A DNA stretch of 64,000 nucleotides from an uncultured Bacteroidia bacterium (GTDB lineage: Bacteria; Bacteroidota; Bacteroidia; Bacteroidales; ML635J-15), in the NCBI GenBank assembly GCA_902800045.1, contig CADCCZ010000001.1, positions 1,283,346 through 1,347,345 of the forward strand, in the 5' to 3' direction. Below, piece by piece: positions 1-64,000 of this stretch. Position numbers and translations under genes: made by a program. Numbering within the stretch: the first letter of the stretch is position 1; each line of letters begins with the position of its first letter. The notes beneath the pieces are model-generated. The model made no database searches. It worked only from the letters and a program-made list of their open reading frames with translations, and had not been told where the DNA came from.

Positions 1-800
1 TTTTCCAAGAAAACCTTTTCTGCCGACTGTTCCATCTCCGACCAGAACTGGCTGTTCAATGGGTTGCAATAATGGTGGCAAAACTCATGAATGACTATTG
101 GCAGCACAGTTTTAGCATCGAAAAACACCTTTCCATTGTCATCAAGCTGACAACAACCAATAACAGGGCTCAATACAATGCTTCCATCTTTCATTTGGGC
201 ACTGCATCCATAGTTCTGCGGACCGACCAACAAACTAAGCACAACACGGAACTGGCTTCCGCTCTGAGGACCAAAGTAATCGCTAAACCAATTGTAGTCA
301 ACATTCTGGTTTATTGCATTGAAAGCCTCTTCGACTTGAGTGTACAAATCCTTTTGCGAAATGTACCAATCGTGGAACTTGGCACTATGATAAAAATCGT
401 TCAATGGCTCCAAGAAATCCTTTTTCTGTTGCTCCGACCAACGGTCGAAAGAAACATCGCCACCTTCCTTAAAGTTATCATCCAAAGCTACATTGCCATC
501 AGCGTTCACATCAAGATGCAAACCGTAAGACGCAACCGCATCGTACGAAATTCCCGATTCATGCTTGTACTGCCGCGCCAACTGCACAACCTTATGCTCC
601 TTGAACTGAGCAAATGTAGAATCGAAGTCGTGTGCATACTTCGGAATCTTACACATATTATATTCGCGCGATCCTGAAAGACGCCATACAGCAGACATCA
701 AATCTACACATTCATCGAACTGAACCGAAACTGTATTCTGGGAAAAACATGTAAATGCTGACAAAACAACACAAATAAAAATAGATAATTGCCTTTTCAT
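1..800 (-). CDS. DUF4932-like secreted metallopeptidase, 3' end cut by the window
   Basis: The reading frame starts at an ATG at 800 and runs off the left edge, giving about 266 residues. It begins with a signal peptide (MKRQLSIFICVVLSAFTCFS) and contains the zinc-peptidase motif HEFCHHY around residue 240, so it is probably an exported zinc-dependent peptidase. Secreted Bacteroidota proteins of the DUF4932 family carry a similar HEFxH motif; I assign the family from recall. The substrate is unknown. A TATATTTG box at 846-853 fits a promoter about 40 bases upstream of the start, just beyond the stop of the glycosyltransferase gene, so it is probably transcribed on its own. Confidence 0.7.
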   Translation of the reverse strand, partial: MKRQLSIFICVVLSAFTCFSQNTVSVQFDECVDLMSAVWRLSGSREYNMCKIPKYAHDFDSTFAQFKEHKVVQLARQYKHESGISYDAVASYGLHLDVNADGNVALDDNFKEGGDVSFDRWSEQQKKDFLEPLNDFYHSAKFHDWYISQKDLYTQVEEAFNAINQNVDYNWFSDYFGPQSGSQFRVVLSLLVGPQNYGCSAQMKDGSIVLSPVIGCCQLDDNGKVFFDAKTVLPIVIHEFCHHYCNPLNSQFWSEMEQSAEKVFLE

Positions 801-845
801 ATTAATAGAAATTAAACCTCATATTTCAAATAAAACATACAGATG

Positions 846-853
846 CAAATATA
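846..853 (-). promoter_or_regulatory. -7 box for the DUF4932 gene
   Basis: TATATTTG on the minus strand matches the Bacteroidota consensus TAnnTTTG. The predicted transcript start is about 40 bases before the ATG at 800. No clear -33 TTTG was seen. Confidence 0.5.
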
Positions 854-2077
854 TTATTTAGAAATCTTATCCATAACATCTACAAACTTCTGCGACAAGA
901 CTGAATATATATGATATTTAAGCACATAATCGTGACCTTTTCTGCCCATTTCGTCGCGTTCGCTTGCTGAAATGGATGCAAGTTTCATAATCGCCTCCGC
1001 TATTGCATCAGGATTTTCGGGTTCTACGCTGATTCCGCAACCAGCCTCGGCGACAGGGTCGTTTGCTGCTTCTACTGCATGAACTATAGGTTTTCCAGAC
1101 ATTTCGTAATCGAAAATCTTATTGGGCGATATGCCAAACCTATATAACGGATTCTTGTTCCATCCAATAAAAAGCAAATCCATAAGCGAAAGCAACGACG
1201 GAACTTGTGTCTTTGGAATCGGATCGAAAAAGAAAACATTTTTTATTTCCTCATCGGCAACTCTTTGAACCAGGCGTTTTTTCTCGACACCACTGCCCAC
1301 AAGGACAAACGAAATTCGTTTTTCAGTCAACTTTTTTGCTGCATCTATAAATGTATCAAGGCAATTCGATACGGCATGACCGCCAAGATAGCCGACCACA
1401 CAGTCTGATTTTGCTTTAATTGCTTCTATTTCGGAACGCAATTCTTCACTTATCTCCTGAGGATTTTCCCAGTCCTCCTCCACTATGCCGTTTGGTACAT
1501 AATAGAATTTTTCGCGTGGCAAACCGCGTTCTTCTGCATGGTCTATGGCCTTTGGCAACATCGACACCACCGCATCGACATTTGCATAGGCGAAATCCTC
1601 GGCTCGCTGCATAACACGAATGAACGGATGTTTTGGACTATATCCGCCAAGTTCCATCGGAGAAAGCGGCCAAAGGTCGTGAATCTCATAAATGAACTTC
1701 GCACCATAATGGTCGGCAATTTTCTTTGCCGGATAGTTGTCGAGAGGATATGTAGATGAAGCAATGACAATGTCGGGGACAAAGCCACGAAGAATCTTCT
1801 TGAACCTATACTTCAACTGCCACACGAACGAAAACATCGACCGTATGCGACCAATGCCGTTGCCCTTGTATGCATTAGTCTTCACCCAGCGATAATGGAC
1901 CCCGTCGATTACTTCGTCGCTTGGTTGCGGCTGACGCTTGCGCAAATGCGAAAATGTTGCCCCAACAATGAGCACCTCGTGACCCAACTTTTGCCACTCA
2001 CGCGCCATGTAATACGGGCGGAACTCCATTCCAAGTTGCGGAGAACCAGCATAATGGTTTATTAGAAGAATCTTCAT
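854..2077 (-). CDS. Family 4 glycosyltransferase (WbuB-like)
   Basis: This 407-residue protein has the two-Rossmann GT-B layout. The N-terminal part starts MKILLINHYAGSPQLG and resembles WbuB-type enzymes. The C-terminal part carries GYLGGHA and the donor-binding stretch FGISPNKIFDYEMSGKPIV with its conserved glutamate. It probably transfers a nucleotide-activated sugar during capsule, O-antigen or exopolysaccharide synthesis at the inner face of the membrane. The ATG at 2077 is preferred over an upstream ATG at 2128, because a TTG-N19-TAATTTTG promoter (2099-2128) lies between them and it aligns with family starts. No polysaccharide cluster surrounds it, so the acceptor is unknown. Confidence 0.85.
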   Translation of the reverse strand: MKILLINHYAGSPQLGMEFRPYYMAREWQKLGHEVLIVGATFSHLRKRQPQPSDEVIDGVHYRWVKTNAYKGNGIGRIRSMFSFVWQLKYRFKKILRGFVPDIVIASSTYPLDNYPAKKIADHYGAKFIYEIHDLWPLSPMELGGYSPKHPFIRVMQRAEDFAYANVDAVVSMLPKAIDHAEERGLPREKFYYVPNGIVEEDWENPQEISEELRSEIEAIKAKSDCVVGYLGGHAVSNCLDTFIDAAKKLTEKRISFVLVGSGVEKKRLVQRVADEEIKNVFFFDPIPKTQVPSLLSLMDLLFIGWNKNPLYRFGISPNKIFDYEMSGKPIVHAVEAANDPVAEAGCGISVEPENPDAIAEAIMKLASISASERDEMGRKGHDYVLKYHIYSVLSQKFVDVMDKISK

Positions 2078-2098
2078 CGACAATCTTTTTTCTGACTG

Positions 2099-2128
2099 CA
2101 AAATTAATGGATAATAAAAAATTGGCAA
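2099..2128 (-). promoter_or_regulatory. Promoter of the glycosyltransferase gene
   Basis: TAATTTTG (2099-2106) with TTG at 2126-2128 on the minus strand, spaced by 19 bases. It places the transcript start near 2092 and supports the start codon at 2077. Confidence 0.6.
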
Positions 2129-2175
2129 TAGGCGAAAAGAAGAAAAGGCTAAAAGGCTTGAATGCTCTCAGCCGT

Positions 2176-2207
2176 TTGTATAGGCGCAATTCATTGCGTC
2201 TCAGAAA
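2176..2207. repeat. Degenerate copy of a dispersed 32-bp palindrome
   Basis: Begins TTGTA, then AGGCG, a 10-base centre (CAATTCATTG), then CGTCT. This matches the frame of the cleaner copies at 12338-12369 and 46701-46732 (TTGTA, n, AGACG, centre of 10, CGTCT, n, TACAA), but the right end is eroded. Confidence 0.5.
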
Positions 2208-2304
2208 CGGTTGACTAGCTGCGTACCTGACGGCACGCCTACTCCGGTCGGATTTTATCCTACCGAAGCATTGTCCCTAACGGGACAGGAGACAAATAAT
2301 GCCA

Positions 2305-2450
2305 CTCAAACGGTGTCGCCATTCAAACGCCAAAGGCATTGAAACCCAGAAACGGGCGCAGCCCATTGAAACAGCGTCAGCCATTCAAACGGCGCAGCCA
2401 TAGAAACGGGCGTAGCCCATTGAAACGGCTTTAGCCATTCAAACCCAGAA
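2305..2450. repeat. Array of GAAAC-linked micro-palindromes
   Basis: Repeated units of roughly 18-22 bases. Each has a linker such as CATTGAAAC or CATTCAAAC followed by a tiny inverted repeat (GGGCGTAGCCC, GGCGCAGCC, GGCTTTAGCC). This accounts for most of the 376-base gap between the glycosyltransferase and hydG genes. Related arrays lie near 12410, 19000 and 25450. The unit sequence varies, so it is not a CRISPR array. Confidence 0.75.
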
Positions 2451-2452
2451 AC

Positions 2453-2482
2453 AAAAAAAAGCGGCATTACACCGCTTTTTTT
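2453..2482 (-). terminator. Terminator after hydG
   Basis: Read on the minus strand, AAGCGG and CCGCTT pair around a 7-base loop and are followed by a run of T. It lies about 25 bases beyond the hydG stop. Confidence 0.8.
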
Positions 2483-2504
2483 CACAAATATTTCAAAAAA
2501 CTTT

Positions 2505-3899
2505 TTACAGATAAATATCTCTTTCGCCACCATCAATCTTTTCGAGGTTTTCGGTGATGGTATTCTTCAACTGCTGGCTTTCAACTTCGGCGACAAGTTT
2601 CTTTATCAAAGCCTTGCCTTTTGCCTTGGTTTCGGGCGAAGCAAAATCGTTGAGGTACTCGTTGAAGGTGAACAATCCGTTAGGCATGCAGAACTGCTTG
2701 ATAAGTCCCGGCTTTGCCAAGTCCATAAAGTCGGCACCTACTCTACCCTTACGGTAGCAACCTGTGCAGAACGAAGGAATATATCCACCGTCAATCATGT
2801 TTGAAATCACATCGTCCATAGTTCTGTGGTCACCAAGCGAGAACTGGCTGCCAGTGCCTTCTTCCTCTTCACTGTATGCGCCCGGGTTGGTACGCGAACC
2901 TGCCGAAATCTGACTTACACCGTACTCGATAAGTTCCTTACGCATCTCGTCGTTTTCGCGGGTGCTGAGGATAATACCAGTGTAAGGCATTGCTATACGG
3001 ATGATTGCGATAATTTTCTTGAAGTCGAAATCGGAAACCGGATGCGGAATGTGGTTGGTGAACTCTACGCCATCGGCCGGTTCGATACGCGGGAAACTTA
3101 CTGTGTGAGGTCCGCAACCGAAAACCTTCTCCAAGTGAGCGGCATGTTCCATAATTGCCAATATTTCGAAACGGTAGTCAACAAGTCCGAACAAAACGCC
3201 AAGACCTACATCGTTGATTCCGCCTTCCATAGCGCGGTCCATAACGGTCAAACGGTTGAGGTAGTCGGCCTTCGGCGTGCCTGCCGGGTGGAATTCCTTG
3301 TAAGCAACCGGGTCGTAAGTTTCCTGGAAGCAAACGTAAGTACCAATCTTCTCGGCTTTCAAGCGTTTGAATTCTTCGATTGTCAACGGAGCCAGCTCGA
3401 CGTTGATACGGCGGATGTAGTTGCCATTGTCGCGGGCTGCGTAAGTACGACGGATAGCCTCGCAGTAGTAGTCGATGTCGTTGCGTGGCGACTCACCGCA
3501 GATAAGCAATACGCGCTTGTGACCTTCGTGAAGCAAAACCTTGGTTTCCTGTTCAATTTCGTCCATGGTGAGCACCTTACGCTTGATGGCCTTGTTGTCG
3601 CGACGGAAAGCGCAGTAAACGCAGTTGTTTACGCACACATTACCTGTATAGATAGGTGCGAACAAAACGAGACGTTTGCCGTAGATGCTTTCCTTGGCGA
3701 ATTTTGCTGTCTCCATTATCTTATGTATCTGGTCGTGGTCGGTAACACGCAGAAGCACAGCCACATCCTCAAGCGACAAGCCTTTCAGCTTACGAGCCTT
3801 TGCAAGCACTGCGTCGAGTTCCTGTTCGGTAGGAATGCTACCGTTTACCAAATTATAGAGTTTTTCTCTATCAATGAAATTTTTAAACTTTTCGTCCAT
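2505..3899 (-). CDS. hydG: [FeFe]-hydrogenase maturase HydG (radical SAM)
   Basis: HydG cleaves tyrosine to p-cresol and dehydroglycine and makes the CO and cyanide ligands of the hydrogenase H-cluster in the cytoplasm. The 464-residue length is normal. Both diagnostic clusters are visible: C89-X3-C93-X2-C96 binds the SAM-cleaving 4Fe-4S cluster, and a C-terminal C-X2-C-X22-C (starting CTGCYRKGR) binds the auxiliary cluster. The TM1266-type regulator gene lies 13 bases upstream in the same direction, with a promoter at 4237-4267. The other maturases HydE and HydF and the hydrogenase itself are not in this window, so the pathway must be completed elsewhere. Confidence 0.97.
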   Translation of the reverse strand: MDEKFKNFIDREKLYNLVNGSIPTEQELDAVLAKARKLKGLSLEDVAVLLRVTDHDQIHKIMETAKFAKESIYGKRLVLFAPIYTGNVCVNNCVYCAFRRDNKAIKRKVLTMDEIEQETKVLLHEGHKRVLLICGESPRNDIDYYCEAIRRTYAARDNGNYIRRINVELAPLTIEEFKRLKAEKIGTYVCFQETYDPVAYKEFHPAGTPKADYLNRLTVMDRAMEGGINDVGLGVLFGLVDYRFEILAIMEHAAHLEKVFGCGPHTVSFPRIEPADGVEFTNHIPHPVSDFDFKKIIAIIRIAMPYTGIILSTRENDEMRKELIEYGVSQISAGSRTNPGAYSEEEEGTGSQFSLGDHRTMDDVISNMIDGGYIPSFCTGCYRKGRVGADFMDLAKPGLIKQFCMPNGLFTFNEYLNDFASPETKAKGKALIKKLVAEVESQQLKNTITENLEKIDGGERDIYL

Positions 3900-3912
3900 A
3901 TTCTTTTTTCTT

Positions 3913-4161
3913 TTATGCTGTTGTTATTAAGGTTGATTTCGCTTTTAATCCTTTGAGGCGACCGAGTTTTCCTGTCAGTGAATTTATTGTGTCGCCATCG
4001 CTCTTTACCACAAGTGTAATTATGGAAATATTCTCGTCGTGAAGCGGCATCCCGTTGCGCGACAATATTATGCTGCCGTACGAACTAAGCAGCGCGTTGA
4101 CTTCCTCAACGACATTAGTGTCTGTAATAAGTATGTTTATTGTGCCAATTTTCTTCTCCAT
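3913..4161 (-). CDS. TM1266-family iron-only hydrogenase system regulator
   Basis: This 82-residue protein is a single small ACT-like alpha/beta domain (starts MEKKIGTINILITD). It matches the TM1266 family, which is usually found beside hydE, hydF and hydG and is assumed to regulate the hydrogenase system through ligand binding; the ligand is not known. It is the first gene of a two-gene transcript with hydG (13-base gap) behind a consensus promoter at 4237-4267. Context and length agree with the family. Confidence 0.9.
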   Translation of the reverse strand: MEKKIGTINILITDTNVVEEVNALLSSYGSIILSRNGMPLHDENISIITLVVKSDGDTINSLTGKLGRLKGLKAKSTLITTA

Positions 4162-4236
4162 CAGTACGTTGACTTTTGAATCAGTTAATTTTCAGATATC
4201 TTTGAAAGCGATAAATCCCTTCCGCAGATTTCGTGA

Positions 4237-4267
4237 CAAAGGTACGATGATTTTTTTGATATGCAAA
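4237..4267 (-). promoter_or_regulatory. Consensus promoter of the TM1266-hydG operon
   Basis: On the minus strand TTTG (4264-4267) and TACCTTTG (4237-4244) are separated by exactly 19 bases, a textbook Bacteroidota promoter. The leader before the start codon at 4161 is about 70 bases. Confidence 0.8.
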
Positions 4268-4345
4268 GGAAAAGTCAAGAATTTATATTAACGATATAAA
4301 ATTGTTGAGAGGCATTGCAACAATCCATATTTTGTGAGGTCTGAC

Positions 4346-4438
4346 AGCTGGCAGAATTTACTGCCCCCCATTGTCGTTAAGGCCTTTAAAACCGTTAACG
4401 ACCTTAATGTTGGGGGCAGACAAAAATTTATGCCAGCT
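4346..4438. repeat. Long nested inverted repeat between divergent promoters
   Basis: Three nested stems: AGCTGGCA (4346-4353) with TGCCAGCT (4431-4438); CTGCCCCCCATT (4361-4372) with AATG-TT-GGGGGCAG (4406-4419); GTCGTTAA (4373-4380) with TTAACGAC (4395-4402). The whole could form one hairpin of about 93 bases. It lies outside both predicted transcripts (TM1266-hydG leftward, epimerase rightward), so it may be a small mobile or REP-like element, or a separate RNA. Confidence 0.7.
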
Positions 4439-4489
4439 ACCTTTTACTATATTTTCCACACAAAAACGTTCCCATACCAAATAATAAAT

Positions 4490-4497
4490 TACTTTTG
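4490..4497 (+). promoter_or_regulatory. -7 box for the epimerase gene
   Basis: TACTTTTG matches TAnnTTTG and lies 20 bases before the ATG at 4518, which supports that start. No clear -33 element. Confidence 0.5.
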
Positions 4498-4517
4498 CGA
4501 CCTCAAAATAATTTCAA

Positions 4518-5999
4518 ATGAAAAAGAGGGTATTCTTAACAGGTGCCACGGGCACAATGGGATGGGCTGGACTTCAGGAGTTCATGCAACGTCTAGATAG
4601 ATTCGACATGACAATTCTTGCTCGTCCAAGCAAGAAGAACAAGGAAAAACTTGCACCTTACGCCGACCGCATACGCATAGTATGGGGCGACCTTACAAAA
4701 TACGAGGATGTGCTCGAGGCAACCAAAGGTGCAGACTACGTTCTGCACGTTGGCGGAATGGTTTCGCCGGCTGCCGACTATTTTCCAAACAAGACACGCC
4801 GAGTAAACGTTCTTGCAGCCGAGAATGTTGCTAAAGCCGTTCTTGCACAACCAAATGCCGACAATATAAAGGTTTGCTATATCGGATCTGTCGCTCAGAC
4901 CAGCGACCGCAACGAGCCAATTCACTGGGGACGTACCGGCGACCCAATCTGCATAAGCGTCTACGACCACTATGCCATCAGCAAGACTATTGCCGAACGC
5001 ACAATTGTGGAATCGGGAATACGCAACTGGGTATGCCTGCGCCAATCGGGAATACTTTACCCCGAAATTCTCAAAAACTACGACCCGATAATGTTCCACG
5101 TTCCGCTTCGCGGCGTGCTCGAATGGGCAACCGTTGAGGACAGCGGTCGTCTGCTTGCAAATCTTTGCGAGGAAAACGTTCCCGACGAATTCTGGAACCG
5201 CTTCTACAACATCGGCAGCGGCAAGGAATACCGCCTGAGCAACTACGAATTCGAGTGCAAGCTGCTGAAAGCCATACATTGCCCTGCACCCGAGAAGATT
5301 TTCAGACCGGAATGGTTCGTTCTGCGCAACTTCCACGGACAATGGTACCTCGATTCAGATGTACTCGAGAACTACCTGCACTTCCGCGCCAATGTACCTG
5401 TAGACGAATATTTTACCAACATGGGCAAGCAGTTGCCATGGTTCTTCAACCTTGCAGCTATTGTCCCAGGATTTATTATAAGGTGGGCAATGCGTCCGAT
5501 GGCATACAAGAAGAAATGGGGAACACAATGGTGGATTAAGCATAACGAAAAGCAAAGAATATCAGCCTACTACGGTTCGTTGGAACGCTACAAGGCAATT
5601 CCTGACTGGAAACACCAAGACCTCTCCCACCCCAGCGAAACCGACATCGTTCGTATCGATCATGGCTACGACGAGCAGAAGCCTCGCAGCGAATGGACGA
5701 TAGACGACATGCGCAAAGCTGCCGAGTTCCGCGGTGGCAAATGCCTGAGCGAAACAATGGAGAAAGGCGACTTCCGCACACCGCTCGAATGGGAATGCCA
5801 GTTTGGACACAAGTTCAAGGCATCGCCCGTGCTGGTGCTCGAAGGAGGTCACTGGTGTCCCGAATGTCTGCCTACACCATGGAACTACGACGAAATCGCC
5901 AAGGGCAACCCGTTCTTTGCACAAATCTGGAAACCGCTCCACGGCGAAAACGAACATAACCAGTATGGTGAAGAAATTTTCGACGGGTGGGGAAAATAA
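4518..5999 (+). CDS. NAD-dependent epimerase/dehydratase with C-terminal zinc-binding module
   Basis: The first ~300 residues are an extended short-chain dehydrogenase: glycine-rich NAD loop GATGTMG (G9, G12, G15) and catalytic Y152-x3-K156. Such enzymes modify nucleotide sugars or reduce keto groups; the substrate cannot be read from sequence. The unusual part is the tail (about residues 395-493), where CQFGH and, after a spacer, CPEC form a C-x4-H...C-x2-C site of treble-clef or zinc-ribbon type. At 493 residues it is clearly longer than ordinary family members. The gene stands alone behind a TACTTTTG promoter. The first domain is certain; the tail's role is unknown. Confidence 0.85.
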   Translation: MKKRVFLTGATGTMGWAGLQEFMQRLDRFDMTILARPSKKNKEKLAPYADRIRIVWGDLTKYEDVLEATKGADYVLHVGGMVSPAADYFPNKTRRVNVLAAENVAKAVLAQPNADNIKVCYIGSVAQTSDRNEPIHWGRTGDPICISVYDHYAISKTIAERTIVESGIRNWVCLRQSGILYPEILKNYDPIMFHVPLRGVLEWATVEDSGRLLANLCEENVPDEFWNRFYNIGSGKEYRLSNYEFECKLLKAIHCPAPEKIFRPEWFVLRNFHGQWYLDSDVLENYLHFRANVPVDEYFTNMGKQLPWFFNLAAIVPGFIIRWAMRPMAYKKKWGTQWWIKHNEKQRISAYYGSLERYKAIPDWKHQDLSHPSETDIVRIDHGYDEQKPRSEWTIDDMRKAAEFRGGKCLSETMEKGDFRTPLEWECQFGHKFKASPVLVLEGGHWCPECLPTPWNYDEIAKGNPFFAQIWKPLHGENEHNQYGEEIFDGWGK

Positions 6000-6004
6000 C
6001 CTGC

Positions 6005-6085
6005 CCGTGGCGAAATTTCACCTGCAGGGGCAAAATCAACCCCTCAGGGGCGAAAAAGAATAGCCGAGGGGCGAAATAAAAGTTT
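6005..6085. repeat. Short GGGGCGAAA repeat tract
   Basis: Between the epimerase and radical SAM genes the words GGGGCAAAA, GGGGCGAAA and GGGGCGAAA recur, with CCCGTGGCGAAA before them. They look like another iterated intergenic repeat. No gene or terminator is visible here. Confidence 0.5.
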
Positions 6086-6094
6086 TATTTTCAC

Positions 6095-6102
6095 TACCTT
6101 TG
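6095..6102 (+). promoter_or_regulatory. -7 box for the radical SAM gene
   Basis: TACCTTTG, 22 bases before the ATG at 6125. Confidence 0.6.
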
Positions 6103-6124
6103 CAGCAAAACAACACTTATTCGA

Positions 6125-7915
6125 ATGCACCTTCTACTCATAACACCACCGCTCACACAAATCAACACCGCATATCCAGCGACCGAACAACTAACTGGAT
6201 ACCTGCGCAAAACAGGCATAGAATGCGACCAGATGGATCTCGGAATCGAACTCATCGACAAGATTCTAACACACGATTCCATAGCACAAATTTTCGATGC
6301 GGCAGAAGGTGTACATGTCTCGGGAAAGAAAGCCATAAACATCAGAATCATCCTGTCGAACAAGGACTTCTACACCAAATGGGTGGAACCTGTGAAACGA
6401 TTCCTGCAGGGACACGACAACACATTTGCGCAATTGTTTGCAAACACAAGCTTCTGGGCAAACCAAAAGCGTCTGCCCAACCCCGAAGAACTGGAATGGG
6501 ACTACGGAACATCGGGAACATTCAACCAGGCGCAATACCTCTGCACACTTTTCATCGAGGACATCGGCAATGTAATACAGCAATGCATAAGTCCGCATTT
6601 CGAGATGGTCAGGTACGCAGAAAAGCTATGCCACAGCCTCAGCGACTTCACTCCACTCAACGAGGAACTGGCAAAGGAACCTAACCTTATTGACAAATGG
6701 ATGCTCGAACTGCTTGAGCAAAAAATATCGGACACAAAACCAACACATCTAGGGCTTTCGATTCCGTTCCCCGGAAACCTCTATGGCGGCCTGCGGTGTG
6801 CACAATACATCAAGCAGAAATACCCAGACATACACATAACAATGGGCGGTGGATATGTCAGCACCGAACTGCGCCAACTCGCAGACACACGCATTTTCAA
6901 ATATGTTGACACCATAACCTTCGACGATGGCGAACTACCACTCGAAAGGCTTCTCACTGGCGGGAAACTTATCCGCACCATGCGTCTCGACAACAATGGC
7001 CAAGTGGAACGCATCAACATCGACAGCAAGGAAAACGTTGCTTTCAGCGAAATTGGCACTCCCTGCCTTGATGGAATACACACCGAGCTATACCTCGACA
7101 CCGCCGACACTGCCAACCCTATGCAGCAACTTTGGAGCAACGGACATTGGAACAAGATGATGCTCGCCCACGGTTGCTACTGGGCAAAATGCACTTTCTG
7201 CGACACCACACTCGACTACATTTGCCGCTACGACCATGCTCCTGCTAGCATTATCGCCGACCGAATGGAAGGCATAATAAAACAGACAGGCATTTCGGGC
7301 TTCCACTTTGTTGACGAAGCTGCTCCACCAGCTACATTGCGTAGTCTTTCCGAAGAAATCCTGAAACGCAAGATGACCGTCAGCTACTGGACAAACATCC
7401 GTTTCGAGTCGGCATACAACAACGAACTTTGCTTCCTGATGGCACAAAGCGGTTGCATTGCCGTCAGCGGAGGAATAGAAGTTGCTTCGGAAAGGGTGCT
7501 CAAGCTCATCAACAAAGGCATAAGTGTTAAGTCGGTGCGTGAAACCCTGCGCAACTTCGCCAACAATGGAATACTTGTGCATGCATACCTGATGTACGGA
7601 TTTCCAAGTCAGACCGAGCGCGAACTCTACGAAAGCCTTGACACCGTGCGACAATTCTTTGAAGAAGAACTTATCCAATCGGCTTTCTGGCATCGCTACG
7701 CAATGACCTGCCATTCCATTTCGGGACAAAATCCGCAACAGTTTGGTGCCAAGCATGTTCCGCAGCCAGCAGGCACTTTCGCCAACAACGAAATTCCATT
7801 CACTTGCGATGGTTCACCAGACTGGAGCAGGTTCGAACGCGGACTTAACCTCGCCACATTCAACTATATGCGTGGAGCTGGATTCGATGTTCCCGTAAAG
7901 CAGTGGTTTAGATAA
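6125..7915 (+). CDS. B12-binding-type radical SAM protein
   Basis: This 596-residue protein has an N-terminal cobalamin-binding-like region (starts MHLLLITPPLTQINTAYPA and contains the GGGYVS stretch typical of these Rossmann domains). A radical SAM barrel follows, with the cluster motif CYWAKCTFC (C-x3-C-x2-C) near residue 350. Family members do methylations, ring rearrangements and C-C chemistry. The substrate here is not evident, and no biosynthetic partner gene adjoins it. It is monocistronic behind a TACCTTTG box and ends 4 bases before the convergent AraC gene with no room for a terminator. Class assignment is firm; function is open. Confidence 0.85.
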   Translation: MHLLLITPPLTQINTAYPATEQLTGYLRKTGIECDQMDLGIELIDKILTHDSIAQIFDAAEGVHVSGKKAINIRIILSNKDFYTKWVEPVKRFLQGHDNTFAQLFANTSFWANQKRLPNPEELEWDYGTSGTFNQAQYLCTLFIEDIGNVIQQCISPHFEMVRYAEKLCHSLSDFTPLNEELAKEPNLIDKWMLELLEQKISDTKPTHLGLSIPFPGNLYGGLRCAQYIKQKYPDIHITMGGGYVSTELRQLADTRIFKYVDTITFDDGELPLERLLTGGKLIRTMRLDNNGQVERINIDSKENVAFSEIGTPCLDGIHTELYLDTADTANPMQQLWSNGHWNKMMLAHGCYWAKCTFCDTTLDYICRYDHAPASIIADRMEGIIKQTGISGFHFVDEAAPPATLRSLSEEILKRKMTVSYWTNIRFESAYNNELCFLMAQSGCIAVSGGIEVASERVLKLINKGISVKSVRETLRNFANNGILVHAYLMYGFPSQTERELYESLDTVRQFFEEELIQSAFWHRYAMTCHSISGQNPQQFGAKHVPQPAGTFANNEIPFTCDGSPDWSRFERGLNLATFNYMRGAGFDVPVKQWFR

Positions 7916-7919
7916 TCCC

Positions 7920-8849
7920 CTACTTCTTACTTGCCATAGTTCTGTATTTCATCGGCGACATCTTAACTTCCTGCTTGAAATAACGGCAAAAGAAAGAATC
8001 GTTGGGGAAATTCAAGGCTTCGGCAATCTCCTGTATGCTCATGTCGGTCGAATTCAGCAAAACCTTTGCCTCCACTATCACCCTTTCCTTTATAAGTTGA
8101 ATAGGCGTTTTGCCCGAAGCCAAATGTATCATCTTCGAAAAATATTTTGGCGACACGCAGCAATGGTCGGCATAAAATGAAACAGTACGCTCCTTACTGC
8201 CAAACACTTGCAAATCGTCCATAAACTGTAAGTACAATTCATTTTCGCGACTGCCTTCATATAAAACTTTTTCCTGCATAGTAATTCCGCCCAATTTAGA
8301 AAGAAAAGTTGCCACCGACACATAAAGGTATCCTTTTACAACCTCGCTCCGATACGTCACATCAACCTTTGAGTAAAACTGACGAATCTCCTTGTACAAA
8401 CGCTTTTGCATCTGCATTTCATCATCTTCGAGGTGCAGGAGCATTGGAATAGAACGGTGCATTATATATGAATTTGCATTCATCGTGGAACTATTAAATA
8501 AACTTTCGTTGCCTTTGTCTTCGAAAGCCATCGCTATTATCTTCAGGTCATCGCTACCCGAAAGAAACTCCACTATAGAACCACTCTGGACAACAAGAGT
8601 ATCGTTGCAGCCAACAACATATTCGTGCCGGTTCACTGTCGTCCTAATAGAACCTTTATAACAAAGAATTGCCGCTGTAAATGTCAACTTGAACGGATAG
8701 GAATATGGGCGCGAATACGACACATCAAAATCCAACATATTCCGCTCAATGTCGAGATTGTCGCCAATAAAAATCGACTTTCCGACAACCATACCTTCGT
8801 TAATACGATTAAAAAATCTCAGTAATATTTGATTTACAGGCGATTGCAT
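7920..8849 (-). CDS. AraC-family transcriptional regulator
   Basis: A 309-residue protein with an N-terminal cupin-like effector region and a C-terminal pair of helix-turn-helix motifs (MSIQEIAEALNFPNDSFF, then CRYFKQEVKMSPMKYR), as in AraC/XylS regulators. It is transcribed divergently from the MMPL exporter gene at 9093, with promoters 8868-8875 and 8964-8971 about 90 bases apart. It is therefore a natural candidate to control that exporter, though this is inferred from layout only. The ligand is unknown. The stop lies 4 bases from the stop of the convergent radical SAM gene. Confidence 0.92.
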   Translation of the reverse strand: MQSPVNQILLRFFNRINEGMVVGKSIFIGDNLDIERNMLDFDVSYSRPYSYPFKLTFTAAILCYKGSIRTTVNRHEYVVGCNDTLVVQSGSIVEFLSGSDDLKIIAMAFEDKGNESLFNSSTMNANSYIMHRSIPMLLHLEDDEMQMQKRLYKEIRQFYSKVDVTYRSEVVKGYLYVSVATFLSKLGGITMQEKVLYEGSRENELYLQFMDDLQVFGSKERTVSFYADHCCVSPKYFSKMIHLASGKTPIQLIKERVIVEAKVLLNSTDMSIQEIAEALNFPNDSFFCRYFKQEVKMSPMKYRTMASKK

Positions 8850-8867
8850 TACGATTTACATTTTTTG

Positions 8868-8875
8868 CAAAGATA
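8868..8875 (-). promoter_or_regulatory. -7 box for the AraC gene
   Basis: TATCTTTG on the minus strand, 19 bases before the start codon at 8849. Confidence 0.6.
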
Positions 8876-8963
8876 GTGACTTTTTAAATATCAATATTCT
8901 TAAAAGCGAAAAATTGAACATTTATAACGAAAGATTAGAAACTACCAAAATATCGCCATTTTA

Positions 8964-8971
8964 TAATTTTG
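8964..8971 (+). promoter_or_regulatory. -7 box for the MMPL exporter transcript
   Basis: TAATTTTG on the plus strand. It gives a leader of about 115 bases before the exporter start at 9093 and includes the small reading frame at 8992-9078. Confidence 0.6.
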
Positions 8972-8991
8972 CACCCCGAAATTGACATACT

Positions 8992-9078
8992 ATGGCCAAG
9001 CGCCAACAAGACATATTGAAAATTATTCTGGAAAGAATGGCAGGTTCGCAAACAACGGTCCTGGAAGCATTGTTGTAG
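8992..9078 (+). CDS. Possible 28-residue leader peptide ahead of the exporter
   Basis: An ATG soon after the predicted transcript start opens a 28-codon frame (begins MAKRQQDILKIILERMAG) that ends 14 bases before the exporter ATG, just ahead of its ribosome-binding site. The composition is amphipathic and protein-like. It could be a translated leader peptide that tunes the exporter, the remnant of a larger protein, or chance. No strong ribosome-binding site precedes it, which is common in this phylum. Confidence 0.3.
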   Translation: MAKRQQDILKIILERMAGSQTTVLEALL

Positions 9079-9092
9079 AAGGAGAAAGGCGC

Positions 9093-12000
9093 ATGGCAAA
9101 ATTCAAACTATCGGATTTTTTAGTCAAAAAGCGAATAATATTTATGCTTGTTGCAGTAGCAATTGCAATTGCCAGCATATTTATGATTCCTCTGACAAAC
9201 ATAAATTCCGACATGACACGTTACCTGCCCGACGACTCGCAGATGAAACAAGGCATAGACAAGATGTCGGAAGAATTCGGCGACAACGGTCTTGGCTCGG
9301 GAATGGTAAGGGTAATGTTCAAGTCGTTGCCCGACAGCGCCAGAAATAGCATTAAGGATGAACTTTCGGACATTGATGGTGTAGCAAACGTAATCTACAT
9401 CGAAGGCAGCGACGAATACAACCACGAAGAAAAAGCTCTGTACGAGTTGTTAGGCAACAGCAAGCGCAGCCAGCACGAACTTGCCGACGACATAAGTTCA
9501 AGATATGGTGACCTTGTCATTGTTGAGACTAGCGAACAGGACAGCACCGCTCCGCTTGGCGTAATGCTCATAGCCTTTGCCCTGCTGCTTACCGTACTGC
9601 TCATAATGTGCGAATCGTGGCTCGAACCACCGATTTTCCTCGCAGCCATAGGCGTAGCGGTTGCAATAAACATGGGAACCAACGCCTTGCTCGAGAGCGT
9701 GTCGGCAACAACCAACTCCATAGCCGCCATTCTGCAACTCGTGCTTTCAATCGACTACTCCATTATCCTGATGAACCGCTACCGCCAGGAAAAGACATCG
9801 GGAAAAGGCAAGATCGAAGCAATGTCGGCCGCACTCAACAAAGCCTCGTCGTCAATCGTCAGTAGCGCCTTCACAACAATAGTCGGACTGCTGGCACTCG
9901 TATTCATGAAACTGAAAATCGGTGCCGACATGGGTATTGTACTGGCAAAAGGCGTGCTCTGTAGCCTTGTCGCAATATTCACAGTGCTACCTACACTCAT
10001 CCTCCTCCTCGATGGTGCAATCGAAAAGTCGAAGAAGCGCGTACTGAAGTTCCACACCGAACGGCTTGCCGGTTTCAGCATGAAATTCCGCATTCCGCTG
10101 GCAATACTCTTCGTGGCAATATTCGCAGGCTCGTACTGGCTGCACAAAAAGACCGAAATTTCATTTTCTATAGAGCAGAAATCACAAATTGCCGAAACAT
10201 TCCCGCAGAAAAACATCACTGCTCTGCTATATTCGAACTCCGATTCATTGAAAATTATAGAACTCGCCGACAGCATTTCGAAGAATCAGCATGTAAAGTC
10301 GTTCGTCTCGTACCCATCGCTAATGCAGAAGAAGTATACAGCATTGGAAACCAAAGAATTGCTCGACGAAATGACATCAATGACCGGCGACCTCGACATG
10401 GATGACATAAGTTCAGATCAGATTGTAAAAACCATATACTACATAAAGTCGGGCGAACTTGCAAACGAGAAGATAAGCCTCCACGACTTTGCAATACTAT
10501 TGTCGGATTTTGCAACGGATACAACCTACACCACCGACCTCGACATCCCCATTAGCAGTCCCGATTCGACAATGGACATAGAACAGAGCCTGAAACTGCT
10601 AACCACGCTTACCGACACCAGTTTCATATCGAAGAAGCTAACTTGCGATGAAATATCAGAAACAATTGGCATCGACAAGGAACTAGTGTCGATTTTGTGT
10701 CCAAGAGGAACAAAAATGACAATTAAAGAAGTCATTAGCACCGCCAAGATACTTGCCAGCAGCGCGATGCAACCGATTCGTCATCATCGCAAAGAAAATC
10801 CGAAGGAAACCACACCTGAGATTATTGCAGACACTACAAATAACGACACGACAGAAATACAAGATTTTGCAGAAACGACGCACACAAACGACGACGACAA
10901 CATCTATACCGACTCCACAAAAGTACACAGCCAATACACACCTGCCGAAATTGCCGAAATTATCGGCATGAAGGAAAAGCAAGCGTCAACAATATATTCA
11001 CTCTACGGTCGTACCACCGGCAAGAAGACGCAAACAATGTCGCTGTACGAGTTCATATATTTCATCAACCACGACCTATCGAAACGAAAATTGCTTGCTT
11101 CACAATTCGACGCGGAAAGCCGCGAATGGCTAAGCAATACCGAGAGCATGATGGCGACAACGCTTACCGCAAGCAATCAAGATACACCGGCGACGCCAAC
11201 TACCGTACATCCAGAAGTCGACACGGCAAAGAATATTACCGAACATAACGAAAAAAAGCACGAACACAGCGTTGCCGTACCTATGCCGAAAGTTGACAAG
11301 GAAATGCTCGCGATGCTCGACAAAGCCGAGAACCTTATCACGATTGCATCGGAAGCTGAAAAATTCGGGGTTCTGGAAATGCACGATATTCTTGATTCGT
11401 TCGACACCGATATCGACACATCATTGCTCGAGCTGGCATACCTGTACTATGGAACCAGCAATTTCGACAACGACAGTCTGCTTATGTCGGCAGAAGAAAT
11501 CTTGGATATTGTGACCGACTCGATTATCGCCAACAAGAAGTTTGCACCAATGATAAACGAAAACATACAATCCAGCATTCAGGAGGCAAACGATATGGTG
11601 GACAGCAACCTTGGCAAACTTCGTGGCAAGAATTTCTCGCAGGCGATCATCTTCAGCGACTACCCGAAAGAATCGTCAGAAACCAACGATTTCGTCGAAT
11701 CGCTGACTGCACAATGCAACACAAAACTCAATGGCGACCACTACCTCATCGGCGAATCGGTAATGATGAACGAAATGCGCAACCAGTGGGGCAGCGAAAT
11801 GCTACTTGTGACGCTTATCACAATACTATCGATATTCCTGATAGTTGCTATCACCTTCCGTTCGCTTGCCGTACCTTCAATTCTGGTGATGACAGTGATG
11901 TCGGCGGTGTACATAAATGTCTTTGTAAGCGGACTCATCGGCTCGCTGCTTTACCTTGCCTACCTCATAATGCAGAGCATACTTATGGGCGCGACCATCG

Positions 12001-12293
12001 ACTACGGCATACTTTTCGCCAACAACTACCGCGAAGCGCGCACCTCGCTGAGCATCAAGAATGCAATCTGGGAAGCCTACAAGTCGTCTACCCATACCAT
12101 TGTAACTTCCGGCACCATAATGACAATCGCTCCGCTTGCCATGTCGTTCATGATGGATGACCCGACAACAATAATGATTCTGCAGTGCATCGCCATAGGC
12201 GCATTCGCAGCCGTAATGCTGATTATCTTCGTGTTGCCCGGACTGCTGGGTGCTTTCGACAGGTTTATTGCAAAAAGGAAGAAAACGAAATAA
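9093..12293 (+). CDS. MMPL/RND-superfamily exporter with a very large inserted outer domain
   Basis: The start at 9093 (MAKFKLSDFLVKKRII) is chosen because GGAGAAAGG precedes it; an upstream ATG at 8982 would overlap the leader. The protein has 1066 residues. Two sets of hydrophobic helices lie near residues 15-360 and 930-1060, with the internal homology expected of MMPL/RND permeases. They carry sterol-sensing-like segments (LSIDYSIILMNRYRQE, and MGATIDYGILFANNYREA in the second half). Between them lies an unusually long extracytoplasmic region with several helical repeats (e.g. EISETIGIDKE, EIAEIIGMKEK) and a Thr/Asp-rich linker. It probably moves lipids or other hydrophobic molecules using the proton gradient; the cargo is unknown. 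Confidence 0.88.
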   Translation: MAKFKLSDFLVKKRIIFMLVAVAIAIASIFMIPLTNINSDMTRYLPDDSQMKQGIDKMSEEFGDNGLGSGMVRVMFKSLPDSARNSIKDELSDIDGVANVIYIEGSDEYNHEEKALYELLGNSKRSQHELADDISSRYGDLVIVETSEQDSTAPLGVMLIAFALLLTVLLIMCESWLEPPIFLAAIGVAVAINMGTNALLESVSATTNSIAAILQLVLSIDYSIILMNRYRQEKTSGKGKIEAMSAALNKASSSIVSSAFTTIVGLLALVFMKLKIGADMGIVLAKGVLCSLVAIFTVLPTLILLLDGAIEKSKKRVLKFHTERLAGFSMKFRIPLAILFVAIFAGSYWLHKKTEISFSIEQKSQIAETFPQKNITALLYSNSDSLKIIELADSISKNQHVKSFVSYPSLMQKKYTALETKELLDEMTSMTGDLDMDDISSDQIVKTIYYIKSGELANEKISLHDFAILLSDFATDTTYTTDLDIPISSPDSTMDIEQSLKLLTTLTDTSFISKKLTCDEISETIGIDKELVSILCPRGTKMTIKEVISTAKILASSAMQPIRHHRKENPKETTPEIIADTTNNDTTEIQDFAETTHTNDDDNIYTDSTKVHSQYTPAEIAEIIGMKEKQASTIYSLYGRTTGKKTQTMSLYEFIYFINHDLSKRKLLASQFDAESREWLSNTESMMATTLTASNQDTPATPTTVHPEVDTAKNITEHNEKKHEHSVAVPMPKVDKEMLAMLDKAENLITIASEAEKFGVLEMHDILDSFDTDIDTSLLELAYLYYGTSNFDNDSLLMSAEEILDIVTDSIIANKKFAPMINENIQSSIQEANDMVDSNLGKLRGKNFSQAIIFSDYPKESSETNDFVESLTAQCNTKLNGDHYLIGESVMMNEMRNQWGSEMLLVTLITILSIFLIVAITFRSLAVPSILVMTVMSAVYINVFVSGLIGSLLYLAYLIMQSILMGATIDYGILFANNYREARTSLSIKNAIWEAYKSSTHTIVTSGTIMTIAPLAMSFMMDDPTTIMILQCIAIGAFAAVMLIIFVLPGLLGAFDRFIAKRKKTK

Positions 12294-12337
12294 TATTACA
12301 TCTCAACCAGCACAACGCATTGCGTCGCTACCAATGA

Positions 12338-12369
12338 TTGTACAGACGCAAAATTTTGCGTCTATACAA
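12338..12369. repeat. Dispersed 32-bp palindrome
   Basis: TTGTAC, then the perfect 20-bp palindrome AGACGCAAAATTTTGCGTCT (12344-12363), then ATACAA. Same length and ends as the copy at 46701-46732, but a different 10-base centre. Lies between the convergent exporter and mnmE genes. Confidence 0.75.
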
Positions 12370-12404
12370 ATTCTTTGTCCATCAAACCATTTAACCTTGA
12401 ACAT

Positions 12405-12485
12405 TAAACGTGAAACCAGAAACGGCTTTAGACACTGAAACGTGAAACATAGAAACGCCGTAGGCATAGAAACGGCGCCAGCCAT
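12405..12485. repeat. Array of GAAAC-linked micro-palindromes
   Basis: Shares the words GAAACGGCTTTAG, GAAACGCCGTAGGCAT and GAAACGGCGCCAGCC with the arrays near 2305, 18998 and 25448. It ends 5 bases before the mnmE stop codon. Confidence 0.7.
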
Positions 12486-12489
12486 CACC

Positions 12490-13851
12490 TTACTTCCCAA
12501 TACAGAACTTCGAGAAAATACTTCCAAGCACCTCATCGGTACTGATGGCTCCTGTGATTTCGCCAAGATGATAGTTGGCTTCGCGCAAATCCTGAGCGAT
12601 GAAATCGGACGGTACGCCCTCGCCTATCGAACGACGAGCCGACTGTAACAAGTCGCGAGCGGCCGTGAGCGATGCAACGTGACGCACATTGGTAATAACC
12701 ACATCGGCAGTTTCGGACTTTAGCGACGAAACATACTCGACAAACCTGCGGCACAAGGCATCGACATTCGAGCCATCGAGAGCAGAAATCGGCAAAGAAT
12801 CGCCATATCCATACTTGGCAGCGCAGATATCAGACTTGTTGAGTGCAATTATCAGTTTTGTGCCGTCGGAAATTTCATTTTCAATAGACGCAACAATCTC
12901 ATCGTTATGCTGCTTGTCTGCCGATGCATCGAGCACAAGCACCACAATCCGCGCAGATTTCAGCTTTGAGTATGTGCGCTGAATACCAAGTTCCTCCACT
13001 TCGTTGTCGGCATTGCGGATACCTGCCGTGTCGATAAAACGGAAGCGTATGCCGTCGAGGACAAACTCCTCCTCTATCGTGTCGCGCGTTGTACCTGCCA
13101 CCGACGAAACAATTGCCCTATCCTCGTGCAAAATGGCGTTCAGAAGCGTCGATTTTCCTGCATTCGGCTCTCCGACAATGGCAACTGGCACACCCGACTT
13201 CACTGCGTTTCCATATTCGAAACTGCGGATAAGCTTTTCGGTTTCGGCACAAATCTCGTCAATGAGAGAAACCAACTTGGTGCGGTCGGCAAATTCAACG
13301 TCCTCTTCCGAAAAGTCTAGTTCCAGTTCGAGAAGCGAAGTGAGTTCCAGCATTCTGCCACGCAGTTCCGAAATCTTCGACGACACCTGACCTTTCAGTT
13401 GCGACATTGCCACACGATGCGACTCCGCCGAACTGCTCGAAATGAGATCGGCAACCGCTTCCGACTGCGACAAGTCCATCTTGCCATTCAGGAAAGCCCT
13501 CTGCGTAAACTCTCCCGGAAGAGCAAGCACGGCACCATAATGCGTGAGCGCAGCTAGGATTTTCTGCTCAATGTATTCGGAACCGTGGCAATATATCTCA
13601 ACCATATCTTCGCCCGAAAACGAAGCCGGCGAAGCAAACTTGACAACCATCGCCTCATCGAGCAAAACACCTTTTTCGTCAACAATGCCAGTAAAGAGCA
13701 TTGTACGCGGATTTTCCGCGTCGAAAATGGATTTACGCACGACAATATTCCTCGCAATGGCGAATGAATTGGCCCCGCTAATTCTCACGATGCCGATGGC
13801 ACCGCTTCCCGATGCCGTTGATATAGCGCATATTGTTGTTCCGAATGTCAT
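12490..13851 (-). CDS. mnmE: tRNA modification GTPase MnmE
   Basis: MnmE works with MnmG to build the 5-carboxymethylaminomethyl group on the wobble uridine of certain tRNAs. The 453-residue protein has the formyl-THF-binding N-terminus (MTFGTTICAISTASGSGAIG), a GTPase domain in the middle (P-loop GEPNAGKST, DTAG, NKSD) and the C-terminal CIGK, whose cysteine is conserved. The start at 13851 is preferred over an ATG at 13881 because it matches the family and lies 18 bases past a TAACTTTG promoter box. The gene is convergent with the exporter and appears monocistronic. Confidence 0.97.
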   Translation of the reverse strand: MTFGTTICAISTASGSGAIGIVRISGANSFAIARNIVVRKSIFDAENPRTMLFTGIVDEKGVLLDEAMVVKFASPASFSGEDMVEIYCHGSEYIEQKILAALTHYGAVLALPGEFTQRAFLNGKMDLSQSEAVADLISSSSAESHRVAMSQLKGQVSSKISELRGRMLELTSLLELELDFSEEDVEFADRTKLVSLIDEICAETEKLIRSFEYGNAVKSGVPVAIVGEPNAGKSTLLNAILHEDRAIVSSVAGTTRDTIEEEFVLDGIRFRFIDTAGIRNADNEVEELGIQRTYSKLKSARIVVLVLDASADKQHNDEIVASIENEISDGTKLIIALNKSDICAAKYGYGDSLPISALDGSNVDALCRRFVEYVSSLKSETADVVITNVRHVASLTAARDLLQSARRSIGEGVPSDFIAQDLREANYHLGEITGAISTDEVLGSIFSKFCIGK

Positions 13852-13868
13852 TTCGACAAAATTTTTCG

Positions 13869-13876
13869 CAAAGTTA
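13869..13876 (-). promoter_or_regulatory. -7 box for mnmE
   Basis: TAACTTTG on the minus strand. It lies upstream of the ATG at 13851 but overlaps the longer alternative start, so it helps decide the start codon. Confidence 0.6.
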
Positions 13877-13894
13877 ATCATTTTGAAGCGAACA

Positions 13895-15775
13895 TCACTC
13901 CTGATGAAGCGAGTTATTTCTCATGCCGTTGTTGTAGCTTTGGACAAATGCCTTTATGAAATTTTGCTCATAATCAGTAATTTCAACATTTCCATCATTA
14001 GATTTTACAACTTCCATCCTATCGTTGTCGTACAACCTAATTTTTTTACCATCGAGCAAGAAACTGCAATAATCATCTTTCCTATATACAGCAAAGCGCG
14101 TCTGTAAAGTATCAAACACGTTGTTGCCGAAAGCATTATATTGTCCATCTATGCCTAAGCATGAAATTACACTCGGCATTATGTCTGTCTGCTGCATTAT
14201 CTTGTCGGCGACAAACGCCGTGTCCAACTTAGGATGATAGAAAACCATCGGCACATCATAAAGCCTCTCATAGTCAATATTCTGGCTACCAGTAAAATTT
14301 GTATGGTCGGCAGTAATCACAAACAAAGTCCTGTCATACCATTTGCTTTTCGATATCTTGTCGAAAAACTTCTGCAAGGCCATATCGGTATATGCCACAG
14401 TGTGTTGCATTGGAAAATCACCACGAGGCAGCATAGAATCGAAATCATCGGGAACGACGAACGGGTGATGCGACGAAAGGGTAAAAACAGTAGCAAGGAA
14501 TTTACTATCGAAATTACCAATCACATCTGCCACATATTGCAGATACTGATAATCGGGAATGCCCCATGTTCCATCGTAATCATCTTGGTTTGGATATTCA
14601 TCAAGTCCATAATACTCACCAACATCCAGAATCTTACACAAATCGGCAAACCCCATGGTACCGTTTGATGCACCATGAAAAAAAGCGGTTCGATATCCAT
14701 TTTCTGCCAGAAGTTTGGTAGGATAGTCAATCTTATTCGTTATGTACTTTGACTTTGAAAAAGGAGTATCGAACAACGATGGAACAGAACCCAACACCGA
14801 CGACAAGGCTACAATCGACAGCAATCCGTTGGCCTTGCCACGGAAAACAATACTATTTTGCGCAAGGCTATCGATAAAAGGCGTATAACCAGCATTCTTC
14901 TTAGGTGGCAACGCAAGGAAATCGGAATATTCGCTGGAAATTCCCTCAAGTATTATTATTACTACGTTGTCGATTGGCGGGAACTTCTGAAAATTATTTT
15001 CTGAACTTTTTTTCCTCGGCGAAAAATATGCGACCATATCATCGTCGGTTTCAAAATAATGTTTCTCCTCAAGTTCCTTCATCCCAATTGTCCTGATGAC
15101 TGAAAATGGTGTATTAAGAATCAAGTCGGTATTCTTTCCTCCTTCATACGCTGCTGCAGTATCGACGCCAATAGGTTTCAATTGCGTACCACCTCTTATT
15201 CCGACAACAGTCAATGCCAGCAAAATAACACGTATACCAACGTGAGCAATACCTGATTTAAGCGAACTGTAGAACTCCGGAGTCTGCTTTACAAAAGAAA
15301 ATTTTGCTACTACTACCAAAATTGCAACCAATGCAAGCAACACTAGCAACAAATACCAGTATTCTACGATAAATACCCCTATCAGATCGCCCATATTCGG
15401 AACTTCTGACATAAAATCAAACAAGAAAAACGTTGACCTGCCATGCGAAAATGGGAAATAACCGACATCAAGAAGGTTTAGTGCGAAGGCAAAAGTATTG
15501 CACACCACAAATAATATTGCGACGATGATTCCGTACCATTTTTTTGCCACTACTTTCGACGGCACAAGCATAAGCAGAATCACAGCTATGTTGGTGTACA
15601 ATATGGCAGTAATGTCGAACCTTATGCCGTATATGAACGACATAACAGTAGCGTCGGGGAAAAATGATGGATTGAAAGCATAGAACATAATCCGCAAAAC
15701 CGAATACAATATCAGCACCGCAAGGAGACGGAATAGCAAAGATGAAATCGGTCTATGAAAAATTTGTCTATTCAT
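13895..15775 (-). CDS. LtaS-like membrane sulfatase/phosphoglycerol transferase
   Basis: Five hydrophobic helices occupy about the first 200 of 626 residues. A large alkaline-phosphatase/sulfatase-fold domain follows (ILEGISSEYSDF with the metal site, then GTWGIPDYQ, LSSHHPF and ITADHTNF motifs). This is the architecture of LtaS/MdoB-type enzymes, which transfer phosphoglycerol or phosphoethanolamine to envelope glycans or lipids outside the membrane. Bacteroidota lack lipoteichoic acid, so decoration of a glycan or lipid A is more likely (inference). A TACCTTTG box at 15809-15816 supports a separate transcript. Confidence 0.88.
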   Translation of the reverse strand: MNRQIFHRPISSLLFRLLAVLILYSVLRIMFYAFNPSFFPDATVMSFIYGIRFDITAILYTNIAVILLMLVPSKVVAKKWYGIIVAILFVVCNTFAFALNLLDVGYFPFSHGRSTFFLFDFMSEVPNMGDLIGVFIVEYWYLLLVLLALVAILVVVAKFSFVKQTPEFYSSLKSGIAHVGIRVILLALTVVGIRGGTQLKPIGVDTAAAYEGGKNTDLILNTPFSVIRTIGMKELEEKHYFETDDDMVAYFSPRKKSSENNFQKFPPIDNVVIIILEGISSEYSDFLALPPKKNAGYTPFIDSLAQNSIVFRGKANGLLSIVALSSVLGSVPSLFDTPFSKSKYITNKIDYPTKLLAENGYRTAFFHGASNGTMGFADLCKILDVGEYYGLDEYPNQDDYDGTWGIPDYQYLQYVADVIGNFDSKFLATVFTLSSHHPFVVPDDFDSMLPRGDFPMQHTVAYTDMALQKFFDKISKSKWYDRTLFVITADHTNFTGSQNIDYERLYDVPMVFYHPKLDTAFVADKIMQQTDIMPSVISCLGIDGQYNAFGNNVFDTLQTRFAVYRKDDYCSFLLDGKKIRLYDNDRMEVVKSNDGNVEITDYEQNFIKAFVQSYNNGMRNNSLHQE

Positions 15776-15808
15776 TTAATGGGACAATGATTACGTTCAA
15801 ATTTTGTG

Positions 15809-15816
15809 CAAAGGTA
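15809..15816 (-). promoter_or_regulatory. -7 box for the LtaS-like gene
   Basis: TACCTTTG on the minus strand, 34 bases before the start codon at 15775. Confidence 0.55.
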
Positions 15817-15893
15817 AACAATTTAGGGGAAAACGAAAGATGCTAGACTCCACAGCAAGTATGTTTTAAATGTGACATACTTTATTGCTCATT

Positions 15894-15932
15894 GAAAAAA
15901 ATGGTGGACACTGCCATCAATGTCCACCATTA
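15894..15932 (-). terminator. Terminator after the M49-like peptidase gene
   Basis: ATGGTGGACA (15901-15910) pairs with TGTCCACCAT (15921-15930) around a 10-base loop. Read on the minus strand, a T-run follows the stem. Confidence 0.85.
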
Positions 15933-15952
15933 ATAATAGGTATTATCGGATT

Positions 15953-17605
15953 TTACAAACCAAGCACTTCTGCTCCCTGTCTGTAAACGATGTCCTTAGG
16001 AATGCCAGCGCCTGCAATCTTGTCGAGGCTCTTCTGGAGGTCTTCGGTAACGACGCTCTTCTCCTTAATCCACTTGTCAACTTCTGGCTTGTTGCCGTCG
16101 CCCTGGAGAACGATAACCTTGGTTACAAACGACTTGACAGCTTCCTGCATCTTTTCGAGGTTAACAGAGTACTTGCCAGTTGCTTCGTCGAAATTGAAAC
16201 CGCCGTTTTCCTTGATATATGCAAATTCCATCATGTTGGCCTTTCCGTGAGCTTCGGCAGCACCGAAACGAACCGAGCGGAAGATACCGGCAAGAAAAGT
16301 AACATAATTGTTCATCAAGTCCTGATCCTTGATTTCGCCCATTTCGTGAAGCATTGTAACAAGGTAAAGACCAAGCATGTCGGCCTTAGCCTCCTCGATT
16401 GTGCTGTACGAATCGCCAAGAGCATCGCGAACCGACTTCTTGTCGGGGTTGATTGTGAACTTAACACCAAGTCCGTGAGCAACTTCGTGGAACATAACAT
16501 TCTGGAAGAAAGCATTTTCGAAGTCGATGTTCTTCAACTGGTCATCAGCAATAAGGATTTCTGCAATAGGAACAAGAATCTTGTCGAATTTCAACTTCAT
16601 TGCATTCTTCAGCTGCAACTTGCGCGAGCCCTTTGTTGCATGTACATTCGGGTCGTTAGGCAAGTTGATAGCGATGTTCTTGCTTGCCGAGTTGCAGTCG
16701 CCAGCCGAATAAACAACATCGTAAACATTCATGTCGCCAGAGTTGGTTGCGCTTTCGGCCTTGTACTGCGGTTCAACAGGCAAATTCGACTGCAAGGTCT
16801 GGAGAATTGCATTGTAGTGCTCAATCTTGCGAGTCCATTCCATATTCTTAATAAGAATCTGTCCTGAATGTGCAGCGCGCGAACCGTTGATTTCGTCTTC
16901 GTAGCTTTCGATAGGACCAACTACGAAGTCAATAAGGTTGGTCTTCATGTCCATCCAAGCGCAGTCGCTCTCGAAATAGTTGTCGGTGCGGAAAGCTTCG
17001 GCACGGAGTTTGAGGTATTTCTTGAAACCTTCGTCTTCGGCAAGTTCTGCAGCCTCGTCGAGCAAGTCGGCAGCCTTGAGCAGTTCGGGATATTCCTCGT
17101 GGTAAGGAACTTCCTTGAGCGAACCATCATCGTTGCGGCGGATAACCGAATACCAACCGTTGCGAACTTCTTCTGGAAGTGCCTGGAATTCTTCGTCGGT
17201 CATATCGGCTGGATAGAAGCAAGCGCCCTTAGGCTTCTCACCATAACCTTCGATGAATGCCTTGTTGCAATCGAGACGGTCCCACGGACCATAGTTGATT
17301 TCGGCATATCTACGAGCAGCTTCATCCTTAATTGACGACAAGAAAGCTTGCTTTTCGCCAATTGCCTCTTTCCAGAAGACTTCTTCCATAATGTCGGCAA
17401 CCTCGATGAGCTTCTTAAGCATCTGCTTCTGGTTGTCGGACAGTTCCGATACCAAGTCCGATGTCAAATCGACCTCGGCATAATTGTTTACCAAAGCCTG
17501 CATTTCGGAAACCTCCTGCTTTGGTTCATCTTTCTTTTCTTCCTTGTTGCTGCACGACCATGCGAACAATGCAGCAGTTACAATCAAAATACTGATTTTC
17601 TTCAT
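15953..17605 (-). CDS. M49-like zinc metallopeptidase lipoprotein (dipeptidyl-peptidase 3 family)
   Basis: The 550-residue product begins with a lipoprotein signal (lipobox LFAWSC then SNKEE), so it is probably anchored in the outer or inner membrane. The active site reads HEVAHGLG, followed after about 25 residues by EEAKAD, the arrangement of zinc ligands and catalytic glutamate in dipeptidyl-peptidase 3-like enzymes. Classical M49 enzymes have HExxGH with one extra residue; the HExxH spacing here matches the shorter bacterial lipoprotein branch (family knowledge from recall). Likely role: trimming peptides in the periplasm. It has its own terminator at 15894-15932. Confidence 0.8.
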   Translation of the reverse strand: MKKISILIVTAALFAWSCSNKEEKKDEPKQEVSEMQALVNNYAEVDLTSDLVSELSDNQKQMLKKLIEVADIMEEVFWKEAIGEKQAFLSSIKDEAARRYAEINYGPWDRLDCNKAFIEGYGEKPKGACFYPADMTDEEFQALPEEVRNGWYSVIRRNDDGSLKEVPYHEEYPELLKAADLLDEAAELAEDEGFKKYLKLRAEAFRTDNYFESDCAWMDMKTNLIDFVVGPIESYEDEINGSRAAHSGQILIKNMEWTRKIEHYNAILQTLQSNLPVEPQYKAESATNSGDMNVYDVVYSAGDCNSASKNIAINLPNDPNVHATKGSRKLQLKNAMKLKFDKILVPIAEILIADDQLKNIDFENAFFQNVMFHEVAHGLGVKFTINPDKKSVRDALGDSYSTIEEAKADMLGLYLVTMLHEMGEIKDQDLMNNYVTFLAGIFRSVRFGAAEAHGKANMMEFAYIKENGGFNFDEATGKYSVNLEKMQEAVKSFVTKVIVLQGDGNKPEVDKWIKEKSVVTEDLQKSLDKIAGAGIPKDIVYRQGAEVLGL

Positions 17606-17639
17606 GATATTTAATTTTAATTACGATTCAAAATACAAT

Positions 17640-17745
17640 TTTTAGGAGATTCCGCATAAGCGAACTCACAAGGCTCGTTCCTACGCCTGTTCGTTCTGCT
17701 TTACTCGCAAGCTTCGTGAGCTAAAGGTTGTGGAATGACTCCTTT
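17640..17745. repeat. Intergenic repeat-like tract
   Basis: Contains short inverted words such as GCAAGCTTCGTGAGC and repeated GTTCG/CTCG strings between two minus-strand genes. Similar in style to other non-coding tracts here. No gene seen. Confidence 0.35.
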
Positions 17746-17746
17746 A

Positions 17747-18901
17747 TTATGATTCAAAATATTGATAAATATAGAACAGCAATACAAAAATTGCGATTAT
17801 TCCAAGTACGAAAAGCGTAATCTTCCACCAGCACCACGGGCGGTCGCCAGCAACCTTACCAGTACGACCGTTTACTATGAAACGGTAAACCTTGGTGTTG
17901 AAACGGTACGCACTAATCCAAATTGGCAACAGGGTGTGCTTGAAAGTGGTATCGGAGAACTGAATGCTCAACGAAGTAATCTTCTGATGGTCACCACCTA
18001 TATCTCGGCGAACCTCGTTTCTGATGCCCTGTTCCATTATGCCCTTTGCGTCCTCGTAACCTTCCTTGAGTCCGGTCTGATAAGTTTCGGTACGGAAGCC
18101 CGAAAGGAATTTTTCCTCGTAAGGCACCAGGTTTTCCAAATCCCAGGGCTCGAGTTCGTCCATCTTCTTGCGATTCAAAGTTTTGGATGCGGGAACAAGC
18201 ACATCGTCGAAGAACAGCCCTATATGACCCGAAACTGGAGTCCAGCGAGTCTTTACAACGGTGCGTGTTTCGGTTTTGCCGTTTACGGTAACGGTAACGG
18301 TGTCGGTGTAGTCGTCGCCACGCATACCGCGATAATCCGATTCGGTCTGTGCATCGTAAGTCCAGTATGGCAAGTACATACCGGCCAATTGCTCGCATTG
18401 CATTGCGTAAACCTTAAGCTTTGGCGGAGCAAACCACAAACCTTTTATCCACTTGCGGTATGCCTGTATAGCCTCTTCGGACTTCACCTTGAAGGGCAGC
18501 ACCGACTTTGGCTTTATCATCTTCTTGGTCGATTCGTTTGCGACTACCAGTTTTGTTCCGCAGAACGGACATTCGTCGGAAACGATGTTTGCATCGAGGG
18601 TAACCACCGCACCGCACGAGCTACAAGCGATGGTTGAAACTTCTTCCAACGAGTTTCCGTCACTAGTTTCTCCACCAGCTTCCAACTTTGCAAGATAATC
18701 TTCGAGGTCGAGTTCTTCGATTACCTCATCGCTTATTTCTATCTCGTTTTCAGCACCGCAATACGGACATTTCATCGAGGTTGTTCCTGGTTCAAATACC
18801 AAAGAAGCACCACAATTCTTGCATTTAAATTCCTTCTTTTCTGAAATTTCAGGTTCCTTGAATTCATCGCCTGCGTACTGCGACTCATCATATTCTGCCA
18901 T
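17747..18901 (-). CDS. Membrane-anchored double zinc-ribbon protein
   Basis: A 384-residue protein with two N-terminal zinc ribbons (CKNCGASL...CPYCGAEN and CSSCGAVV...CPFCGTKL), a long middle domain and a single C-terminal membrane helix (ITLFVLGIIAIFVLLFYIYQ). Bacterial proteins annotated as 'TFIIB-type zinc ribbon-containing' share this layout; their function is unknown. With no signal peptide, the zinc ribbons probably face the cytoplasm and the protein is tail-anchored. A TATCTTTG box at 18942-18949 suggests its own transcript. No partner gene is evident. Confidence 0.8.
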   Translation of the reverse strand: MAEYDESQYAGDEFKEPEISEKKEFKCKNCGASLVFEPGTTSMKCPYCGAENEIEISDEVIEELDLEDYLAKLEAGGETSDGNSLEEVSTIACSSCGAVVTLDANIVSDECPFCGTKLVVANESTKKMIKPKSVLPFKVKSEEAIQAYRKWIKGLWFAPPKLKVYAMQCEQLAGMYLPYWTYDAQTESDYRGMRGDDYTDTVTVTVNGKTETRTVVKTRWTPVSGHIGLFFDDVLVPASKTLNRKKMDELEPWDLENLVPYEEKFLSGFRTETYQTGLKEGYEDAKGIMEQGIRNEVRRDIGGDHQKITSLSIQFSDTTFKHTLLPIWISAYRFNTKVYRFIVNGRTGKVAGDRPWCWWKITLFVLGIIAIFVLLFYIYQYFES

Positions 18902-18941
18902 AACTTTACTTAATTAGCGTTATTCAAATTCAAAACTGAGG

Positions 18942-18949
18942 CAAAGATA
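18942..18949 (-). promoter_or_regulatory. -7 box for the zinc-ribbon gene
   Basis: TATCTTTG on the minus strand, about 40 bases before the start codon at 18901. Confidence 0.55.
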
Positions 18950-18997
18950 AGAAAGATTTACGAAGTACGATTGTCGATTGAAGATTTATTTGAAAGT

Positions 18998-19052
18998 TTT
19001 TGTGGCTAAAGCCGTTTCATGCCTACGGCGTTTCTAAGTTTCTATGTTGGCG
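18998..19052. repeat. Array of GAAAC-linked micro-palindromes (reverse orientation)
   Basis: On the minus strand the words GAAACTTAGAAACGCCGTAGGCAT and GAAACGGCTTTAGCC, as near 12410. It lies just beyond the envC-like stop. Confidence 0.6.
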
Positions 19053-19054
19053 GT

Positions 19055-19082
19055 GTAGCAACGCGCCATAGTGCGTTGCTAC
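19055..19082. repeat. Palindrome overlapping the envC-like stop codon
   Basis: GTAGCAACGC (19055-19064) and GCGTTGCTAC (19073-19082) form a 10-bp inverted repeat with an 8-base loop. It covers the TAG stop of the EnvC-like gene (19079-19081). It could act as a weak terminator or mRNA end, or be a dispersed palindrome inserted at the gene end. Confidence 0.6.
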
Positions 19083-20290
19083 TTCGCCAACCAGTTTGCC
19101 GGATTTAGCGTTGCACTGCCCTTCCAGATTTCGAGATGAAGCACTGTTTTGTTTTCAGCATCATCGGTATAAATCTTTCCGATTGCCTGCTTTGCCTTCA
19201 CCTTGTCGCCTGCCGACACATAAACCTTGTCGAGGTGAGTATATACACTAAGATATTCGCCATGTCTGATAATCACAGCGTTCTGCGTTCCTGGAATAGA
19301 AAATACCTTGCGGACTTCGCCGTCGAACACAGCGCGTGCATCGGAACCCGTTGTTGTTGAAATGTCAATACCCTTGTTGTCGATTTCTACATTTGCAATG
19401 ACAGGATGCGGCTGCTTTCCGAACCTTGAGACAATTACACCGCGCTGTACAGGCCACGGCAACTTGCCGACATTGCTTCCAAAGTTGTCGCTTACAATCT
19501 TTTCTTCGGGCGTAAGCTCGTACTTGCCTGTGTTTGCCTTGCCCTTCGATGCCGACGACTTCTTGACTTCCTCGGCGATCAACTTTTCGATTGCGGCCTG
19601 CAACTGCTGCTTCTGCTTGTTTTTCTCGGCAAGTTGCTTTTTCAAGTCAGCTTCCTTACCTTTTAGCTTTGCAAGAGCGTTTTCCTGCTGTTTTTTGGCG
19701 TTTTCAAGATTCTTGGCCTCGACTTTTTCTTCGTCGAGAAGTTGCTGATGTTCGGCTTTCTGCGCCACAAGCTTTTCTTTCTGCCTTTCGAGGAAGGCTT
19801 TTATCGCGTTTATTGCAATAAGCTGTCGCTTACGATAATCGGCCATCTGCTGCATGTATTTCAGGCGCAGGTACGACTGGTTGAAATCGCGCGACGAAAG
19901 CAGAAACATAATTTCGTTGTTCTTGTTACGATTTTTCCACGCTATCTGGAGCATTCGCGAATAAGCTGCCTTCAGACTTTCCAAATCCTCGGTCATCATG
20001 GCAATAATCGACTCAGTTTCCTTTATTTTTTTCGACACAAACGAAATTTCCATGTTTATGTCGGAAATAAGTTCCTGACGCGACGATATCTGGCTGCCGA
20101 GCAAGGCAAGGTTGTTCTCCGACTCCTTCTGGTTCTTGCGAGTTTCCTCAAGAAGCTTATTTGTATAGTTAATCTCGTTAATGGTTTTCTTCTTTTTCTT
20201 CTCAAGTTCGGCTTTGGTCTGGGCAAATGCGCCGACCATAGGCAGCAACAAGGCAAAAACGAGTACTAATATTCTACCGATTCTTTTCAT
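19079..20290 (-). CDS. EnvC-like murein hydrolase activator (M23 domain)
   Basis: A signal peptide (ends VGAFAQ) precedes a long coiled coil rich in Lys, Glu and Gln (about residues 22-245), then a C-terminal LytM/M23 domain (about 285-403). In M23 enzymes zinc is held by HxxxD and HxH. Here the region around GIDISTTTG and VLHLEIW lacks a full set, as in EnvC, which activates amidases rather than cutting murein itself. It probably acts in the periplasm at division. It is the last gene of an operon starting at 23890 and overlaps the DUF4292 gene by 17 bases. Confidence 0.88.
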   Translation of the reverse strand: MKRIGRILVLVFALLLPMVGAFAQTKAELEKKKKKTINEINYTNKLLEETRKNQKESENNLALLGSQISSRQELISDINMEISFVSKKIKETESIIAMMTEDLESLKAAYSRMLQIAWKNRNKNNEIMFLLSSRDFNQSYLRLKYMQQMADYRKRQLIAINAIKAFLERQKEKLVAQKAEHQQLLDEEKVEAKNLENAKKQQENALAKLKGKEADLKKQLAEKNKQKQQLQAAIEKLIAEEVKKSSASKGKANTGKYELTPEEKIVSDNFGSNVGKLPWPVQRGVIVSRFGKQPHPVIANVEIDNKGIDISTTTGSDARAVFDGEVRKVFSIPGTQNAVIIRHGEYLSVYTHLDKVYVSAGDKVKAKQAIGKIYTDDAENKTVLHLEIWKGSATLNPANWLAK

Positions 20291-21143
20291 TCAACTTGAT
20301 TTTTGTGTATTTTGCAGGAACCTTAAATGGAAAAGTCAACTCATCGTTAACTTCGAAATCGCTTATCGAAAATTTCATAACTCCATTGAAATCACCTGCT
20401 TCTACATATATATTCATAGTTTGTGGGAACAACTGCTCGCCCATACGCGTAAACTTGCCATATTCGACAAAAGCATTACGTCCGCTCTCAAGGTCTTCGA
20501 GATACACATTCTTAACCTTGAATGTACCAGGAACTACCTTAACCGTCTGAACCACAGAACCATGACGTTCGGCGTAACCACTATTGCCGCGCTCTGCAAT
20601 CTTATTCAGCTTCTTTTGAGAAATTGTTGATATACAGTAATATACAGTATCAATACATGATTTATAATCATAATCGTCGTACTTTTTTGCCGTATCGCCA
20701 TCGAAGGGATAACGGAAAAACTCGTTGAGCAAAATAGACTGTAAGTCGTTGTACGACATGTCGAGCTTTGCAAAACTTTCGAGAGCCGAAATACCTTCGA
20801 CATAATATTCGTTCTTGAGGCGGTTCATTATCTTTACCGAATCGGACGATATAAGCACGCGAAATCCTTCGATATTGAACGAGCGCAGGCTTACCCACAT
20901 AAGGCTGTCGCGCTGTACGCGCAATATGCCGCTGAACGAATCGGGAGTGCCACCGTTTGCCGAATATTCGCACGAAAACTTGTACGATGCCTTTGCATAC
21001 GTCGGTGTATTGGCCATTACATTCTCTACAATCTTCGATGTACGCATGCTGTCCTTGGCTTCGTAAGTGCCAACATTGACACTTCGACATGCCCACAGGC
21101 AGACCGACAGCACCAACACCAATATCAAATTTCTCTTTACCAA
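20274..21143 (-). CDS. DUF4292 lipoprotein, TTG start
   Basis: The 289-residue product has a lipoprotein signal (LVLVLSVCLWAC) and then a beta-rich domain typical of DUF4292, a Bacteroidota family with a LolA/LolB-like fold; a role in envelope lipoprotein or lipid handling is likely but unproven. The only workable start is TTG at 21143, one base after the stop of the TPR gene, so it is probably translated by re-initiation. Its end overlaps the EnvC-like gene. The order nucleotidyltransferase, TPR, DUF4292, EnvC recurs in Bacteroidota (recall), which supports a joint envelope function. Confidence 0.85.
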   Translation of the reverse strand: MVKRNLILVLVLSVCLWACRSVNVGTYEAKDSMRTSKIVENVMANTPTYAKASYKFSCEYSANGGTPDSFSGILRVQRDSLMWVSLRSFNIEGFRVLISSDSVKIMNRLKNEYYVEGISALESFAKLDMSYNDLQSILLNEFFRYPFDGDTAKKYDDYDYKSCIDTVYYCISTISQKKLNKIAERGNSGYAERHGSVVQTVKVVPGTFKVKNVYLEDLESGRNAFVEYGKFTRMGEQLFPQTMNIYVEAGDFNGVMKFSISDFEVNDELTFPFKVPAKYTKIKLNEKNR

Positions 21144-21144
21144 T

Positions 21145-22881
21145 TTATTTCAACGATTTCTTTCTAACCTTTACTTCTATTTCAATATTTTCGGGGTCAA
21201 GTTCCAAAGCCTTCTCCCAGTCCGCCAAAGCCTCATCCTTCTTGCCAAGACTAAACTTTATGTCGCCACGATGGTCGTAGTAAACAGCATTGGAAGCATC
21301 CTTTGCTATGGCATCATCCATAAACTTCAGGGCCTCGTCCAACTTGCCGTTCTTGTAAAGCACCCACGCGTGAGTGTCGAGGTAAGTCGGTGACGAATTA
21401 AGTTCAACAAGGTGAGTACTCATTTCCAATGCCTTGTCGAGTTTTTCGCCACGCACGGCAAGGTTATAGCTGTAATTGTTCAGCACCGACTCGAAATCGG
21501 CATCCTTGAACAGAATGTATTCATAGACTGAATCGGCCTTGTGGAAGTTCTTGAGAGCATTGTAGGCATCGCCCTGCATACTCAGCAAGTCAATCATAAC
21601 CTGCTGGTTGTCAAGCGAAAGCATCGAAGCATAATCAACAGCCTCGACAACTTCGCGAAACTCCTTTTTCAGATATGCAGCCACCACATAATACTGGTAA
21701 ACCGTAAGCATATTAGGGAAAAGTTCGGAGGCTTCCTTGCTGTGCAAATACAAGTTGTCGTAGTCCTGCAAATGATAGTCTATGTTCATAAGATGCTCCC
21801 AAATTTCGTAAGACGACTTATCCTCGGAGACAATGTCGATAAGGTTCTGCTGCACCGACTTGTAGTCGTTGTTCATCATTGCAATGTCGGCTTTGAGCGC
21901 ACTGAGTGCAACATCGCTCGGGTATTGCTTCTCGACAATCGATACCAGTCTCTTTATCTGTACCTTTATATAATCGTCGTTTCTTGCAATAGGAAGCAAC
22001 TGATTGAGAATCTGCATTTTCAGTTCGTATGTAAGACTTTCGTCCTCGCAGTTGAAAGCCTTCTCCAACATTGCAAAATAATTGTAGTACTGAGCATCGG
22101 TTGCCCTATGAAATTCTGCAAGCGACAGATACACAAGGCCTTCGTCGATATTCATCTTTTCGAGTTCGGCAAATTCTGTTCTTGCCAAATCTATTTTCTT
22201 GTTCTGGAAATACGCCTCGGCAAGCATAGCCTTGTAGCGAAGGTTGGTCGGATAGGCATCGCGCAGACGCTTCATCTCCTCGAACGACTTGTTCATGTTG
22301 CCCATCTGCTCGTACATCATTTCCTTCTGGACAGAGACAATATCGGTAATTCCAAACTTCTTTTCTGCTTCATCGAGAACTTTTATGGCATCCTTGGGCT
22401 TGTTCAATTTCTGGTAAACCTTCGCCAGTTCGTAGTAGTTTTCGATGTCGTTCGGATTCGATGCTATGAGTTTGCGGTAAAGAGGAATGGTCTTTTCGGG
22501 CTGATTGCTGTACTCGTAGGTGTAAATCAGCATGTCGATGTAGGCAATGTTATTGGTCTTGTCGTACTGCACGGCTTTCTCGGCGTAGGTTTGCGCTGCC
22601 TGATAGTCGCCGGTAGCGAAAAGGATTGTTGCAATCTCGTAGTAAGCCGACGGCTGTGTGTTGTCGATTGCCAATGCACGAGTGTAATTTTTGATGGCAT
22701 TGTCGTAGTCGCCAAGGTTCTTGTTCTTGTTGCCTTCGAGGAAATAAAAGCTGAAATTGAAGTCAAAACCCTTTTCCGAGGCAGGCTTCTTGTCCGATTT
22801 CTGTGCTTTTTTCTGCGAATAGCCAGCCGAAAGCGACAATATCAGCGCCATTAAAAGCAATATCTTGCGGAAAGTCATCAT
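21145..22881 (-). CDS. Secreted tetratricopeptide-repeat protein
   Basis: A 578-residue protein with a signal peptide (LLLMALILSLSAGYSQ) and many tetratricopeptide repeats, clearest at residues ~45-150 (YDNAIKNYTRALAIDNTQPS) and at the C-terminus (AVYYDHRGDIKFSLGKKDEA). TPR arrays are protein-binding scaffolds, so it probably organises an envelope complex with its operon partners. The start codon is one base after the stop of the nucleotidyltransferase gene (TAG A ATG), and the DUF4292 start follows one base after its own stop, so the chain is translationally coupled. Confidence 0.88.
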   Translation of the reverse strand: MMTFRKILLLMALILSLSAGYSQKKAQKSDKKPASEKGFDFNFSFYFLEGNKNKNLGDYDNAIKNYTRALAIDNTQPSAYYEIATILFATGDYQAAQTYAEKAVQYDKTNNIAYIDMLIYTYEYSNQPEKTIPLYRKLIASNPNDIENYYELAKVYQKLNKPKDAIKVLDEAEKKFGITDIVSVQKEMMYEQMGNMNKSFEEMKRLRDAYPTNLRYKAMLAEAYFQNKKIDLARTEFAELEKMNIDEGLVYLSLAEFHRATDAQYYNYFAMLEKAFNCEDESLTYELKMQILNQLLPIARNDDYIKVQIKRLVSIVEKQYPSDVALSALKADIAMMNNDYKSVQQNLIDIVSEDKSSYEIWEHLMNIDYHLQDYDNLYLHSKEASELFPNMLTVYQYYVVAAYLKKEFREVVEAVDYASMLSLDNQQVMIDLLSMQGDAYNALKNFHKADSVYEYILFKDADFESVLNNYSYNLAVRGEKLDKALEMSTHLVELNSSPTYLDTHAWVLYKNGKLDEALKFMDDAIAKDASNAVYYDHRGDIKFSLGKKDEALADWEKALELDPENIEIEVKVRKKSLK

Positions 22882-22882
22882 T

Positions 22883-23890
22883 CTACTTGAGTTCTAATGT
22901 GTTGTAGTCGCCAATGCTAAGGTCGTACTGCTTGCCCGAAAGTTTTGTATGGCTGCCAATCATCGAGTCGTGGATGTTCATATTTTCGATTGTTGTGGCT
23001 TCCTGAATAACCGAATTGCAGATTACGCTTCCGCAAATGCTTGTGCCTTTTCCGACCGAAACATACGGACCTACAACAGAATTCTTGATTTTCACATCGT
23101 CCTCGATATGGCAAGGCGGAATGATGGTCGAGTTTTCCACTTCTGCCGACTTTGCCAGCAGTTCCGACTTCTTGTCGCGGGCAAGTACGCGCTGGTGGGT
23201 TGCCACGGTGATGTTCTTGTTTCCGCAGTCGAGCCATTCCTCAACCTGTGCAGGCACGAACTTCAAGCCTTTGGCACGCATATTTTCCAATGCTGTAGTA
23301 AGCTGGAACTCACCGCTCTTGCGGATATTGTTATCGATAAGGTACTGCAGTTCGCCGCGTAGGGTTTCGCCCGACTTGAAATAATAAATGCCGATGATGG
23401 CGAGGTCGGAAACGAAAGTCTTAGGCTTTTCCTCGAAGCCAGAAATTATTCCGTTTGCATCGGTTGTTACTACGCCGTAAGCCTCGGGATGTTCAACTTT
23501 TTGCACCCAGATGATGCTGTCGGCATCGGCGGAAATCTTGAAGTCGGCGAAGAAGAGAGTATCGGCAAAAGCCACCACAACCTTGTCGTTGAGCGACGGA
23601 GCGGCGCACCATATTGCGTGGGCAGTTCCGAGGGCTTCCTTCTGGTAGTAAATCTTCGGTTCGGCACCGACACCGCGTGCGATATTGCAAAGTTCTTTCT
23701 CTACCTTTTCGCCGAAATTACCGATTACGAAAGCAATTTCGTCAATTGGTTCCTCGCAAATCTGAGCGATTCCTTCAACCAGACGTTGTACTATAGTCTT
23801 GCCTGCCAGCACGATAAGCGGCTTCGGAACGGTGAGGGTGTGCGGACGCATGCGCGTACCCATACCTGCCATTGGTATTATAATTTTCAT
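22883..23890 (-). CDS. Sugar-1-phosphate nucleotidyltransferase with left-handed beta-helix tail
   Basis: The N-terminal ~240 residues form a nucleotidyltransferase domain with signature GMGTRMRPHT and the acidic metal site FADTLFF. The C-terminal ~90 residues show hexapeptide-type repeats (IIPPCHIEDDVKIKNSVVGP). This matches bacterial glucose-1-phosphate thymidylyltransferase-like and GlmU-like proteins that make NDP-sugars; the exact sugar is not evident. It is the first gene of the envelope operon, behind a TACCTTTG box at 23917-23924, which suggests that activated-sugar supply is coupled to cell-wall remodelling. Confidence 0.88.
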   Translation of the reverse strand: MKIIIPMAGMGTRMRPHTLTVPKPLIVLAGKTIVQRLVEGIAQICEEPIDEIAFVIGNFGEKVEKELCNIARGVGAEPKIYYQKEALGTAHAIWCAAPSLNDKVVVAFADTLFFADFKISADADSIIWVQKVEHPEAYGVVTTDANGIISGFEEKPKTFVSDLAIIGIYYFKSGETLRGELQYLIDNNIRKSGEFQLTTALENMRAKGLKFVPAQVEEWLDCGNKNITVATHQRVLARDKKSELLAKSAEVENSTIIPPCHIEDDVKIKNSVVGPYVSVGKGTSICGSVICNSVIQEATTIENMNIHDSMIGSHTKLSGKQYDLSIGDYNTLELK

Positions 23891-23916
23891 AGTATTCCTA
23901 TTTTACAAATAATTGG

Positions 23917-23924
23917 CAAAGGTA
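23917..23924 (-). promoter_or_regulatory. -7 box for the four-gene envelope operon
   Basis: TACCTTTG on the minus strand, 27 bases before the ATG at 23890. It would drive all four genes down to 19079. Confidence 0.6.
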
Positions 23925-24166
23925 ACACTTATATATTATAAGTGTGTTAAGGAGTTCTTATTTTTTACCAACAATGAAGTGTTGTCAAAAAAAATGCGAA
24001 CGAACGAATCGGCATAAAAGCCGACAGCCAGCCTATCTATTTTTGCAGAAAAATCGTTTTAGCCAGCGAGATTTTAATAATGTGGGGTTGTCAATCTGTA
24101 TAATCGTGCCACGATACGATTCTACAATCAACACCACATCAAATTATTTTTTTTTGGTAATTTTAT
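23925..24166. other. Intergenic region without a recognisable gene
   Basis: Lies between divergent promoters. A 76-codon frame runs through it but shows no protein-like character. A small dyad around AATCGTGCCACGATACGATT (near 24102) could bind a regulator. Nothing else seen. Confidence 0.4.
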
Positions 24167-24197
24167 TTTGGTAATTAAATTTCAATAATTATCTTTG
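24167..24197 (+). promoter_or_regulatory. Consensus promoter of the ATPase gene
   Basis: TTTG (24167-24170), 19 bases, then TATCTTTG (24190-24197). The short leader of about 12 bases supports the start at 24216 rather than an earlier ATG at 24195, which falls inside the -7 box. Confidence 0.8.
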
Positions 24198-24215
24198 CAC
24201 AAAAATTACAAGGCT

Positions 24216-25352
24216 ATGAATAAGAATATCAATCCGTTTGTTGTAACTGGCAAAATTCCGCCTCAATACTTTTGTGACCGAGTAGAAGAATCTAAGCAAT
24301 TGGAAAAGGCGTTATGCAACCAGATGAATGTCGTGCTAACATCATCACGACGAATGGGAAAGACATCGTTAGTCGATTTTGTTTTCGACAGTCCAACAAT
24401 AAAAGACAACTACATAACCATTTCCATAGATATTCTTCACACAACGACTTTCCGCGAATTTATACTCACTTTCGGAACAGCCGTATTCGACTGTGTAGCA
24501 GCAAGAAGCGAAAAATGGCGCAAACAATTCGTAACATTTCTTAAGTCGCTAAGCGCAAGTTTCGGCTACGACGCTGCTAGCAATTTACCAACATTCGACA
24601 TTAAGATTGGCGATGTGCAGCAACCCGAATACACGCTACAGGAAATCTTCAAGTATCTTGAATCGATTGACAAGCGCTGTCTTATTGTAATTGATGAGTT
24701 TCAGCAGATTACATACTATCCAGAAAAAAATGTCGAGGCTCTTATGCGCACGCACATACAAAAAATGTCGAATTCCAATTTTGTATTTTCGGGTAGCCAG
24801 CGCAGACTGATGGAAGAGATGTTCTTTTCATCGAAACGACCTTTTTACCAAAGTGCGAAATCCATAAGGCTAGAGCCGATAGATAAAGACATATACATGG
24901 ACTTTGCCATCAAAAATTTTAAAGAGTCTGGAAAGAAAATCGACAAGGAAGCATTCTCACACATATACGACACATTCCAAGGTGTTACATTGTACATACA
25001 GCGAATACTGAAAGATGCTTATGCCGAAACACAAAAAGGTGAAACTTGCGATGTCGAAACTGCCAAACGACTGATAGAGGAATATATAGATGAGAATGAT
25101 TCCCGACTTCGCGAGCAACTGGCATTCATAACCGAAACGCAAAAGGAACTTCTGTACGCCGTTCACGAAGCACGTCAGGCAAGCGGCATAACATCGATGG
25201 AATTCACAAAAAAATACAGGTTGCGTTCGCCCAGTTCGTCACAATCTGCCGCACTCAAACTCTTGGAATACGACATGATTACTCGAAAGGAAAAGTTTTA
25301 TTCAATTTCCGACCCGCTTTTGAGCCTTTGGCTCGACAGAAGAAAGGTATGA
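24216..25352 (+). CDS. AAA/STAND-type ATPase with C-terminal winged helix
   Basis: The 378-residue protein has a P-loop (SSRRMGKTS, residues 43-51), a Walker B strand (CLIVIDEFQQI) and a sensor-like motif (FVFSGSQRR). A C-terminal winged-helix-like region follows (SGITSMEFTKKYRLRSPSS). This is the layout of the archaeal-type ATPase_2 family (PF01637), common in Bacteroidales and of unknown function, possibly DNA- or toxin-related. It is monocistronic behind a strong consensus promoter. The start at 24216 is fixed by the promoter position. Confidence 0.85.
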   Translation: MNKNINPFVVTGKIPPQYFCDRVEESKQLEKALCNQMNVVLTSSRRMGKTSLVDFVFDSPTIKDNYITISIDILHTTTFREFILTFGTAVFDCVAARSEKWRKQFVTFLKSLSASFGYDAASNLPTFDIKIGDVQQPEYTLQEIFKYLESIDKRCLIVIDEFQQITYYPEKNVEALMRTHIQKMSNSNFVFSGSQRRLMEEMFFSSKRPFYQSAKSIRLEPIDKDIYMDFAIKNFKESGKKIDKEAFSHIYDTFQGVTLYIQRILKDAYAETQKGETCDVETAKRLIEEYIDENDSRLREQLAFITETQKELLYAVHEARQASGITSMEFTKKYRLRSPSSSQSAALKLLEYDMITRKEKFYSISDPLLSLWLDRRKV

Positions 25353-25447
25353 TGCGAAGTGGTTTGAGGTGGTTTAATGTGGTTTGAGGTTGGTTGAAAT
25401 TGTTTGAGGTTGGCTTTTAGCCTTTTAGCCCTTGGGGGTTGATGCTG

Positions 25448-25570
25448 TTTGAACCATTCAAACGGGCGTAGCCCATCAAACTATCAAACGCCGAAGGCAC
25501 AGAACGGCGAAGCCCTCAACGAAGTTAAACGGCGCCAGCCATTGAAACGGCGTCAGCCCACAGAAACTCC
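25448..25570. repeat. Array of GAAAC-linked micro-palindromes
   Basis: Words such as CATTCAAACGGGCGTAGCCC, AAACGGCGCCAGCC and GAAACGGCGTCAGCC. It fills most of the 330-base gap between the ATPase gene and rplY and stops just before the rplY promoter. Confidence 0.75.
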
Positions 25571-25579
25571 ACAAAACCT

Positions 25580-25610
25580 TTTGTCATTCCAAAAAATTAT
25601 TGTAATTTTG
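25580..25610 (+). promoter_or_regulatory. Consensus promoter of rplY-pth-psd
   Basis: TTTG (25580-25583), 19 bases, TAATTTTG (25603-25610). It gives a leader of about 70 bases. Confidence 0.8.
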
Positions 25611-25639
25611 CGCCCGATTTTGTTTAACTGTGCGATGGG

Positions 25640-25655
25640 GTCACGAGTGCGTGAC
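25640..25655 (+). promoter_or_regulatory. Hairpin in the rplY leader
   Basis: GTCACG and CGTGAC pair around AGTG, 30 bases before the ATG. It may be a ribosomal-protein leader structure bound by L25, which would copy its 5S rRNA target; this is an inference from position only. Confidence 0.4.
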
Positions 25656-25685
25656 TGAGTAGTACATAAATAATTTATAAAAGTA

Positions 25686-26294
25686 ATGAAACATTTTGAA
25701 GTAAAGGGTACAGTTCGTACCGAATTCGGCAAGAAGGCCGCAAAGCAAATCAAGAGAAGCAACAACATTCCATGTGTAGTTTATGGTATCGACCAGACAA
25801 CTCACTTCACAGTTGCAAGTGCTGATGTCCGCAACCTTATCTTCACTCCTGACGTAATGTTCGCAGACCTCAACATCGACGGTAAGGTAAGACCGACCTT
25901 GCTGAAGGAAATCCAGTTCGACCCGATTTCAGACCAGGTTATCCACATCGACTTCTACGAAGTTGACCCGTCAAAGCCTGTAAAGGTTCGCATCCCTCTG
26001 AAGCTCGTTGGTAACTCTGCAGGCGTAAAGGCCGGTGGTAAGTTGAAACACAGCCTCAAGAAGATCGCTATCAAGGGTATGATGGAAGATATTCCTAACG
26101 TTTACGAAGTAAACATCGAAGACTTGAAACTCGGCGAAACTATCAGAATTAAGGACTTGAAGTCGGATAAGCTCGAATTCACCGAAAACGGCAGCACACT
26201 CATAGCATCTGTTATGATTGCTCGCGGTGCATCTAGCGACGAAGGTTCTGAAGAAGGTGGCGAAGCTGCTGCTGAAACTCCAGCTGCTGAATAA
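25686..26294 (+). CDS. rplY: 50S ribosomal protein L25 (CTC type)
   Basis: L25 binds 5S rRNA in the central protuberance. The 202-residue product is the long CTC form. An N-terminal L25 beta-barrel (KGTVRTEFGKKAAKQIK) and the TL5 C-terminal domain are present, and the protein ends in an Ala/Glu-rich tail (residues ~180-202). It heads a transcript with pth (27-base gap) and psd, a frequent bacterial pairing of L25 with peptidyl-tRNA hydrolase. Transcription starts from a consensus promoter and passes through a leader hairpin. Confidence 0.96.
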   Translation: MKHFEVKGTVRTEFGKKAAKQIKRSNNIPCVVYGIDQTTHFTVASADVRNLIFTPDVMFADLNIDGKVRPTLLKEIQFDPISDQVIHIDFYEVDPSKPVKVRIPLKLVGNSAGVKAGGKLKHSLKKIAIKGMMEDIPNVYEVNIEDLKLGETIRIKDLKSDKLEFTENGSTLIASVMIARGASSDEGSEEGGEAAAETPAAE

Positions 26295-26321
26295 TAAGCC
26301 ACAAATTTCAATATCTGAATT

Positions 26322-26885
26322 GTGAAGTATCTCATCGTCGGGTTAGGAAATCCCGGAGCAGAATACAAGAATACAAGGCACAATATTGGATATACGGTGC
26401 TCGACGCTTTCGCAGAAGGCGCGGGCATCGCTTTTTTTGATAAGCGCTACGCTTATCGCGCAGAAACGAGCATAAAAGGACGCACTCTTATCCTCATAAA
26501 GCCCACAACCTACATGAACCTAAGCGGAAACGCCGTAAGGTACTACATGAACCAGGAGAAAATTCCCGTAGAAAATGTTTTTGTAATTGTCGATGACCTT
26601 GCACTGCCGTTCGGTACCATCCGAATAAAACCCAAGGGAAGCAGTGGCGGTCACAACGGATTGCAGAACATACAGGACACAATCGGCACAAGCGAGTATG
26701 CACGACTAAGATTCGGCATCGGAAACGAATTCTCACGCGGCGGACAAATCGACTTCGTGCTTGGTGAGTGGACAAAGGAGGAAAGCGAAAAACTGAAAGA
26801 GCGCGTCGAAGTAGCAATAAATGCCATAAAGGACTTCCCCCTTATCGGCATCGAACGCACTATGAACACATACAACAACAAGTAA
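26322..26885 (+). CDS. pth: Peptidyl-tRNA hydrolase, GTG start
   Basis: Pth frees tRNA from peptidyl-tRNAs that drop off ribosomes. The 187-residue protein shows the family signatures [17 protein letters not shown] (with the catalytic His), [13 protein letters not shown] and the [11 protein letters not shown] loop. Translation starts at a GTG, since no ATG aligns with the conserved N-terminus [12 protein letters not shown]. It sits directly after rplY and ends 3 bases before psd, so the three genes are probably cotranscribed. Confidence 0.97.
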
Positions 26886-26888
26886 TTT

Positions 26889-27695
26889 ATGCCGACACCG
26901 AAACCTCAGAAGCAAAACTATCGCAACTTTTTCTCGCGAATGGCGGGAAAACTTGCCAATTCCACAAAGCCAAGGTGGTTTGTTCGCGGTGTCATGAAAA
27001 TCTGGAGAAAGAAGTACAAGATTGACTTGTCGGAATATGTAGTTCCACCAAACGGATACAAGACTTTCAACTCGTTCTTCACTCGCAACCTCAAGGAAGG
27101 CACAAGGCCAATTGGCGACGGACTTGTATCCCCTGTTGACGGATTTATCTTCGACTTCGGCAAAATTACAGGCGACAACAAGATTTACGTCAAGTTCAAG
27201 CACTACTACGTTGACGACCTCATCTGCGACGAGTACGAAAACATGTCGTCGTACGCAGTGCTTTACCTCTCCCCCGCCAACTATCACCGTGTTCACGCAG
27301 CATTCAACATGGAAATCACCGACATTAGCTATCTGCCAGGCACATTGCGCCCCGTAAAGCCCAAAGTCGTTTACAAGAAAGACCGCGTGTATTGCCGCAA
27401 CGAGCGCATTGTAATTCACGGCAAGTCGGAATACGGCAAATTCTACATGATTCTAGTCGGAGCATTGTTCGTCGGCAAGACAAAACTGTCGTTCGATAGC
27501 GGATTGCAGACCAACATAAAAAAAGGTGTTGCATCGAAACGAATCTACGATACACCTATATATATAAATAAGGGAGAGGAAGTCGGTTATTTCGAAATGG
27601 GTTCGAGCGTAATATTATTCATGGACGACGAAAGGCTAGCAAACATAAAGCTGCCGCTCAACTCACCAATCAGGGTAGGAAACAATCTGGCTTAG
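26889..27695 (+). CDS. psd: Phosphatidylserine decarboxylase-type proenzyme
   Basis: The enzyme converts phosphatidylserine to phosphatidylethanolamine at the membrane using a pyruvoyl group made by self-cleavage. The 268-residue protein has the early motif SFFTRNLKEGTRP, the active-site region SPANYHRVHA and a C-terminal FEMGSSVILF. Cleavage is expected between Gly and the first Ser of GSS (LGST in many homologues). No membrane helix is seen at the N-terminus. It follows pth with a 3-base gap. Phosphatidylethanolamine is a major Bacteroidota lipid, so this is probably an essential gene. Confidence 0.92.
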   Translation: MPTPKPQKQNYRNFFSRMAGKLANSTKPRWFVRGVMKIWRKKYKIDLSEYVVPPNGYKTFNSFFTRNLKEGTRPIGDGLVSPVDGFIFDFGKITGDNKIYVKFKHYYVDDLICDEYENMSSYAVLYLSPANYHRVHAAFNMEITDISYLPGTLRPVKPKVVYKKDRVYCRNERIVIHGKSEYGKFYMILVGALFVGKTKLSFDSGLQTNIKKGVASKRIYDTPIYINKGEEVGYFEMGSSVILFMDDERLANIKLPLNSPIRVGNNLA

Positions 27696-27699
27696 AAGG

Positions 27700-27838
27700 C
27701 TGGAAGGCAAGAAGGCTGGAAGGCGAAAAGAAGACCAGTCTAGCGGAAGACCAGTTTGTCTGTCGGCAAGCCTGCAAGACTGTAAGACTGCAAGACTGTT
27801 AGACCGTTCGCCTGTTAGCCCGTTCGCCCCTCTAAACA
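27700..27838. repeat. Word-like intergenic repeats after psd
   Basis: Iterated words AAGGCTGGAAGGC, GAAGACCAGT, GCAAGACTGTAAGACTGCAAG and GTTCGCCTGTTAGCCCGTTCG fill the gap to the beta-barrel gene. A second, different family of iterated intergenic DNA. Confidence 0.65.
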
Positions 27839-27892
27839 CCCCAATGTTAATAAATATTCTTTTGGAAAATTAAACTTTGGAATGTTTATTGC

Positions 27893-27900
27893 TACCTTTG
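27893..27900 (+). promoter_or_regulatory. -7 box for the beta-barrel gene
   Basis: TACCTTTG, 25 bases before the ATG at 27926. Confidence 0.6.
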
Positions 27901-27925
27901 TCGAAGTTTTTAAATTATATTCACT

Positions 27926-28798
27926 ATGAGGAAATTTTCAATTTTGTTAGTGGCACTTGCGTTTACAGTAAATGCATTTGCTCAGGAAAATGACAAAAAC
28001 GGTGAGGTCAACATGATGTCGAAGCGTGGCGAATACATTTTGCCTGTTGAAGGTGATTTCGCGCTCGGTATCAATGCTATCCCGATGGTCAACTATTTTG
28101 GAAACTTGTTCAATGGTCACGCTGGTAACAGTGCTTCCTTTGAAACATTCACACACACTCTCGTACGTACTACTCCAGTTCTCTTTGGAAAGTACTATCT
28201 CAGCGACAAGACTGCTATCCGTGCAGGTTTGCTCATTGGCGTTTACAACGAAACCGATCGTGAAAACGTTATGATGAACCAGCAGATTCCAGATCCGAAG
28301 GTTACTGTTACCGACATCATGAAGAGCACTGAAACCGACCTTGGTTTAGGCGCCGACTACTTGATGTACAGAGGTAAAGGCCGTGTTCAGGGATTCTATG
28401 GTGGTGGACTTTATCTTAACTACACCAAACTCAAAGCCAACTACACTTATGGCAACCTTATCACTACCGAATTTACAGCACCTCATTGGTACGATTTCGC
28501 AGCAGGAACCACTACTTCTGGTGGAGACCGCATACTTTCGAACAGCGGCGACCGTTCATTCGGCGTAATCCTTAGCGGTGTTGTTGGTGTTGAATACTTT
28601 ATCGCACCTAAGATTTCGATTGGCGGTGAATTCAGACTTGGTCTTTACACAGGTTACGACTTTAAGGGTTACAGAACTGTTGAACGTTGGACTGGTACCG
28701 AAAGAGAAATCGAAACCTTGCCAAAGGACGCAAACGACGGAAGAATCGCATTCAGAAATGCATCTACAGGTTCATTGTTTATGATGTTCCATTTTTAA
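27926..28798 (+). CDS. Outer-membrane beta-barrel protein
   Basis: The 290-residue product has a signal peptide (SILLVALAFTVNAFAQ) and alternating aromatic/polar strands (GAYL-, YGGGLYLNYTKL-type) ending MMFHF, a C-terminal aromatic suited to outer-membrane insertion by Bam. It probably forms an 8- to 12-strand barrel; cargo or function is unknown. The lipoprotein gene follows 40 bases downstream and shares the terminator at 29323-29348, so the two may be an outer-membrane pair. Its codon use favours GGT, GCT and CGT more than most neighbours, which hints at high expression. Confidence 0.8.
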   Translation: MRKFSILLVALAFTVNAFAQENDKNGEVNMMSKRGEYILPVEGDFALGINAIPMVNYFGNLFNGHAGNSASFETFTHTLVRTTPVLFGKYYLSDKTAIRAGLLIGVYNETDRENVMMNQQIPDPKVTVTDIMKSTETDLGLGADYLMYRGKGRVQGFYGGGLYLNYTKLKANYTYGNLITTEFTAPHWYDFAAGTTTSGGDRILSNSGDRSFGVILSGVVGVEYFIAPKISIGGEFRLGLYTGYDFKGYRTVERWTGTEREIETLPKDANDGRIAFRNASTGSLFMMFHF

Positions 28799-28838
28799 TC
28801 AAAGAAAATAAAGTTTAACATTTAAAAAGATTAATATT

Positions 28839-29303
28839 ATGAAGAGAATATTTTCAATTATCGCAATCGCTCTTATTGGAGCATTCGTTTTGTCATCATG
28901 CAACAAGAATGACTATGAAACCGAACCATTGAAGACTATCACAGTATCTGGTACAGTTAAGGCCAACCTCGACCTTACAGCAGCAAATCCTGGCGATGCT
29001 CCTAACGGCACAAAGATTATCTTCAGAATCGACGCATCTGACCTTTGCCAGACATACGATCCTAGCTATACATACGAAACTCTTCAGTACGAAGCTGAAG
29101 TTTCTGGCGGCAAGTATTCTATCGAATTGCCAGCAGTAAAATTCAATGCTGCTAGCGTTGACATCGTTCCTGTTGACTTTAAGGCAAACCAGATTCAGGA
29201 TGCTTCGGGTGCAACCAAGGAAAAAGTATTCACATCGCCTGCATACACAATCAGCATTCAAGAAGGCGAAGTTTACTTCGAAGACATTGTATTTATTGGA
29301 TAA
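28839..29303 (+). CDS. Small lipoprotein of unknown function
   Basis: The 154-residue product has a lipoprotein signal (ALIGAFVLSSC then NKND) and a beta-rich domain that resembles an immunoglobulin-like or carboxypeptidase-regulatory fold (TITVSGTVKANLDLT at the start, VYFEDIVFIG at the end). It lies directly after the beta-barrel gene and before a strong terminator, with the same high-expression codon style. It may be the surface partner of that barrel. I do not recognise a named family. Confidence 0.7.
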   Translation: MKRIFSIIAIALIGAFVLSSCNKNDYETEPLKTITVSGTVKANLDLTAANPGDAPNGTKIIFRIDASDLCQTYDPSYTYETLQYEAEVSGGKYSIELPAVKFNAASVDIVPVDFKANQIQDASGATKEKVFTSPAYTISIQEGEVYFEDIVFIG

Positions 29304-29322
29304 TAAACGATTACAACTTTAT

Positions 29323-29348
29323 AAAAGCCGCCTCGTGCGGCTTTTTTT
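29323..29348 (+). terminator. Terminator after the lipoprotein gene
   Basis: AAAGCCGC and GCGGCTTT pair around CTCGT and are followed by a T-run. Confidence 0.9.
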
Positions 29349-29551
29349 ATGCCCATACAAAAGACAACCTAACATAATCGTCTCATCCTGCCCAACTGCA
29401 AACGGAGGCAAAAGAGCGCATAAAAACAACTAACAGCGAAGACAAGTAATCATTCATGATCGGTACTAACCGCCCCCAAAACAAACCCCTCCTATTCGTC
29501 TTCTCGAAGTCGTACAAAACAGCAACTACCAGCGCATAGACCATGGATAGA
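29349..29551. other. Intergenic stretch between two terminators
   Basis: About 200 bases between convergent transcripts with no protein-like reading frame, repeat array or promoter box seen. Confidence 0.4.
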
Positions 29552-29583
29552 CACAAAAAAAAAGGCGGACAATCGTCCGCCTT
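29552..29583 (-). terminator. Terminator after the POT transporter gene
   Basis: GGCGGAC and GTCCGCC pair around AATC. Read on the minus strand, the stem is followed by nine or more T. Confidence 0.9.
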
Positions 29584-29609
29584 ATATAAATCTAGCAATT
29601 TATTTCTAA

Positions 29610-31274
29610 TTACTTGGCAACCTTTTCGAGCCACTTAACCATACCGAACATTACAGCCATCGATATTACGCAAACAATTGCAAATACCAACCAGCAGTAC
29701 TGTATAGGCCAAGCATTGTACATCAAAGGACCAATCCACAGGAAGATGTTACCTACTGCAGTAGCGCCGAGCCACAAGCCCTGGCAGAGACCTACCATGT
29801 GACGAGGAGCAACCTTCGATACGAACGAAAGTCCCAAAGGTGAAATGAAAAGTTCAGCAACAGTAAGGAAGAAATAGGTAACTATAAGTACCCAAGGACC
29901 TAACTTAACAGGATCGAGCAATGCTCTGAAATCGGTTGCTGACGGATAGTTGTTGATGAATGACAATACCATAAGGAACAAGTATGCACATGCAGCGATA
30001 CCCATACCGATACCGATTTTCTTAGGTGTAGAAATCGATTTGCCCTTACGTGCCAAAGCAGCGAAAGCAATCATGATAATCGGTGTAAGTACGATTACAA
30101 AGAATGGGTTTAGTGCCTGCCATATTTCAGGAGCAACAGCTTCGGAGCTTACGAAGTCGCGTGCGAAGAACGACAGCGACTGTCCGTTCTGATGGAATGA
30201 GAACCAGAAGAAAATTGCAATACCGAGAACTGCGAACAAAGCAGCCATACGCTGTTTGATTTCCTTTGCCATTGCAGCTTTTTCTTCAGCAGTATATTCA
30301 ACAACCTTAGCAGTGTCTTTCTTTGCAGGCTGCGGGAATTTCTTCTTCGAAATCATAAAGATTGTCAGAGAAATTGCCATTGCTATAACCGATGCAATGA
30401 ACGAGAAATGAATACCAGAGTTGAATACATCGATGTATGACGAGCAAAATTCGGTAGTACCCTCAACCAACGACGGGTCGATAACCGACTGCGACATTGT
30501 GGCTGTGAACTTTTCTGAAATTTCACCACCATTGATAACATCGTGGCAAAGAGCTGGCATATCTGCATTGTAAACAAAATTGTGAATCTTCAACCACCAT
30601 TCACGGATCAATGGAGCAATAAATGGAGCAATCACACCACCGATGTTGATGAATACGTAGAAGATCTGGAAACCGCTGTCGCGTCTTTCCTTTGCTTCTG
30701 CCAATGCTTCAGGACCTTTCTTTGCAGCTTCAGCCTCGAAGTTGTCGTACATCTTACCTACCAAAGCCTGGAGGTTACCTTTGAACAAACCATTACCGAA
30801 TGCAATGAGCAACAATGCCAAACAAGTAACGATAAGGATTGTCCACCACATACCGCCTTCATCGACGATAAATCCGTTGGCATCTGTTCCGAACAGAGGA
30901 ATAGACAATACAACATAACCCAATGCCATCACAATGAGACCCCACTGGATAGTGCGGTTGTAGTTCTGCGACTTATCGGCAATAATACCGCCGACTAGGC
31001 TAAGGATGTAAATAAGACAATAGAACACCGAATAGATGGCACCTGCCTGAGCATCGGACAATCCGAACTTTGAGACAATAAACAATGCCAACACAGCATT
31101 CATAATGTAATAGCCGAAACGCTCGCCCATATTACTCAAGGCTGCAGCAATCAAGCCTTTGGGATGATGTCTGAGTGCAGTAATTACATAGTAAACCAAA
31201 AATGGCAACACTACTACCAAGACTCCCAACAGAAACACCAATGTACGGTGTTCAGTAAAAAACTCTTGAAACAT
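29610..31274 (-). CDS. Proton-coupled oligopeptide transporter (POT/PTR family)
   Basis: A 554-residue inner-membrane protein of the major facilitator superfamily with about 12-14 hydrophobic helices. The POT signature lies near the N-terminus (NMGERFGYYIMNAVLALF, the ExxER-type region), and the FYxxINxG motif (FYVFINIGG) follows at about residue 205. It imports di- and tripeptides together with protons. A long loop in the middle (about 215-290) is periplasmic. It is monocistronic, with a TATCTTTG box at 31326-31333 and its own terminator. Confidence 0.94.
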   Translation of the reverse strand: MFQEFFTEHRTLVFLLGVLVVVLPFLVYYVITALRHHPKGLIAAALSNMGERFGYYIMNAVLALFIVSKFGLSDAQAGAIYSVFYCLIYILSLVGGIIADKSQNYNRTIQWGLIVMALGYVVLSIPLFGTDANGFIVDEGGMWWTILIVTCLALLLIAFGNGLFKGNLQALVGKMYDNFEAEAAKKGPEALAEAKERRDSGFQIFYVFINIGGVIAPFIAPLIREWWLKIHNFVYNADMPALCHDVINGGEISEKFTATMSQSVIDPSLVEGTTEFCSSYIDVFNSGIHFSFIASVIAMAISLTIFMISKKKFPQPAKKDTAKVVEYTAEEKAAMAKEIKQRMAALFAVLGIAIFFWFSFHQNGQSLSFFARDFVSSEAVAPEIWQALNPFFVIVLTPIIMIAFAALARKGKSISTPKKIGIGMGIAACAYLFLMVLSFINNYPSATDFRALLDPVKLGPWVLIVTYFFLTVAELFISPLGLSFVSKVAPRHMVGLCQGLWLGATAVGNIFLWIGPLMYNAWPIQYCWLVFAIVCVISMAVMFGMVKWLEKVAK

Positions 31275-31325
31275 ACTTTACTATTTTTAATTAAACATTC
31301 GAACTAAGTTCGTTTTAACAAGACG

Positions 31326-31333
31326 CAAAGATA
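31326..31333 (-). promoter_or_regulatory. -7 box for the POT gene
   Basis: TATCTTTG on the minus strand, about 50 bases before the start codon at 31274. Confidence 0.55.
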
Positions 31334-31418
31334 TTACAAAAACCAATAAAGCAAAAATTTTTTTCAAAAAGCCAAGACCGCCGAAACCAAAATCTAACAT
31401 TAGCATGGAAAAATAAAG

Positions 31419-31426
31419 TACCTTTG
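31419..31426 (+). promoter_or_regulatory. -7 box for the phosphodiesterase gene
   Basis: TACCTTTG, 25 bases before the ATG at 31452. Confidence 0.6.
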
Positions 31427-31451
31427 CAAAATATTACAAGACGCACACACA

Positions 31452-32354
31452 ATGAAAAGATTTACCTTAATACTAGTCGCAATAATGGCGCTCTCGATGC
31501 AGGCGCAAGAACAAAAACTGGCCGAACACGTAATCCTTATCGGACTTGACGGATGGGCAGCCCACGACTTCGACAACCCTCGCAACAACATACCTAACAT
31601 TCGCAACTTAATCAGAAACGGAAGCTGCAATATGCACAAACGTTCGGTGCTGCCGCCCGACTCGGGTGTAAACTGGGCGTCGATGTTCATGAGCGTTGGT
31701 CCCGAAATGCACGGATACACAACCTGGGACTCAAAAAAGCACGACCTGCCATCATCAACCACGAACAAAAACGGCATCTTCCCTACCATATTCTCAATCA
31801 TCCGCGAACAACACCCCAATGCCGAAACCGGCTGCACTTTCGAATGGGACGGCATAAAATATGTTGTTGACACTCTTGCTATTAGCCATGTGCATTTTTT
31901 TAGCGATGGCTGGGAACCCATTGAGAAGAACTGCGACCACATCGTAAAATACATAACCGAAAAAAAGCCAATGTTTTATGCAGCATGCTTCGATGGACCC
32001 GACGGCCCCGGACACAAATACGGCTGGTACTCCGATGGATACTACGACTACATGGCTCGTGCCGACAAATGCGTTGGTCGCATAATACAGGCCCTCAAGG
32101 ATGCAGGTATTTACGACAATACAATTATTATCGTTACTGGCGACCACGGCGGACACGACCACGGGCATGGCACGCTTGTTATGGAAGACATGGAAAGTCC
32201 ACTCGTAATCTTCGGTCGCAACGTGCGCCCAGGATACACTTACGACGATCCAATTGCACAATACGACATAGCAGCAAGCATAGCATACATACTTGGTCTC
32301 GAAATGCCAGAAGCATGGCGTGGGAAACCTGTAAAACAGGTATTTACACGATAG
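31452..32354 (+). CDS. Secreted alkaline-phosphatase-fold phosphodiesterase
   Basis: The 300-residue product begins with a signal peptide (LILVAIMALSMQAQ). Metal-binding motifs of the alkaline phosphatase/nucleotide pyrophosphatase superfamily are present: GLDGWA near residue 36, the nucleophile region PPDSGVNWASM, and GDHGGHDHGHG in the C-terminal half. It probably hydrolyses phosphodiesters or sugar phosphates in the periplasm. The nucleophile is likely Ser where many relatives have Thr. It has its own promoter and is not obviously coupled to its neighbours. Confidence 0.85.
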   Translation: MKRFTLILVAIMALSMQAQEQKLAEHVILIGLDGWAAHDFDNPRNNIPNIRNLIRNGSCNMHKRSVLPPDSGVNWASMFMSVGPEMHGYTTWDSKKHDLPSSTTNKNGIFPTIFSIIREQHPNAETGCTFEWDGIKYVVDTLAISHVHFFSDGWEPIEKNCDHIVKYITEKKPMFYAACFDGPDGPGHKYGWYSDGYYDYMARADKCVGRIIQALKDAGIYDNTIIIVTGDHGGHDHGHGTLVMEDMESPLVIFGRNVRPGYTYDDPIAQYDIAASIAYILGLEMPEAWRGKPVKQVFTR

Positions 32355-32496
32355 ACGGGACGATTGCGCCTTTTATACCGACAGGCAATCGTCTACCATA
32401 TTTGACGAACGGAAAAAACGCCATACTATCCTGCCTCCACAATATTTCCCAAAACTTTTCGTTTATTCTGTACTTCTGTATTGAAAAAATTTTTAT

Positions 32497-32504
32497 TATT
32501 TTTG
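32497..32504 (+). promoter_or_regulatory. -7 box for the glycogen-synthase-like operon
   Basis: TATTTTTG, 35 bases before the ATG at 32540. Confidence 0.45.
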
Positions 32505-32539
32505 TGCCTTGAATTAAATTGGACGTAAAAACACAACAC

Positions 32540-33346
32540 ATGAAACTGAAAGTTTTATTTGTAGCTCAGGAAATTGCACCGTACGTGCCTGAAAATGAAA
32601 TGTCACTGCTTTGCAGAAAGCTTCCGCAAAAGATACAGGAACTCGGAAACGAAATCCGCATTTTCATGCCTAAGTTCGGCGTAATAAACGAAAGAAGAAA
32701 CCAACTGCACGAAGTCATCCGACTCAGCGGAATGAACCTTGTAATAAATGATGCCGACCATCCTCTAATCATAAAGGTTGCATCGATACAGCCAATAAGA
32801 ATGCAGGTATATTTTATCGACAACGAAGACCTCTTCCAAAAGAAATATGCACTCACAAACAACGGCGACGACAATTTTACCGCCGACGAAAAATCAATAT
32901 TCTTCTCGAAGGGCGTCATCGAAACCGTAAAGAAGCTCGGCTGGTCGCCTAACATTGTACACTGCCACGGATGGTTCTCGGCTCTTTTCCCATTCATAAT
33001 GAGAAACGTATATTGCAACGACCCGATGTTCGCAAACAACTGCAAGGTTGTTTACTCGATTTACAACGACAGTTTCTCGGGAAGCATCGACAAGGGCCTC
33101 GCTCAGAAACTTGTCGGAAAGAACGTTACAATCGACATGCTTGACAGAATCAACGAGCCTACATGGGACAACCTCACCAAGTTTGCAATCGACAATTCCG
33201 ACGGTATAATTCTGGCAGCAAAGGATATAAAACCAGAAATCATACAATACATAAAGGATAGCGGCAAACCTATGCTCGAATACACCGAAGGCGACGAAAA
33301 GTTTGAGGACTACGAAAAATTCTACAACAAGGTTTCTGAAAACTAA
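32540..33346 (+). CDS. Glycogen/starch-synthase-like protein, N-terminal GT5 domain only
   Basis: The 268-residue protein (start MKLKVLFVAQEIAPYVPE chosen over a poorer in-frame start at 32519) matches only the N-terminal Rossmann half of family 5 glycogen synthases (PKFGVINERR, NIVHCHGWFSAL). The second half with its ADP-glucose site is missing, so it is unlikely to be a complete synthase. This truncated form next to a DUF4270 gene is a recurring Bacteroidota arrangement (recall). It is followed after 6 bases by the DUF4270 gene. It may have a non-catalytic or regulatory role, but that is inference. Confidence 0.85.
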   Translation: MKLKVLFVAQEIAPYVPENEMSLLCRKLPQKIQELGNEIRIFMPKFGVINERRNQLHEVIRLSGMNLVINDADHPLIIKVASIQPIRMQVYFIDNEDLFQKKYALTNNGDDNFTADEKSIFFSKGVIETVKKLGWSPNIVHCHGWFSALFPFIMRNVYCNDPMFANNCKVVYSIYNDSFSGSIDKGLAQKLVGKNVTIDMLDRINEPTWDNLTKFAIDNSDGIILAAKDIKPEIIQYIKDSGKPMLEYTEGDEKFEDYEKFYNKVSEN

Positions 33347-33352
33347 TCTGCA

Positions 33353-34621
33353 ATGAAGAACTCAAGAATATTGTTTCTTGCAATAGCAATCGTCTTGGTT
33401 GCTGCAACCATTCCCTCGTGCAAGGACGACAATTCGGCAATAGGCACCGACCTTATGCCAAGTGGCGACATCATGGAATTCCTCTGCGACACATTGGAAG
33501 TGGAAACATATATAACAAGAGACTCCCATGTCGAAACCCAAAGCCGCACAATAAGTCCAGTTGGCATCATAAACGACCCTATATTCGGACAGACAACAGC
33601 ATCGTGCGCTTTCCAGGTTCAACTTTCTTCAAGTAACGCCCAGTTTAACAACGAAATCGACACTACCGACCTAACAGACGTAAACCTTAGCTTACAGCTG
33701 AAATACGCAAAATTGTACGGAAGTTCGGAATCGGCAATGACAATAAATATCAATAGGCTTCTTACCGATATCTATTTCGACTCGTTATATTACGAAGATC
33801 ACTCTTTCAGCGCAGCACAATACGAACTGCTTAATAGCGCTGCACTTACTTTCGGAACCGATAGCACAATAAAAATTGATATGCCCGAAAGCCTTATAAA
33901 AGAAATCGTAAGAGGCGGAACATGGAGCAACGAAACCTTTGTAAAACAATTCAAGGGTATTTTCATCAACACCGAACTAACATCGGGAGACGGATGCATG
34001 TATGCACTCGACTTAATAGGAAACAAATCGAAAATGGTTTTGTCGTACAAATATAACGACACCATCAGAACATTCGACTTTAACATCAACGAATACTCGG
34101 CACGTTTAAACATGTATTCGCACGACTACACAAATGCCGACAGCGAACTGAAAACTGCCATCGACAATCCCGAAACGCCATCGACGAATTGCTATATTCA
34201 AGGTTTGGCTGGACTTAAGACAAAAATAAAGTTTCCGGCACTGCAAACCTTATTCGACTCTACAAATATTATTATCAATAGAGCTCAACTAAAAGTCACT
34301 TTGCAGGAAGGCACTACGCTCAATACACTGCCGTCCCCCACAGCCATGAGCATGACTAAAATTCTGGCCAACGGAAAATTCGACTTCCTCGAGGACTACA
34401 AATCGAACAGCAAATATTTTGGCGGTTCGTTTGATGCGACCGACAACTCATATACTTTTAATATTCCGCTTCACTTGCAGGGCATATTAAATGGAGAATC
34501 AGACAATGGAATATATATGGTTGCAAACGAAAACAGAATAGTACCATATAGAGCTCAACTATACGGCGGAAGCCATACAACAAACAAAATAAAGATAATC
34601 GTATATTACTCAAAATATTAG
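33353..34621 (+). CDS. DUF4270 lipoprotein
   Basis: The 422-residue product has a lipoprotein signal (ending AATIPSC, then KDDNS) and a long beta-rich domain of the DUF4270 family, found almost only in Bacteroidota and exported to the cell surface or periplasm. The function is unknown. It lies 6 bases after the truncated glycogen-synthase-like gene and 4 bases before glmS, so all are probably on one transcript. The series synthase-like, DUF4270, glmS, porW suggests a link with envelope sugar metabolism and type IX secretion. Confidence 0.88.
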   Translation: MKNSRILFLAIAIVLVAATIPSCKDDNSAIGTDLMPSGDIMEFLCDTLEVETYITRDSHVETQSRTISPVGIINDPIFGQTTASCAFQVQLSSSNAQFNNEIDTTDLTDVNLSLQLKYAKLYGSSESAMTININRLLTDIYFDSLYYEDHSFSAAQYELLNSAALTFGTDSTIKIDMPESLIKEIVRGGTWSNETFVKQFKGIFINTELTSGDGCMYALDLIGNKSKMVLSYKYNDTIRTFDFNINEYSARLNMYSHDYTNADSELKTAIDNPETPSTNCYIQGLAGLKTKIKFPALQTLFDSTNIIINRAQLKVTLQEGTTLNTLPSPTAMSMTKILANGKFDFLEDYKSNSKYFGGSFDATDNSYTFNIPLHLQGILNGESDNGIYMVANENRIVPYRAQLYGGSHTTNKIKIIVYYSKY

Positions 34622-34625
34622 CATT

Positions 34626-36479
34626 ATGTGCGGAATTGTAGGATATATTGGCAAAAGAGATGCATACGACGTTCTCATAAAAGGTCTAAAACGTCTGGAA
34701 TACAGAGGTTACGACTCTGCCGGAATAGCAATATACAACGGAAGTAAGTTCAACGTATACAAGTGCCACGGCAAAGTTAGCGACCTCGAGGCACACGTAA
34801 CCGACAAGGACATTAGCGGAAATATCGGCATCGGCCACACCCGCTGGGCTACACACGGAGAACCAAACGACATCAACGCACATCCGCACGCTTCGATGAA
34901 CGGCAAGTTCATACTTATTCACAACGGCATTATCGAAAACTATGCCAAGCTAAAAGCAACTCTCGAGGAAAAAGGCTATACCTTCAAGGGCGAAACCGAC
35001 TCCGAAGTGCTTGTCAATTTCATTGAGTACATATACACTGAAAGCCACGAAAAGGACGAATACTTTACTCCAGACGATGCTGTTCGCGCTGCACTGCAAC
35101 TTGTGGAAGGCGCATACGGAATCGTTGTCATGAGTTCCGAAGACCCCGAAACCATTACTGTTGCCCGCAAGGGAAGCCCTATCGTCATCGGAATAGGCAA
35201 CGGAGAATATTTTATCGCATCCGACGCCTCACCTATTATAGAATATACCAATTCTGTAATTTATCTCAACGACCTCGATGTCGCAACAATAAGCAAAACA
35301 GGCTTCAACCTTGTGAACCTAAAGGACCGCAAGGCAAAAATCGACATACAGCAGGTTGACCTCCGTCTCGACGAGATTGAGAAAAACGGCTTCGACCACT
35401 ACATGCTCAAGGAAATATACGAGCAGCCACGCGCCATTGCCGACACCTATCGCGGTCGTTTAAGTCTTGATACAAAGAATCTTACACTTGGCGGTCTACA
35501 CACCGTAATGGACCAGCTGAAGGACGCCAAGAGAATAATAATCGTTGCCTGCGGAACAAGCTGGCACGCTGGACTTGTCGGCGAATACCTGTTCGAAGAA
35601 TTTGCCCGCATACCTACCGAAGTGGAATATGCATCGGAATTCAGATACAGAAACCCAATTATAAACCCAGGCGACATTGTAATTGCAATTAGCCAGAGCG
35701 GCGAGACAGCCGATACCCTGGCAGCAATTCAGCTAGCAAAAAGCAAGGGCGCAATAGTGTTGGGTATTTGCAACGTCGTCGGTTCGAGCATACCACGCGA
35801 AACCGTAGCAGGAGTTTACACTCACGCAGGACCTGAAATCGGTGTCGCATCAACCAAGGCATTCACCACACAGATTACAGTTTTGACAATGATGGCTATG
35901 CAGGTCGGTCTTGCAAACAAGGGACTTACCGAACAGGAATTTACCGACTTGGTTGACGAACTTTATGCAATTCCTCAGAAGGTAGAGCAAATCCTCGAAA
36001 AGAGCGAAAGCATAAAGCAAATTGCCGAAAAGATAAAAGATGCTACCAACAGCATCTACCTTGGACGCGGCTACCTCTACCCTGTCGCTCTCGAAGGCGC
36101 ACTGAAACTTAAGGAAATTTCGTACATACACGCCGAAGGCTACCCGTCGGCCGAGATGAAGCATGGACCTATCGCCCTCATCGACGAGAAAATGCCAGTC
36201 ATCGTATTGGCTACCAAGGACAAGTCGTACGACAAGATTGTATCGAACATACAGGAAGTAAAGGCTCGCAAGGGCGTTGTTATCGCCATCGTAACCGAAG
36301 GCGACACAACGATCAAGGAACTTGCAGACTATGTAATCGAGGTACCGTATTCCGACTTTGCTCTCGCACCATTGCTGACAGTAGTTCCTTTGCAACTTAT
36401 TGCATACTACATAGCTGTAATGAGAGGTTGCAACGTCGATCAGCCACGTAACCTTGCAAAATCCGTAACAGTGGAATAA
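34626..36479 (+). CDS. glmS: Glutamine-fructose-6-phosphate aminotransferase
   Basis: GlmS makes glucosamine-6-phosphate from fructose-6-phosphate and glutamine, the entry step to peptidoglycan and lipopolysaccharide amino sugars. The 617-residue length is normal. The glutaminase nucleophile is Cys2 (MCGIVGYIGK), followed by the GHTRWATHG motif. Two SIS domains bind the sugar (about residues 290-430 and 460-600), and the C-terminus PRNLAKSVTVE is typical. It is embedded in the operon between the DUF4270 and porW genes, with gaps of 4 and 15 bases. Confidence 0.97.
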   Translation: MCGIVGYIGKRDAYDVLIKGLKRLEYRGYDSAGIAIYNGSKFNVYKCHGKVSDLEAHVTDKDISGNIGIGHTRWATHGEPNDINAHPHASMNGKFILIHNGIIENYAKLKATLEEKGYTFKGETDSEVLVNFIEYIYTESHEKDEYFTPDDAVRAALQLVEGAYGIVVMSSEDPETITVARKGSPIVIGIGNGEYFIASDASPIIEYTNSVIYLNDLDVATISKTGFNLVNLKDRKAKIDIQQVDLRLDEIEKNGFDHYMLKEIYEQPRAIADTYRGRLSLDTKNLTLGGLHTVMDQLKDAKRIIIVACGTSWHAGLVGEYLFEEFARIPTEVEYASEFRYRNPIINPGDIVIAISQSGETADTLAAIQLAKSKGAIVLGICNVVGSSIPRETVAGVYTHAGPEIGVASTKAFTTQITVLTMMAMQVGLANKGLTEQEFTDLVDELYAIPQKVEQILEKSESIKQIAEKIKDATNSIYLGRGYLYPVALEGALKLKEISYIHAEGYPSAEMKHGPIALIDEKMPVIVLATKDKSYDKIVSNIQEVKARKGVVIAIVTEGDTTIKELADYVIEVPYSDFALAPLLTVVPLQLIAYYIAVMRGCNVDQPRNLAKSVTVE

Positions 36480-36494
36480 AACCTAATTGCTGGA

Positions 36495-39200
36495 ATGAAA
36501 CGACTTGTAAAAATATTAATAGCCATTGCCCTAATTGCAATTGTTGCAGCATGTTCTACCGAAAAGAACACGCCGATGAGCCGTTTCTACCACAATACCA
36601 CATTGAAATACAACATATATTTCAACGGACGCGAATCGTACAAGAAAGGCATTACCAAGATAAACGACCAGAACAGCGACAATTACGCGCTGATTCTCAG
36701 CGTATTCACCGACAGCAAGGAAGAGAATGCCAGCGTTGCAAACGGTGAAATGGAAAAGGCAATCCAAAAGTCGGCTAAAGGTATAAAGTTGCACTCGATT
36801 ACCAAGAAACCGAAACCTACAGGCAAAGCAATGTCTCCCAAGGAAAAGGAATTCATGGCACAAAACGAGTTCAACAAGTGGGTCGACCACTGCTACATGC
36901 TAATGGGCAAGGCTTATTTCATTAAGCGCGACTACATGCAGGCACGCCAGAACCTTGAATTTGCACTTCGCCAATATCCGAACTCTAAAGTTCAGCCAGA
37001 GATTGCAATGTACCTTGTACGAACATTTTGCGAGGACAAGAAATTCAAGGAGGCAAAGGAAACTCTCGACAAGATAGAAGCCGACAAAAAGATTACCAAG
37101 AAAAATGCAGGTTTCTACGCTGCCGTATGGGCAGACTACTACCTAAAGCAGAACAACCGCGAGGAAGCAGCCGAAAAGTTGAAACTTGCCGTCGAAAAGA
37201 CCAAGAAACGCAAAGACAAAATAAGATACATATATATTCTCGCCCAGCTAAAGGAAAAGGAAAACAACCTTAAGGACGCCTACAAGTATTACGAAGAAGC
37301 TGCAAAACGCAACAGCAACTACGAAATGGAGTTCAACGCCCGCATAAACATGGCAAAATGCTATAGCGGTGGCAAGGGAAGCAACAAGGAAATCTTCAAG
37401 TTGTTGAACAAGATGCTCAAGGACGAGAAAAACAAGGAGTACCGCGACCAGATATACTATGCCATCGCCGAAGTAGAACTTCGCACCGGCAAGGAAAACG
37501 ATGCAATAGAGCACTACAAGCAATCGTCGGCTGTGAGTGTCGACAACAACTACCAGAAAGCCTTGTCGTGCTTAAAACTCGGTGAATTGTATTTTGCAAA
37601 GCTCGAATACAAGAACGCATACATATACTACGACACATGCATGCAGAACATAACCGAGGACTACGACAATTTCAAGGAAATACAAACACTTACAAAGAAC
37701 CTTTCGGAACTTGTAACCTACACCGACGTAATCGAGTTTGAGGACAGCGTGCAGAAAATAGCCAAGATGAGCGACAAGGAACGCAACAAACTCATAGACG
37801 GACTTATTGCCAAGGTAGTAGAACAGGAACGCCTCGAACGCGAACTGGCACAGCAGGAATCGATGAACTCTTACCTTTTCGACCAGCGACGCGGCGAAAC
37901 CAACAATGTAGGCAGTTCGACCGGCAAATGGTATTTCTATAATCCAGCCCAATTGAGCTACGGAAAGAACGAGTTCCAGAAAAAATGGGGCAACCGCAAG
38001 AACGAAGACCATTGGCGCCGTCGCGACAAGACAGTCGTATCGTTCGATAGTGGCGACGATAGCGAGGCTTCCGATAGCGTTGTCGCCGATGCAAGACCTA
38101 AGAACGAAGACCCCAAGAGTCGCGAATACTACTTGCAGGACTTGCCTCTTACCGATTCGGCAATGCAGGAGTCGCACAAGCGAATCGAAAACGCACTGTA
38201 TAACGCCAGCAAGATTTACAAGGAAAAGTTCGGCGACTATCCAAAAGCAATCAACAGCTACGAGGATCTGAACAAGCGTTATCCTAATTCTGATTACCAG
38301 TTGCTTTCGTATTACGACTTGTACATTCTCAATACCCTTATCAAGGACATACCTCAAGCTGAAAAGTACAAAAACCTGATAATTAGCAAGTACGGTAACA
38401 CAAACTATGCGCGGTTGCTGCAGAATCCAAATTTCGTGAAGGAGCAGGAAGAAATTCGCAAGCGTGACGAACAACTATACGCCAACACATACGACGCCTT
38501 CATGCGCGGAGAATGGAACACGGTACAACGCAATGCCACTAATTTCATTAACGAAAACAGCGACAGCGACTTGGTTCCAAATTTCGACTTCCTAAACACT
38601 ATGTGTACAGCACGCAACGCTGACACCACCCAGTTCAAACTGGCATTGCTCGACTTCATCGACCGTCATCCAAAACACGAACTTAAGCAAGCTGCCGAGA
38701 ACCTTCTCGCCTACTTTGGCACCGGCGACATCGACGCTCTTATTGCCGACCTAAAGTCGCGTCCCGAGGTAGTAAAGCAACAGCAATCGGAAGACGGCAA
38801 AAGCCCATACAGCGAAGAAATTGTCGAAGCAGAATACAAATTCGACGAGATGGCAGAACACTACTATGTCGTATACTTCAAGTCGGAACAGGTTGACGAC
38901 AAGCGTCTTGCATTTGAAATCCGCAACTTCAACATCTTCAACTTCAACATGCGTACATTCAACGTGGTTACTAGCACTTTCAACAGCAACTACTCGATGA
39001 TAACCGTGCGCCCGTTCCGCAACATGCGCCAGTCGGTCAACTACTCGAAGATGATTGCCAACAGCGAAGACGTCTTCAACAAACTCAGAAATGTAGACTA
39101 CAAGATATTTGTAATTTCAGCCGAGAACTTCAAGTTGCTTACCGAAAGCCGCAACCTGAATTCATACATGGAGTTCTACAACGCAAACTACAACAAATAG
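36495..39200 (+). CDS. porW: PorW/SprE-like type IX secretion lipoprotein with TPRs
   Basis: The 901-residue product has a lipoprotein signal (ALIAIVAACSTEKN) and many tetratricopeptide repeats from about residue 130 on (YMQARQNLEFALRQYPNSK). This is the size and layout of SprE of Flavobacterium and PorW of Porphyromonas, needed for type IX secretion and gliding. PorW is thought to bridge periplasmic and membrane parts of the machine. The presence of one such gene suggests that the organism uses type IX secretion, though no other Por or Gld gene is in this window. It follows glmS after 15 bases. Confidence 0.85.
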   Translation: MKRLVKILIAIALIAIVAACSTEKNTPMSRFYHNTTLKYNIYFNGRESYKKGITKINDQNSDNYALILSVFTDSKEENASVANGEMEKAIQKSAKGIKLHSITKKPKPTGKAMSPKEKEFMAQNEFNKWVDHCYMLMGKAYFIKRDYMQARQNLEFALRQYPNSKVQPEIAMYLVRTFCEDKKFKEAKETLDKIEADKKITKKNAGFYAAVWADYYLKQNNREEAAEKLKLAVEKTKKRKDKIRYIYILAQLKEKENNLKDAYKYYEEAAKRNSNYEMEFNARINMAKCYSGGKGSNKEIFKLLNKMLKDEKNKEYRDQIYYAIAEVELRTGKENDAIEHYKQSSAVSVDNNYQKALSCLKLGELYFAKLEYKNAYIYYDTCMQNITEDYDNFKEIQTLTKNLSELVTYTDVIEFEDSVQKIAKMSDKERNKLIDGLIAKVVEQERLERELAQQESMNSYLFDQRRGETNNVGSSTGKWYFYNPAQLSYGKNEFQKKWGNRKNEDHWRRRDKTVVSFDSGDDSEASDSVVADARPKNEDPKSREYYLQDLPLTDSAMQESHKRIENALYNASKIYKEKFGDYPKAINSYEDLNKRYPNSDYQLLSYYDLYILNTLIKDIPQAEKYKNLIISKYGNTNYARLLQNPNFVKEQEEIRKRDEQLYANTYDAFMRGEWNTVQRNATNFINENSDSDLVPNFDFLNTMCTARNADTTQFKLALLDFIDRHPKHELKQAAENLLAYFGTGDIDALIADLKSRPEVVKQQQSEDGKSPYSEEIVEAEYKFDEMAEHYYVVYFKSEQVDDKRLAFEIRNFNIFNFNMRTFNVVTSTFNSNYSMITVRPFRNMRQSVNYSKMIANSEDVFNKLRNVDYKIFVISAENFKLLTESRNLNSYMEFYNANYNK

Positions 39201-39233
39201 TTGTCTAAGCAATTCTTTTAAACCATTATAACA

Positions 39234-40028
39234 ATGAAAACAAAGGTATTATCCCTCATTATTTCAGCACTTGCAATAATTTTGAGTTATGGTGCAATCA
39301 ACAATCTATCGGCACAATCGCTATACGATGCCGACAACACAAGCGGCAAGTATTTATACATGTCGAAGCCGATTTTGATAACTGCAAAATTTGAAGGTGA
39401 CGAAGAGGAAACTCTAGGCGAATATTGTAGATACGATGCACAAGGTCGAATAATAGAATACGGCTGCATAACAGGACAGTTCGACTACGAATCATACATT
39501 CGCATGTTCAAGATTCACTATAATGGTGAAAAGATTGATTCGGTACAGTGCAAAGAGGTGTACTACGGCATTGCTTCACAAAAAACGGACATGATTTTCA
39601 AAGAAGGCATCAGCTTCTACGACCAGTTCTCAGGCAATGATATCGGTTTTATACTCGACACCGACAAAGCGCCAAAAAATCTTGACACCAAGTCAATTGC
39701 CTCGATGCGTGCATACGCCGACAGCAAAAACGACATTCTGGTAAGAGAATTCGCATGGATGTACGATTTCGACTCTATAAAAAAATGGAACAAGGAGAAA
39801 AGAGACAAAAAAAACAAACTTCTTATCTACTCAGAATTCGTTGATTATAGCAGCGAAGGCGTGAGTACATACAAGATAAACTACTCATACGCAATCGATC
39901 ATAACACGAAATCCATAAACTGCATACAGCGCGGAGAATTTGACGGAGAAGAGTACGAAAACGAACGCAACTACATCATTACTGAAACATATCTGAGTTC
40001 GGATGAAGATCTGAGGAGTGGGAAATAA
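39234..40028 (+). CDS. Secreted protein of unknown function
   Basis: The 264-residue product has a signal peptide (LSLIISALAIILSYGAI, then a predicted cut after NNLSAQS). The rest is hydrophilic, with many Tyr, Asp and Lys and short strand-like stretches (GRIIEYGCITGQFDYESY), resembling secreted proteins with repeated beta-strands such as WG- or MORN-type repeats, but no clear repeat is established. It lies 33 bases after porW in the same direction and could be cotranscribed. The convergent LRR gene ends about 50 bases further on. I do not recognise a family. Confidence 0.7.
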   Translation: MKTKVLSLIISALAIILSYGAINNLSAQSLYDADNTSGKYLYMSKPILITAKFEGDEEETLGEYCRYDAQGRIIEYGCITGQFDYESYIRMFKIHYNGEKIDSVQCKEVYYGIASQKTDMIFKEGISFYDQFSGNDIGFILDTDKAPKNLDTKSIASMRAYADSKNDILVREFAWMYDFDSIKKWNKEKRDKKNKLLIYSEFVDYSSEGVSTYKINYSYAIDHNTKSINCIQRGEFDGEEYENERNYIITETYLSSDEDLRSGK

Positions 40029-40079
40029 GCATGCTAACGCTTCAACTCAAACTTCTCGAAAAAGAACTTATCGTCCTCA

Positions 40080-41645
40080 TTAGAACTGAATATTCCCTTT
40101 TACCACCTCTACATCCTTGCAATTATAAAATCCCAGTTCCTCATCTAAATCAACCACACCGCCAAGGAATTCAACCTTGCGGAGATTCGGACAGGAAGCA
40201 AAGGTGTCGTATATCGTAATCTGCACGAATTGATTAACAGTAATGGTCTCGACAAAAGGATTGCCACCCATATCGGCTATGCGCTTCACACACGACGGCA
40301 CAACATAATGCTTCTGCTTACTCCAGCAACAAAGCAGTTCTTGCTTCTTGTCATTAATCAGGGCATCATTCTCAATGTGATAGCCATCTGCATTACAAAC
40401 TATGCCTTCAAATCCCTCATGAGCACTGACAATTCCATACGAAATATTCTTTACCGAAGCAGGTATTGTCAGCGAACGCAAATTGTCGCAGCCCCAGAAC
40501 GCCCAATGCCCTATTTCTTTCACGCCAGCAGGTATATCAATCTTCTCGATACCGCTGCAATAAAATGCTTCAGCGCTTATCCATTCAAGTTTGCTCGGAA
40601 GCTTAACATTCTTGAGCGACTTACAATAACGGAAAGCACTATCGGCCATATAAGTGATTGAATCTGGCAAATTTATGCACTCGAGCTTTTCACAGCAATT
40701 GAAAGCACCGACTCTTATTCCATCAATCGTTGACGGCAAATGTACGGTCTTGAGTTCTCGACAACTTTCACACATAAAATCAGGGACCTGCGTCATCCCC
40801 TCGGGCAACTCAATTTCTTCCAAAGGACAAAGTATAAAAGCATTATCCCCCATCATACGCAAGGTACTCGGCAGATGAATCTTACGCAAGCGGCTAGGAT
40901 TCCCTCTCATTCCAACTGCATAAAAATCACCTTCCATCACTTCCACACCTTCGGGAATCGAATACTCTTCGCAGGTAAACATGTCGAAATCGACTTCTTT
41001 CAGGATGCGCCCATAACTGCTATATGTAACACCATATTCATCTGTGTATTCCGCTTCCAACAGCATTTTTACAAACGGAATTATCACATCACGCAGTACC
41101 GCATTATTCAACCTATGACCGCCATGAAAATCAATGACATTCGGATAGAATTGCTTAAGAAATTCTTGCCTCCTATCTACAATATTGTCCTCGTCGCCGA
41201 AAAATCCCCAGCAACAACGGCGATTTTCATCGTTAAGTCCATCGTATAGATGGCTTTCCATTTCGCGATAATGGTCGATGATTTCGGGGGTAATTGTAAA
41301 CTGCGTTTCGTCCGTCTGCGTGGGAATAAAATACTGGTGAGTACCGACTTTCAGAACTTCGGTCAGTTGCGACATATAAAGGGCCGGATTCACGCAAATA
41401 CGACGAAAATCATACATCTGCATTGCATACATAGCTCCCATGCTAGTGCCTATTACAAGGTCTGCTTTGTTGTCTTCACAATACTGCCTTAGAAACGGCA
41501 GTGCCTCGGCGGGATCAACCGGAATATCGGGAGTTAGGATTCTATACTGGGGCAGTTTTTTCGCAAGATACTCGCCCGTGCAGCTCAAACCTGTTGAGCC
41601 ATAACCGTGCAGATACACGATTGTTTTTGTCTTTTTACAAATCAT
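40080..41645 (-). CDS. YqiA-like alpha/beta hydrolase fused to BspA-type leucine-rich repeats
   Basis: The first ~190 residues are a YqiA/YcfP-type hydrolase: oxyanion-hole start YLHGYGSTG, nucleophile elbow GTSMGA and a late GGHRLN with the catalytic His. From about residue 215 to the end are LRR_5/BspA repeats (KTVHLPSTIDGIRVGAFNCC, INLPDSITYMADSAFRYC). A serine-esterase fold fused to a binding array is unusual. There is no signal peptide, so it is probably cytoplasmic. The start at 41645 is preferred over 41654 because a TAAATTTG box (41660-41667) lies only 6 bases from the latter; both are possible. It is paralogous to the hydrolase at 43695-44903. Confidence 0.85.
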   Translation of the reverse strand: MICKKTKTIVYLHGYGSTGLSCTGEYLAKKLPQYRILTPDIPVDPAEALPFLRQYCEDNKADLVIGTSMGAMYAMQMYDFRRICVNPALYMSQLTEVLKVGTHQYFIPTQTDETQFTITPEIIDHYREMESHLYDGLNDENRRCCWGFFGDEDNIVDRRQEFLKQFYPNVIDFHGGHRLNNAVLRDVIIPFVKMLLEAEYTDEYGVTYSSYGRILKEVDFDMFTCEEYSIPEGVEVMEGDFYAVGMRGNPSRLRKIHLPSTLRMMGDNAFILCPLEEIELPEGMTQVPDFMCESCRELKTVHLPSTIDGIRVGAFNCCEKLECINLPDSITYMADSAFRYCKSLKNVKLPSKLEWISAEAFYCSGIEKIDIPAGVKEIGHWAFWGCDNLRSLTIPASVKNISYGIVSAHEGFEGIVCNADGYHIENDALINDKKQELLCCWSKQKHYVVPSCVKRIADMGGNPFVETITVNQFVQITIYDTFASCPNLRKVEFLGGVVDLDEELGFYNCKDVEVVKGNIQF

Positions 41646-41681
41646 TTCTTTCATTTTTTCAAATTTAAGATATAAAATGTG

Positions 41682-41915
41682 TTACTCCTCTCTTTTCCTA
41701 CAGAAAGTTAGTGCTTCGTACCTTTCGCAGCCCTGTCCAAACATATTGGCATCGCAAAAACGGTAGCCCTTTTCCTCGTATTCGATGATTGTAGGATTGT
41801 TTTCGTACTCGCCAGGAGTTCCACCGTTAAGCACAACAATGGCATCAAGGCCAAAGTCTAACTTTGCCATAAAACCATAGGTTTTCAGCATCTTTTCAAT
41901 TAATTCCTTTTCCAT
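41682..41915 (-). CDS. Small conserved-looking protein, unknown function
   Basis: A 77-residue, cysteine-containing soluble protein (MEKELIEKMLKTYGFMAKLD at the start, NGGTPGEYENN in the middle). It shares the word GGTP followed by an acidic stretch with the upstream WG-repeat gene (CCHGGTPYLLDR), so the two may be distantly related or share an ancestral module. It lies in the run of minus-strand unknown genes and has an ATG-AAA-rich leader similar to its neighbours. No membrane segment or signal peptide. Confidence 0.55.
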   Translation of the reverse strand: MEKELIEKMLKTYGFMAKLDFGLDAIVVLNGGTPGEYENNPTIIEYEEKGYRFCDANMFGQGCERYEALTFCRKREE

Positions 41916-41968
41916 TTTTTCAGTTTTTTAAAGTTAATAAAAAATATTTGTTGTATTGAAATTAGCCA

Positions 41969-42007
41969 ACCATTCGACCCTTCGGCTACGCTCAGGGGGC
42001 GAATGGT
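41969..42007. repeat. Inverted repeat after the broken WG-repeat gene
   Basis: ACCATTCG (41969-41976) and CGAATGGT (42000-42007) flank CCCT...AGGG around CGGCTACGC. It has no T-run, so it is not a clear terminator. DNA of this kind translates to the peptide ERSRRVEW, which often appears in spurious Bacteroidota gene calls (recall). Confidence 0.6.
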
Positions 42008-42024
42008 CTACATACCGATCAACC

Positions 42025-42882
42025 TCATTTTTCCAAGTCGTACCAGTTGCCAAACGATGCTTCAGACTCTTTCCGGGTAAATTTTCCATCGCTATCAATC
42101 CAGCCCCATTCGCCGTTAAGCTGTACGCGGATGTAACTTTCAGAACACAAGATAACCTTGTCGAAAATGGGCTGCGTATAGGTATCGAGCCACAGGAAAC
42201 CGACTTTGCCGTCCTTCTCGACAGGAACTGCGCCGTCCAAATCAAGCATTTCGTAAACCTCATCCAAGTCAATAGGCGTTGACTCGGTGCCATCTGATGC
42301 GTCAAGGATGCCTTTCTTGCCATTCTCCACCGCCACAAAATAGTTGATATTTGCCCAGAAGTAGCGGAAAATGCGGTCGTAGCCCTTGGTTAGGATTTTG
42401 CCGTCCTTAATATCGTACAGATATTAGCGACCATCAAGCACAACTGGAATTAAACCGGTTCGCTCGAAACAGGTGTAGAGTTCGGGGATGTCGTCGAACT
42501 GCGGCTCAATGAGAATCTTTCCGCAAACATCGCGAAGACCTTTCTTTCCATTGGCACCTATGAAAATCTGGTCGCGCATATCGGGATGCGTTTTCCTAAT
42601 TCTGTCCTCAATTTTGGAATACTCACGCACCTCTTCCGAGGTGTAATGTCTATCAAGCAGATAAGGAGTTCCGCCATGACAACATTCGCGTATGCGCCGT
42701 GCTTCAATGTATACCTTGGCTGTTTCTGCATCCGGCACAACACACTCGACTTGCCTTTTCGATTTATTTTCCCCAAAGTACGGGCATTCGTGCCACATAT
42801 CAAACAGGGCGCGTTCGTTGGCTTTTTCAGCCGTCCATAAGTCAGACAGTCCATTGTCATTAGTAATTTTCATTTCTTTCAT
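42025..42882 (-). pseudogene. WG-repeat protein gene interrupted by an in-frame TAA
   Basis: The frame from 42882 runs 152 codons to a TAA at 42424-42426, then continues without any other stop for 132 more codons to 42025. The protein sense carries straight through: before the stop GLIPVVLDGR, after it YLYDIKDGKILTKGYDRIF. The downstream half contains typical WG-repeat strings (NGKKGILDASDG, DGKVGFLWLDTY, NGEWGWIDSDGK). A single AAA-to-TAA change would explain the break. Alternatives are two separate genes (a GTG at 42336 could restart) or stop read-through. Paralogues lie at 48865-49443 and 63390-64000. Confidence 0.8.
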
Positions 42883-42927
42883 TTTTTAAGATTTGGAATA
42901 AACATATAAACTCATAACTGGTAATAT

Positions 42928-43677
42928 TCAATGGGCGGTGAGAGCCTTATCCAGCATCCTCTCAAGTTTGGCACGGGTGCGCGAAAATACTTCGAAACGA
43001 GGAAGCATAGCGCAATGGGTGGAACAATGGTCTAAGAGATTTGCAGGTTCTGTATTTTCGGGCAGATAGGCGGGAATTACGGTATAGGCATCTTTGTGAG
43101 AACCGAAACGGACACCGAGGTCGAAACCTCGGTTCCCTGTAAGATGCGTTTTTTCGTGCGCCAGATAATACTTGAAGCGTTCTTCCATTTCACTTTCGGT
43201 GGGCGGAGTGTCAACCACAATGGCCAATTCTGCATTACCTTCGCTCCAATAGTCGTTGCCCTTGTAGCAGAAAATCTCAATAATGTCGCCCCGCTTGAAA
43301 CGGATTTCTTCGGGCTTTCTGCCAGAGAAAAGTCCGCGCCCATAAATGTAGTTATCAAACTCAATTTCCCCATACTGCGGTGGAATGTCCAAGGGCTTAA
43401 CATTGGAATACAACCGTTTGCCCCACAGTTGACCGTCTGGAAGATAAATACGTTCCGAAAAACTTTCTCCTGTAAAAAACTGCATCCCGACAGGCATTTC
43501 GCTGAGCGCAAAGCAGTACGGAAAAATACCGTTGTAAGCAAGCATATCGCGCTCGGCATCTTCAACCGAACGGAATAGAATCGGCATCTCCTTGCGCAAC
43601 CTGAAAGTGGGATAACGACTGTTGGTACGAGCAACCGAATACGGCGTCAACTTAAATATACTATCAATGTTTATCAT
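42928..43677 (-). CDS. Unknown protein of 249 residues
   Basis: A soluble protein without signal peptide or membrane helix (MINIDSIFKLTPYSVARTNS at the start). Features include a Tyr/Trp-rich middle, KGNDYWSEGNAELAIVVDTP, and a HEKTH segment (about residue 180) that is not a full HExxH. It lies 17 bases before the start of the next hydrolase gene's 3' end, in the same run of minus-strand accessory genes. I do not recognise a family. Proteins of this type often accompany WG-repeat and YqiA-like genes in variable regions, but no function can be given. Confidence 0.65.
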   Translation of the reverse strand: MINIDSIFKLTPYSVARTNSRYPTFRLRKEMPILFRSVEDAERDMLAYNGIFPYCFALSEMPVGMQFFTGESFSERIYLPDGQLWGKRLYSNVKPLDIPPQYGEIEFDNYIYGRGLFSGRKPEEIRFKRGDIIEIFCYKGNDYWSEGNAELAIVVDTPPTESEMEERFKYYLAHEKTHLTGNRGFDLGVRFGSHKDAYTVIPAYLPENTEPANLLDHCSTHCAMLPRFEVFSRTRAKLERMLDKALTAH

Positions 43678-43694
43678 AACGTGCTAGTATTTCT

Positions 43695-44903
43695 CTATTC
43701 CAAGCCATCCGTCAATTTATTCTCCACATCGCTCATCGCATCATTTATGAGTCGAATCTGATTTTTTAAATACTCCTGAGCAGCGTTATTGGCAGACGAT
43801 TTGTCCAAAAACACCATCTGGGCAATAGGCTTGTGAGACGGCAGTTCCTCTATCTGCATATCCACTGGCCGTTCTGCTGTTTTTCCTTCTTCAAAACTAA
43901 CGGATTTTATGCCCAAACTAACTCGTGGCGTGTCGAAAAGGCCATCCATTACAATACGAGTTTCGACTGGCAATCCATAAAACGGACACATGGAAATATT
44001 TGCCTCGTAGTGATTCTTGTCGGTATAGTTCACTATTTCAGTGATTGTGCCCTTGTAAACTTTCCTGTAATCGGGCGAGAATCCATAAACCTCATCGCCA
44101 ACATGAATTGCTGGTTCGTCTTCATTCGGCTGTGCGATAATACCTTCTTTCAGCAACCTTTGCCATTCCTTTTCAACAAAATACCGCTTCATAAAATGGA
44201 GAGGCTTGTCGTCACATGGCACAAATCCACCATAGTTCTGGCAAAACAAGCAGTTCTCGCGGTCTTCCGGACAATTGGCGCAATTCTCCAATTCGCCAAG
44301 CAGTCCTGCTTCGCGACGATAGTTCTCCAACCGGTTGATAATCGGCAGAACCACATTTTTGAGAACCTTCTGGCTCATGCGATGCTCACCCTCAAAAGTT
44401 TGCACATTGGAATAATATCGCATAAATTCCTCACGACAATTTACTGTTGTATCGTGATTGCCAAATAGTCCCATACAAAGAATGTTTTCAGGATTGTCTG
44501 GTCTATAGTTGTCGAACTGGTGAGCCTCCATCTCGCGGTAATGCTGAATAATTTCCTCGGTGATAGTGAATTTTGTTTGCCCATCCTTGCGAGGCTGGAA
44601 GAAATCGAATGTACCGACTTTTATTATCTCGGGCTGTTCCGAAACATGTAAACCAGGGTTGACGCAGATACGGAAAAATGCAGCCGGCAACTGCTGTGCG
44701 TACATTCCACCCATACTTGTGCCAATGATAATGCTAAAGTCTTTTTCTTCGCAAAGTTTCCTGAGAAACGGCAATGCTTCTGCCGGGTCAACAGGAATAT
44801 CCGGTGCCTCGATGCGATAATAACTTGGCAGGGCTTTTTTCAAAAATTCTACGGTACTACTCTGCCCCGATGAACCGTAACCATGTAAGTATAAAATATT
44901 CAT
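43695..44903 (-). CDS. YqiA/YcfP-like alpha/beta hydrolase with C-terminal extension
   Basis: The first ~200 of 402 residues parallel the hydrolase part of the gene at 40080-41645 closely: YLHGYGSSGQSS, the shared DIPVDPAEALPFLRKL, GTSMGGMY with the nucleophilic Ser, and EGEHRMSQ with the catalytic His. The C-terminal half is different. It has a cysteine cluster (CANCPEDRENCLFCQNYGG) that may bind a metal, then a beta-rich region (EVYGFSPDYRKVYKGTITEI) instead of leucine-rich repeats. So one catalytic domain was duplicated and joined to two different tails. Probably cytoplasmic; substrate unknown. Confidence 0.82.
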   Translation of the reverse strand: MNILYLHGYGSSGQSSTVEFLKKALPSYYRIEAPDIPVDPAEALPFLRKLCEEKDFSIIIGTSMGGMYAQQLPAAFFRICVNPGLHVSEQPEIIKVGTFDFFQPRKDGQTKFTITEEIIQHYREMEAHQFDNYRPDNPENILCMGLFGNHDTTVNCREEFMRYYSNVQTFEGEHRMSQKVLKNVVLPIINRLENYRREAGLLGELENCANCPEDRENCLFCQNYGGFVPCDDKPLHFMKRYFVEKEWQRLLKEGIIAQPNEDEPAIHVGDEVYGFSPDYRKVYKGTITEIVNYTDKNHYEANISMCPFYGLPVETRIVMDGLFDTPRVSLGIKSVSFEEGKTAERPVDMQIEELPSHKPIAQMVFLDKSSANNAAQEYLKNQIRLINDAMSDVENKLTDGLE

Positions 44904-44983
44904 AGCTTATGTTTATTTTGTTTAACAATGCAAAAATAGATTTGATTATCGTTGAGTGAGAGATTCTGCTAGTAGCAGGAAAT

Positions 44984-45058
44984 TTATTTCGAAAAATCGT
45001 ACCAATAGGCGAAAGATGCTTTCGACTCGTTCTGCGTGAATTTTCAGAAGCTGTCAAT
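44984..45058 (-). pseudogene. 3' remnant of a WG-repeat gene
   Basis: Read on the minus strand the stretch gives IDS, F, a stop, then KFTQNESKASFAYWYDFSK and a final stop. This aligns with the last residues of the broken WG gene at 42025 (IDSDGKFTRKESEASFGNWYDLEK). It is therefore the worn 3' end of another family member, directly behind the stop of the SprT-like gene, as if that gene had replaced the rest. Confidence 0.7.
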
Positions 45059-45062
45059 CCTT

Positions 45063-45440
45063 TTACTTGCCATATTTTTTTATCACTATTCCATACACTC
45101 TCTTTAGTCGCCGGCATTGCCTGCCGAAAAAGAAACCGTGTGAAAACAATCCGTTAAATAGGAAACTATCGGCAAGGCGTCCATCAACCATACGGTTATA
45201 CATGTGTATCATCTCGTGAATAAGCACCTCCTTGAACATTTCTTCCGTCCAGTCAACGCATTTGTTTAGCCAAATTGTTCCATACAATCTGCCATTCTTG
45301 TCCTTGTTGGTCAAATAAAACCCGTACTTGGAAGTCTTCCTTGGAAAAAAGTAGAATTTGCATCTACCTAACTTGCCATAAAAATACAGCCAGTTGTATT
45401 CTGCGAATTTCTTCTTTATAAGTTCCTTTGTTATTTCCAT
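45063..45440 (-). CDS. SprT-like zinc metalloprotease domain protein
   Basis: The 125-residue protein has the HEMIHMYN motif of SprT-like proteins (HExxH) around residue 72, with an N-terminal helix region (ITKELIKKKFAEYNWLYFYG) typical of the family and a C-terminal basic tail. SprT-like domains are related to the Spartan protease that removes DNA-protein crosslinks; small bacterial versions are of unknown role. The ATG at 45440 is preferred to a TTG at 45446. There is no signal peptide, so it is cytoplasmic. A WG-repeat remnant follows directly. Confidence 0.82.
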   Translation of the reverse strand: MEITKELIKKKFAEYNWLYFYGKLGRCKFYFFPRKTSKYGFYLTNKDKNGRLYGTIWLNKCVDWTEEMFKEVLIHEMIHMYNRMVDGRLADSFLFNGLFSHGFFFGRQCRRLKRVYGIVIKKYGK

Positions 45441-45507
45441 ACGCAATAAGTTTTCCAGACATTTTACTCTTCATCCCTCCGATAAGCTCAGGTGGTGGCG
45501 AAAGCCG

Positions 45508-46644
45508 TTAGGCCACTCCATACATCATTTCCCTCTCCGACAGGATATTTTCTACAAATGCCCTGTCGATTGTGAGAGTCTTGCTTCGCTCGGTTTCGGC
45601 GTACTCGTACATCACATCGGTAAGGATCCGCTCCATCACTCCACGAAGTCCTCGGGCACCAGTCTCGCTCGTGATGGCAACCTCGGCAATATAGCGGATG
45701 GCTTCATCAGAAAACTTCAAGGTCACATTGTCCATCGACATAAGTTTCTGGTACTGCTTGAGCAACGAGTTCTTAGGCTCGGTTATTATGCGCACCATAT
45801 CATCGACCTTGAGCGGATTTGTGTGTGTAAGCACTGGAAAACGCCCGATAAACTCGGGAATAAGCCCGAAATTCTTTAGGTCGTCGTGCGTAACCTTGTC
45901 CAATATACGGTCGGGAGCAATGCTTACCTCCGATTGGCTCTTGAAACCGACACTGCTACTGCTGAACCGCCTTTCAATTGCCTTTTCCAGGCCAGAGAAA
46001 GCACCGAGCGCAATGAACAGAATGTTTGATGTATCGACATGCACCAGTTTCTGATCGGGATGCTTGCGTCCACCCTGCGGAGGAACACCGACAACACTGC
46101 CCTCGACAATTTTCAGCAAGCCCTGCTGCACACCTTCGCCACCCACATCGCGCGTAATCGACATATTGCCTTTAGCCTGCTTTGCAAGCTTGTCAACCTC
46201 ATCGAGCACCACTATGCCCATTTCGGCACGGTCAACATCGAAATCCACCGCACGGAGCAATCCGCCGACACAGTTTTCGACATCTTCGCCTACATATCCG
46301 CTCTCGGTCAGCTTGGTGCAGTCCTGCACAAACAGCGGCACACCCAGCATCTTGGCGATGGTCTGTATCAAAAATGTCTTGCCCGAACCGGTGTTGCCAA
46401 GCAGCATAACATTCGACTTTTCGATTTTCACATCGCGGAACTCGGGCTTGTCGTTGCCGATGCCGTATTTCGACGACAGCAGACGCTTGTAGTGGTTGTA
46501 TATTGCCACCGACAAAATTTTCTTCGCCTCGTCCTGACCGATTACATATTTGTCGAGGTTGGCACGAATATCCTTTGGTGAATACAACTGGAATGTAGAG
46601 AACTGGGTTCCCTGCGGTTTTTCATTTTCGCTTTTTCTTTTCAT
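45508..46644 (-). CDS. clpX: ClpX-like unfoldase lacking the zinc-binding domain
   Basis: ClpX is the AAA+ unfoldase that feeds proteins to ClpP. The 378-residue protein has Walker A (GNTGSGKT), Walker B (VVLDEVDKL), the GYVG pore loop, the RKH loop (GGRKHPDQK) and SVGFKSQ in the place of the IGF loop that docks on ClpP. What is missing is the N-terminal cysteine zinc-binding domain, about 50 residues in normal ClpX, which recruits adaptors. The frame begins directly before the [18 protein letters not shown] region. It may be a second, specialised ClpX or a shortened housekeeping copy. No clpP is in the window. Confidence 0.88.
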
Positions 46645-46700
46645 AAATTACTGTTTTTCCGATGGTTAATTTTTGGTGTTTTTAAACGCAACGTTGCACA

Positions 46701-46732
46701 TTGTAGAGACGTTGCGCGCAACGTCTCTACAA
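46701..46732. repeat. Perfect 32-bp palindrome
   Basis: TTGTAGAGACGTTGC followed by GC and its exact complement. Same length and outer bases as the copy at 12338-12369, with a different 10-base centre (TTGCGCGCAA). Confidence 0.85.
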
Positions 46733-46759
46733 TTATCGAATCTTCAAATATTCAAATCA

Positions 46760-47044
46760 TCAAATTTCCCTCACAATCATCCCGTTCTTCATCGCTTCAC
46801 CTATCTTCTTAATCTTCAAATCGAAGCCTTTCGACGGCCACCCCAAATATATGTCAATGGCCACGCTGAAGATAAGACCGGCGACCATAATCCACGACAG
46901 AAGCGACAACAACACATCCTGTACCACTTCCTTGCCACTAATGTACCTTATCTGCCTGTCGTAAAGGTAGAGATACTCGTACAAAAAAATTCCCAGCGCA
47001 GATATTCCCACGCCAATCGCATAAATCAAAACAAATGTCATCAT
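46760..47044 (-). CDS. Small membrane protein of unknown function
   Basis: The 94-residue product has two hydrophobic helices (FVLIYAIGVGISALGIFLYE and WIMVAGLIFSVAIDIYLGWP) and a short charged tail (LKIKKIGEAMKNGMI), so it is an inner-membrane protein. Its start overlaps the stop of the upstream 261-residue gene by 4 bases (ATGA), so the two are translationally coupled and probably work together. No family recognised. Confidence 0.65.
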   Translation of the reverse strand: MMTFVLIYAIGVGISALGIFLYEYLYLYDRQIRYISGKEVVQDVLLSLLSWIMVAGLIFSVAIDIYLGWPSKGFDLKIKKIGEAMKNGMIVREI

Positions 47045-47826
47045 AATTTAACCGTATTTAATTTGAAATTTAGATTGTTATTTTCTGGATGTTTCCTTTC
47101 AATACAATCGGAAATTGCAGCATACATTGAATGAAGGAAATCTATGGAATGGAACTTTTCACCCTTCTTTTCCAGATAGTCCCTTATTGCAACGGCATCG
47201 TTGTTGGCTTCCGACATCAGTACAGCATAAGTCGTTTCGTTACAATAACTAAGTGAATCCAGAATCTTACTATAAATTTCGGGCATGTCTATTGCCAACT
47301 TGTTGAACGAACATGTATTATACTCAATCAAATGAGCGAGCAACTGAACATAATCGTCATCAGAAAGACTGATAAATTCCGGCCATATACGATTCTGACC
47401 TTCATTGTTGAAATAGCAAATGTCGAACCTATACTTGTATATGTACTTGTCGGGGTTAATGTCGGTATAGCACCAGTCTCCTCCCATTCTATTGGAAAGG
47501 TCGAGATAAATATGAGTTCCCAATTCCATAACTGCATCGTGCAATGCGTCGCTACGTTCCGAGTCGTTTTTTAATTCGGGATCATTTGCAATCTTAATCT
47601 TCAGAGCACGATAATTAGCAATTATGTCGCTAGGAATATTAAGATATTCTTCAAAATCGCCAATTGTTTCATAATTTACCATACAATAGTAAAACTTATC
47701 ACGATTTTTTTGTGCAAGGTAATTTCTTGCTTTCTCGATACGCCAGTCGCGGTATTCGGACTTAAGTGCCTTCACCATTTCAACCATTTCTTCATCAGTA
47801 AATTGCTTTTCATCAAAACTGAACAT
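47041..47826 (-). CDS. Unknown protein, member of a local paralogue pair
   Basis: A soluble 261-residue protein. It is clearly related to the product of 48048-48740: NYLAQKNRDKFYYC matches KYLATKEREKFYYC, KYIYKYRFDICYFNNEGQ matches NYIYCYRFDVCIVNDDGK, and both continue with a similar LSDDDYVQLLAHLIE-type helix. So this is a family that has duplicated in place. It overlaps the small membrane protein gene by 4 bases. The leader upstream (47827-47951) is nearly identical to that of the paralogue and contains a hairpin next to the ribosome-binding site. Function unknown. Confidence 0.75.
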   Translation of the reverse strand: MFSFDEKQFTDEEMVEMVKALKSEYRDWRIEKARNYLAQKNRDKFYYCMVNYETIGDFEEYLNIPSDIIANYRALKIKIANDPELKNDSERSDALHDAVMELGTHIYLDLSNRMGGDWCYTDINPDKYIYKYRFDICYFNNEGQNRIWPEFISLSDDDYVQLLAHLIEYNTCSFNKLAIDMPEIYSKILDSLSYCNETTYAVLMSEANNDAVAIRDYLEKKGEKFHSIDFLHSMYAAISDCIERKHPENNNLNFKLNTVKL

Positions 47827-47951
47827 AATTTATATCTCCTTCGGGCGTTTTCGTTTAACAAAACTGCAACCTGCAAGCACAAGCACCGCCCGAATGCCTG
47901 TGCCGCAAGTGCAGCCTAACATCATTTTTTCATTCTTTCCTGGTATTATTC
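47827..47951 (-). promoter_or_regulatory. Repeated hairpin leader, copy 1
   Basis: In the predicted mRNA TTCGGGCG (47887-47894) can pair with CGCCCGAA (47840-47847), which directly abuts the GGAG ribosome-binding site. A second stem can form from GCACA and TGTGC further up. The core GCACCGCCCGAATGCCTGTG also occurs in copy 2, and a variant in copy 3. Confidence 0.65.
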
Positions 47952-47972
47952 TTAGTCGTAAATATGCTGGTC
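47952..47972 (-). pseudogene. Tiny 3' remnant of a WG-repeat gene in copy 1 of the leader repeat
   Basis: The minus strand reads DQHIYD and a TAA stop, matching DQYMDD and stop at the end of the WG gene at 48865. Together with the leader it shows that a block of gene end plus leader was duplicated. Confidence 0.5.
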
Positions 47973-48047
47973 GGAACCTTTAGCTCGGCGTAGCCAACCT
48001 TTAGCAAGCGGAAGCAATCTCATTTTGTGCAAAATGCAGATAATTAC

Positions 48048-48740
48048 TTACCCTTTAAATCCGGAAGGCAAACTATTCCTAATGATTTCCGCATCATACT
48101 TCGCTTCCTTCATCAATATTGCACATTCAAAGAAACTTTCATATTTCCTTCTAATAGCACTTATCCTTCTGCTTATTTCTGGAAAATCCTTAGAAAATCT
48201 TGTAAACGAACAAAACTCATTTTCAACCAGATATGCCACAAGCGTTATATATTCCTCATCAGACAACCTGACATTTTCCTTATAAACGATTTCAACCTTA
48301 CCATCATCATTGACAATACAGACATCAAACCTATAGCAGTAAATATAATTGTCCAGATTTATTTTTTCATAGACCCAATCATCTTCATTAAAAAAGGGAA
48401 CGGAACAATATTGACCGAAATCATCGAACCAAATAGAATCGGCAACATATTCATCCACCTTTATATTTTCTGCCACTTCTCTTCGCCAAGCATAATCTCT
48501 TTCTTCCTTGGTTTTTAGTTTATGATTATTGCCTATCCTTTCGCGTATAGCGAGCAACTCTGCCAATGTTTTTTCCGACAATGTCCAATAATTTATCGAC
48601 GTTAAATCCTCTGGACGATAACGAATATCGCAATAATAGAACTTTTCGCGCTCCTTTGTAGCAAGATATTTCCTTGTCGCATCGAGAATCAAATTGTGGC
48701 GATCATTTAAAAATTCATTACTATTATTTCCCTTACTCAT
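48048..48740 (-). CDS. Unknown protein, paralogue of 47041-47826
   Basis: A 230-residue soluble protein (start at 48740, MSKGNNSNEFLNDRHN; an upstream ATG at 48761 lies inside the leader). It shares with its neighbour the KFYYC helix, the YRFDVC strand and a C-terminal CSFTRFSKDFPEISRRI helix. The spacing of the shared blocks is the same, so it is a true tandem paralogue that has diverged strongly. The upstream leader contains the second copy of the hairpin element. No function can be inferred. Confidence 0.75.
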   Translation of the reverse strand: MSKGNNSNEFLNDRHNLILDATRKYLATKEREKFYYCDIRYRPEDLTSINYWTLSEKTLAELLAIRERIGNNHKLKTKEERDYAWRREVAENIKVDEYVADSIWFDDFGQYCSVPFFNEDDWVYEKINLDNYIYCYRFDVCIVNDDGKVEIVYKENVRLSDEEYITLVAYLVENEFCSFTRFSKDFPEISRRISAIRRKYESFFECAILMKEAKYDAEIIRNSLPSGFKG

Positions 48741-48864
48741 AAATATGTCTCCTTCGGGCATTTTCGTTTCACAAAACTGCGACCTGCAGGCACATGCACC
48801 GCCCGAATGCCTGTGCCGCAGATGCAGCCTAACTTCATTTTTTCATTCTTTCTGGGTATTATTC
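48741..48864 (-). promoter_or_regulatory. Repeated hairpin leader, copy 2
   Basis: TTCGGGCG can pair with TGCCCGAA next to the GGAG site; one end pair is G-U instead of G-C, so the pairing is kept while the base changed. A second stem joins CTGC(A)GGCACA with TGTGCCGCAG around one bulged A. Nearly identical to copy 1 over more than 100 bases. Confidence 0.7.
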
Positions 48865-49443
48865 TTAGTCGTCCATATACTGGTCACAAATACATTCGAG
48901 CAGAAGGTCGTGCCATTCGTCATCGCCCATAGTCTCTTTCATCGACTGCGGGATAAAACTGTGGTCGCTAACCTTTACATAGCCTTTCACGCCGTTAAGT
49001 GTAAAAATTGTAGCATACTCCGGATTATCAATCTCGATATTATCGTAGATAGGTTCGAGCAATTCTCCTGTTTCAATTTGCCAAAGTCCCCAGTATGCAC
49101 CACTTCTGAAATAAATGGTCTGACCTGTCTCACTATACGCATCAAGGTTGCACGGAGTGATTTCCTTGCCATTGTTTGCCATAATGCCAAACTGCTTGCT
49201 TCCGTCCTTCCGATACAATAAGCAAGTGCCAACAAATTCCTTTACAAGAGCAATATCGTCGTAAACGAACTCGGTAAGTTCTGTTTCCTTGCCATCGGAA
49301 GAGACCAAGCCCTTCTTACCATCACGGACACAAATGTTTGGAAAATTCCTCAAAAAATCTGCCGGCACATTAGGGCACTTAAAATCTTTTTTTCCGTACT
49401 TAGCTTCAAAAACCTCGTCAAAAGTCTGTTTAAATTCTTTCAT
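48865..49443 (-). CDS. WG-repeat protein
   Basis: The 192-residue product contains short WG/KG-type repeats (RDGKKGLVSSDGKETELTEF, DGSKQFGIMANNGKEITPC, SGAYWGLWQIETGELLEPI, NGVKGYVKVSDHSF). WG repeats form beta-rich surfaces; their role is mostly unknown. It is soluble and lacks a signal peptide. It is closely related to the product of 63390-64000, which stands on the other side of the restriction island. Its stop codon lies at the edge of leader copy 2. Confidence 0.85.
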   Translation of the reverse strand: MKEFKQTFDEVFEAKYGKKDFKCPNVPADFLRNFPNICVRDGKKGLVSSDGKETELTEFVYDDIALVKEFVGTCLLYRKDGSKQFGIMANNGKEITPCNLDAYSETGQTIYFRSGAYWGLWQIETGELLEPIYDNIEIDNPEYATIFTLNGVKGYVKVSDHSFIPQSMKETMGDDEWHDLLLECICDQYMDD

Positions 49444-49475
49444 AATATTTAAATTTTGAATTAATACTCTATTAT

Positions 49476-49898
49476 TTATTCACTTATCTCTTTGCTGTCA
49501 TCATTATGTTTCTCCGGATTCTGCTGCATAAATTCTTCCCAGCGATTGATGGCCTGGGGCGAAGCTGACCAGTTGTCCGTCTTCTGAAACCTTATAAAGT
49601 CGTTGCTTGTCGGTGGAAGCATCGTCCATCTGGCGGCTTCGAGTATGCGTATCGGCTCTTCCTTGCTGTCGAACACTTGGTCGGCGCGACACACAACCTT
49701 CCAATATATCGGGGTAAGGTATTCGATGTCCGGCTCGATAATCCAGCCATCGGCGGTTTTGCGCACTTCGCAGGTATAAGTCCTCACACTCTGCACATTG
49801 GCAAGGCTACAGCATCCGCCAGTCGAGATTTCACCTTGCGCAACAAGCAGCACAATCGCCACAAACACCAAATTCGCTAAAACAATTAGTTTTCTCAT
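49476..49898 (-). CDS. Secreted or membrane-anchored protein of unknown function
   Basis: The 140-residue product has an N-terminal hydrophobic segment (LIVLANLVFVAIVLLVAQGE) that could be a signal peptide or anchor, then a Cys pair (GGCCS) suited to a lipoprotein-like site, and a hydrophilic C-terminus ending in acidic residues (DDSKEISE). The ATG at 49898 is preferred over one at 49931 because GGAGG stands 7 bases before it and the third leader copy lies upstream. No family is recognised. It lies 32 bases before the WG-repeat gene. Confidence 0.6.
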   Translation of the reverse strand: MRKLIVLANLVFVAIVLLVAQGEISTGGCCSLANVQSVRTYTCEVRKTADGWIIEPDIEYLTPIYWKVVCRADQVFDSKEEPIRILEAARWTMLPPTSNDFIRFQKTDNWSASPQAINRWEEFMQQNPEKHNDDSKEISE

Positions 49899-49990
49899 AA
49901 TGATTCCTCCATGGGCGTTTTTATTATACATAGCCGCAACCCACCAGCCTCAAGCACCGCCCTAATGCCTGCGCCGCAGGTACGACAAAA
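49899..49990 (-). promoter_or_regulatory. Repeated hairpin leader, copy 3 (diverged)
   Basis: Shares GCACCGCCC, TAATGCCTG and GCCGCAGG with copies 1 and 2. GGGCG still pairs with CGCCC close to the ribosome-binding site, but the outer stem is lost. Confidence 0.5.
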
Positions 49991-50501
49991 TTTTTCAAAA
50001 ATGTAAACAGTAATATAAATTTCTAATACACAAAAACTCCGTCATAGTTATACCAAAATATGTTGGCTCTTGTCTAAACTATTTCTTGTTTAAATCGACA
50101 AATATTCCGCTCGAGCCGCGGAGGCTTTTACTTGTTATTCGCCCCTACAATTTATTTTCAGCGGTGCTCATGATTGTCTTCGACAATTGTCACCAAAAAC
50201 AGTAAACAAAAAAAGTGTGTCCGCTGTGTCTGCTTCGCTAAAAATCGGCTGCACTACGCTAAAAGTCATTAACTTGTCTCCATTTCATTTCGCCTTCAAA
50301 CAGAATGACTTTTTACGCTTCGTTCCTCCGATTTTCTTAACGCTCTCCAGCCAAGGCGGCAATCAAGGTATCGCAAGCGATGGTTTAAATGGTCCAGAAA
50401 TCCGTCTTCGCAGAAATTAGCGACCGCCAAAGGCTCATAATTTCAACAAGGGTAAAAATAGTTTTTTGTCATATTAGAGTCAAGACAAAGGCTAGATTAC
50501 A
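49991..50501. other. Intergenic region without a recognisable gene
   Basis: About 510 bases. A 77-codon plus-strand frame lacks protein character. Some short word-like repetition (CGCTAAAAATCGGC / CGCTAAAAGTC) is seen. This is the left border of the restriction island; I see no attachment site. Confidence 0.4.
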
Positions 50502-50870
50502 CTAAAACCTCTCGTTGGTAATGCTGTCCCAAACCAGTGCGACATCTGCATTCGTAAACAGATCCCTGTCGTGACCGCAGTATGTGTCAATTGCCCTGAA
50601 CACAGTCGCCTTCGATGGCCTTTCCTCGCACCAGATTACGCCAACTACGAACGAATACATATCGAACGGCTTCTTACCGAATTTCTCCTGCATACGTTTG
50701 CAACCCCTGATGATGTCCATTACACGCTCTTCATATCCATTCGGCCTTTTTGCTAGAATAGCCTTGAAGAGTTTGTTCACATCATCGTTTTGCGTAAGTT
50801 CTAATTTCACAGGCTCCACAGGCTGTGCCGTGTCTTTTACATTTGGTTCTTCAATCTTAATTATTCTCAT
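50502..50870 (-). CDS. Unknown protein of 122 residues
   Basis: A soluble protein with an N-terminal acidic linker and a C-terminal helical domain (RVMDIIRGCKRMQEKFGKKP, then DTYCGHDRDLFTNADVALVW). It has no signal peptide or membrane helix. Lying downstream of the hsdR terminator on the same strand, it may be a separate transcript. I do not recognise a family; a small helical protein next to a restriction system could be an accessory or a leftover. Confidence 0.55.
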   Translation of the reverse strand: MRIIKIEEPNVKDTAQPVEPVKLELTQNDDVNKLFKAILAKRPNGYEERVMDIIRGCKRMQEKFGKKPFDMYSFVVGVIWCEERPSKATVFRAIDTYCGHDRDLFTNADVALVWDSITNERF

Positions 50871-50911
50871 CTCAATTCATTTTTAGAGTTTGACATTCTA
50901 TATTTAATAGG

Positions 50912-51145
50912 TATATAAGTCCCAGGAAGCTGAGACGTCCACTTTGGGGAGAGGAAGTTTGATTTTTTTTAATTCAAAACCAATTTCCAACAACCTATAT
51001 AACCCCATCGAAGCTAAAACGTTCGTAATTGGGCAGTCAGTTTCATTTTTTTGAAAAAAAATTTTTACAACTAAACCCCTAACAATCAGCATACTACTCT
51101 CAAAAATCAACTTTTTTTGATTTTTTTATAAGTTCTCGGAAGCTG
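50912..51145. repeat. Two copies of a 20-base word in AT-rich DNA
   Basis: TATAAGTCCCAGGAAGCTG (50913-50931) and TATAAGTTCTCGGAAGCTG (51127-51145) differ at only a few positions and are about 195 bases apart. The DNA between is very AT-rich with a weak 68-codon frame that I do not accept as a gene. Confidence 0.5.
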
Positions 51146-51177
51146 GAAAGCCAAAAATTTGGGTGAAATTTTTGGAA

Positions 51178-51209
51178 AAAAAGTCAGCCCGATGGAGAGC
51201 TGACTTTTT
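51178..51209 (-). terminator. Terminator after hsdR
   Basis: AAAAAGTCAGC and GCTGACTTTTT pair around a 10-base loop, about 90 bases beyond the hsdR stop; T-runs on both strands make it usable in both directions. Confidence 0.85.
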
Positions 51210-51293
51210 AGTGTAGGTGACAAATTTACGCTCAAACCTCTATTTATCCATTACGACAACCCAACGACCATCTTTTCTGCCACCTTCATCCTT

Positions 51294-54200
51294 TTATTCC
51301 ATAGTTATTGTTGGATCGGCAGCAGCAGAAACACTTCCATCCTCTGGTATATCATATAAGGATACAACTGGCGCATCTACTTTTTCGTTGCTAGAATTCT
51401 CGTGTTCCTTGAAATTCTCCACCTGCCCCATTACTTCTCTGAATACTTGTGGAGTGTATTGTGGCGGATAACCATTCTTTATAAGACATATTTTGATATC
51501 AAGTTTTAGTTGGTCTCTAACATTCGTATTGTTTAGCCAGTCTGCAAATGATGATTTTGCATCTATGATTTCACGAATCTTGCGAGCAAGGCTCATACAT
51601 TTTTTGTTAATCACAACGCCATCTACAGTCTCATCATCACCATATTCAAAGCCGTAACTATCTCTCAGATGTATTAGAATGTCATAAAATGCCTTCTCCT
51701 CAAAAGTAAGTCCTAATTTGCGGAAACTTTCACGGTCAGCTTGCATATCATTTAGAATATCAAGAGCCCTAGCTGTTGCTGTCTGAATAATGCTTTCTGC
51801 TGTATCTTCTTGTGCATCCCAAGCTTCTTGTTCCGACAGAAACTTTCGCCGTTCGTGATACGTTTTTATTGTATCTTCTAACATTTCCTGGAACTTTTTA
51901 GCAGCCAATTGATTTGTCCTGCCATATTGTGTAATACGCTTGCGAATAAGCTTGATAAGCATTTCAAGCTTTGTTGCCGGCATCTTTATTCCTTCAAGGC
52001 GTTCTATAAATTCAGGACCGAAAATATCCATTTCCTCACCATCCTCAAGAATACTTTCAACATTGTTGTATTTTAGAGCCGCTTCAACCATCCCAGCAAC
52101 AACCCTGTTCATCGTATCGGTGTCGGGGGCATCGGTTCCGCTCATCTTATATACCATTCCGGCAATTGCCATGAAACACTGTGCCAAAGCAGACTCATCA
52201 TCACCTAATTCGCCAGAAGGCTGACAGATGTCGTATGCTTTTCTCATCCTCTTCACCACTTGCAGGAAGTATGTCTTGAAAGAGACTTTATTAGTTTTTT
52301 TACCATCACTACTTACCGAATTTAAACTATCGGTTGATGAGAAAACATATTCTGCAGCTTTTGCCAGAAGCGTATATCTTGCTGCAGAGTCGGTTTCGGG
52401 ATTAAGGAATGGAGCAAGGTCGTAACCATCAAAAAGGTTCTTGAGTATTTCAAGATGCTCACGGAACAACTTTGTAGCTTGCTCAATATCGTCAGGATTT
52501 GGTGCAACCGAGCCTTCGCCTCCATATAATTTCATAGCCTCTAACATTTGGTCGCGAATACCTATGTAGTCGATTATCAAGCCGAATTCCTTTCCCGGAT
52601 ATTTACGGTTCACACGACTGATAGTTTGAATCAAAGAGTGCTTTTGCAACGGTTTGTCGTTGTACATATATGTAAGGCATTCTACATCAAAACCAGTAAT
52701 CCACATGTCAACCACAATCACAATCCTCAAGTTGGACTTTACATTCTTGAATGCAGCATCCAAATCGTCAGACCTACTGTCGTTTTTTACGCCTCCAAGA
52801 TAATTGTACATATTAGGTTCATCGTTGCTGCCCACACTTGCTACCATAGCTATCGTAGGCATCTTCTTAAGTCCGTTGAGCTCCTCGGGCGTAGCTATAA
52901 TTCCATCGGGAGTCTTTTTTTCTTCAAACCATTCTGGATATTTATCCTTGAACTTCATAAGCAAATCGTATGCAATCTTTCTATTGGAGCATACTACCAT
53001 TGCCTTCTGAACCCTATCTGGCTCGTTGGCTGTTGCTGCTACATAGTGATCGTGAATATCTATCGCCAGTTTTTGAAGTCTATCTGGTTCTCCAAGAATC
53101 ATTTCAAGAGAACTCATAGCCTTCTTGCTCTTGACAATATCTTCTTGTTCCGAGCCTTCATCGGCGCATTTTGCATAGTAGTCTTCAATTTCGGTTGCCT
53201 TTTTCATGTCGAGAAGCACTTTGGCAATACGCGGATGGTACTTGATTGGTACGGTAATACCATCGGCAACCGACTGATCCATGGTGTACCTGTCTATTTC
53301 GTCGCCGAAGGTCTGATAGGTTTCTGCAATCGGTGTGCCTGTGAAGCCTACAAATGTAGCATTAGGCAGAGCCTCTCGAAGAACTTTGGCGTATGGCTTC
53401 GAAACCATTGCTTTCATATTTTCGTCGGCATCCTCGCTGAACTTTATACGCCGCGAGCCTTCTATCTGGGTGCGGTGAGCCTCGTCGCTGAAACAAATTA
53501 TATTTGACCGTTTGTTGATAAGACCTACTGGGTCGTCTTTCCTGTCGCAGAATTTCTGAATGGTACAGATATAAAAGCCACCACTTTCACGAAGTTTTAA
53601 TTCGTCGCGGAGTTCTTTTCGGGTAGCAACAACCTTTACTTCGCCAATGCCAAGGAACTCGGTACTTTTGGTAAACAATTTTGCGCCCTGTTTCTGTAGA
53701 TCATCACGGTCAACAATCATAAGAATAGTCGGCGAGCCTATTTCCTCGGAACACCTCATCGACAACTGACGGGCCAGGAATGCCATAGTATAGGTTTTTC
53801 CGCAACCTGTAGCGCCAAAATATGTACCGCCCTTACCACTCTGTTCTTTTACCGACTTTATAATGCTAGCCCTTAGCAGGCGTGCAGCAAAGAACTGCGG
53901 ATAACGGCAAACTATTTCAACTTCATCACTATCGAAATTCCTATCTCGGAAATATATGTAGTCCCTGAAAATTTCCAAGAATCTTTCAGGACTATATACG
54001 CCCTTTACCATTGTCTGCAACTCGTCGAAAGGAGAAGTTGACACCCTGTCGCCATCGTTTACACGCCTCCATGCATAGAAATGCTCGTAGGGTGTTCGGA
54101 CTGTTCCCAATCGTGTCTTAACGCCATCGCTTATACAAGCCAGCGGACAATAATGCAACAACCCGGGGATATCCCTCCAGTAGCGGATATTTATTTGCTC

Positions 54201-54710
54201 CCACGCATCATATATAGTTGCATTGGCATCGGCAGGATTTTTCAGTTCGATTACACAAACAGGCATACCGTTTACATAGAGCAAAACATCCGGACGCCTA
54301 TTCTTTGTCTCGCCATTGTTCACATATTCTACAGTAAACTGGTTTACTACCCTAAATATATTATTGTCTGCATTTTCAAAGTCGATAAGCGGAACTTGAT
54401 TCTGCCCATACTGAACACCATTTACCATCCATCCGTAAACCAAATGGAGCGTAGAGAAGTCTGATACGCTTCCGACAAGCCTAACCTTATCTGCCACTTC
54501 CTGTATTTCATCGGGTTTCAAATTAGGATTGGTATCCGACAGAAACTTGATAAGGTCGTCCATATATAGGACTTCCTTGTTGCTTGTTCTTGGGATTGAA
54601 TCTCCATACAAGTACTGCCATCCTTCTTTTACAAGAATCGAAATCAATGCATCTTCGAAGTCGCTTTCTACGAAGCGTCCGTTTATATTCTGAAAGCGGT
54701 TTTTTGCCAT
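51294..54710 (-). CDS. hsdR: Type I restriction endonuclease, R subunit
   Basis: HsdR is the nuclease and DNA translocase of type I restriction. The protein has 1138 residues from the ATG at 54710 (MAKNRFQNINGRFVE; a longer frame to 54818 would overlap hsdS). N-terminal nuclease-type residues lie around VCVIELKNPAD. A helicase domain follows: Walker A GATGCGKTYTMAF, DEAH box FSDEAHRTQ, and the later motif GFTGTPI. The last 180 residues are a helical C-terminal part that docks on HsdM. It is the last gene of the operon, 8 bases after hsdS. Directly after its TAA stop the same frame stays open for 17 codons (51240-51293). Confidence 0.97.
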   Translation of the reverse strand: MAKNRFQNINGRFVESDFEDALISILVKEGWQYLYGDSIPRTSNKEVLYMDDLIKFLSDTNPNLKPDEIQEVADKVRLVGSVSDFSTLHLVYGWMVNGVQYGQNQVPLIDFENADNNIFRVVNQFTVEYVNNGETKNRRPDVLLYVNGMPVCVIELKNPADANATIYDAWEQINIRYWRDIPGLLHYCPLACISDGVKTRLGTVRTPYEHFYAWRRVNDGDRVSTSPFDELQTMVKGVYSPERFLEIFRDYIYFRDRNFDSDEVEIVCRYPQFFAARLLRASIIKSVKEQSGKGGTYFGATGCGKTYTMAFLARQLSMRCSEEIGSPTILMIVDRDDLQKQGAKLFTKSTEFLGIGEVKVVATRKELRDELKLRESGGFYICTIQKFCDRKDDPVGLINKRSNIICFSDEAHRTQIEGSRRIKFSEDADENMKAMVSKPYAKVLREALPNATFVGFTGTPIAETYQTFGDEIDRYTMDQSVADGITVPIKYHPRIAKVLLDMKKATEIEDYYAKCADEGSEQEDIVKSKKAMSSLEMILGEPDRLQKLAIDIHDHYVAATANEPDRVQKAMVVCSNRKIAYDLLMKFKDKYPEWFEEKKTPDGIIATPEELNGLKKMPTIAMVASVGSNDEPNMYNYLGGVKNDSRSDDLDAAFKNVKSNLRIVIVVDMWITGFDVECLTYMYNDKPLQKHSLIQTISRVNRKYPGKEFGLIIDYIGIRDQMLEAMKLYGGEGSVAPNPDDIEQATKLFREHLEILKNLFDGYDLAPFLNPETDSAARYTLLAKAAEYVFSSTDSLNSVSSDGKKTNKVSFKTYFLQVVKRMRKAYDICQPSGELGDDESALAQCFMAIAGMVYKMSGTDAPDTDTMNRVVAGMVEAALKYNNVESILEDGEEMDIFGPEFIERLEGIKMPATKLEMLIKLIRKRITQYGRTNQLAAKKFQEMLEDTIKTYHERRKFLSEQEAWDAQEDTAESIIQTATARALDILNDMQADRESFRKLGLTFEEKAFYDILIHLRDSYGFEYGDDETVDGVVINKKCMSLARKIREIIDAKSSFADWLNNTNVRDQLKLDIKICLIKNGYPPQYTPQVFREVMGQVENFKEHENSSNEKVDAPVVSLYDIPEDGSVSAAADPTITME

Positions 54711-54718
54711 ATTACTTA

Positions 54719-55837
54719 TTATTTTTCGGTTTGTAACGACCCCCTTATCAACACAGGACATATATTTTTGAGCTGTTCTTTGAGCGCTTCTGCTATGCGT
54801 TGGCGCTCGATATAACACTTATGGATGTTGACTATCTCACGTTGAACAGAAATGTCTGGGATTGGGATTTCCACATCATTCATATCATCCATCGTGAACA
54901 CCTCTCTTGCACTGCCCCATGAATTAAATCGCACATATCTATCAAATTCGGGTCTTATAAAGAACATAAAAAGATATTCTGGCAGAAGCCTTGTTTCATC
55001 TTTCGAATGAAAGACACCATAAATTGAAGATACAATATGCGCACCTTCATCACATAGTGCAATTGCAAATTTATCACCCATCCTAGCTGTATTAACATTA
55101 AAGACAAACTCCCCTTTTCTAACAACTTTATAATTTCCCAAAGGAACGCCTGACATGTCAGCCTTTGTTTCTATGAAATCTTTTTGAATACTTACTCCAA
55201 CAACGTCATTAAGTCCAAATATTAGATTGCCATTTCTCTCATCAATTTCTTCTATATATTCTTCAATTCTTTTTGAAGACATTTTTCTCTTCAAATCCTC
55301 TATATACCCATCACAAACAAGTTTCAATTCTTCCACTTTGCTTTGATAGGCAGAAAGATTGCTTTGGAGAGCCAAATAAACATCAACGTATTTACGCTGA
55401 ATGTCAATCGATGGGAGGGTGATGTCTATGTCACAGAAATCTTCCCATGGTAAACCTTGTCTAATGGATGAGTCTGTATGAAAAGCAAAAAGGCGATCTT
55501 TTTCGGATGATTTCAGAAGAATAAAAAAATATTCCTTCAGTACCAATTTTTCGTCTTTCAACTTAAAAATCGTATAAGCGGGACTTACATATTTGTCTTT
55601 ATCACTATGGTTTATAGCAACGGGCAACGCATAGTCTCTGCCAACGTGCATCAAATTGCATGCAAAATAGTTGGGAGGAACTATTTTGTAATTGCTTGTA
55701 TCTTCGCCAACTTGCTTTGCAGGTTCAAAAAACTCCTTGTCGATATTTATTCCAGAGACTTGCTCAGGAATAAGATCTGAGATGCCACAGCGTTGACTAT
55801 ATGGCTCTACAAATTCGCCAATTTTATACTTCTTCAT
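54719..55837 (-). CDS. hsdS: Type I restriction system specificity subunit
   Basis: HsdS recognises the bipartite DNA target for both methylation and cutting. From the ATG at 55837 (MKKYKIGEF; an ATG at 55843 is possible) it has 372 residues with two target-recognition domains and two conserved helices (QRKYVDVYLALQSNLSAYQS and QREIVNIHKCYIERQRIAEA). The two TRDs are of different sequence, so the target would be asymmetric. Its start overlaps the upstream YhcG-type gene by 14 bases; hsdR follows after 8 bases. No inverted silent hsdS copy was seen, so no evidence of phase switching here. Confidence 0.93.
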   Translation of the reverse strand: MKKYKIGEFVEPYSQRCGISDLIPEQVSGINIDKEFFEPAKQVGEDTSNYKIVPPNYFACNLMHVGRDYALPVAINHSDKDKYVSPAYTIFKLKDEKLVLKEYFFILLKSSEKDRLFAFHTDSSIRQGLPWEDFCDIDITLPSIDIQRKYVDVYLALQSNLSAYQSKVEELKLVCDGYIEDLKRKMSSKRIEEYIEEIDERNGNLIFGLNDVVGVSIQKDFIETKADMSGVPLGNYKVVRKGEFVFNVNTARMGDKFAIALCDEGAHIVSSIYGVFHSKDETRLLPEYLFMFFIRPEFDRYVRFNSWGSAREVFTMDDMNDVEIPIPDISVQREIVNIHKCYIERQRIAEALKEQLKNICPVLIRGSLQTEK

Positions 55838-56996
55838 CGTCATGCTTTTCAATATTTTCCAATTCAGCAATAGTGCGCTCGACAACTTCTTGCAACTGGT
55901 AAGAAGCAACGCCCAATGGCTTTTGAATATCTTGTAACGACCATTCTACAATGGTTTTGTCCGTAGATTTGCATATAAGCAAGCCTACGGAAGGATTATC
56001 TCCCTCGCCACGCAACAACTTATCTGCTGCCGTAACATAGAAATTGAGCTTTCCTGCAAACTCAGGGATAAACTTAACAGCCTTCAGTTCTACAACAACA
56101 TATCTGTGTTGAGGTATATGATAGAATACCAAATCGGGGAAAAACGTCTGTCCTCCAGGCATCTGCAATTCCATTTGCCGTCCCACATAAGAGAATCCAC
56201 GTCCCAATTCAAGGAGAAACCTTGTGATATTATTGGCTAAAGCATTCTCCAAGTCTTTTTCTTTCTTTACCTCCTCAACTGTAATGAAACTCAAATCGTA
56301 TTCTTTCTTCAACAATTCCTTAGCCGACTCGCTTTGAGATATCGGTAAGGTCGTATCGAAATTGGTAATAGCTGAGCCTTGCGTTTCATAGAGGTGAGTA
56401 TCCATTTGATGCTCCAAAAAAGCACGACTCCAACCCTCTGATATGACTTTGCCTACATAGAAAAGTGCCTCGTCAACAGATTGGGCTTTAGAAATTATAA
56501 TGACATGATGAAACCAAGGTACTTGACCAAAAACACCAGGCATCTCTAATTGGTCAGCAGGCTGCTGACTTTTTTCCTCTTTTCCCAAATGGTCAGCAAC
56601 TTGCTGACTAATTTGGTCAACGGGTCGTTGACTTTTTGCATCATGTTCATTATAAAACAGATACCAACGCTTCATATATTTTACATTGGTAAAAGAAAAA
56701 CCTGACATATCAGGAAAAGCCTGCTGCATATCAAGAGCAAACTGTTTCACCACACCTGCGCCCCAACGTTCTTCTGCTCGTAAAGCCACCAAATCCCTGC
56801 CAATGCTCCAATAGAACTCAAGCATTGTTGTATTTACACGAATAGATGCTTTTATCTGGCTCTGACAGAAACGTTTTTTTACATCCGACAACCATTCTAC
56901 ATACTCTTTGTCGGCTGTCATACCATCACGATGTACAAACGATGGCTTTTCTACGTTTTTGCCCTCTTTCATATACTTTCCCTTATTCGATTCCAT
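55824..56996 (-). CDS. YhcG/DUF1016-family PDDEXK nuclease inside the type I operon
   Basis: The 390-residue product starts with the DUF1016 N-terminal helical domain (IRVNTTMLEFYWSIGRDLVA) and ends with a PDDEXK nuclease domain (FFPDLVFYH, then VVVELKAVKF and EFAGKLNFYV). These proteins often sit within type I restriction operons; the role is not settled. Between the two domains lies a linker of near-repeats (SQRPVDQISQQVADHLG, then SQQPADQLEMP). The start overlaps the hsdM stop by 14 bases. It lies between hsdM and hsdS, so it is cotranscribed with the core genes. Confidence 0.9.
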   Translation of the reverse strand: MESNKGKYMKEGKNVEKPSFVHRDGMTADKEYVEWLSDVKKRFCQSQIKASIRVNTTMLEFYWSIGRDLVALRAEERWGAGVVKQFALDMQQAFPDMSGFSFTNVKYMKRWYLFYNEHDAKSQRPVDQISQQVADHLGKEEKSQQPADQLEMPGVFGQVPWFHHVIIISKAQSVDEALFYVGKVISEGWSRAFLEHQMDTHLYETQGSAITNFDTTLPISQSESAKELLKKEYDLSFITVEEVKKEKDLENALANNITRFLLELGRGFSYVGRQMELQMPGGQTFFPDLVFYHIPQHRYVVVELKAVKFIPEFAGKLNFYVTAADKLLRGEGDNPSVGLLICKSTDKTIVEWSLQDIQKPLGVASYQLQEVVERTIAELENIEKHDDEEV

Positions 56997-58596
56997 AGCC
57001 AATACCCTTAAACGCCTCTTCAAGCATCTTTTGTGATTCCTTTTCGCGCTGCATCAGTTCTTTCATTTCCTGCTGGATATGAACCATTTCCTTGGGATAG
57101 TCTATCTCCAAATCGTGGTCGATGAACTCTATATACTTGCTTGGCACCAGTGTCCAATTGTTCTGTTCAATTTCGTCAATGCCGACACTTCTATATAGCT
57201 CTGGCTCTGCATAGTTCTTGCCGTCGGTTCCTGCCGACTGCCACTTGTGGTAAATCTCAGCGACACGTTGAATCTGCTCCGAAACAAGTCTGACCTTCTT
57301 TTTGTTTTCGCCTTTAACCGGATTCTCAGTCCAACTGCGCAGGTCCATGAACAGTATTTCGTGCTCCCTATTGCGCAAATCACGACCATGATACTTGCCA
57401 CCTTTCTTGTTCTGGTTCAGAATCCAGAAAGTTACGCTAATGTCGGTATGTATAAACAATTCCCTCGGGAGAATAATGATAGCCTCCACCTTGTCTTTCC
57501 GTATCAGGTTCTTTCTGATTTCTATGGTATCAGAGTCTCCTAGTGCACCGTTAGCCAACAAAAAACCAGCCACGCCAGATAGCGGTTTCAGATGGGATAG
57601 CATGTGCAGAATCCAAGCGTAGTTGGCATTACTTTCGGGCGGTATTCCGTAATCTGTCCAACGGGCATCTGTGCGAAGATTTTCGTCCCACCAAGGCTTG
57701 AGATTAAACGGAGGATTAGCCATTATGTAATCGAAATAAAGCCCCTTGTGCAAATCATTCGTAAATGTAGAATCGCTCTCGTTTCCTAGGTTATGGCTTA
57801 TGCCACGCAAGGCTAGGTTCATCTTGGCAAGGCGGTAAGTCGCGGCCTCTTTCTCTTGTCCATATACATTAATGCGGCTAATGTCGCCTTTCTTTGATTT
57901 CACCAGCTCTGTACTCTGGATAAACATACCGCCCGAACCGCAGCAAGGGTCGTAGAGTGTGCCATCGAAAGGCTCGATAACCGTAGAAATGAGTTGCACC
58001 ACATCGTGGGGCGTATAAAATTCACCTTCTTCCTTTGATACTGCTGCTACTGCAAACTGGTTCAAAAAGTATTCGTACACATACCCAATAAGGTCTTTCT
58101 CCTCGCCAAAGGTCTTGTGGCTAATCTTGTTCACCTCGTCAACAATCTTCTTTATATCGTTTGCAGCAAGGTTTCTTTGTGTAAATGTACCCTCCACGAA
58201 GCATCCTTTCAGCCGATCATTGGTTTCTGCAATGCTTTTTAGAGCCTGGTCAAGGGCTACATTTAGTTTTGGAGCCGCAGTATTAATTATGGTTGACCAT
58301 CTAGACTCTTTAGGAAGACCGAAAGTTCCATCTGCAAAAGTGGTATCATCGAAGAACGCCTTCTGAATTTCCTCATCGTCAGGATTCAGTCCCTCGTCAA
58401 TGAGTCTCTTGCGCAAACTGGCAACACCATCTTCATATTTCTCTCCGATAAAACGCAAAAACACGAGAGTCAGCATTAAATCTCTTTTTTCGAAGAATGA
58501 TCCTGAGTTCTTAGCACCTCTTAATATATCCCTGCACTTGAACAAAATACTGTCAAGATTAAGAGTTTCTTCTTTTTTTGTTGTTTTTTTTGCCAT
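56983..58596 (-). CDS. hsdM: Type I restriction system DNA methyltransferase
   Basis: HsdM transfers methyl groups from S-adenosylmethionine to adenine in the target. The 537-residue protein has the N-terminal HsdM helical domain, motif I LYDPCCGSGGMF and the catalytic motif IV DYIMANPPFNLKPW, both intact, which contrasts sharply with the gene at 59735. It is the first gene of hsdM, yhcG, hsdS, hsdR, with a TAAATTTG box at 58631-58638. Confidence 0.97.
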   Translation of the reverse strand: MAKKTTKKEETLNLDSILFKCRDILRGAKNSGSFFEKRDLMLTLVFLRFIGEKYEDGVASLRKRLIDEGLNPDDEEIQKAFFDDTTFADGTFGLPKESRWSTIINTAAPKLNVALDQALKSIAETNDRLKGCFVEGTFTQRNLAANDIKKIVDEVNKISHKTFGEEKDLIGYVYEYFLNQFAVAAVSKEEGEFYTPHDVVQLISTVIEPFDGTLYDPCCGSGGMFIQSTELVKSKKGDISRINVYGQEKEAATYRLAKMNLALRGISHNLGNESDSTFTNDLHKGLYFDYIMANPPFNLKPWWDENLRTDARWTDYGIPPESNANYAWILHMLSHLKPLSGVAGFLLANGALGDSDTIEIRKNLIRKDKVEAIIILPRELFIHTDISVTFWILNQNKKGGKYHGRDLRNREHEILFMDLRSWTENPVKGENKKKVRLVSEQIQRVAEIYHKWQSAGTDGKNYAEPELYRSVGIDEIEQNNWTLVPSKYIEFIDHDLEIDYPKEMVHIQQEMKELMQREKESQKMLEEAFKGIGYGIE

Positions 58597-58600
58597 GTAC

Positions 58601-58617
58601 TATACCTTTTATGTATA
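58601..58617. promoter_or_regulatory. Inverted repeat in the hsdM leader
   Basis: TATAC (58601-58605) and GTATA (58613-58617) around 7 bases, just upstream of the start codon. Possible operator; weak. Confidence 0.3.
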
Positions 58618-58630
58618 CAAAAAAAAATTA

Positions 58631-58638
58631 CAAATTTA
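58631..58638 (-). promoter_or_regulatory. -7 box for the hsdM operon
   Basis: TAAATTTG on the minus strand, 34 bases before the ATG at 58596. A dyad TATC-TATAT-GATA (58666-58678) lies near the expected -33 region and recalls the centre of the WYL operator (TATC-TA-GATA). Confidence 0.55.
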
Positions 58639-58719
58639 ATTATATTTTACAAAACCTCCAATACTTATCTATATGATATATTACATTAAATATGTGCCAA
58701 TACTTTCATAAGAGTGTCA

Positions 58720-59760
58720 TTATCTTGAAATAGGATTTGATTCATATAGTGGAGGGTTTAAATCTTGATTTTGTAGTTTCTCAATAATTTCATTATACCA
58801 CCTAAGTATATCCATAACAAGATACAAACAAGCTCTAAACAAAAATGGAGACTTAGCATTAATAGTGTACTCAGAAACATTGAGATTCAATCCAACTGAT
58901 TTATGCGAACCGTCTTGTAAAATATCAACCAATTTTTCAACAGAATAACCTAACGGAATAGGCATTATATCATCTTTCGGTTTATATTGTATTCCATTTA
59001 AGGTTACCCCCTTCCATTTTCTAACTAACTCTGAAGTTCTACTATCCCGGTATGATATATATGTATAGAAATTTTTAAAATTATTTAAAGTTTTAATCGT
59101 TTGAGGAATTATATAATTACTCCTACATTCTTCCATAATTCTTTCCAAAAATCCTCTTAGTTGATTAAAAAGATCTATACTTCGGTTAAAATTTTTATCC
59201 CTTGCTTCATCCAATAGTAATTGGTGCAAATTCTCTCCACATTGTACATTAATTTTGGACGCTATATCTATAAGATACTGGTACTTTTTCTTAACCATGA
59301 ACTCCACAGAATGAATATGATCAACATCCTCGATAATCTTTTCCACCAAATCACGAACATTACCCTTCTGTATGTATCTGTCTAGTTTTATAAAATAGTC
59401 AAGTTCACCATTCTTACATTTATTATCCAAAAATCCTTTTTTAGCAGTGTATAGGAAAAACGGTATATCTCTTTTTGAATTATACAATTCAATAAATGAG
59501 ATTGTATGAATTAGACCACTTATATCATCACTCTCGACATATTCTACATCTCCCTTAGGGAAGTTGCCATCTACTATAACTGCATCTATTTTATCTTTGT
59601 AGCATTCAATAGCATCTTTCAAGGCTTCTGACGTAGGCACATATTTAAGTACTTCGATATTTTTTTCATCGAAAAGTTTACGAATAGTTCCGTCCTTTTC
59701 CAAGGTGGCACATTCATCGTCAGCCCATATTACATTATAAACATTCGCACTCATAATCAT
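58720..59760 (-). CDS. Protein with N-terminal response-regulator receiver domain and unknown C-terminal domain
   Basis: Residues ~8-130 of this 346-residue protein carry all landmarks of a phosphorylatable receiver domain: the acidic pair D14/D15 after a hydrophobic strand (NVIWADDE), phosphoacceptor D64 (AVIVDGNFP), switch T105 (FFLYTAKKG) and K125 (YFIKLD). The C-terminal ~200 residues are helical, with no DNA-binding motif that I recognise, so it is not an ordinary transcription factor. The start (59760 or 59754) overlaps the end of the preceding methylase-kinase gene by about 25 bases, so the two are translationally coupled and this protein is the natural phosphorylation partner. The output is unknown. 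Confidence 0.82.
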   Translation of the reverse strand: MIMSANVYNVIWADDECATLEKDGTIRKLFDEKNIEVLKYVPTSEALKDAIECYKDKIDAVIVDGNFPKGDVEYVESDDISGLIHTISFIELYNSKRDIPFFLYTAKKGFLDNKCKNGELDYFIKLDRYIQKGNVRDLVEKIIEDVDHIHSVEFMVKKKYQYLIDIASKINVQCGENLHQLLLDEARDKNFNRSIDLFNQLRGFLERIMEECRSNYIIPQTIKTLNNFKNFYTYISYRDSRTSELVRKWKGVTLNGIQYKPKDDIMPIPLGYSVEKLVDILQDGSHKSVGLNLNVSEYTINAKSPFLFRACLYLVMDILRWYNEIIEKLQNQDLNPPLYESNPISR

Positions 59761-62116
59761 TAAATTTAGTATTGTTAGATGTAAGATATACAGGAATAAG
59801 AATATTAAATGTCAACCATTCGCTATCGCTTTCAATTGAGACCAGCCCATCAAACTTATGCGCAATTTTGTATATATGGTCGCCACCTATTCCGTCTTGT
59901 GACGAATTTATACCAACAATGCCTCTTGCAACAAAGTCTTTGATAGTAAAATTATCAGGCAAAGGATTACCATTATTAGAAATACCTATGCGAATATATT
60001 TTCCACCTTTATAATTTACGCCTTCCAATTCTACCAACAATTTGTTTTCTGGCTTTTCTCTTTTGTTAAACCCATGCTGATGAGCATTAATGAATATGCA
60101 ATCCATCATAGTGTAAAAAAGATTTATGTCCATCTCAACTTTTGTTTCAGCAAGGTCTTCTGTATTTTTGATTGGAAGAATGTCAAAAGATTTGTAACCA
60201 AAGTTACCCCACGCTTTTATATACTTACTTATCGTATCATATAGATTCACCTTCCCCTTTTCAGCATGTACAAATTCAAAATCTGTACCGGCACTGTTAA
60301 TTTGTCGCAAAGCGAATTGAACATTGTCATTTAATGCCACAACCATATCATCTACACGGTCATTCTTGAGGATTTCAATACCTGCACTAATTTTTGTGAA
60401 AGTAACACCCAAATTATGAATTAGATCCGAAGATTTACCACTAAGAATTTGCAAGTTGTCCAGTTTTTTCTTTAATACGTTGTGTTCTTGCCAGTATATT
60501 CTCTGGACAATTTGCTTTTGACTTTCAAGACTTTCATACATCGGAATCATAAAGTTCATCCAATCTATCCTAGGAAGCGCACCTGTTTCTGGCTCTTTGA
60601 ATCGTTTAGAATTAATCACACAATTTACAAGGTATTCCGGCAGACACCTATTCTCTTGAATAGTGAAACAATCGAATAGTGGTGGTACGAAAAGAGGTTC
60701 TTCGTCCGTTTTGATATAGAACTTACCTGCAGACACATTAAAAATGATTGCTTTGGAACATAATTTCACATATTTGGACTTGGGCAGTTCCATTTTTTCA
60801 ATGTTAATGTCGCGAGTATGCATTTCGGCAATACGACTATACATGTGCTCCGGCTTCAAGACACGCCCAAATGTTTCCTCATAGCTTCTTATTCCTTTCT
60901 CTTTGGTAGCAATGGACAAGAATTTAACTATCCGCTGTCCGGGAAGCACCTCTATTATTTCCTGAACATAAGCAGACGGATCCAACGAATAATTTTGCTC
61001 GAAAGTTGATTCAAACGGAATTATAGCCGATTGCTTTTTATCATCATTATTTATTCTATTAATTACATCTTGATAGTCTAAAACCTTTTGATGCCCTTTG
61101 TTCAAAATACAGTCGTTCGCCAATACGAACTTAATATTCTTAGATGTACGTTCTTTGTCGAGAACAATAATAGCTGTATTTACACCAGAATACGAAAGAA
61201 TTCCACTGGGCAGCTTTACAACGCTATCAACCCAATTATTTTCGCACAAGGTTTTTCTTATTTCTAAATTTTCCCCTGGCCTTATGCAAGTTCCCGTACT
61301 AACCATCAGCACAGCCTTCTTTAGCGATGGCGTGTTAATAAATTTATACAAGATATAATCCTCCAGTAAACTCGGTCGATTAGAATCTGTTGGCATATCA
61401 TTCAAATGTATTCCGAAAGGCAGTTCGGAAGCAAGCATATCACTACCATCATTACTTCTCCAATCTAAAGTAGAATCTCCATTGAAAACTGCCGCATTTT
61501 TTCTCATTGAGGCATCAAGTCTAACTTTAGCAATGACATTTGTTATCCGATTAATTTCCTGACCTACAAAATGGACATCTTTAAGTTCAGGTTGCAATGC
61601 ATAAGTGCATAAACCAGCACAAGGATCATATATTTTTGAAGGATTGTGAGTTTTAATCAAATTCGCAATTAATAATGCTACCTCATTAGGAGTTATACCC
61701 ATACCTGCATATTTCCCTCCTCTAGTAGAATAGAAGGAAATGATGTGTTCTATTATCTCAGAATAGTATTCTTTTATATAGTCATTACAATAATCATAAA
61801 AAATATGAACCGCCTCTGCTGACTGACCCTCAAAGTACTGTTCGTTAACTGATGTGCGAATTTCTTTTAGGAGATCAGACTCAAAACCATCTAAAGCTTC
61901 TATTGATTGAATATGCCTCTTGCCCCTAAAAATATTTCCATTCTCTCCTACAATAGAAACAAGGTGCCCTTCATGATGAGCAACTATTACATACAATAGT
62001 GGTATTACAGAACATATATCATAATTATCTAACGCGTTAAGGCATTTATTAAGTCTATTAAATAAATTTTCTCTAACATTCTCTCTTACTTCCATATTAA
62101 TTCTTTTTAGGTTCAT
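59735..62116 (-). CDS. Degenerate N6-adenine methylase fused to HsdS-like segment and histidine-kinase-type ATPase
   Basis: Residues ~100-330 of 793 follow HsdM: TPNEVALLIANL, YDPCAGLC at motif I (164-170), later KLPSGILSYSGVNTAIIVL. Motif IV reads SELPFG (230-235) where NPPF is expected, and motif I lacks its second and third glycines, so methyl transfer is doubtful. Residues ~440-560 resemble HsdS with a coiled-coil end. H567 (SDLIHNLG) is placed like a dimerisation/phosphotransfer histidine. Residues ~650-775 are a HATPase: N box FINAHQHG (N677), G1 SNNGNPLP, G2 GIGGDHIYKIAHKFDG. It starts 3 bases after the WYL gene stop and overlaps the receiver gene. Probably a DNA-sensing kinase (inference). 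Confidence 0.85.
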   Translation of the reverse strand: MNLKRINMEVRENVRENLFNRLNKCLNALDNYDICSVIPLLYVIVAHHEGHLVSIVGENGNIFRGKRHIQSIEALDGFESDLLKEIRTSVNEQYFEGQSAEAVHIFYDYCNDYIKEYYSEIIEHIISFYSTRGGKYAGMGITPNEVALLIANLIKTHNPSKIYDPCAGLCTYALQPELKDVHFVGQEINRITNVIAKVRLDASMRKNAAVFNGDSTLDWRSNDGSDMLASELPFGIHLNDMPTDSNRPSLLEDYILYKFINTPSLKKAVLMVSTGTCIRPGENLEIRKTLCENNWVDSVVKLPSGILSYSGVNTAIIVLDKERTSKNIKFVLANDCILNKGHQKVLDYQDVINRINNDDKKQSAIIPFESTFEQNYSLDPSAYVQEIIEVLPGQRIVKFLSIATKEKGIRSYEETFGRVLKPEHMYSRIAEMHTRDINIEKMELPKSKYVKLCSKAIIFNVSAGKFYIKTDEEPLFVPPLFDCFTIQENRCLPEYLVNCVINSKRFKEPETGALPRIDWMNFMIPMYESLESQKQIVQRIYWQEHNVLKKKLDNLQILSGKSSDLIHNLGVTFTKISAGIEILKNDRVDDMVVALNDNVQFALRQINSAGTDFEFVHAEKGKVNLYDTISKYIKAWGNFGYKSFDILPIKNTEDLAETKVEMDINLFYTMMDCIFINAHQHGFNKREKPENKLLVELEGVNYKGGKYIRIGISNNGNPLPDNFTIKDFVARGIVGINSSQDGIGGDHIYKIAHKFDGLVSIESDSEWLTFNILIPVYLTSNNTKFNDYECECL

Positions 62117-62119
62117 AAA

Positions 62120-63175
62120 TCATTTTTCGCTGCAAAGGTATGTACTATCTGTGCAGTCTTTCTGCATAGGAAAATATTTTTTTATTATTTTTTCAAAAAT
62201 ATTTTTCATTCTATCCCTAAACCATTCTGGATTAACAACTTCCACATCCGAACCAAATGATAAAATTTGTTGTTCCAGTTCCCGTGTAGGTTTCAATTTT
62301 AGTGCAATAAGGCATTTTTCTTCATTTAAGACAGTTTGTGACTTATGGATAGGCTTTGATGTTACGTATGGAAACCTTTCCCTTGTAAATTTAAGTATAA
62401 TAGATTCCTTTTCTACATCGTCGTTTGGAATGGAAACTCCAACAATGTCATCAAAAAAATGAGCAAAATCTATTTCTGTATTTGGTCGAAACAGAACGTC
62501 CGCATGTGAAATATGTTGAATTCTGTCAAGAGCCTTATTTGCAATCTTTCCAGACTCCTCCTCATAACCAAATAGAAACCAACGATTATTGTATTGCTTT
62601 ATGTGATACGGATGTAAGGTTGAATCCAAGACCCTGCCTTTATACGTTTCATATCTAATTATTATAGGAGTACGATTTACAACTGCATCTATCAGTTTCG
62701 AAAGATATTCCAATCCTTTCAATTGTTCATTCTGCTCAAATGAAATTACATTATCGCTACTCATCCTTACACCAAAGCGACATTCAAGCTTCGAGATTAC
62801 CTCTTCGAGCCACGCATTGCCAGGAATTCCACGATAACGATTTAGCATCTCTATCGTAGAATGCAATTTCTGAACTTCATTGGGTGTCAGCTGATTTTTG
62901 TAAATAGAATAACCTTTTTCTGTGTATTGGTAGTAGCATTTTTTGCCGTCAAGAGGAATTGCATCAAGATAAACATCATTAGGTAGCATTTTACGGATGG
63001 CGTTTATGTCATCACGTAATTGCCGCACTTTAATCATTGAACTTTCGCCCTGATTTTCTGCCAGAAAATCATTCACTTTCTCTAACAATTCATCAATATC
63101 ATATCTATGATGAAAATCACTGAAACATCTATCTAGGATTTGATATCTGAATTGAGCGTTTTTATTTACTGGCAT
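62120..63175 (-). CDS. WYL-domain transcriptional regulator
   Basis: The 351-residue protein has an N-terminal helix-turn-helix-like region (DIDELLEKVNDFLAENQGES), a WYL domain in the middle (IIIRYETYKGRVLD, NNRWFLFGYEEESGK) and the C-terminal WCX-type extension. WYL proteins such as BrxR and CapW repress BREX and CBASS defence operons, so this is likely the regulator of the operon it heads. A perfect 16-bp palindrome overlaps its start codon, which fits self-repression. The next gene follows after 3 bases. Confidence 0.92.
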   Translation of the reverse strand: MPVNKNAQFRYQILDRCFSDFHHRYDIDELLEKVNDFLAENQGESSMIKVRQLRDDINAIRKMLPNDVYLDAIPLDGKKCYYQYTEKGYSIYKNQLTPNEVQKLHSTIEMLNRYRGIPGNAWLEEVISKLECRFGVRMSSDNVISFEQNEQLKGLEYLSKLIDAVVNRTPIIIRYETYKGRVLDSTLHPYHIKQYNNRWFLFGYEEESGKIANKALDRIQHISHADVLFRPNTEIDFAHFFDDIVGVSIPNDDVEKESIILKFTRERFPYVTSKPIHKSQTVLNEEKCLIALKLKPTRELEQQILSFGSDVEVVNPEWFRDRMKNIFEKIIKKYFPMQKDCTDSTYLCSEK

Positions 63176-63189
63176 ATATCTAGATATAT
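63174..63189. promoter_or_regulatory. Perfect 16-bp palindrome at the WYL start codon (candidate operator)
   Basis: ATATATCTAGATATAT, self-complementary over all 16 bases, lies between the -7 box (63199-63206) and the ATG, covering the predicted +3 to +18 region. A dimeric WYL protein bound here would block transcription and initiation of the whole operon. Confidence 0.6.
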
Positions 63190-63198
63190 TTTAGGATA

Positions 63199-63206
63199 CA
63201 AATATA
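63199..63206 (-). promoter_or_regulatory. -7 box for the WYL operon
   Basis: TATATTTG on the minus strand, 24 bases before the start codon; the leader is only about 17 bases. Confidence 0.65.
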
Positions 63207-63327
63207 AAATAAAAATCTCTGCGTTCGTCATGGCAAATGGAAAAAAAATACATCTTCTTATGCTGTCAGCCTCTTGCGTAACTTTCCTTGTCGCCCTTCC
63301 AGTAGTGCATCTAAATCTGCTTAAAAC

Positions 63328-63370
63328 AAGCGGCATTCCCATTCGCAAAAAGAAATGCCGCTCAAAAAAA
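63328..63370 (-). terminator. Terminator after the WG-repeat gene
   Basis: GCGGCATT (63330-63337) and AATGCCGC (63354-63361) form the stem around a 16-base loop. T-rich DNA follows in both directions, so it may serve both strands and insulates the island. Confidence 0.7.
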
Positions 63371-63389
63371 TCAGATTTTTAAATCATCA

Positions 63390-64000
63390 TCATTCATATT
63401 GTGCACGTAGGCTTTCGTCCACTACATAATCCCACTCGTCTTCGCTCATGGTTTCGGACAAACTTAGCGGATAAAATTTGCCATCAGTGACCCTCACATA
63501 GCCCTTCTCCCCATTCAGCGTAAAGATTAAAGAAGACTCGGGGTCTACAAATTCAATGTCGTCGTAGATTGGCTCTACCAGCATACCTATACCTGCCTGC
63601 AACAGTCCGTGACGGTCGCCACTATCGATGAAGATATTTTGAATCTCTGCAAAATACGAATCCAACTTGCACGGCATGACTTCCTTACCATCGATGGTCA
63701 TAATGCCAAACTGCTTGCTTCCGTCCTTTTTGTAAAATAACCAGCCGTTCGGCGAGGTCATACCTATGTAGTCGTAAACAAAAGCCGTAAGCTCCGTACC
63801 CTTGCCATCGGGCACAACCAACCCCATCTTGCCGTCGTGAATAGCCACATACGGATAATCCTTAGGAACCCTGCGCCCGTATGTATAAGCAATCTCATCA
63901 TAGTTTGCCGGTACGATAATGCTACCTTCAAAATTCTTAACTCCCTTTTTGCCGTTTTCAGCAACAAATACTTCGGTAAAATTCTTTTTAATTTCTGACA
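63390..64000 (-). CDS. WG-repeat protein, start just outside the window
   Basis: The frame stays open to the right edge, and the last two bases in the window (TG, minus strand) would complete an ATG with one more base outside, giving a start MSEIKKNFTEVFVAENGKKG. The product then has about 203 residues. WG-type units are visible: HDGKMGLVVPDGKGTELTAF, KDGSKQFGIMTIDGKEVMPC, NGEKGYVRVTDGKFYPL. The same units in the same order occur in the gene at 48865-49443, so these are paralogues that now flank the restriction island. Confidence 0.85.
   Translation of the reverse strand, partial: SEIKKNFTEVFVAENGKKGVKNFEGSIIVPANYDEIAYTYGRRVPKDYPYVAIHDGKMGLVVPDGKGTELTAFVYDYIGMTSPNGWLFYKKDGSKQFGIMTIDGKEVMPCKLDSYFAEIQNIFIDSGDRHGLLQAGIGMLVEPIYDDIEFVDPESSLIFTLNGEKGYVRVTDGKFYPLSLSETMSEDEWDYVVDESLRAQYE

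Follow-up and report, generated by a model that had tools for sequence, protein, structure and literature searches.

Two-component logic serves phage defence in Detocs, and the locus described below has that logic in common with it, although no family listed for its three proteins carries a Detocs name. WYL regulators of the CapW/BrxR type are repressors defined by the joint presence of WYL and WCX domains. The closest published relatives of our locus are the two-component-like pairs of HEF_HK (PF19191) and Response_reg_2 (PF19192) proteins linked to restriction–modification (R-M) systems (Bellieny-Rabelo et al., 2021, PMC8011034); they usually receive their input through a HATPase_c_3 (paraMORC-like) domain and mostly accompany type II systems, with C5 methylases and Vsr. 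A second comparison is offered by CapK/CapS, in which a GHKL kinase and its partner lie upstream of diverse immune operons and CapK, activated by ssDNA, transfers phosphate to a serine in its STAS-wHTH repressor (PMC13373217). This source and PMC12255303 also name the CapW/BrxR repressors. Finally, NxD-type McrBC operons include methyltransferases and two-component genes, and thus, like our locus, place two-component genes within a methylase/restriction operon (PMC11090510); these are type IV systems, however, and the portion of that paper available to us describes no fusion of a dead methylase to a kinase.

The window, our term for the whole 64,000-nucleotide stretch that was analysed, carries on its minus strand (58720–63175) a cassette of three genes, in this order: a 351-aa WYL+WCX transcriptional regulator (62120..63175), a 793-aa sensor that joins a pseudo-methylase (M), a half-HsdS-like part and a histidine kinase (59735..62116), and a 346-aa response regulator (58720..59760). 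This is the three-gene set described in the initial annotation, and our analysis confirms it. Both domains of the regulator, WYL (42.7 bits) and WCX (44.3 bits), score above the Pfam cut-off, as in CapW/BrxR-type repressors, and like those this predicted repressor stands beside defence genes, here next to a kinase–receiver pair. The database copy of the sensor is 786 aa long. Downstream on the same strand follow type I restriction genes, which the initial annotation overlooked (51294–58596): HsdM (537 aa, 56983..58596), a DUF1016/YhcG PDDEXK nuclease (PADLOC PDC-S02, 55824..57023), HsdS (396 aa, 54719..55909) and HsdR (1174 aa, 51294..54818). An imperfect palindrome with arms 76% complementary spans the start of the WYL gene (63161..63202) and is a weak candidate operator. 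An operator common to the gaps upstream of WYL and HsdM was considered and rejected, since 12.8% of 500 Markov-resampled sequences reach the best alignment score.

An AlphaFold model of the sensor predicts, in order, an HsdM fold (residues 10–387, 60956..62089), a half-HsdS, TRD-like part (residues 388–529, 60530..60955), one continuous helix that runs through H567 (residues 530–586, 60359..60529; DSSP of the model, pLDDT 72–89) and a histidine-kinase core whose CA (ATP-binding) domain occupies residues 621–778 (59783..60256). The pTM of the model is 0.60, making the placement of the domains uncertain. The intact Vibrio vulnificus methylase solved with the DNA mimic Ocr (PDB 7eew), which we take to be an M + half-S fusion, has its parts placed differently (rmsd 24.5) and, unlike the sensor, possesses catalytic motifs and lacks a kinase.

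The methylase part lacks the intact motifs I and IV of an active type I methyltransferase: the window sensor reads DPCAGLC and SELPFG, where the neighbouring HsdM reads DPCCGSGG and NPPF. Among 31 aligned sensors (22 first aligned and nine added, with L006/P0043 and L007/P0092 apparently near-identical) none combines the GxG of motif I with [DN]PP[FYW] in motif IV, and motif IV is something other than NPP[FYW] in 29; NPP is retained in four (L010, L052, L059 and L083) and GxG in three (L054, L084 and L089). This alignment, like that of the 29 receivers, was used without hand checking, with uncertain motif columns for L082 and L088. In a 20-row alignment D164, P165 and G168 are invariant and E187 almost so; we take these to be SAM-site residues. 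Four sensors (L016, L053, L054 and L088) have no methylase Pfam match, yet that of L054 aligns to the sensor profile, starting at position 106. Relative to the window, the M part is 53% identical in L006 and 45% in L007, the kinase part 64% and 59%, and the TRD part, the least conserved of the three, 42% and 41%, falling to 17–25% in seven more distant loci.

In contrast to the methylase motifs, the kinase residues are kept. The aligned H-box segment contains a His in all 31 sensors, and each also has an N box of the form N[AS]xxH and a G1 box of the form N-x-G, with Asn where kinases usually have Asp; the H-box His and N-box Asn persist in distant relatives. In the window sensor the HATPase domain falls below the Pfam cut-off, but a predicted DHp domain with H567 is followed by a CA domain with recognizable N (N677), G1 (N714-N715-G716) and G2 (G742, G744) boxes, the elements of a two-component kinase, save for the Asn in place of the G1 Asp.

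A receiver fold is likewise predicted for the partner protein (VIA-align comparison mainly of residues 5–154), so that both a HATPase and a receiver fold, whose absence would have spoken against the initial annotation, appear in the models. The REC domain (residues 1–150, 59311..59760) has the acidic pair, phospho-acceptor Asp, Thr/Ser and Lys of two-component receivers. Of the signature residues originally listed, D14/D15, D64 and T105 stand, but the conserved lysine is K132 and not K125. D15, D64 and K132 are invariant in 29 of 29 receivers, position 14 is D in 28 and E in one, and position 105 is T in 20 and S in nine. Phosphotransfer from H567 to D64 is plausible. The output domain (residues 152–346, 58720..59307) is mostly helical and includes R202, E206, S285-H286 and W321; R202 is found in 29 of 29 receivers, and H286 and W321 in 28 each. 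The receiver of L104 is short (234 aa), and a search with that of L010 returned nine matches and no Pfam domain.

With the HEF_HK/Response_reg_2 pairs our locus shares adjacent genes for a soluble histidine-kinase-like and a receiver-like protein, linked to R-M. The kinase parts are distantly alike (hhalign probability 64.6, E 6e-5, from a two-sequence alignment), and the N-x-G form of the G1 box recurs in two kinases adjoining Response_reg_2 genes. Our pair is not a member of that family, however. The window sensor has no HEF_HK match (P0107 gave E 0.18), and membership of the receiver in Response_reg_2 was rejected: PF19192 gave no match up to E 10, and hhalign a probability of 0.1 in a two-sequence alignment; no PF19192 protein was found in the window's own genome. 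The input also differs, being a pseudo-methylase and half-HsdS in the company of type I R-M. CapK/CapS likewise sets a kinase and its partner ahead of immune genes, but ours is a His–Asp type pair and no STAS domain matches the WYL, sensor or receiver protein. We found no description of the same three-gene set in the titles, abstracts and selected passages of the literature searched, but calling this a new system, as had been proposed, is too strong, since a 2021 paper already reported two-component-like pairs linked to R-M (PMC8011034).

To survey neighbourhoods we counted 24 of 27 loci; L051 and L052 stop at contig ends and L105 is a broken copy, while L080, identical to L010 in HsdM and HsdS, was counted once with it. 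Seven of 11 loci in the first set were used, L012–L015 having only an ATPase-part match with no receiver-profile match beside it, and the weak matches L103, L106 and L108 were left out as lacking a sensor–receiver pair (L106 holds a 252-aa receiver-like ORF, and L108 an HsdM). Some locus E-values were obtained with profiles to which certain of the tested sequences had contributed. In each of the 24 assessable loci the sensor gene adjoins the receiver gene, contrary to the prospect that most genomes would lack the receiver partner. The pair runs into type I restriction genes in 13 of the 24, one of them on a mobilizable plasmid, the same kind of R-M linkage as in the HEF_HK/Response_reg_2 pairs, with three genes between receiver and HsdM in L007 and one in L009. 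Seven of the 24 show no restriction genes (L008, L050, L053, L054, L055, L104 and L107); the flanks of L053 and L054 are short, and for L104 and L107 the comparison of neighbouring genes was limited to the R-M, WYL, sensor and receiver profiles. The pair is therefore not solely a local restriction partner. In L088, whose kinase is called from a sub-threshold HATPase_c match (E 0.0026) together with motifs, the pair is embedded in a type III CRISPR locus.

The pair occurs in several classes of the window's phylum. A receiver search matched 49 of 395 phylum genomes, and in the 10 beyond the window's own genome that belong to the 11 with E ≤ 1.9e-30, a kinase gene immediately precedes the receiver gene in all 10, and HsdM immediately follows it in six. 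Within the order, receiver profile A2 matches three of 393 genomes and, within the family, one of 31 (own genome included), counts that run low as A2 misses distant members. The sensor search matched 152 of the 393 order genomes, mostly at the coordinates of ordinary HsdM; 11 other genomes among the matches listed were followed, and sensors are confirmed in 10 of the 393, one of them broken. None of 50,697 phage records gave a receiver match, and of 11 stretches of viral contigs that matched a pattern none encodes a relative.

These observations support the earlier idea of a two-component pair with a dead methylase as input, linked to defence. On the best reading the pair is a likely two-component guard that is linked to restriction and senses through a pseudo-methylase; for this guard we infer both ligand and output. 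More specifically, we put at about even the chance that sensor and receiver (58720–62116) form a cytoplasmic two-component system, predicted from sequence and models, that guards type I restriction through its pseudo-methylase/half-HsdS input. In such a system the dimer would shift when DNA or a DNA-mimic antirestriction protein enters the methylase-like cleft, or when SAM is lost from it. Conserved helices of HsdS pack antiparallel and DHp helices pack parallel, so one shared helix could hardly pack both ways, and this conflict could act as the on/off switch. Phosphorylation of H567 would follow, with transfer of the phosphate to D64, and the phosphorylated receiver would release its output domain, which may target the restriction complex or WYL or may itself be a HEPN-like effector. 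Until the cassette is needed, WYL would hold it repressed. In its most detailed form, which we consider doubtful, the dead M/half-HsdS dimer would be a decoy methylase that resembles what Ocr/ArdA-type DNA mimics and SAM depletion act on, and the histidine kinase using it would fire the His–Asp relay when an invader's antirestriction factor fills or empties the cleft, with helix exclusion as the switch and a HEPN-like domain of the receiver as the output. Were the decoy reading true, it would add a guard layer comparable to PARIS, working by His–Asp signalling, and a two-component guard-type sensor for attacks on restriction would be of a kind that we did not find in the available parts of the literature searched.

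Alternatively, the pair and WYL may control transcription of the R-M genes that follow, so that methylation is in place before restriction begins, with the phosphorylated receiver acting on WYL or on transcription; we regard this as possible though on balance unlikely. The cassette does stand ahead of varied R-M operons, 17 of 24 loci have a WYL relative close to the pair, L006 and L007 have a small upstream ORF of the XRE-type HTH family (assigned by eye), and CapK/CapS provides a published precedent for a kinase–repressor cassette upstream of diverse immune operons (PMC13373217). However, the receiver has no DNA-binding domain that Pfam detects, the other seven loci have no WYL relative close by, and of the seven loci that show no restriction genes six keep WYL, although there is little there to be regulated besides the cassette itself.

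Less probable still is stand-alone abortive infection, in which the output domain would be a HEPN-like nuclease or toxin freed by phosphorylation and R-M simply defence-island company. The seven loci showing no R-M genes and the near-invariance of R202, H286 and W321 are compatible with it. So is the hhalign comparison of the output domain with DUF4145, described in PMC3710099 as a HEPN family that includes fusions to restriction enzymes: P 8.5e-4 was the best among six comparisons, and the alignment pairs R..LE and GSH of the output domain with R.ALE and GN.aH. The hhalign probability is only 9.6, though, with a DUF4145 set of five sequences; the Pfam scan of the output domain yields no family above cut-off and no DUF4145 match, a PDB sequence search nothing below E 0.04, and the arginine of the HEPN Rx4-6H motif is absent in the window receiver, where residues 279–281 ahead of H286 are D, I and L. 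By sequence the domain is weakly DUF4145/HEPN-like, without the HEPN arginine, and the 13 loci that run into R-M genes also count against a stand-alone effector.

The mechanism first proposed, in which the M/half-S part would bind a particular DNA sequence and signal whether it is methylated, thereby detecting unmethylated foreign DNA, now appears very improbable. It accords with the retained M fold and TRD-like part, with the conserved putative SAM-site residues, and with the window itself, where the sensor TRD scores best with its own HsdS, at 49 against 45 for the next best and no more than 40 for shuffles. Against it, the own HsdS is the closest match to the sensor TRD in only two of 10 loci, the window being one, and HsdS is just 24% and 27% identical to that of the window at L006 and L007, where the sensor TRD is 42% and 41% identical. 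Since the sensor TRD is kept while HsdS changes among close relatives, reading of the site of the local restriction system is disfavoured, and the altered motif IV of 29 sensors points the same way. That the sensor is a decaying, non-functional product of a chance fusion between parts of a methylase and a kinase is scarcely credible despite the broken catalytic motifs and the broken copy at L105, given kinase and receiver residues kept across the phylum sample, open frames of 671–1463 aa in the aligned locus sensors and the pairing at all 24 loci.

Blocking of a restriction system should not escape notice, and a type I operon that has just entered a cell must be kept from acting too early; the surveillance and control of type I operons on mobile DNA are thus of general interest. 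A pseudo-methylase-based kinase, the core of the guard reading that we prefer, would be a direct and testable link from restriction machinery to phosphorelay signalling. The cassette is itself found on mobile DNA. Among the 15 plasmid records listed of 1169 that matched the sensor, three cover at least 80% of it, all Myroides plasmids of 43,223 bases, and the other 12 are partial matches to genes annotated HsdM. Plasmid pFM-G13 of Myroides, typed as mobilizable, carries WYL, sensor, receiver, HsdM, HsdS, two further genes and HsdR.

The three-gene set at window positions 58720–63175 is confirmed: on the minus strand, genes for a 351-aa WYL/WCX regulator (the first of the cassette), the 793-aa sensor and the 346-aa receiver. 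For these ORFs the spacing is that given by the initial annotation, a 3-base gap and then an overlap; taking the database copies of the proteins, 786 aa for the sensor and 344 aa for the receiver, the WYL–sensor gap would be 24 bases and the sensor–receiver overlap 20. Absent from that account was a full type I R-M gene set downstream of the cassette, also on the minus strand, comprising HsdM with motifs I and IV intact (56983–58596, 123 bases from the receiver gene), HsdS (54719–55909) and HsdR (51294–54818). Between HsdM and HsdS lies a minus-strand DUF1016/YhcG nuclease gene (55824–57023; PADLOC PDC-S02), and another is so placed in L009 (L numbers denote loci of relatives in other genomes or plasmids). 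ORFs 48865–49443 and 63390–63998, the latter with WG repeats, lie on either side of the R-M island and share stretches of 90 nt (80% identity) and 71 nt (73%); the island may be flanked by paralogous genes.

That the pair forms a two-component system, as first proposed from the window sequence, is a well-supported prediction: in all 24 assessable loci of the 27 in our unified table the sensor gene adjoins the receiver gene, and the key residues of both proteins are conserved. Proteins matching the sensor number 123 at E ≤ 0.001, own copy counted, the weakest matches among those listed being HsdM-like. Each of the 31 sensor sequences surveyed for motifs, two pairs of which look near-identical, has a histidine in the H-box segment, an N box of the form N[AS]xxH and an N-x-G G1 box. 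Canonical kinases have D at the position of the first N in this G1 box, so the sensor ATP site is unusual yet constant. Among the same 31, the motif I G-x-G is retained in L054, L084 and L089 and the motif IV NPP in L010, L052, L059 and L083, and no sensor has both; these varied losses beside constant kinase boxes indicate a methylase broken in several different ways and a kinase that was retained. The sensors of L016, L053, L054 and L088 lack a methylase Pfam match, that of L054 still aligning to the sensor profile. The L053 sensor (L053:4762-6963), flanked by Trk transport and CinA genes, has an HNH match below cut-off in place of the methylase. Two 1463-aa sensors (L008:7724-12115 and L009:7841-12232) have a long additional N-terminal part, with no Pfam domain reported ahead of residue 911 in that of L008.

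Proteins matching the receiver number 165 at E ≤ 0.001, own copy counted. D15, D64, K132 and R202 are invariant in 29/29 receivers, D14 is replaced once by E, H286 and W321 are each present in 28, and position 105 is T in 20 and S in nine. K125, which the initial annotation had counted among the signature residues, proved variable. Pfam detected no DNA-binding domain in the receiver. Compared by hhalign with five DUF4145 sequences, the output domain scored 19.8 (P 8.5e-4, probability 9.6), with LRxxLE and GSH motifs aligned; five other such comparisons gave P values of 0.017 or worse. DUF4145 is listed as a HEPN family in PMC3710099, and the HEPN arginine is absent from the window receiver; we treat the apparent DUF4145/HEPN likeness, seen in alignment, as a lead. 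Judged by eye, distant receivers (L050, L051, L008, L009 and L054) extend further at the C-terminus, by very roughly 80 aa that have no counterpart in the window receiver.

Site-specific DNA sensing by the sensor, the trigger originally suggested, is disfavoured. Between the window and L006/L007 the sensor TRD part is 42%/41% identical while HsdS is 24%/27% identical, and the local HsdS is the top-scoring match of the sensor TRD in only two of ten loci, the window and L083. In the window, one of these two (score 49 against its own HsdS, next best 45), the sensor TRD may still track the local recognition site. Of the three parts of the sensor, the TRD is nonetheless conserved least, falling to 17–25% identity with the window in seven more distant loci. 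On balance, the sensor TRD appears independent of the local recognition site. A constant ligand would be the more probable input, be it SAM, DNA in general or a protein fitting type I clefts. According to PMC12707154, type I methylases are targets of both Ocr and ArdA binding, and PARIS senses Ocr. Our best guess is that the pair would act as a guard.

The window pair lies outside the HEF_HK and Response_reg_2 families, whose kinase part is distantly like that of the window sensor. CapK/CapS is described as a kinase–substrate pair in control of diverse immune operons (PMC13373217), and the CoCoNuT paper (PMC11090510) mentions two-component genes in methylase-linked McrBC operons. No recognisable description of a type I pseudo-methylase kinase was found in the open-access library searched, or in passages of PMC12839542, PMC12255303, PMC7159879 and PMC7641849.

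Because the loci were collected in several ways, fractions of the 24 are not those of a random sample. Type I R-M genes come next on the pair's own strand in 13 loci (window, L006, L007, L009, L010, L011, L016, L059, L081, L083, L084, L085 and L086), after three intervening genes in L007 and one in L009; in L087 and L089 they lie close by in a different arrangement. WYL is near the pair in 17. R-M genes were not seen in L082 and L088, both with other defence genes (AAA_15, PLD-like and UvrD genes adjoin the L082 pair), or in seven further loci. In the receiver-anchored phylum sample alone, the kinase gene is upstream in 10/10 and HsdM is next in 6/10. Receiver and HsdM genes overlap or are ≤11 bases apart in L010, L059, L081, L083, L084 and L085. 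Over aligned parts, HsdS from nine other loci shares 19–32% identity with the window HsdS, and the genes inserted in the R-M operons differ (DUF1016; GIY-YIG (PDC-S14) with GmrSD; PDC-M33A/B/C). The Myroides plasmid pFM-G13, typed as mobilizable, has the order WYL, sensor, receiver, HsdM, HsdS, two genes, HsdR. At L088:605-11241 a type III CRISPR locus contains a relative of the pair, placed between Cas10/Csm5 genes and a Csx1-like CARF-HEPN gene in the order Cas10, Csm5, kinase, receiver, Csx1-like; the input part of this kinase matches no Pfam family at E 0.01. An ORF of about 70 aa, XRE-type HTH by eye, is found upstream of the cassette at L006:9663, in the place expected for WYL, and at L007:8688. 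RmuC-family genes lie between WYL and sensor in L016 (L016:3339-4892) and downstream of the receiver in L008 (L008:13546-14847).
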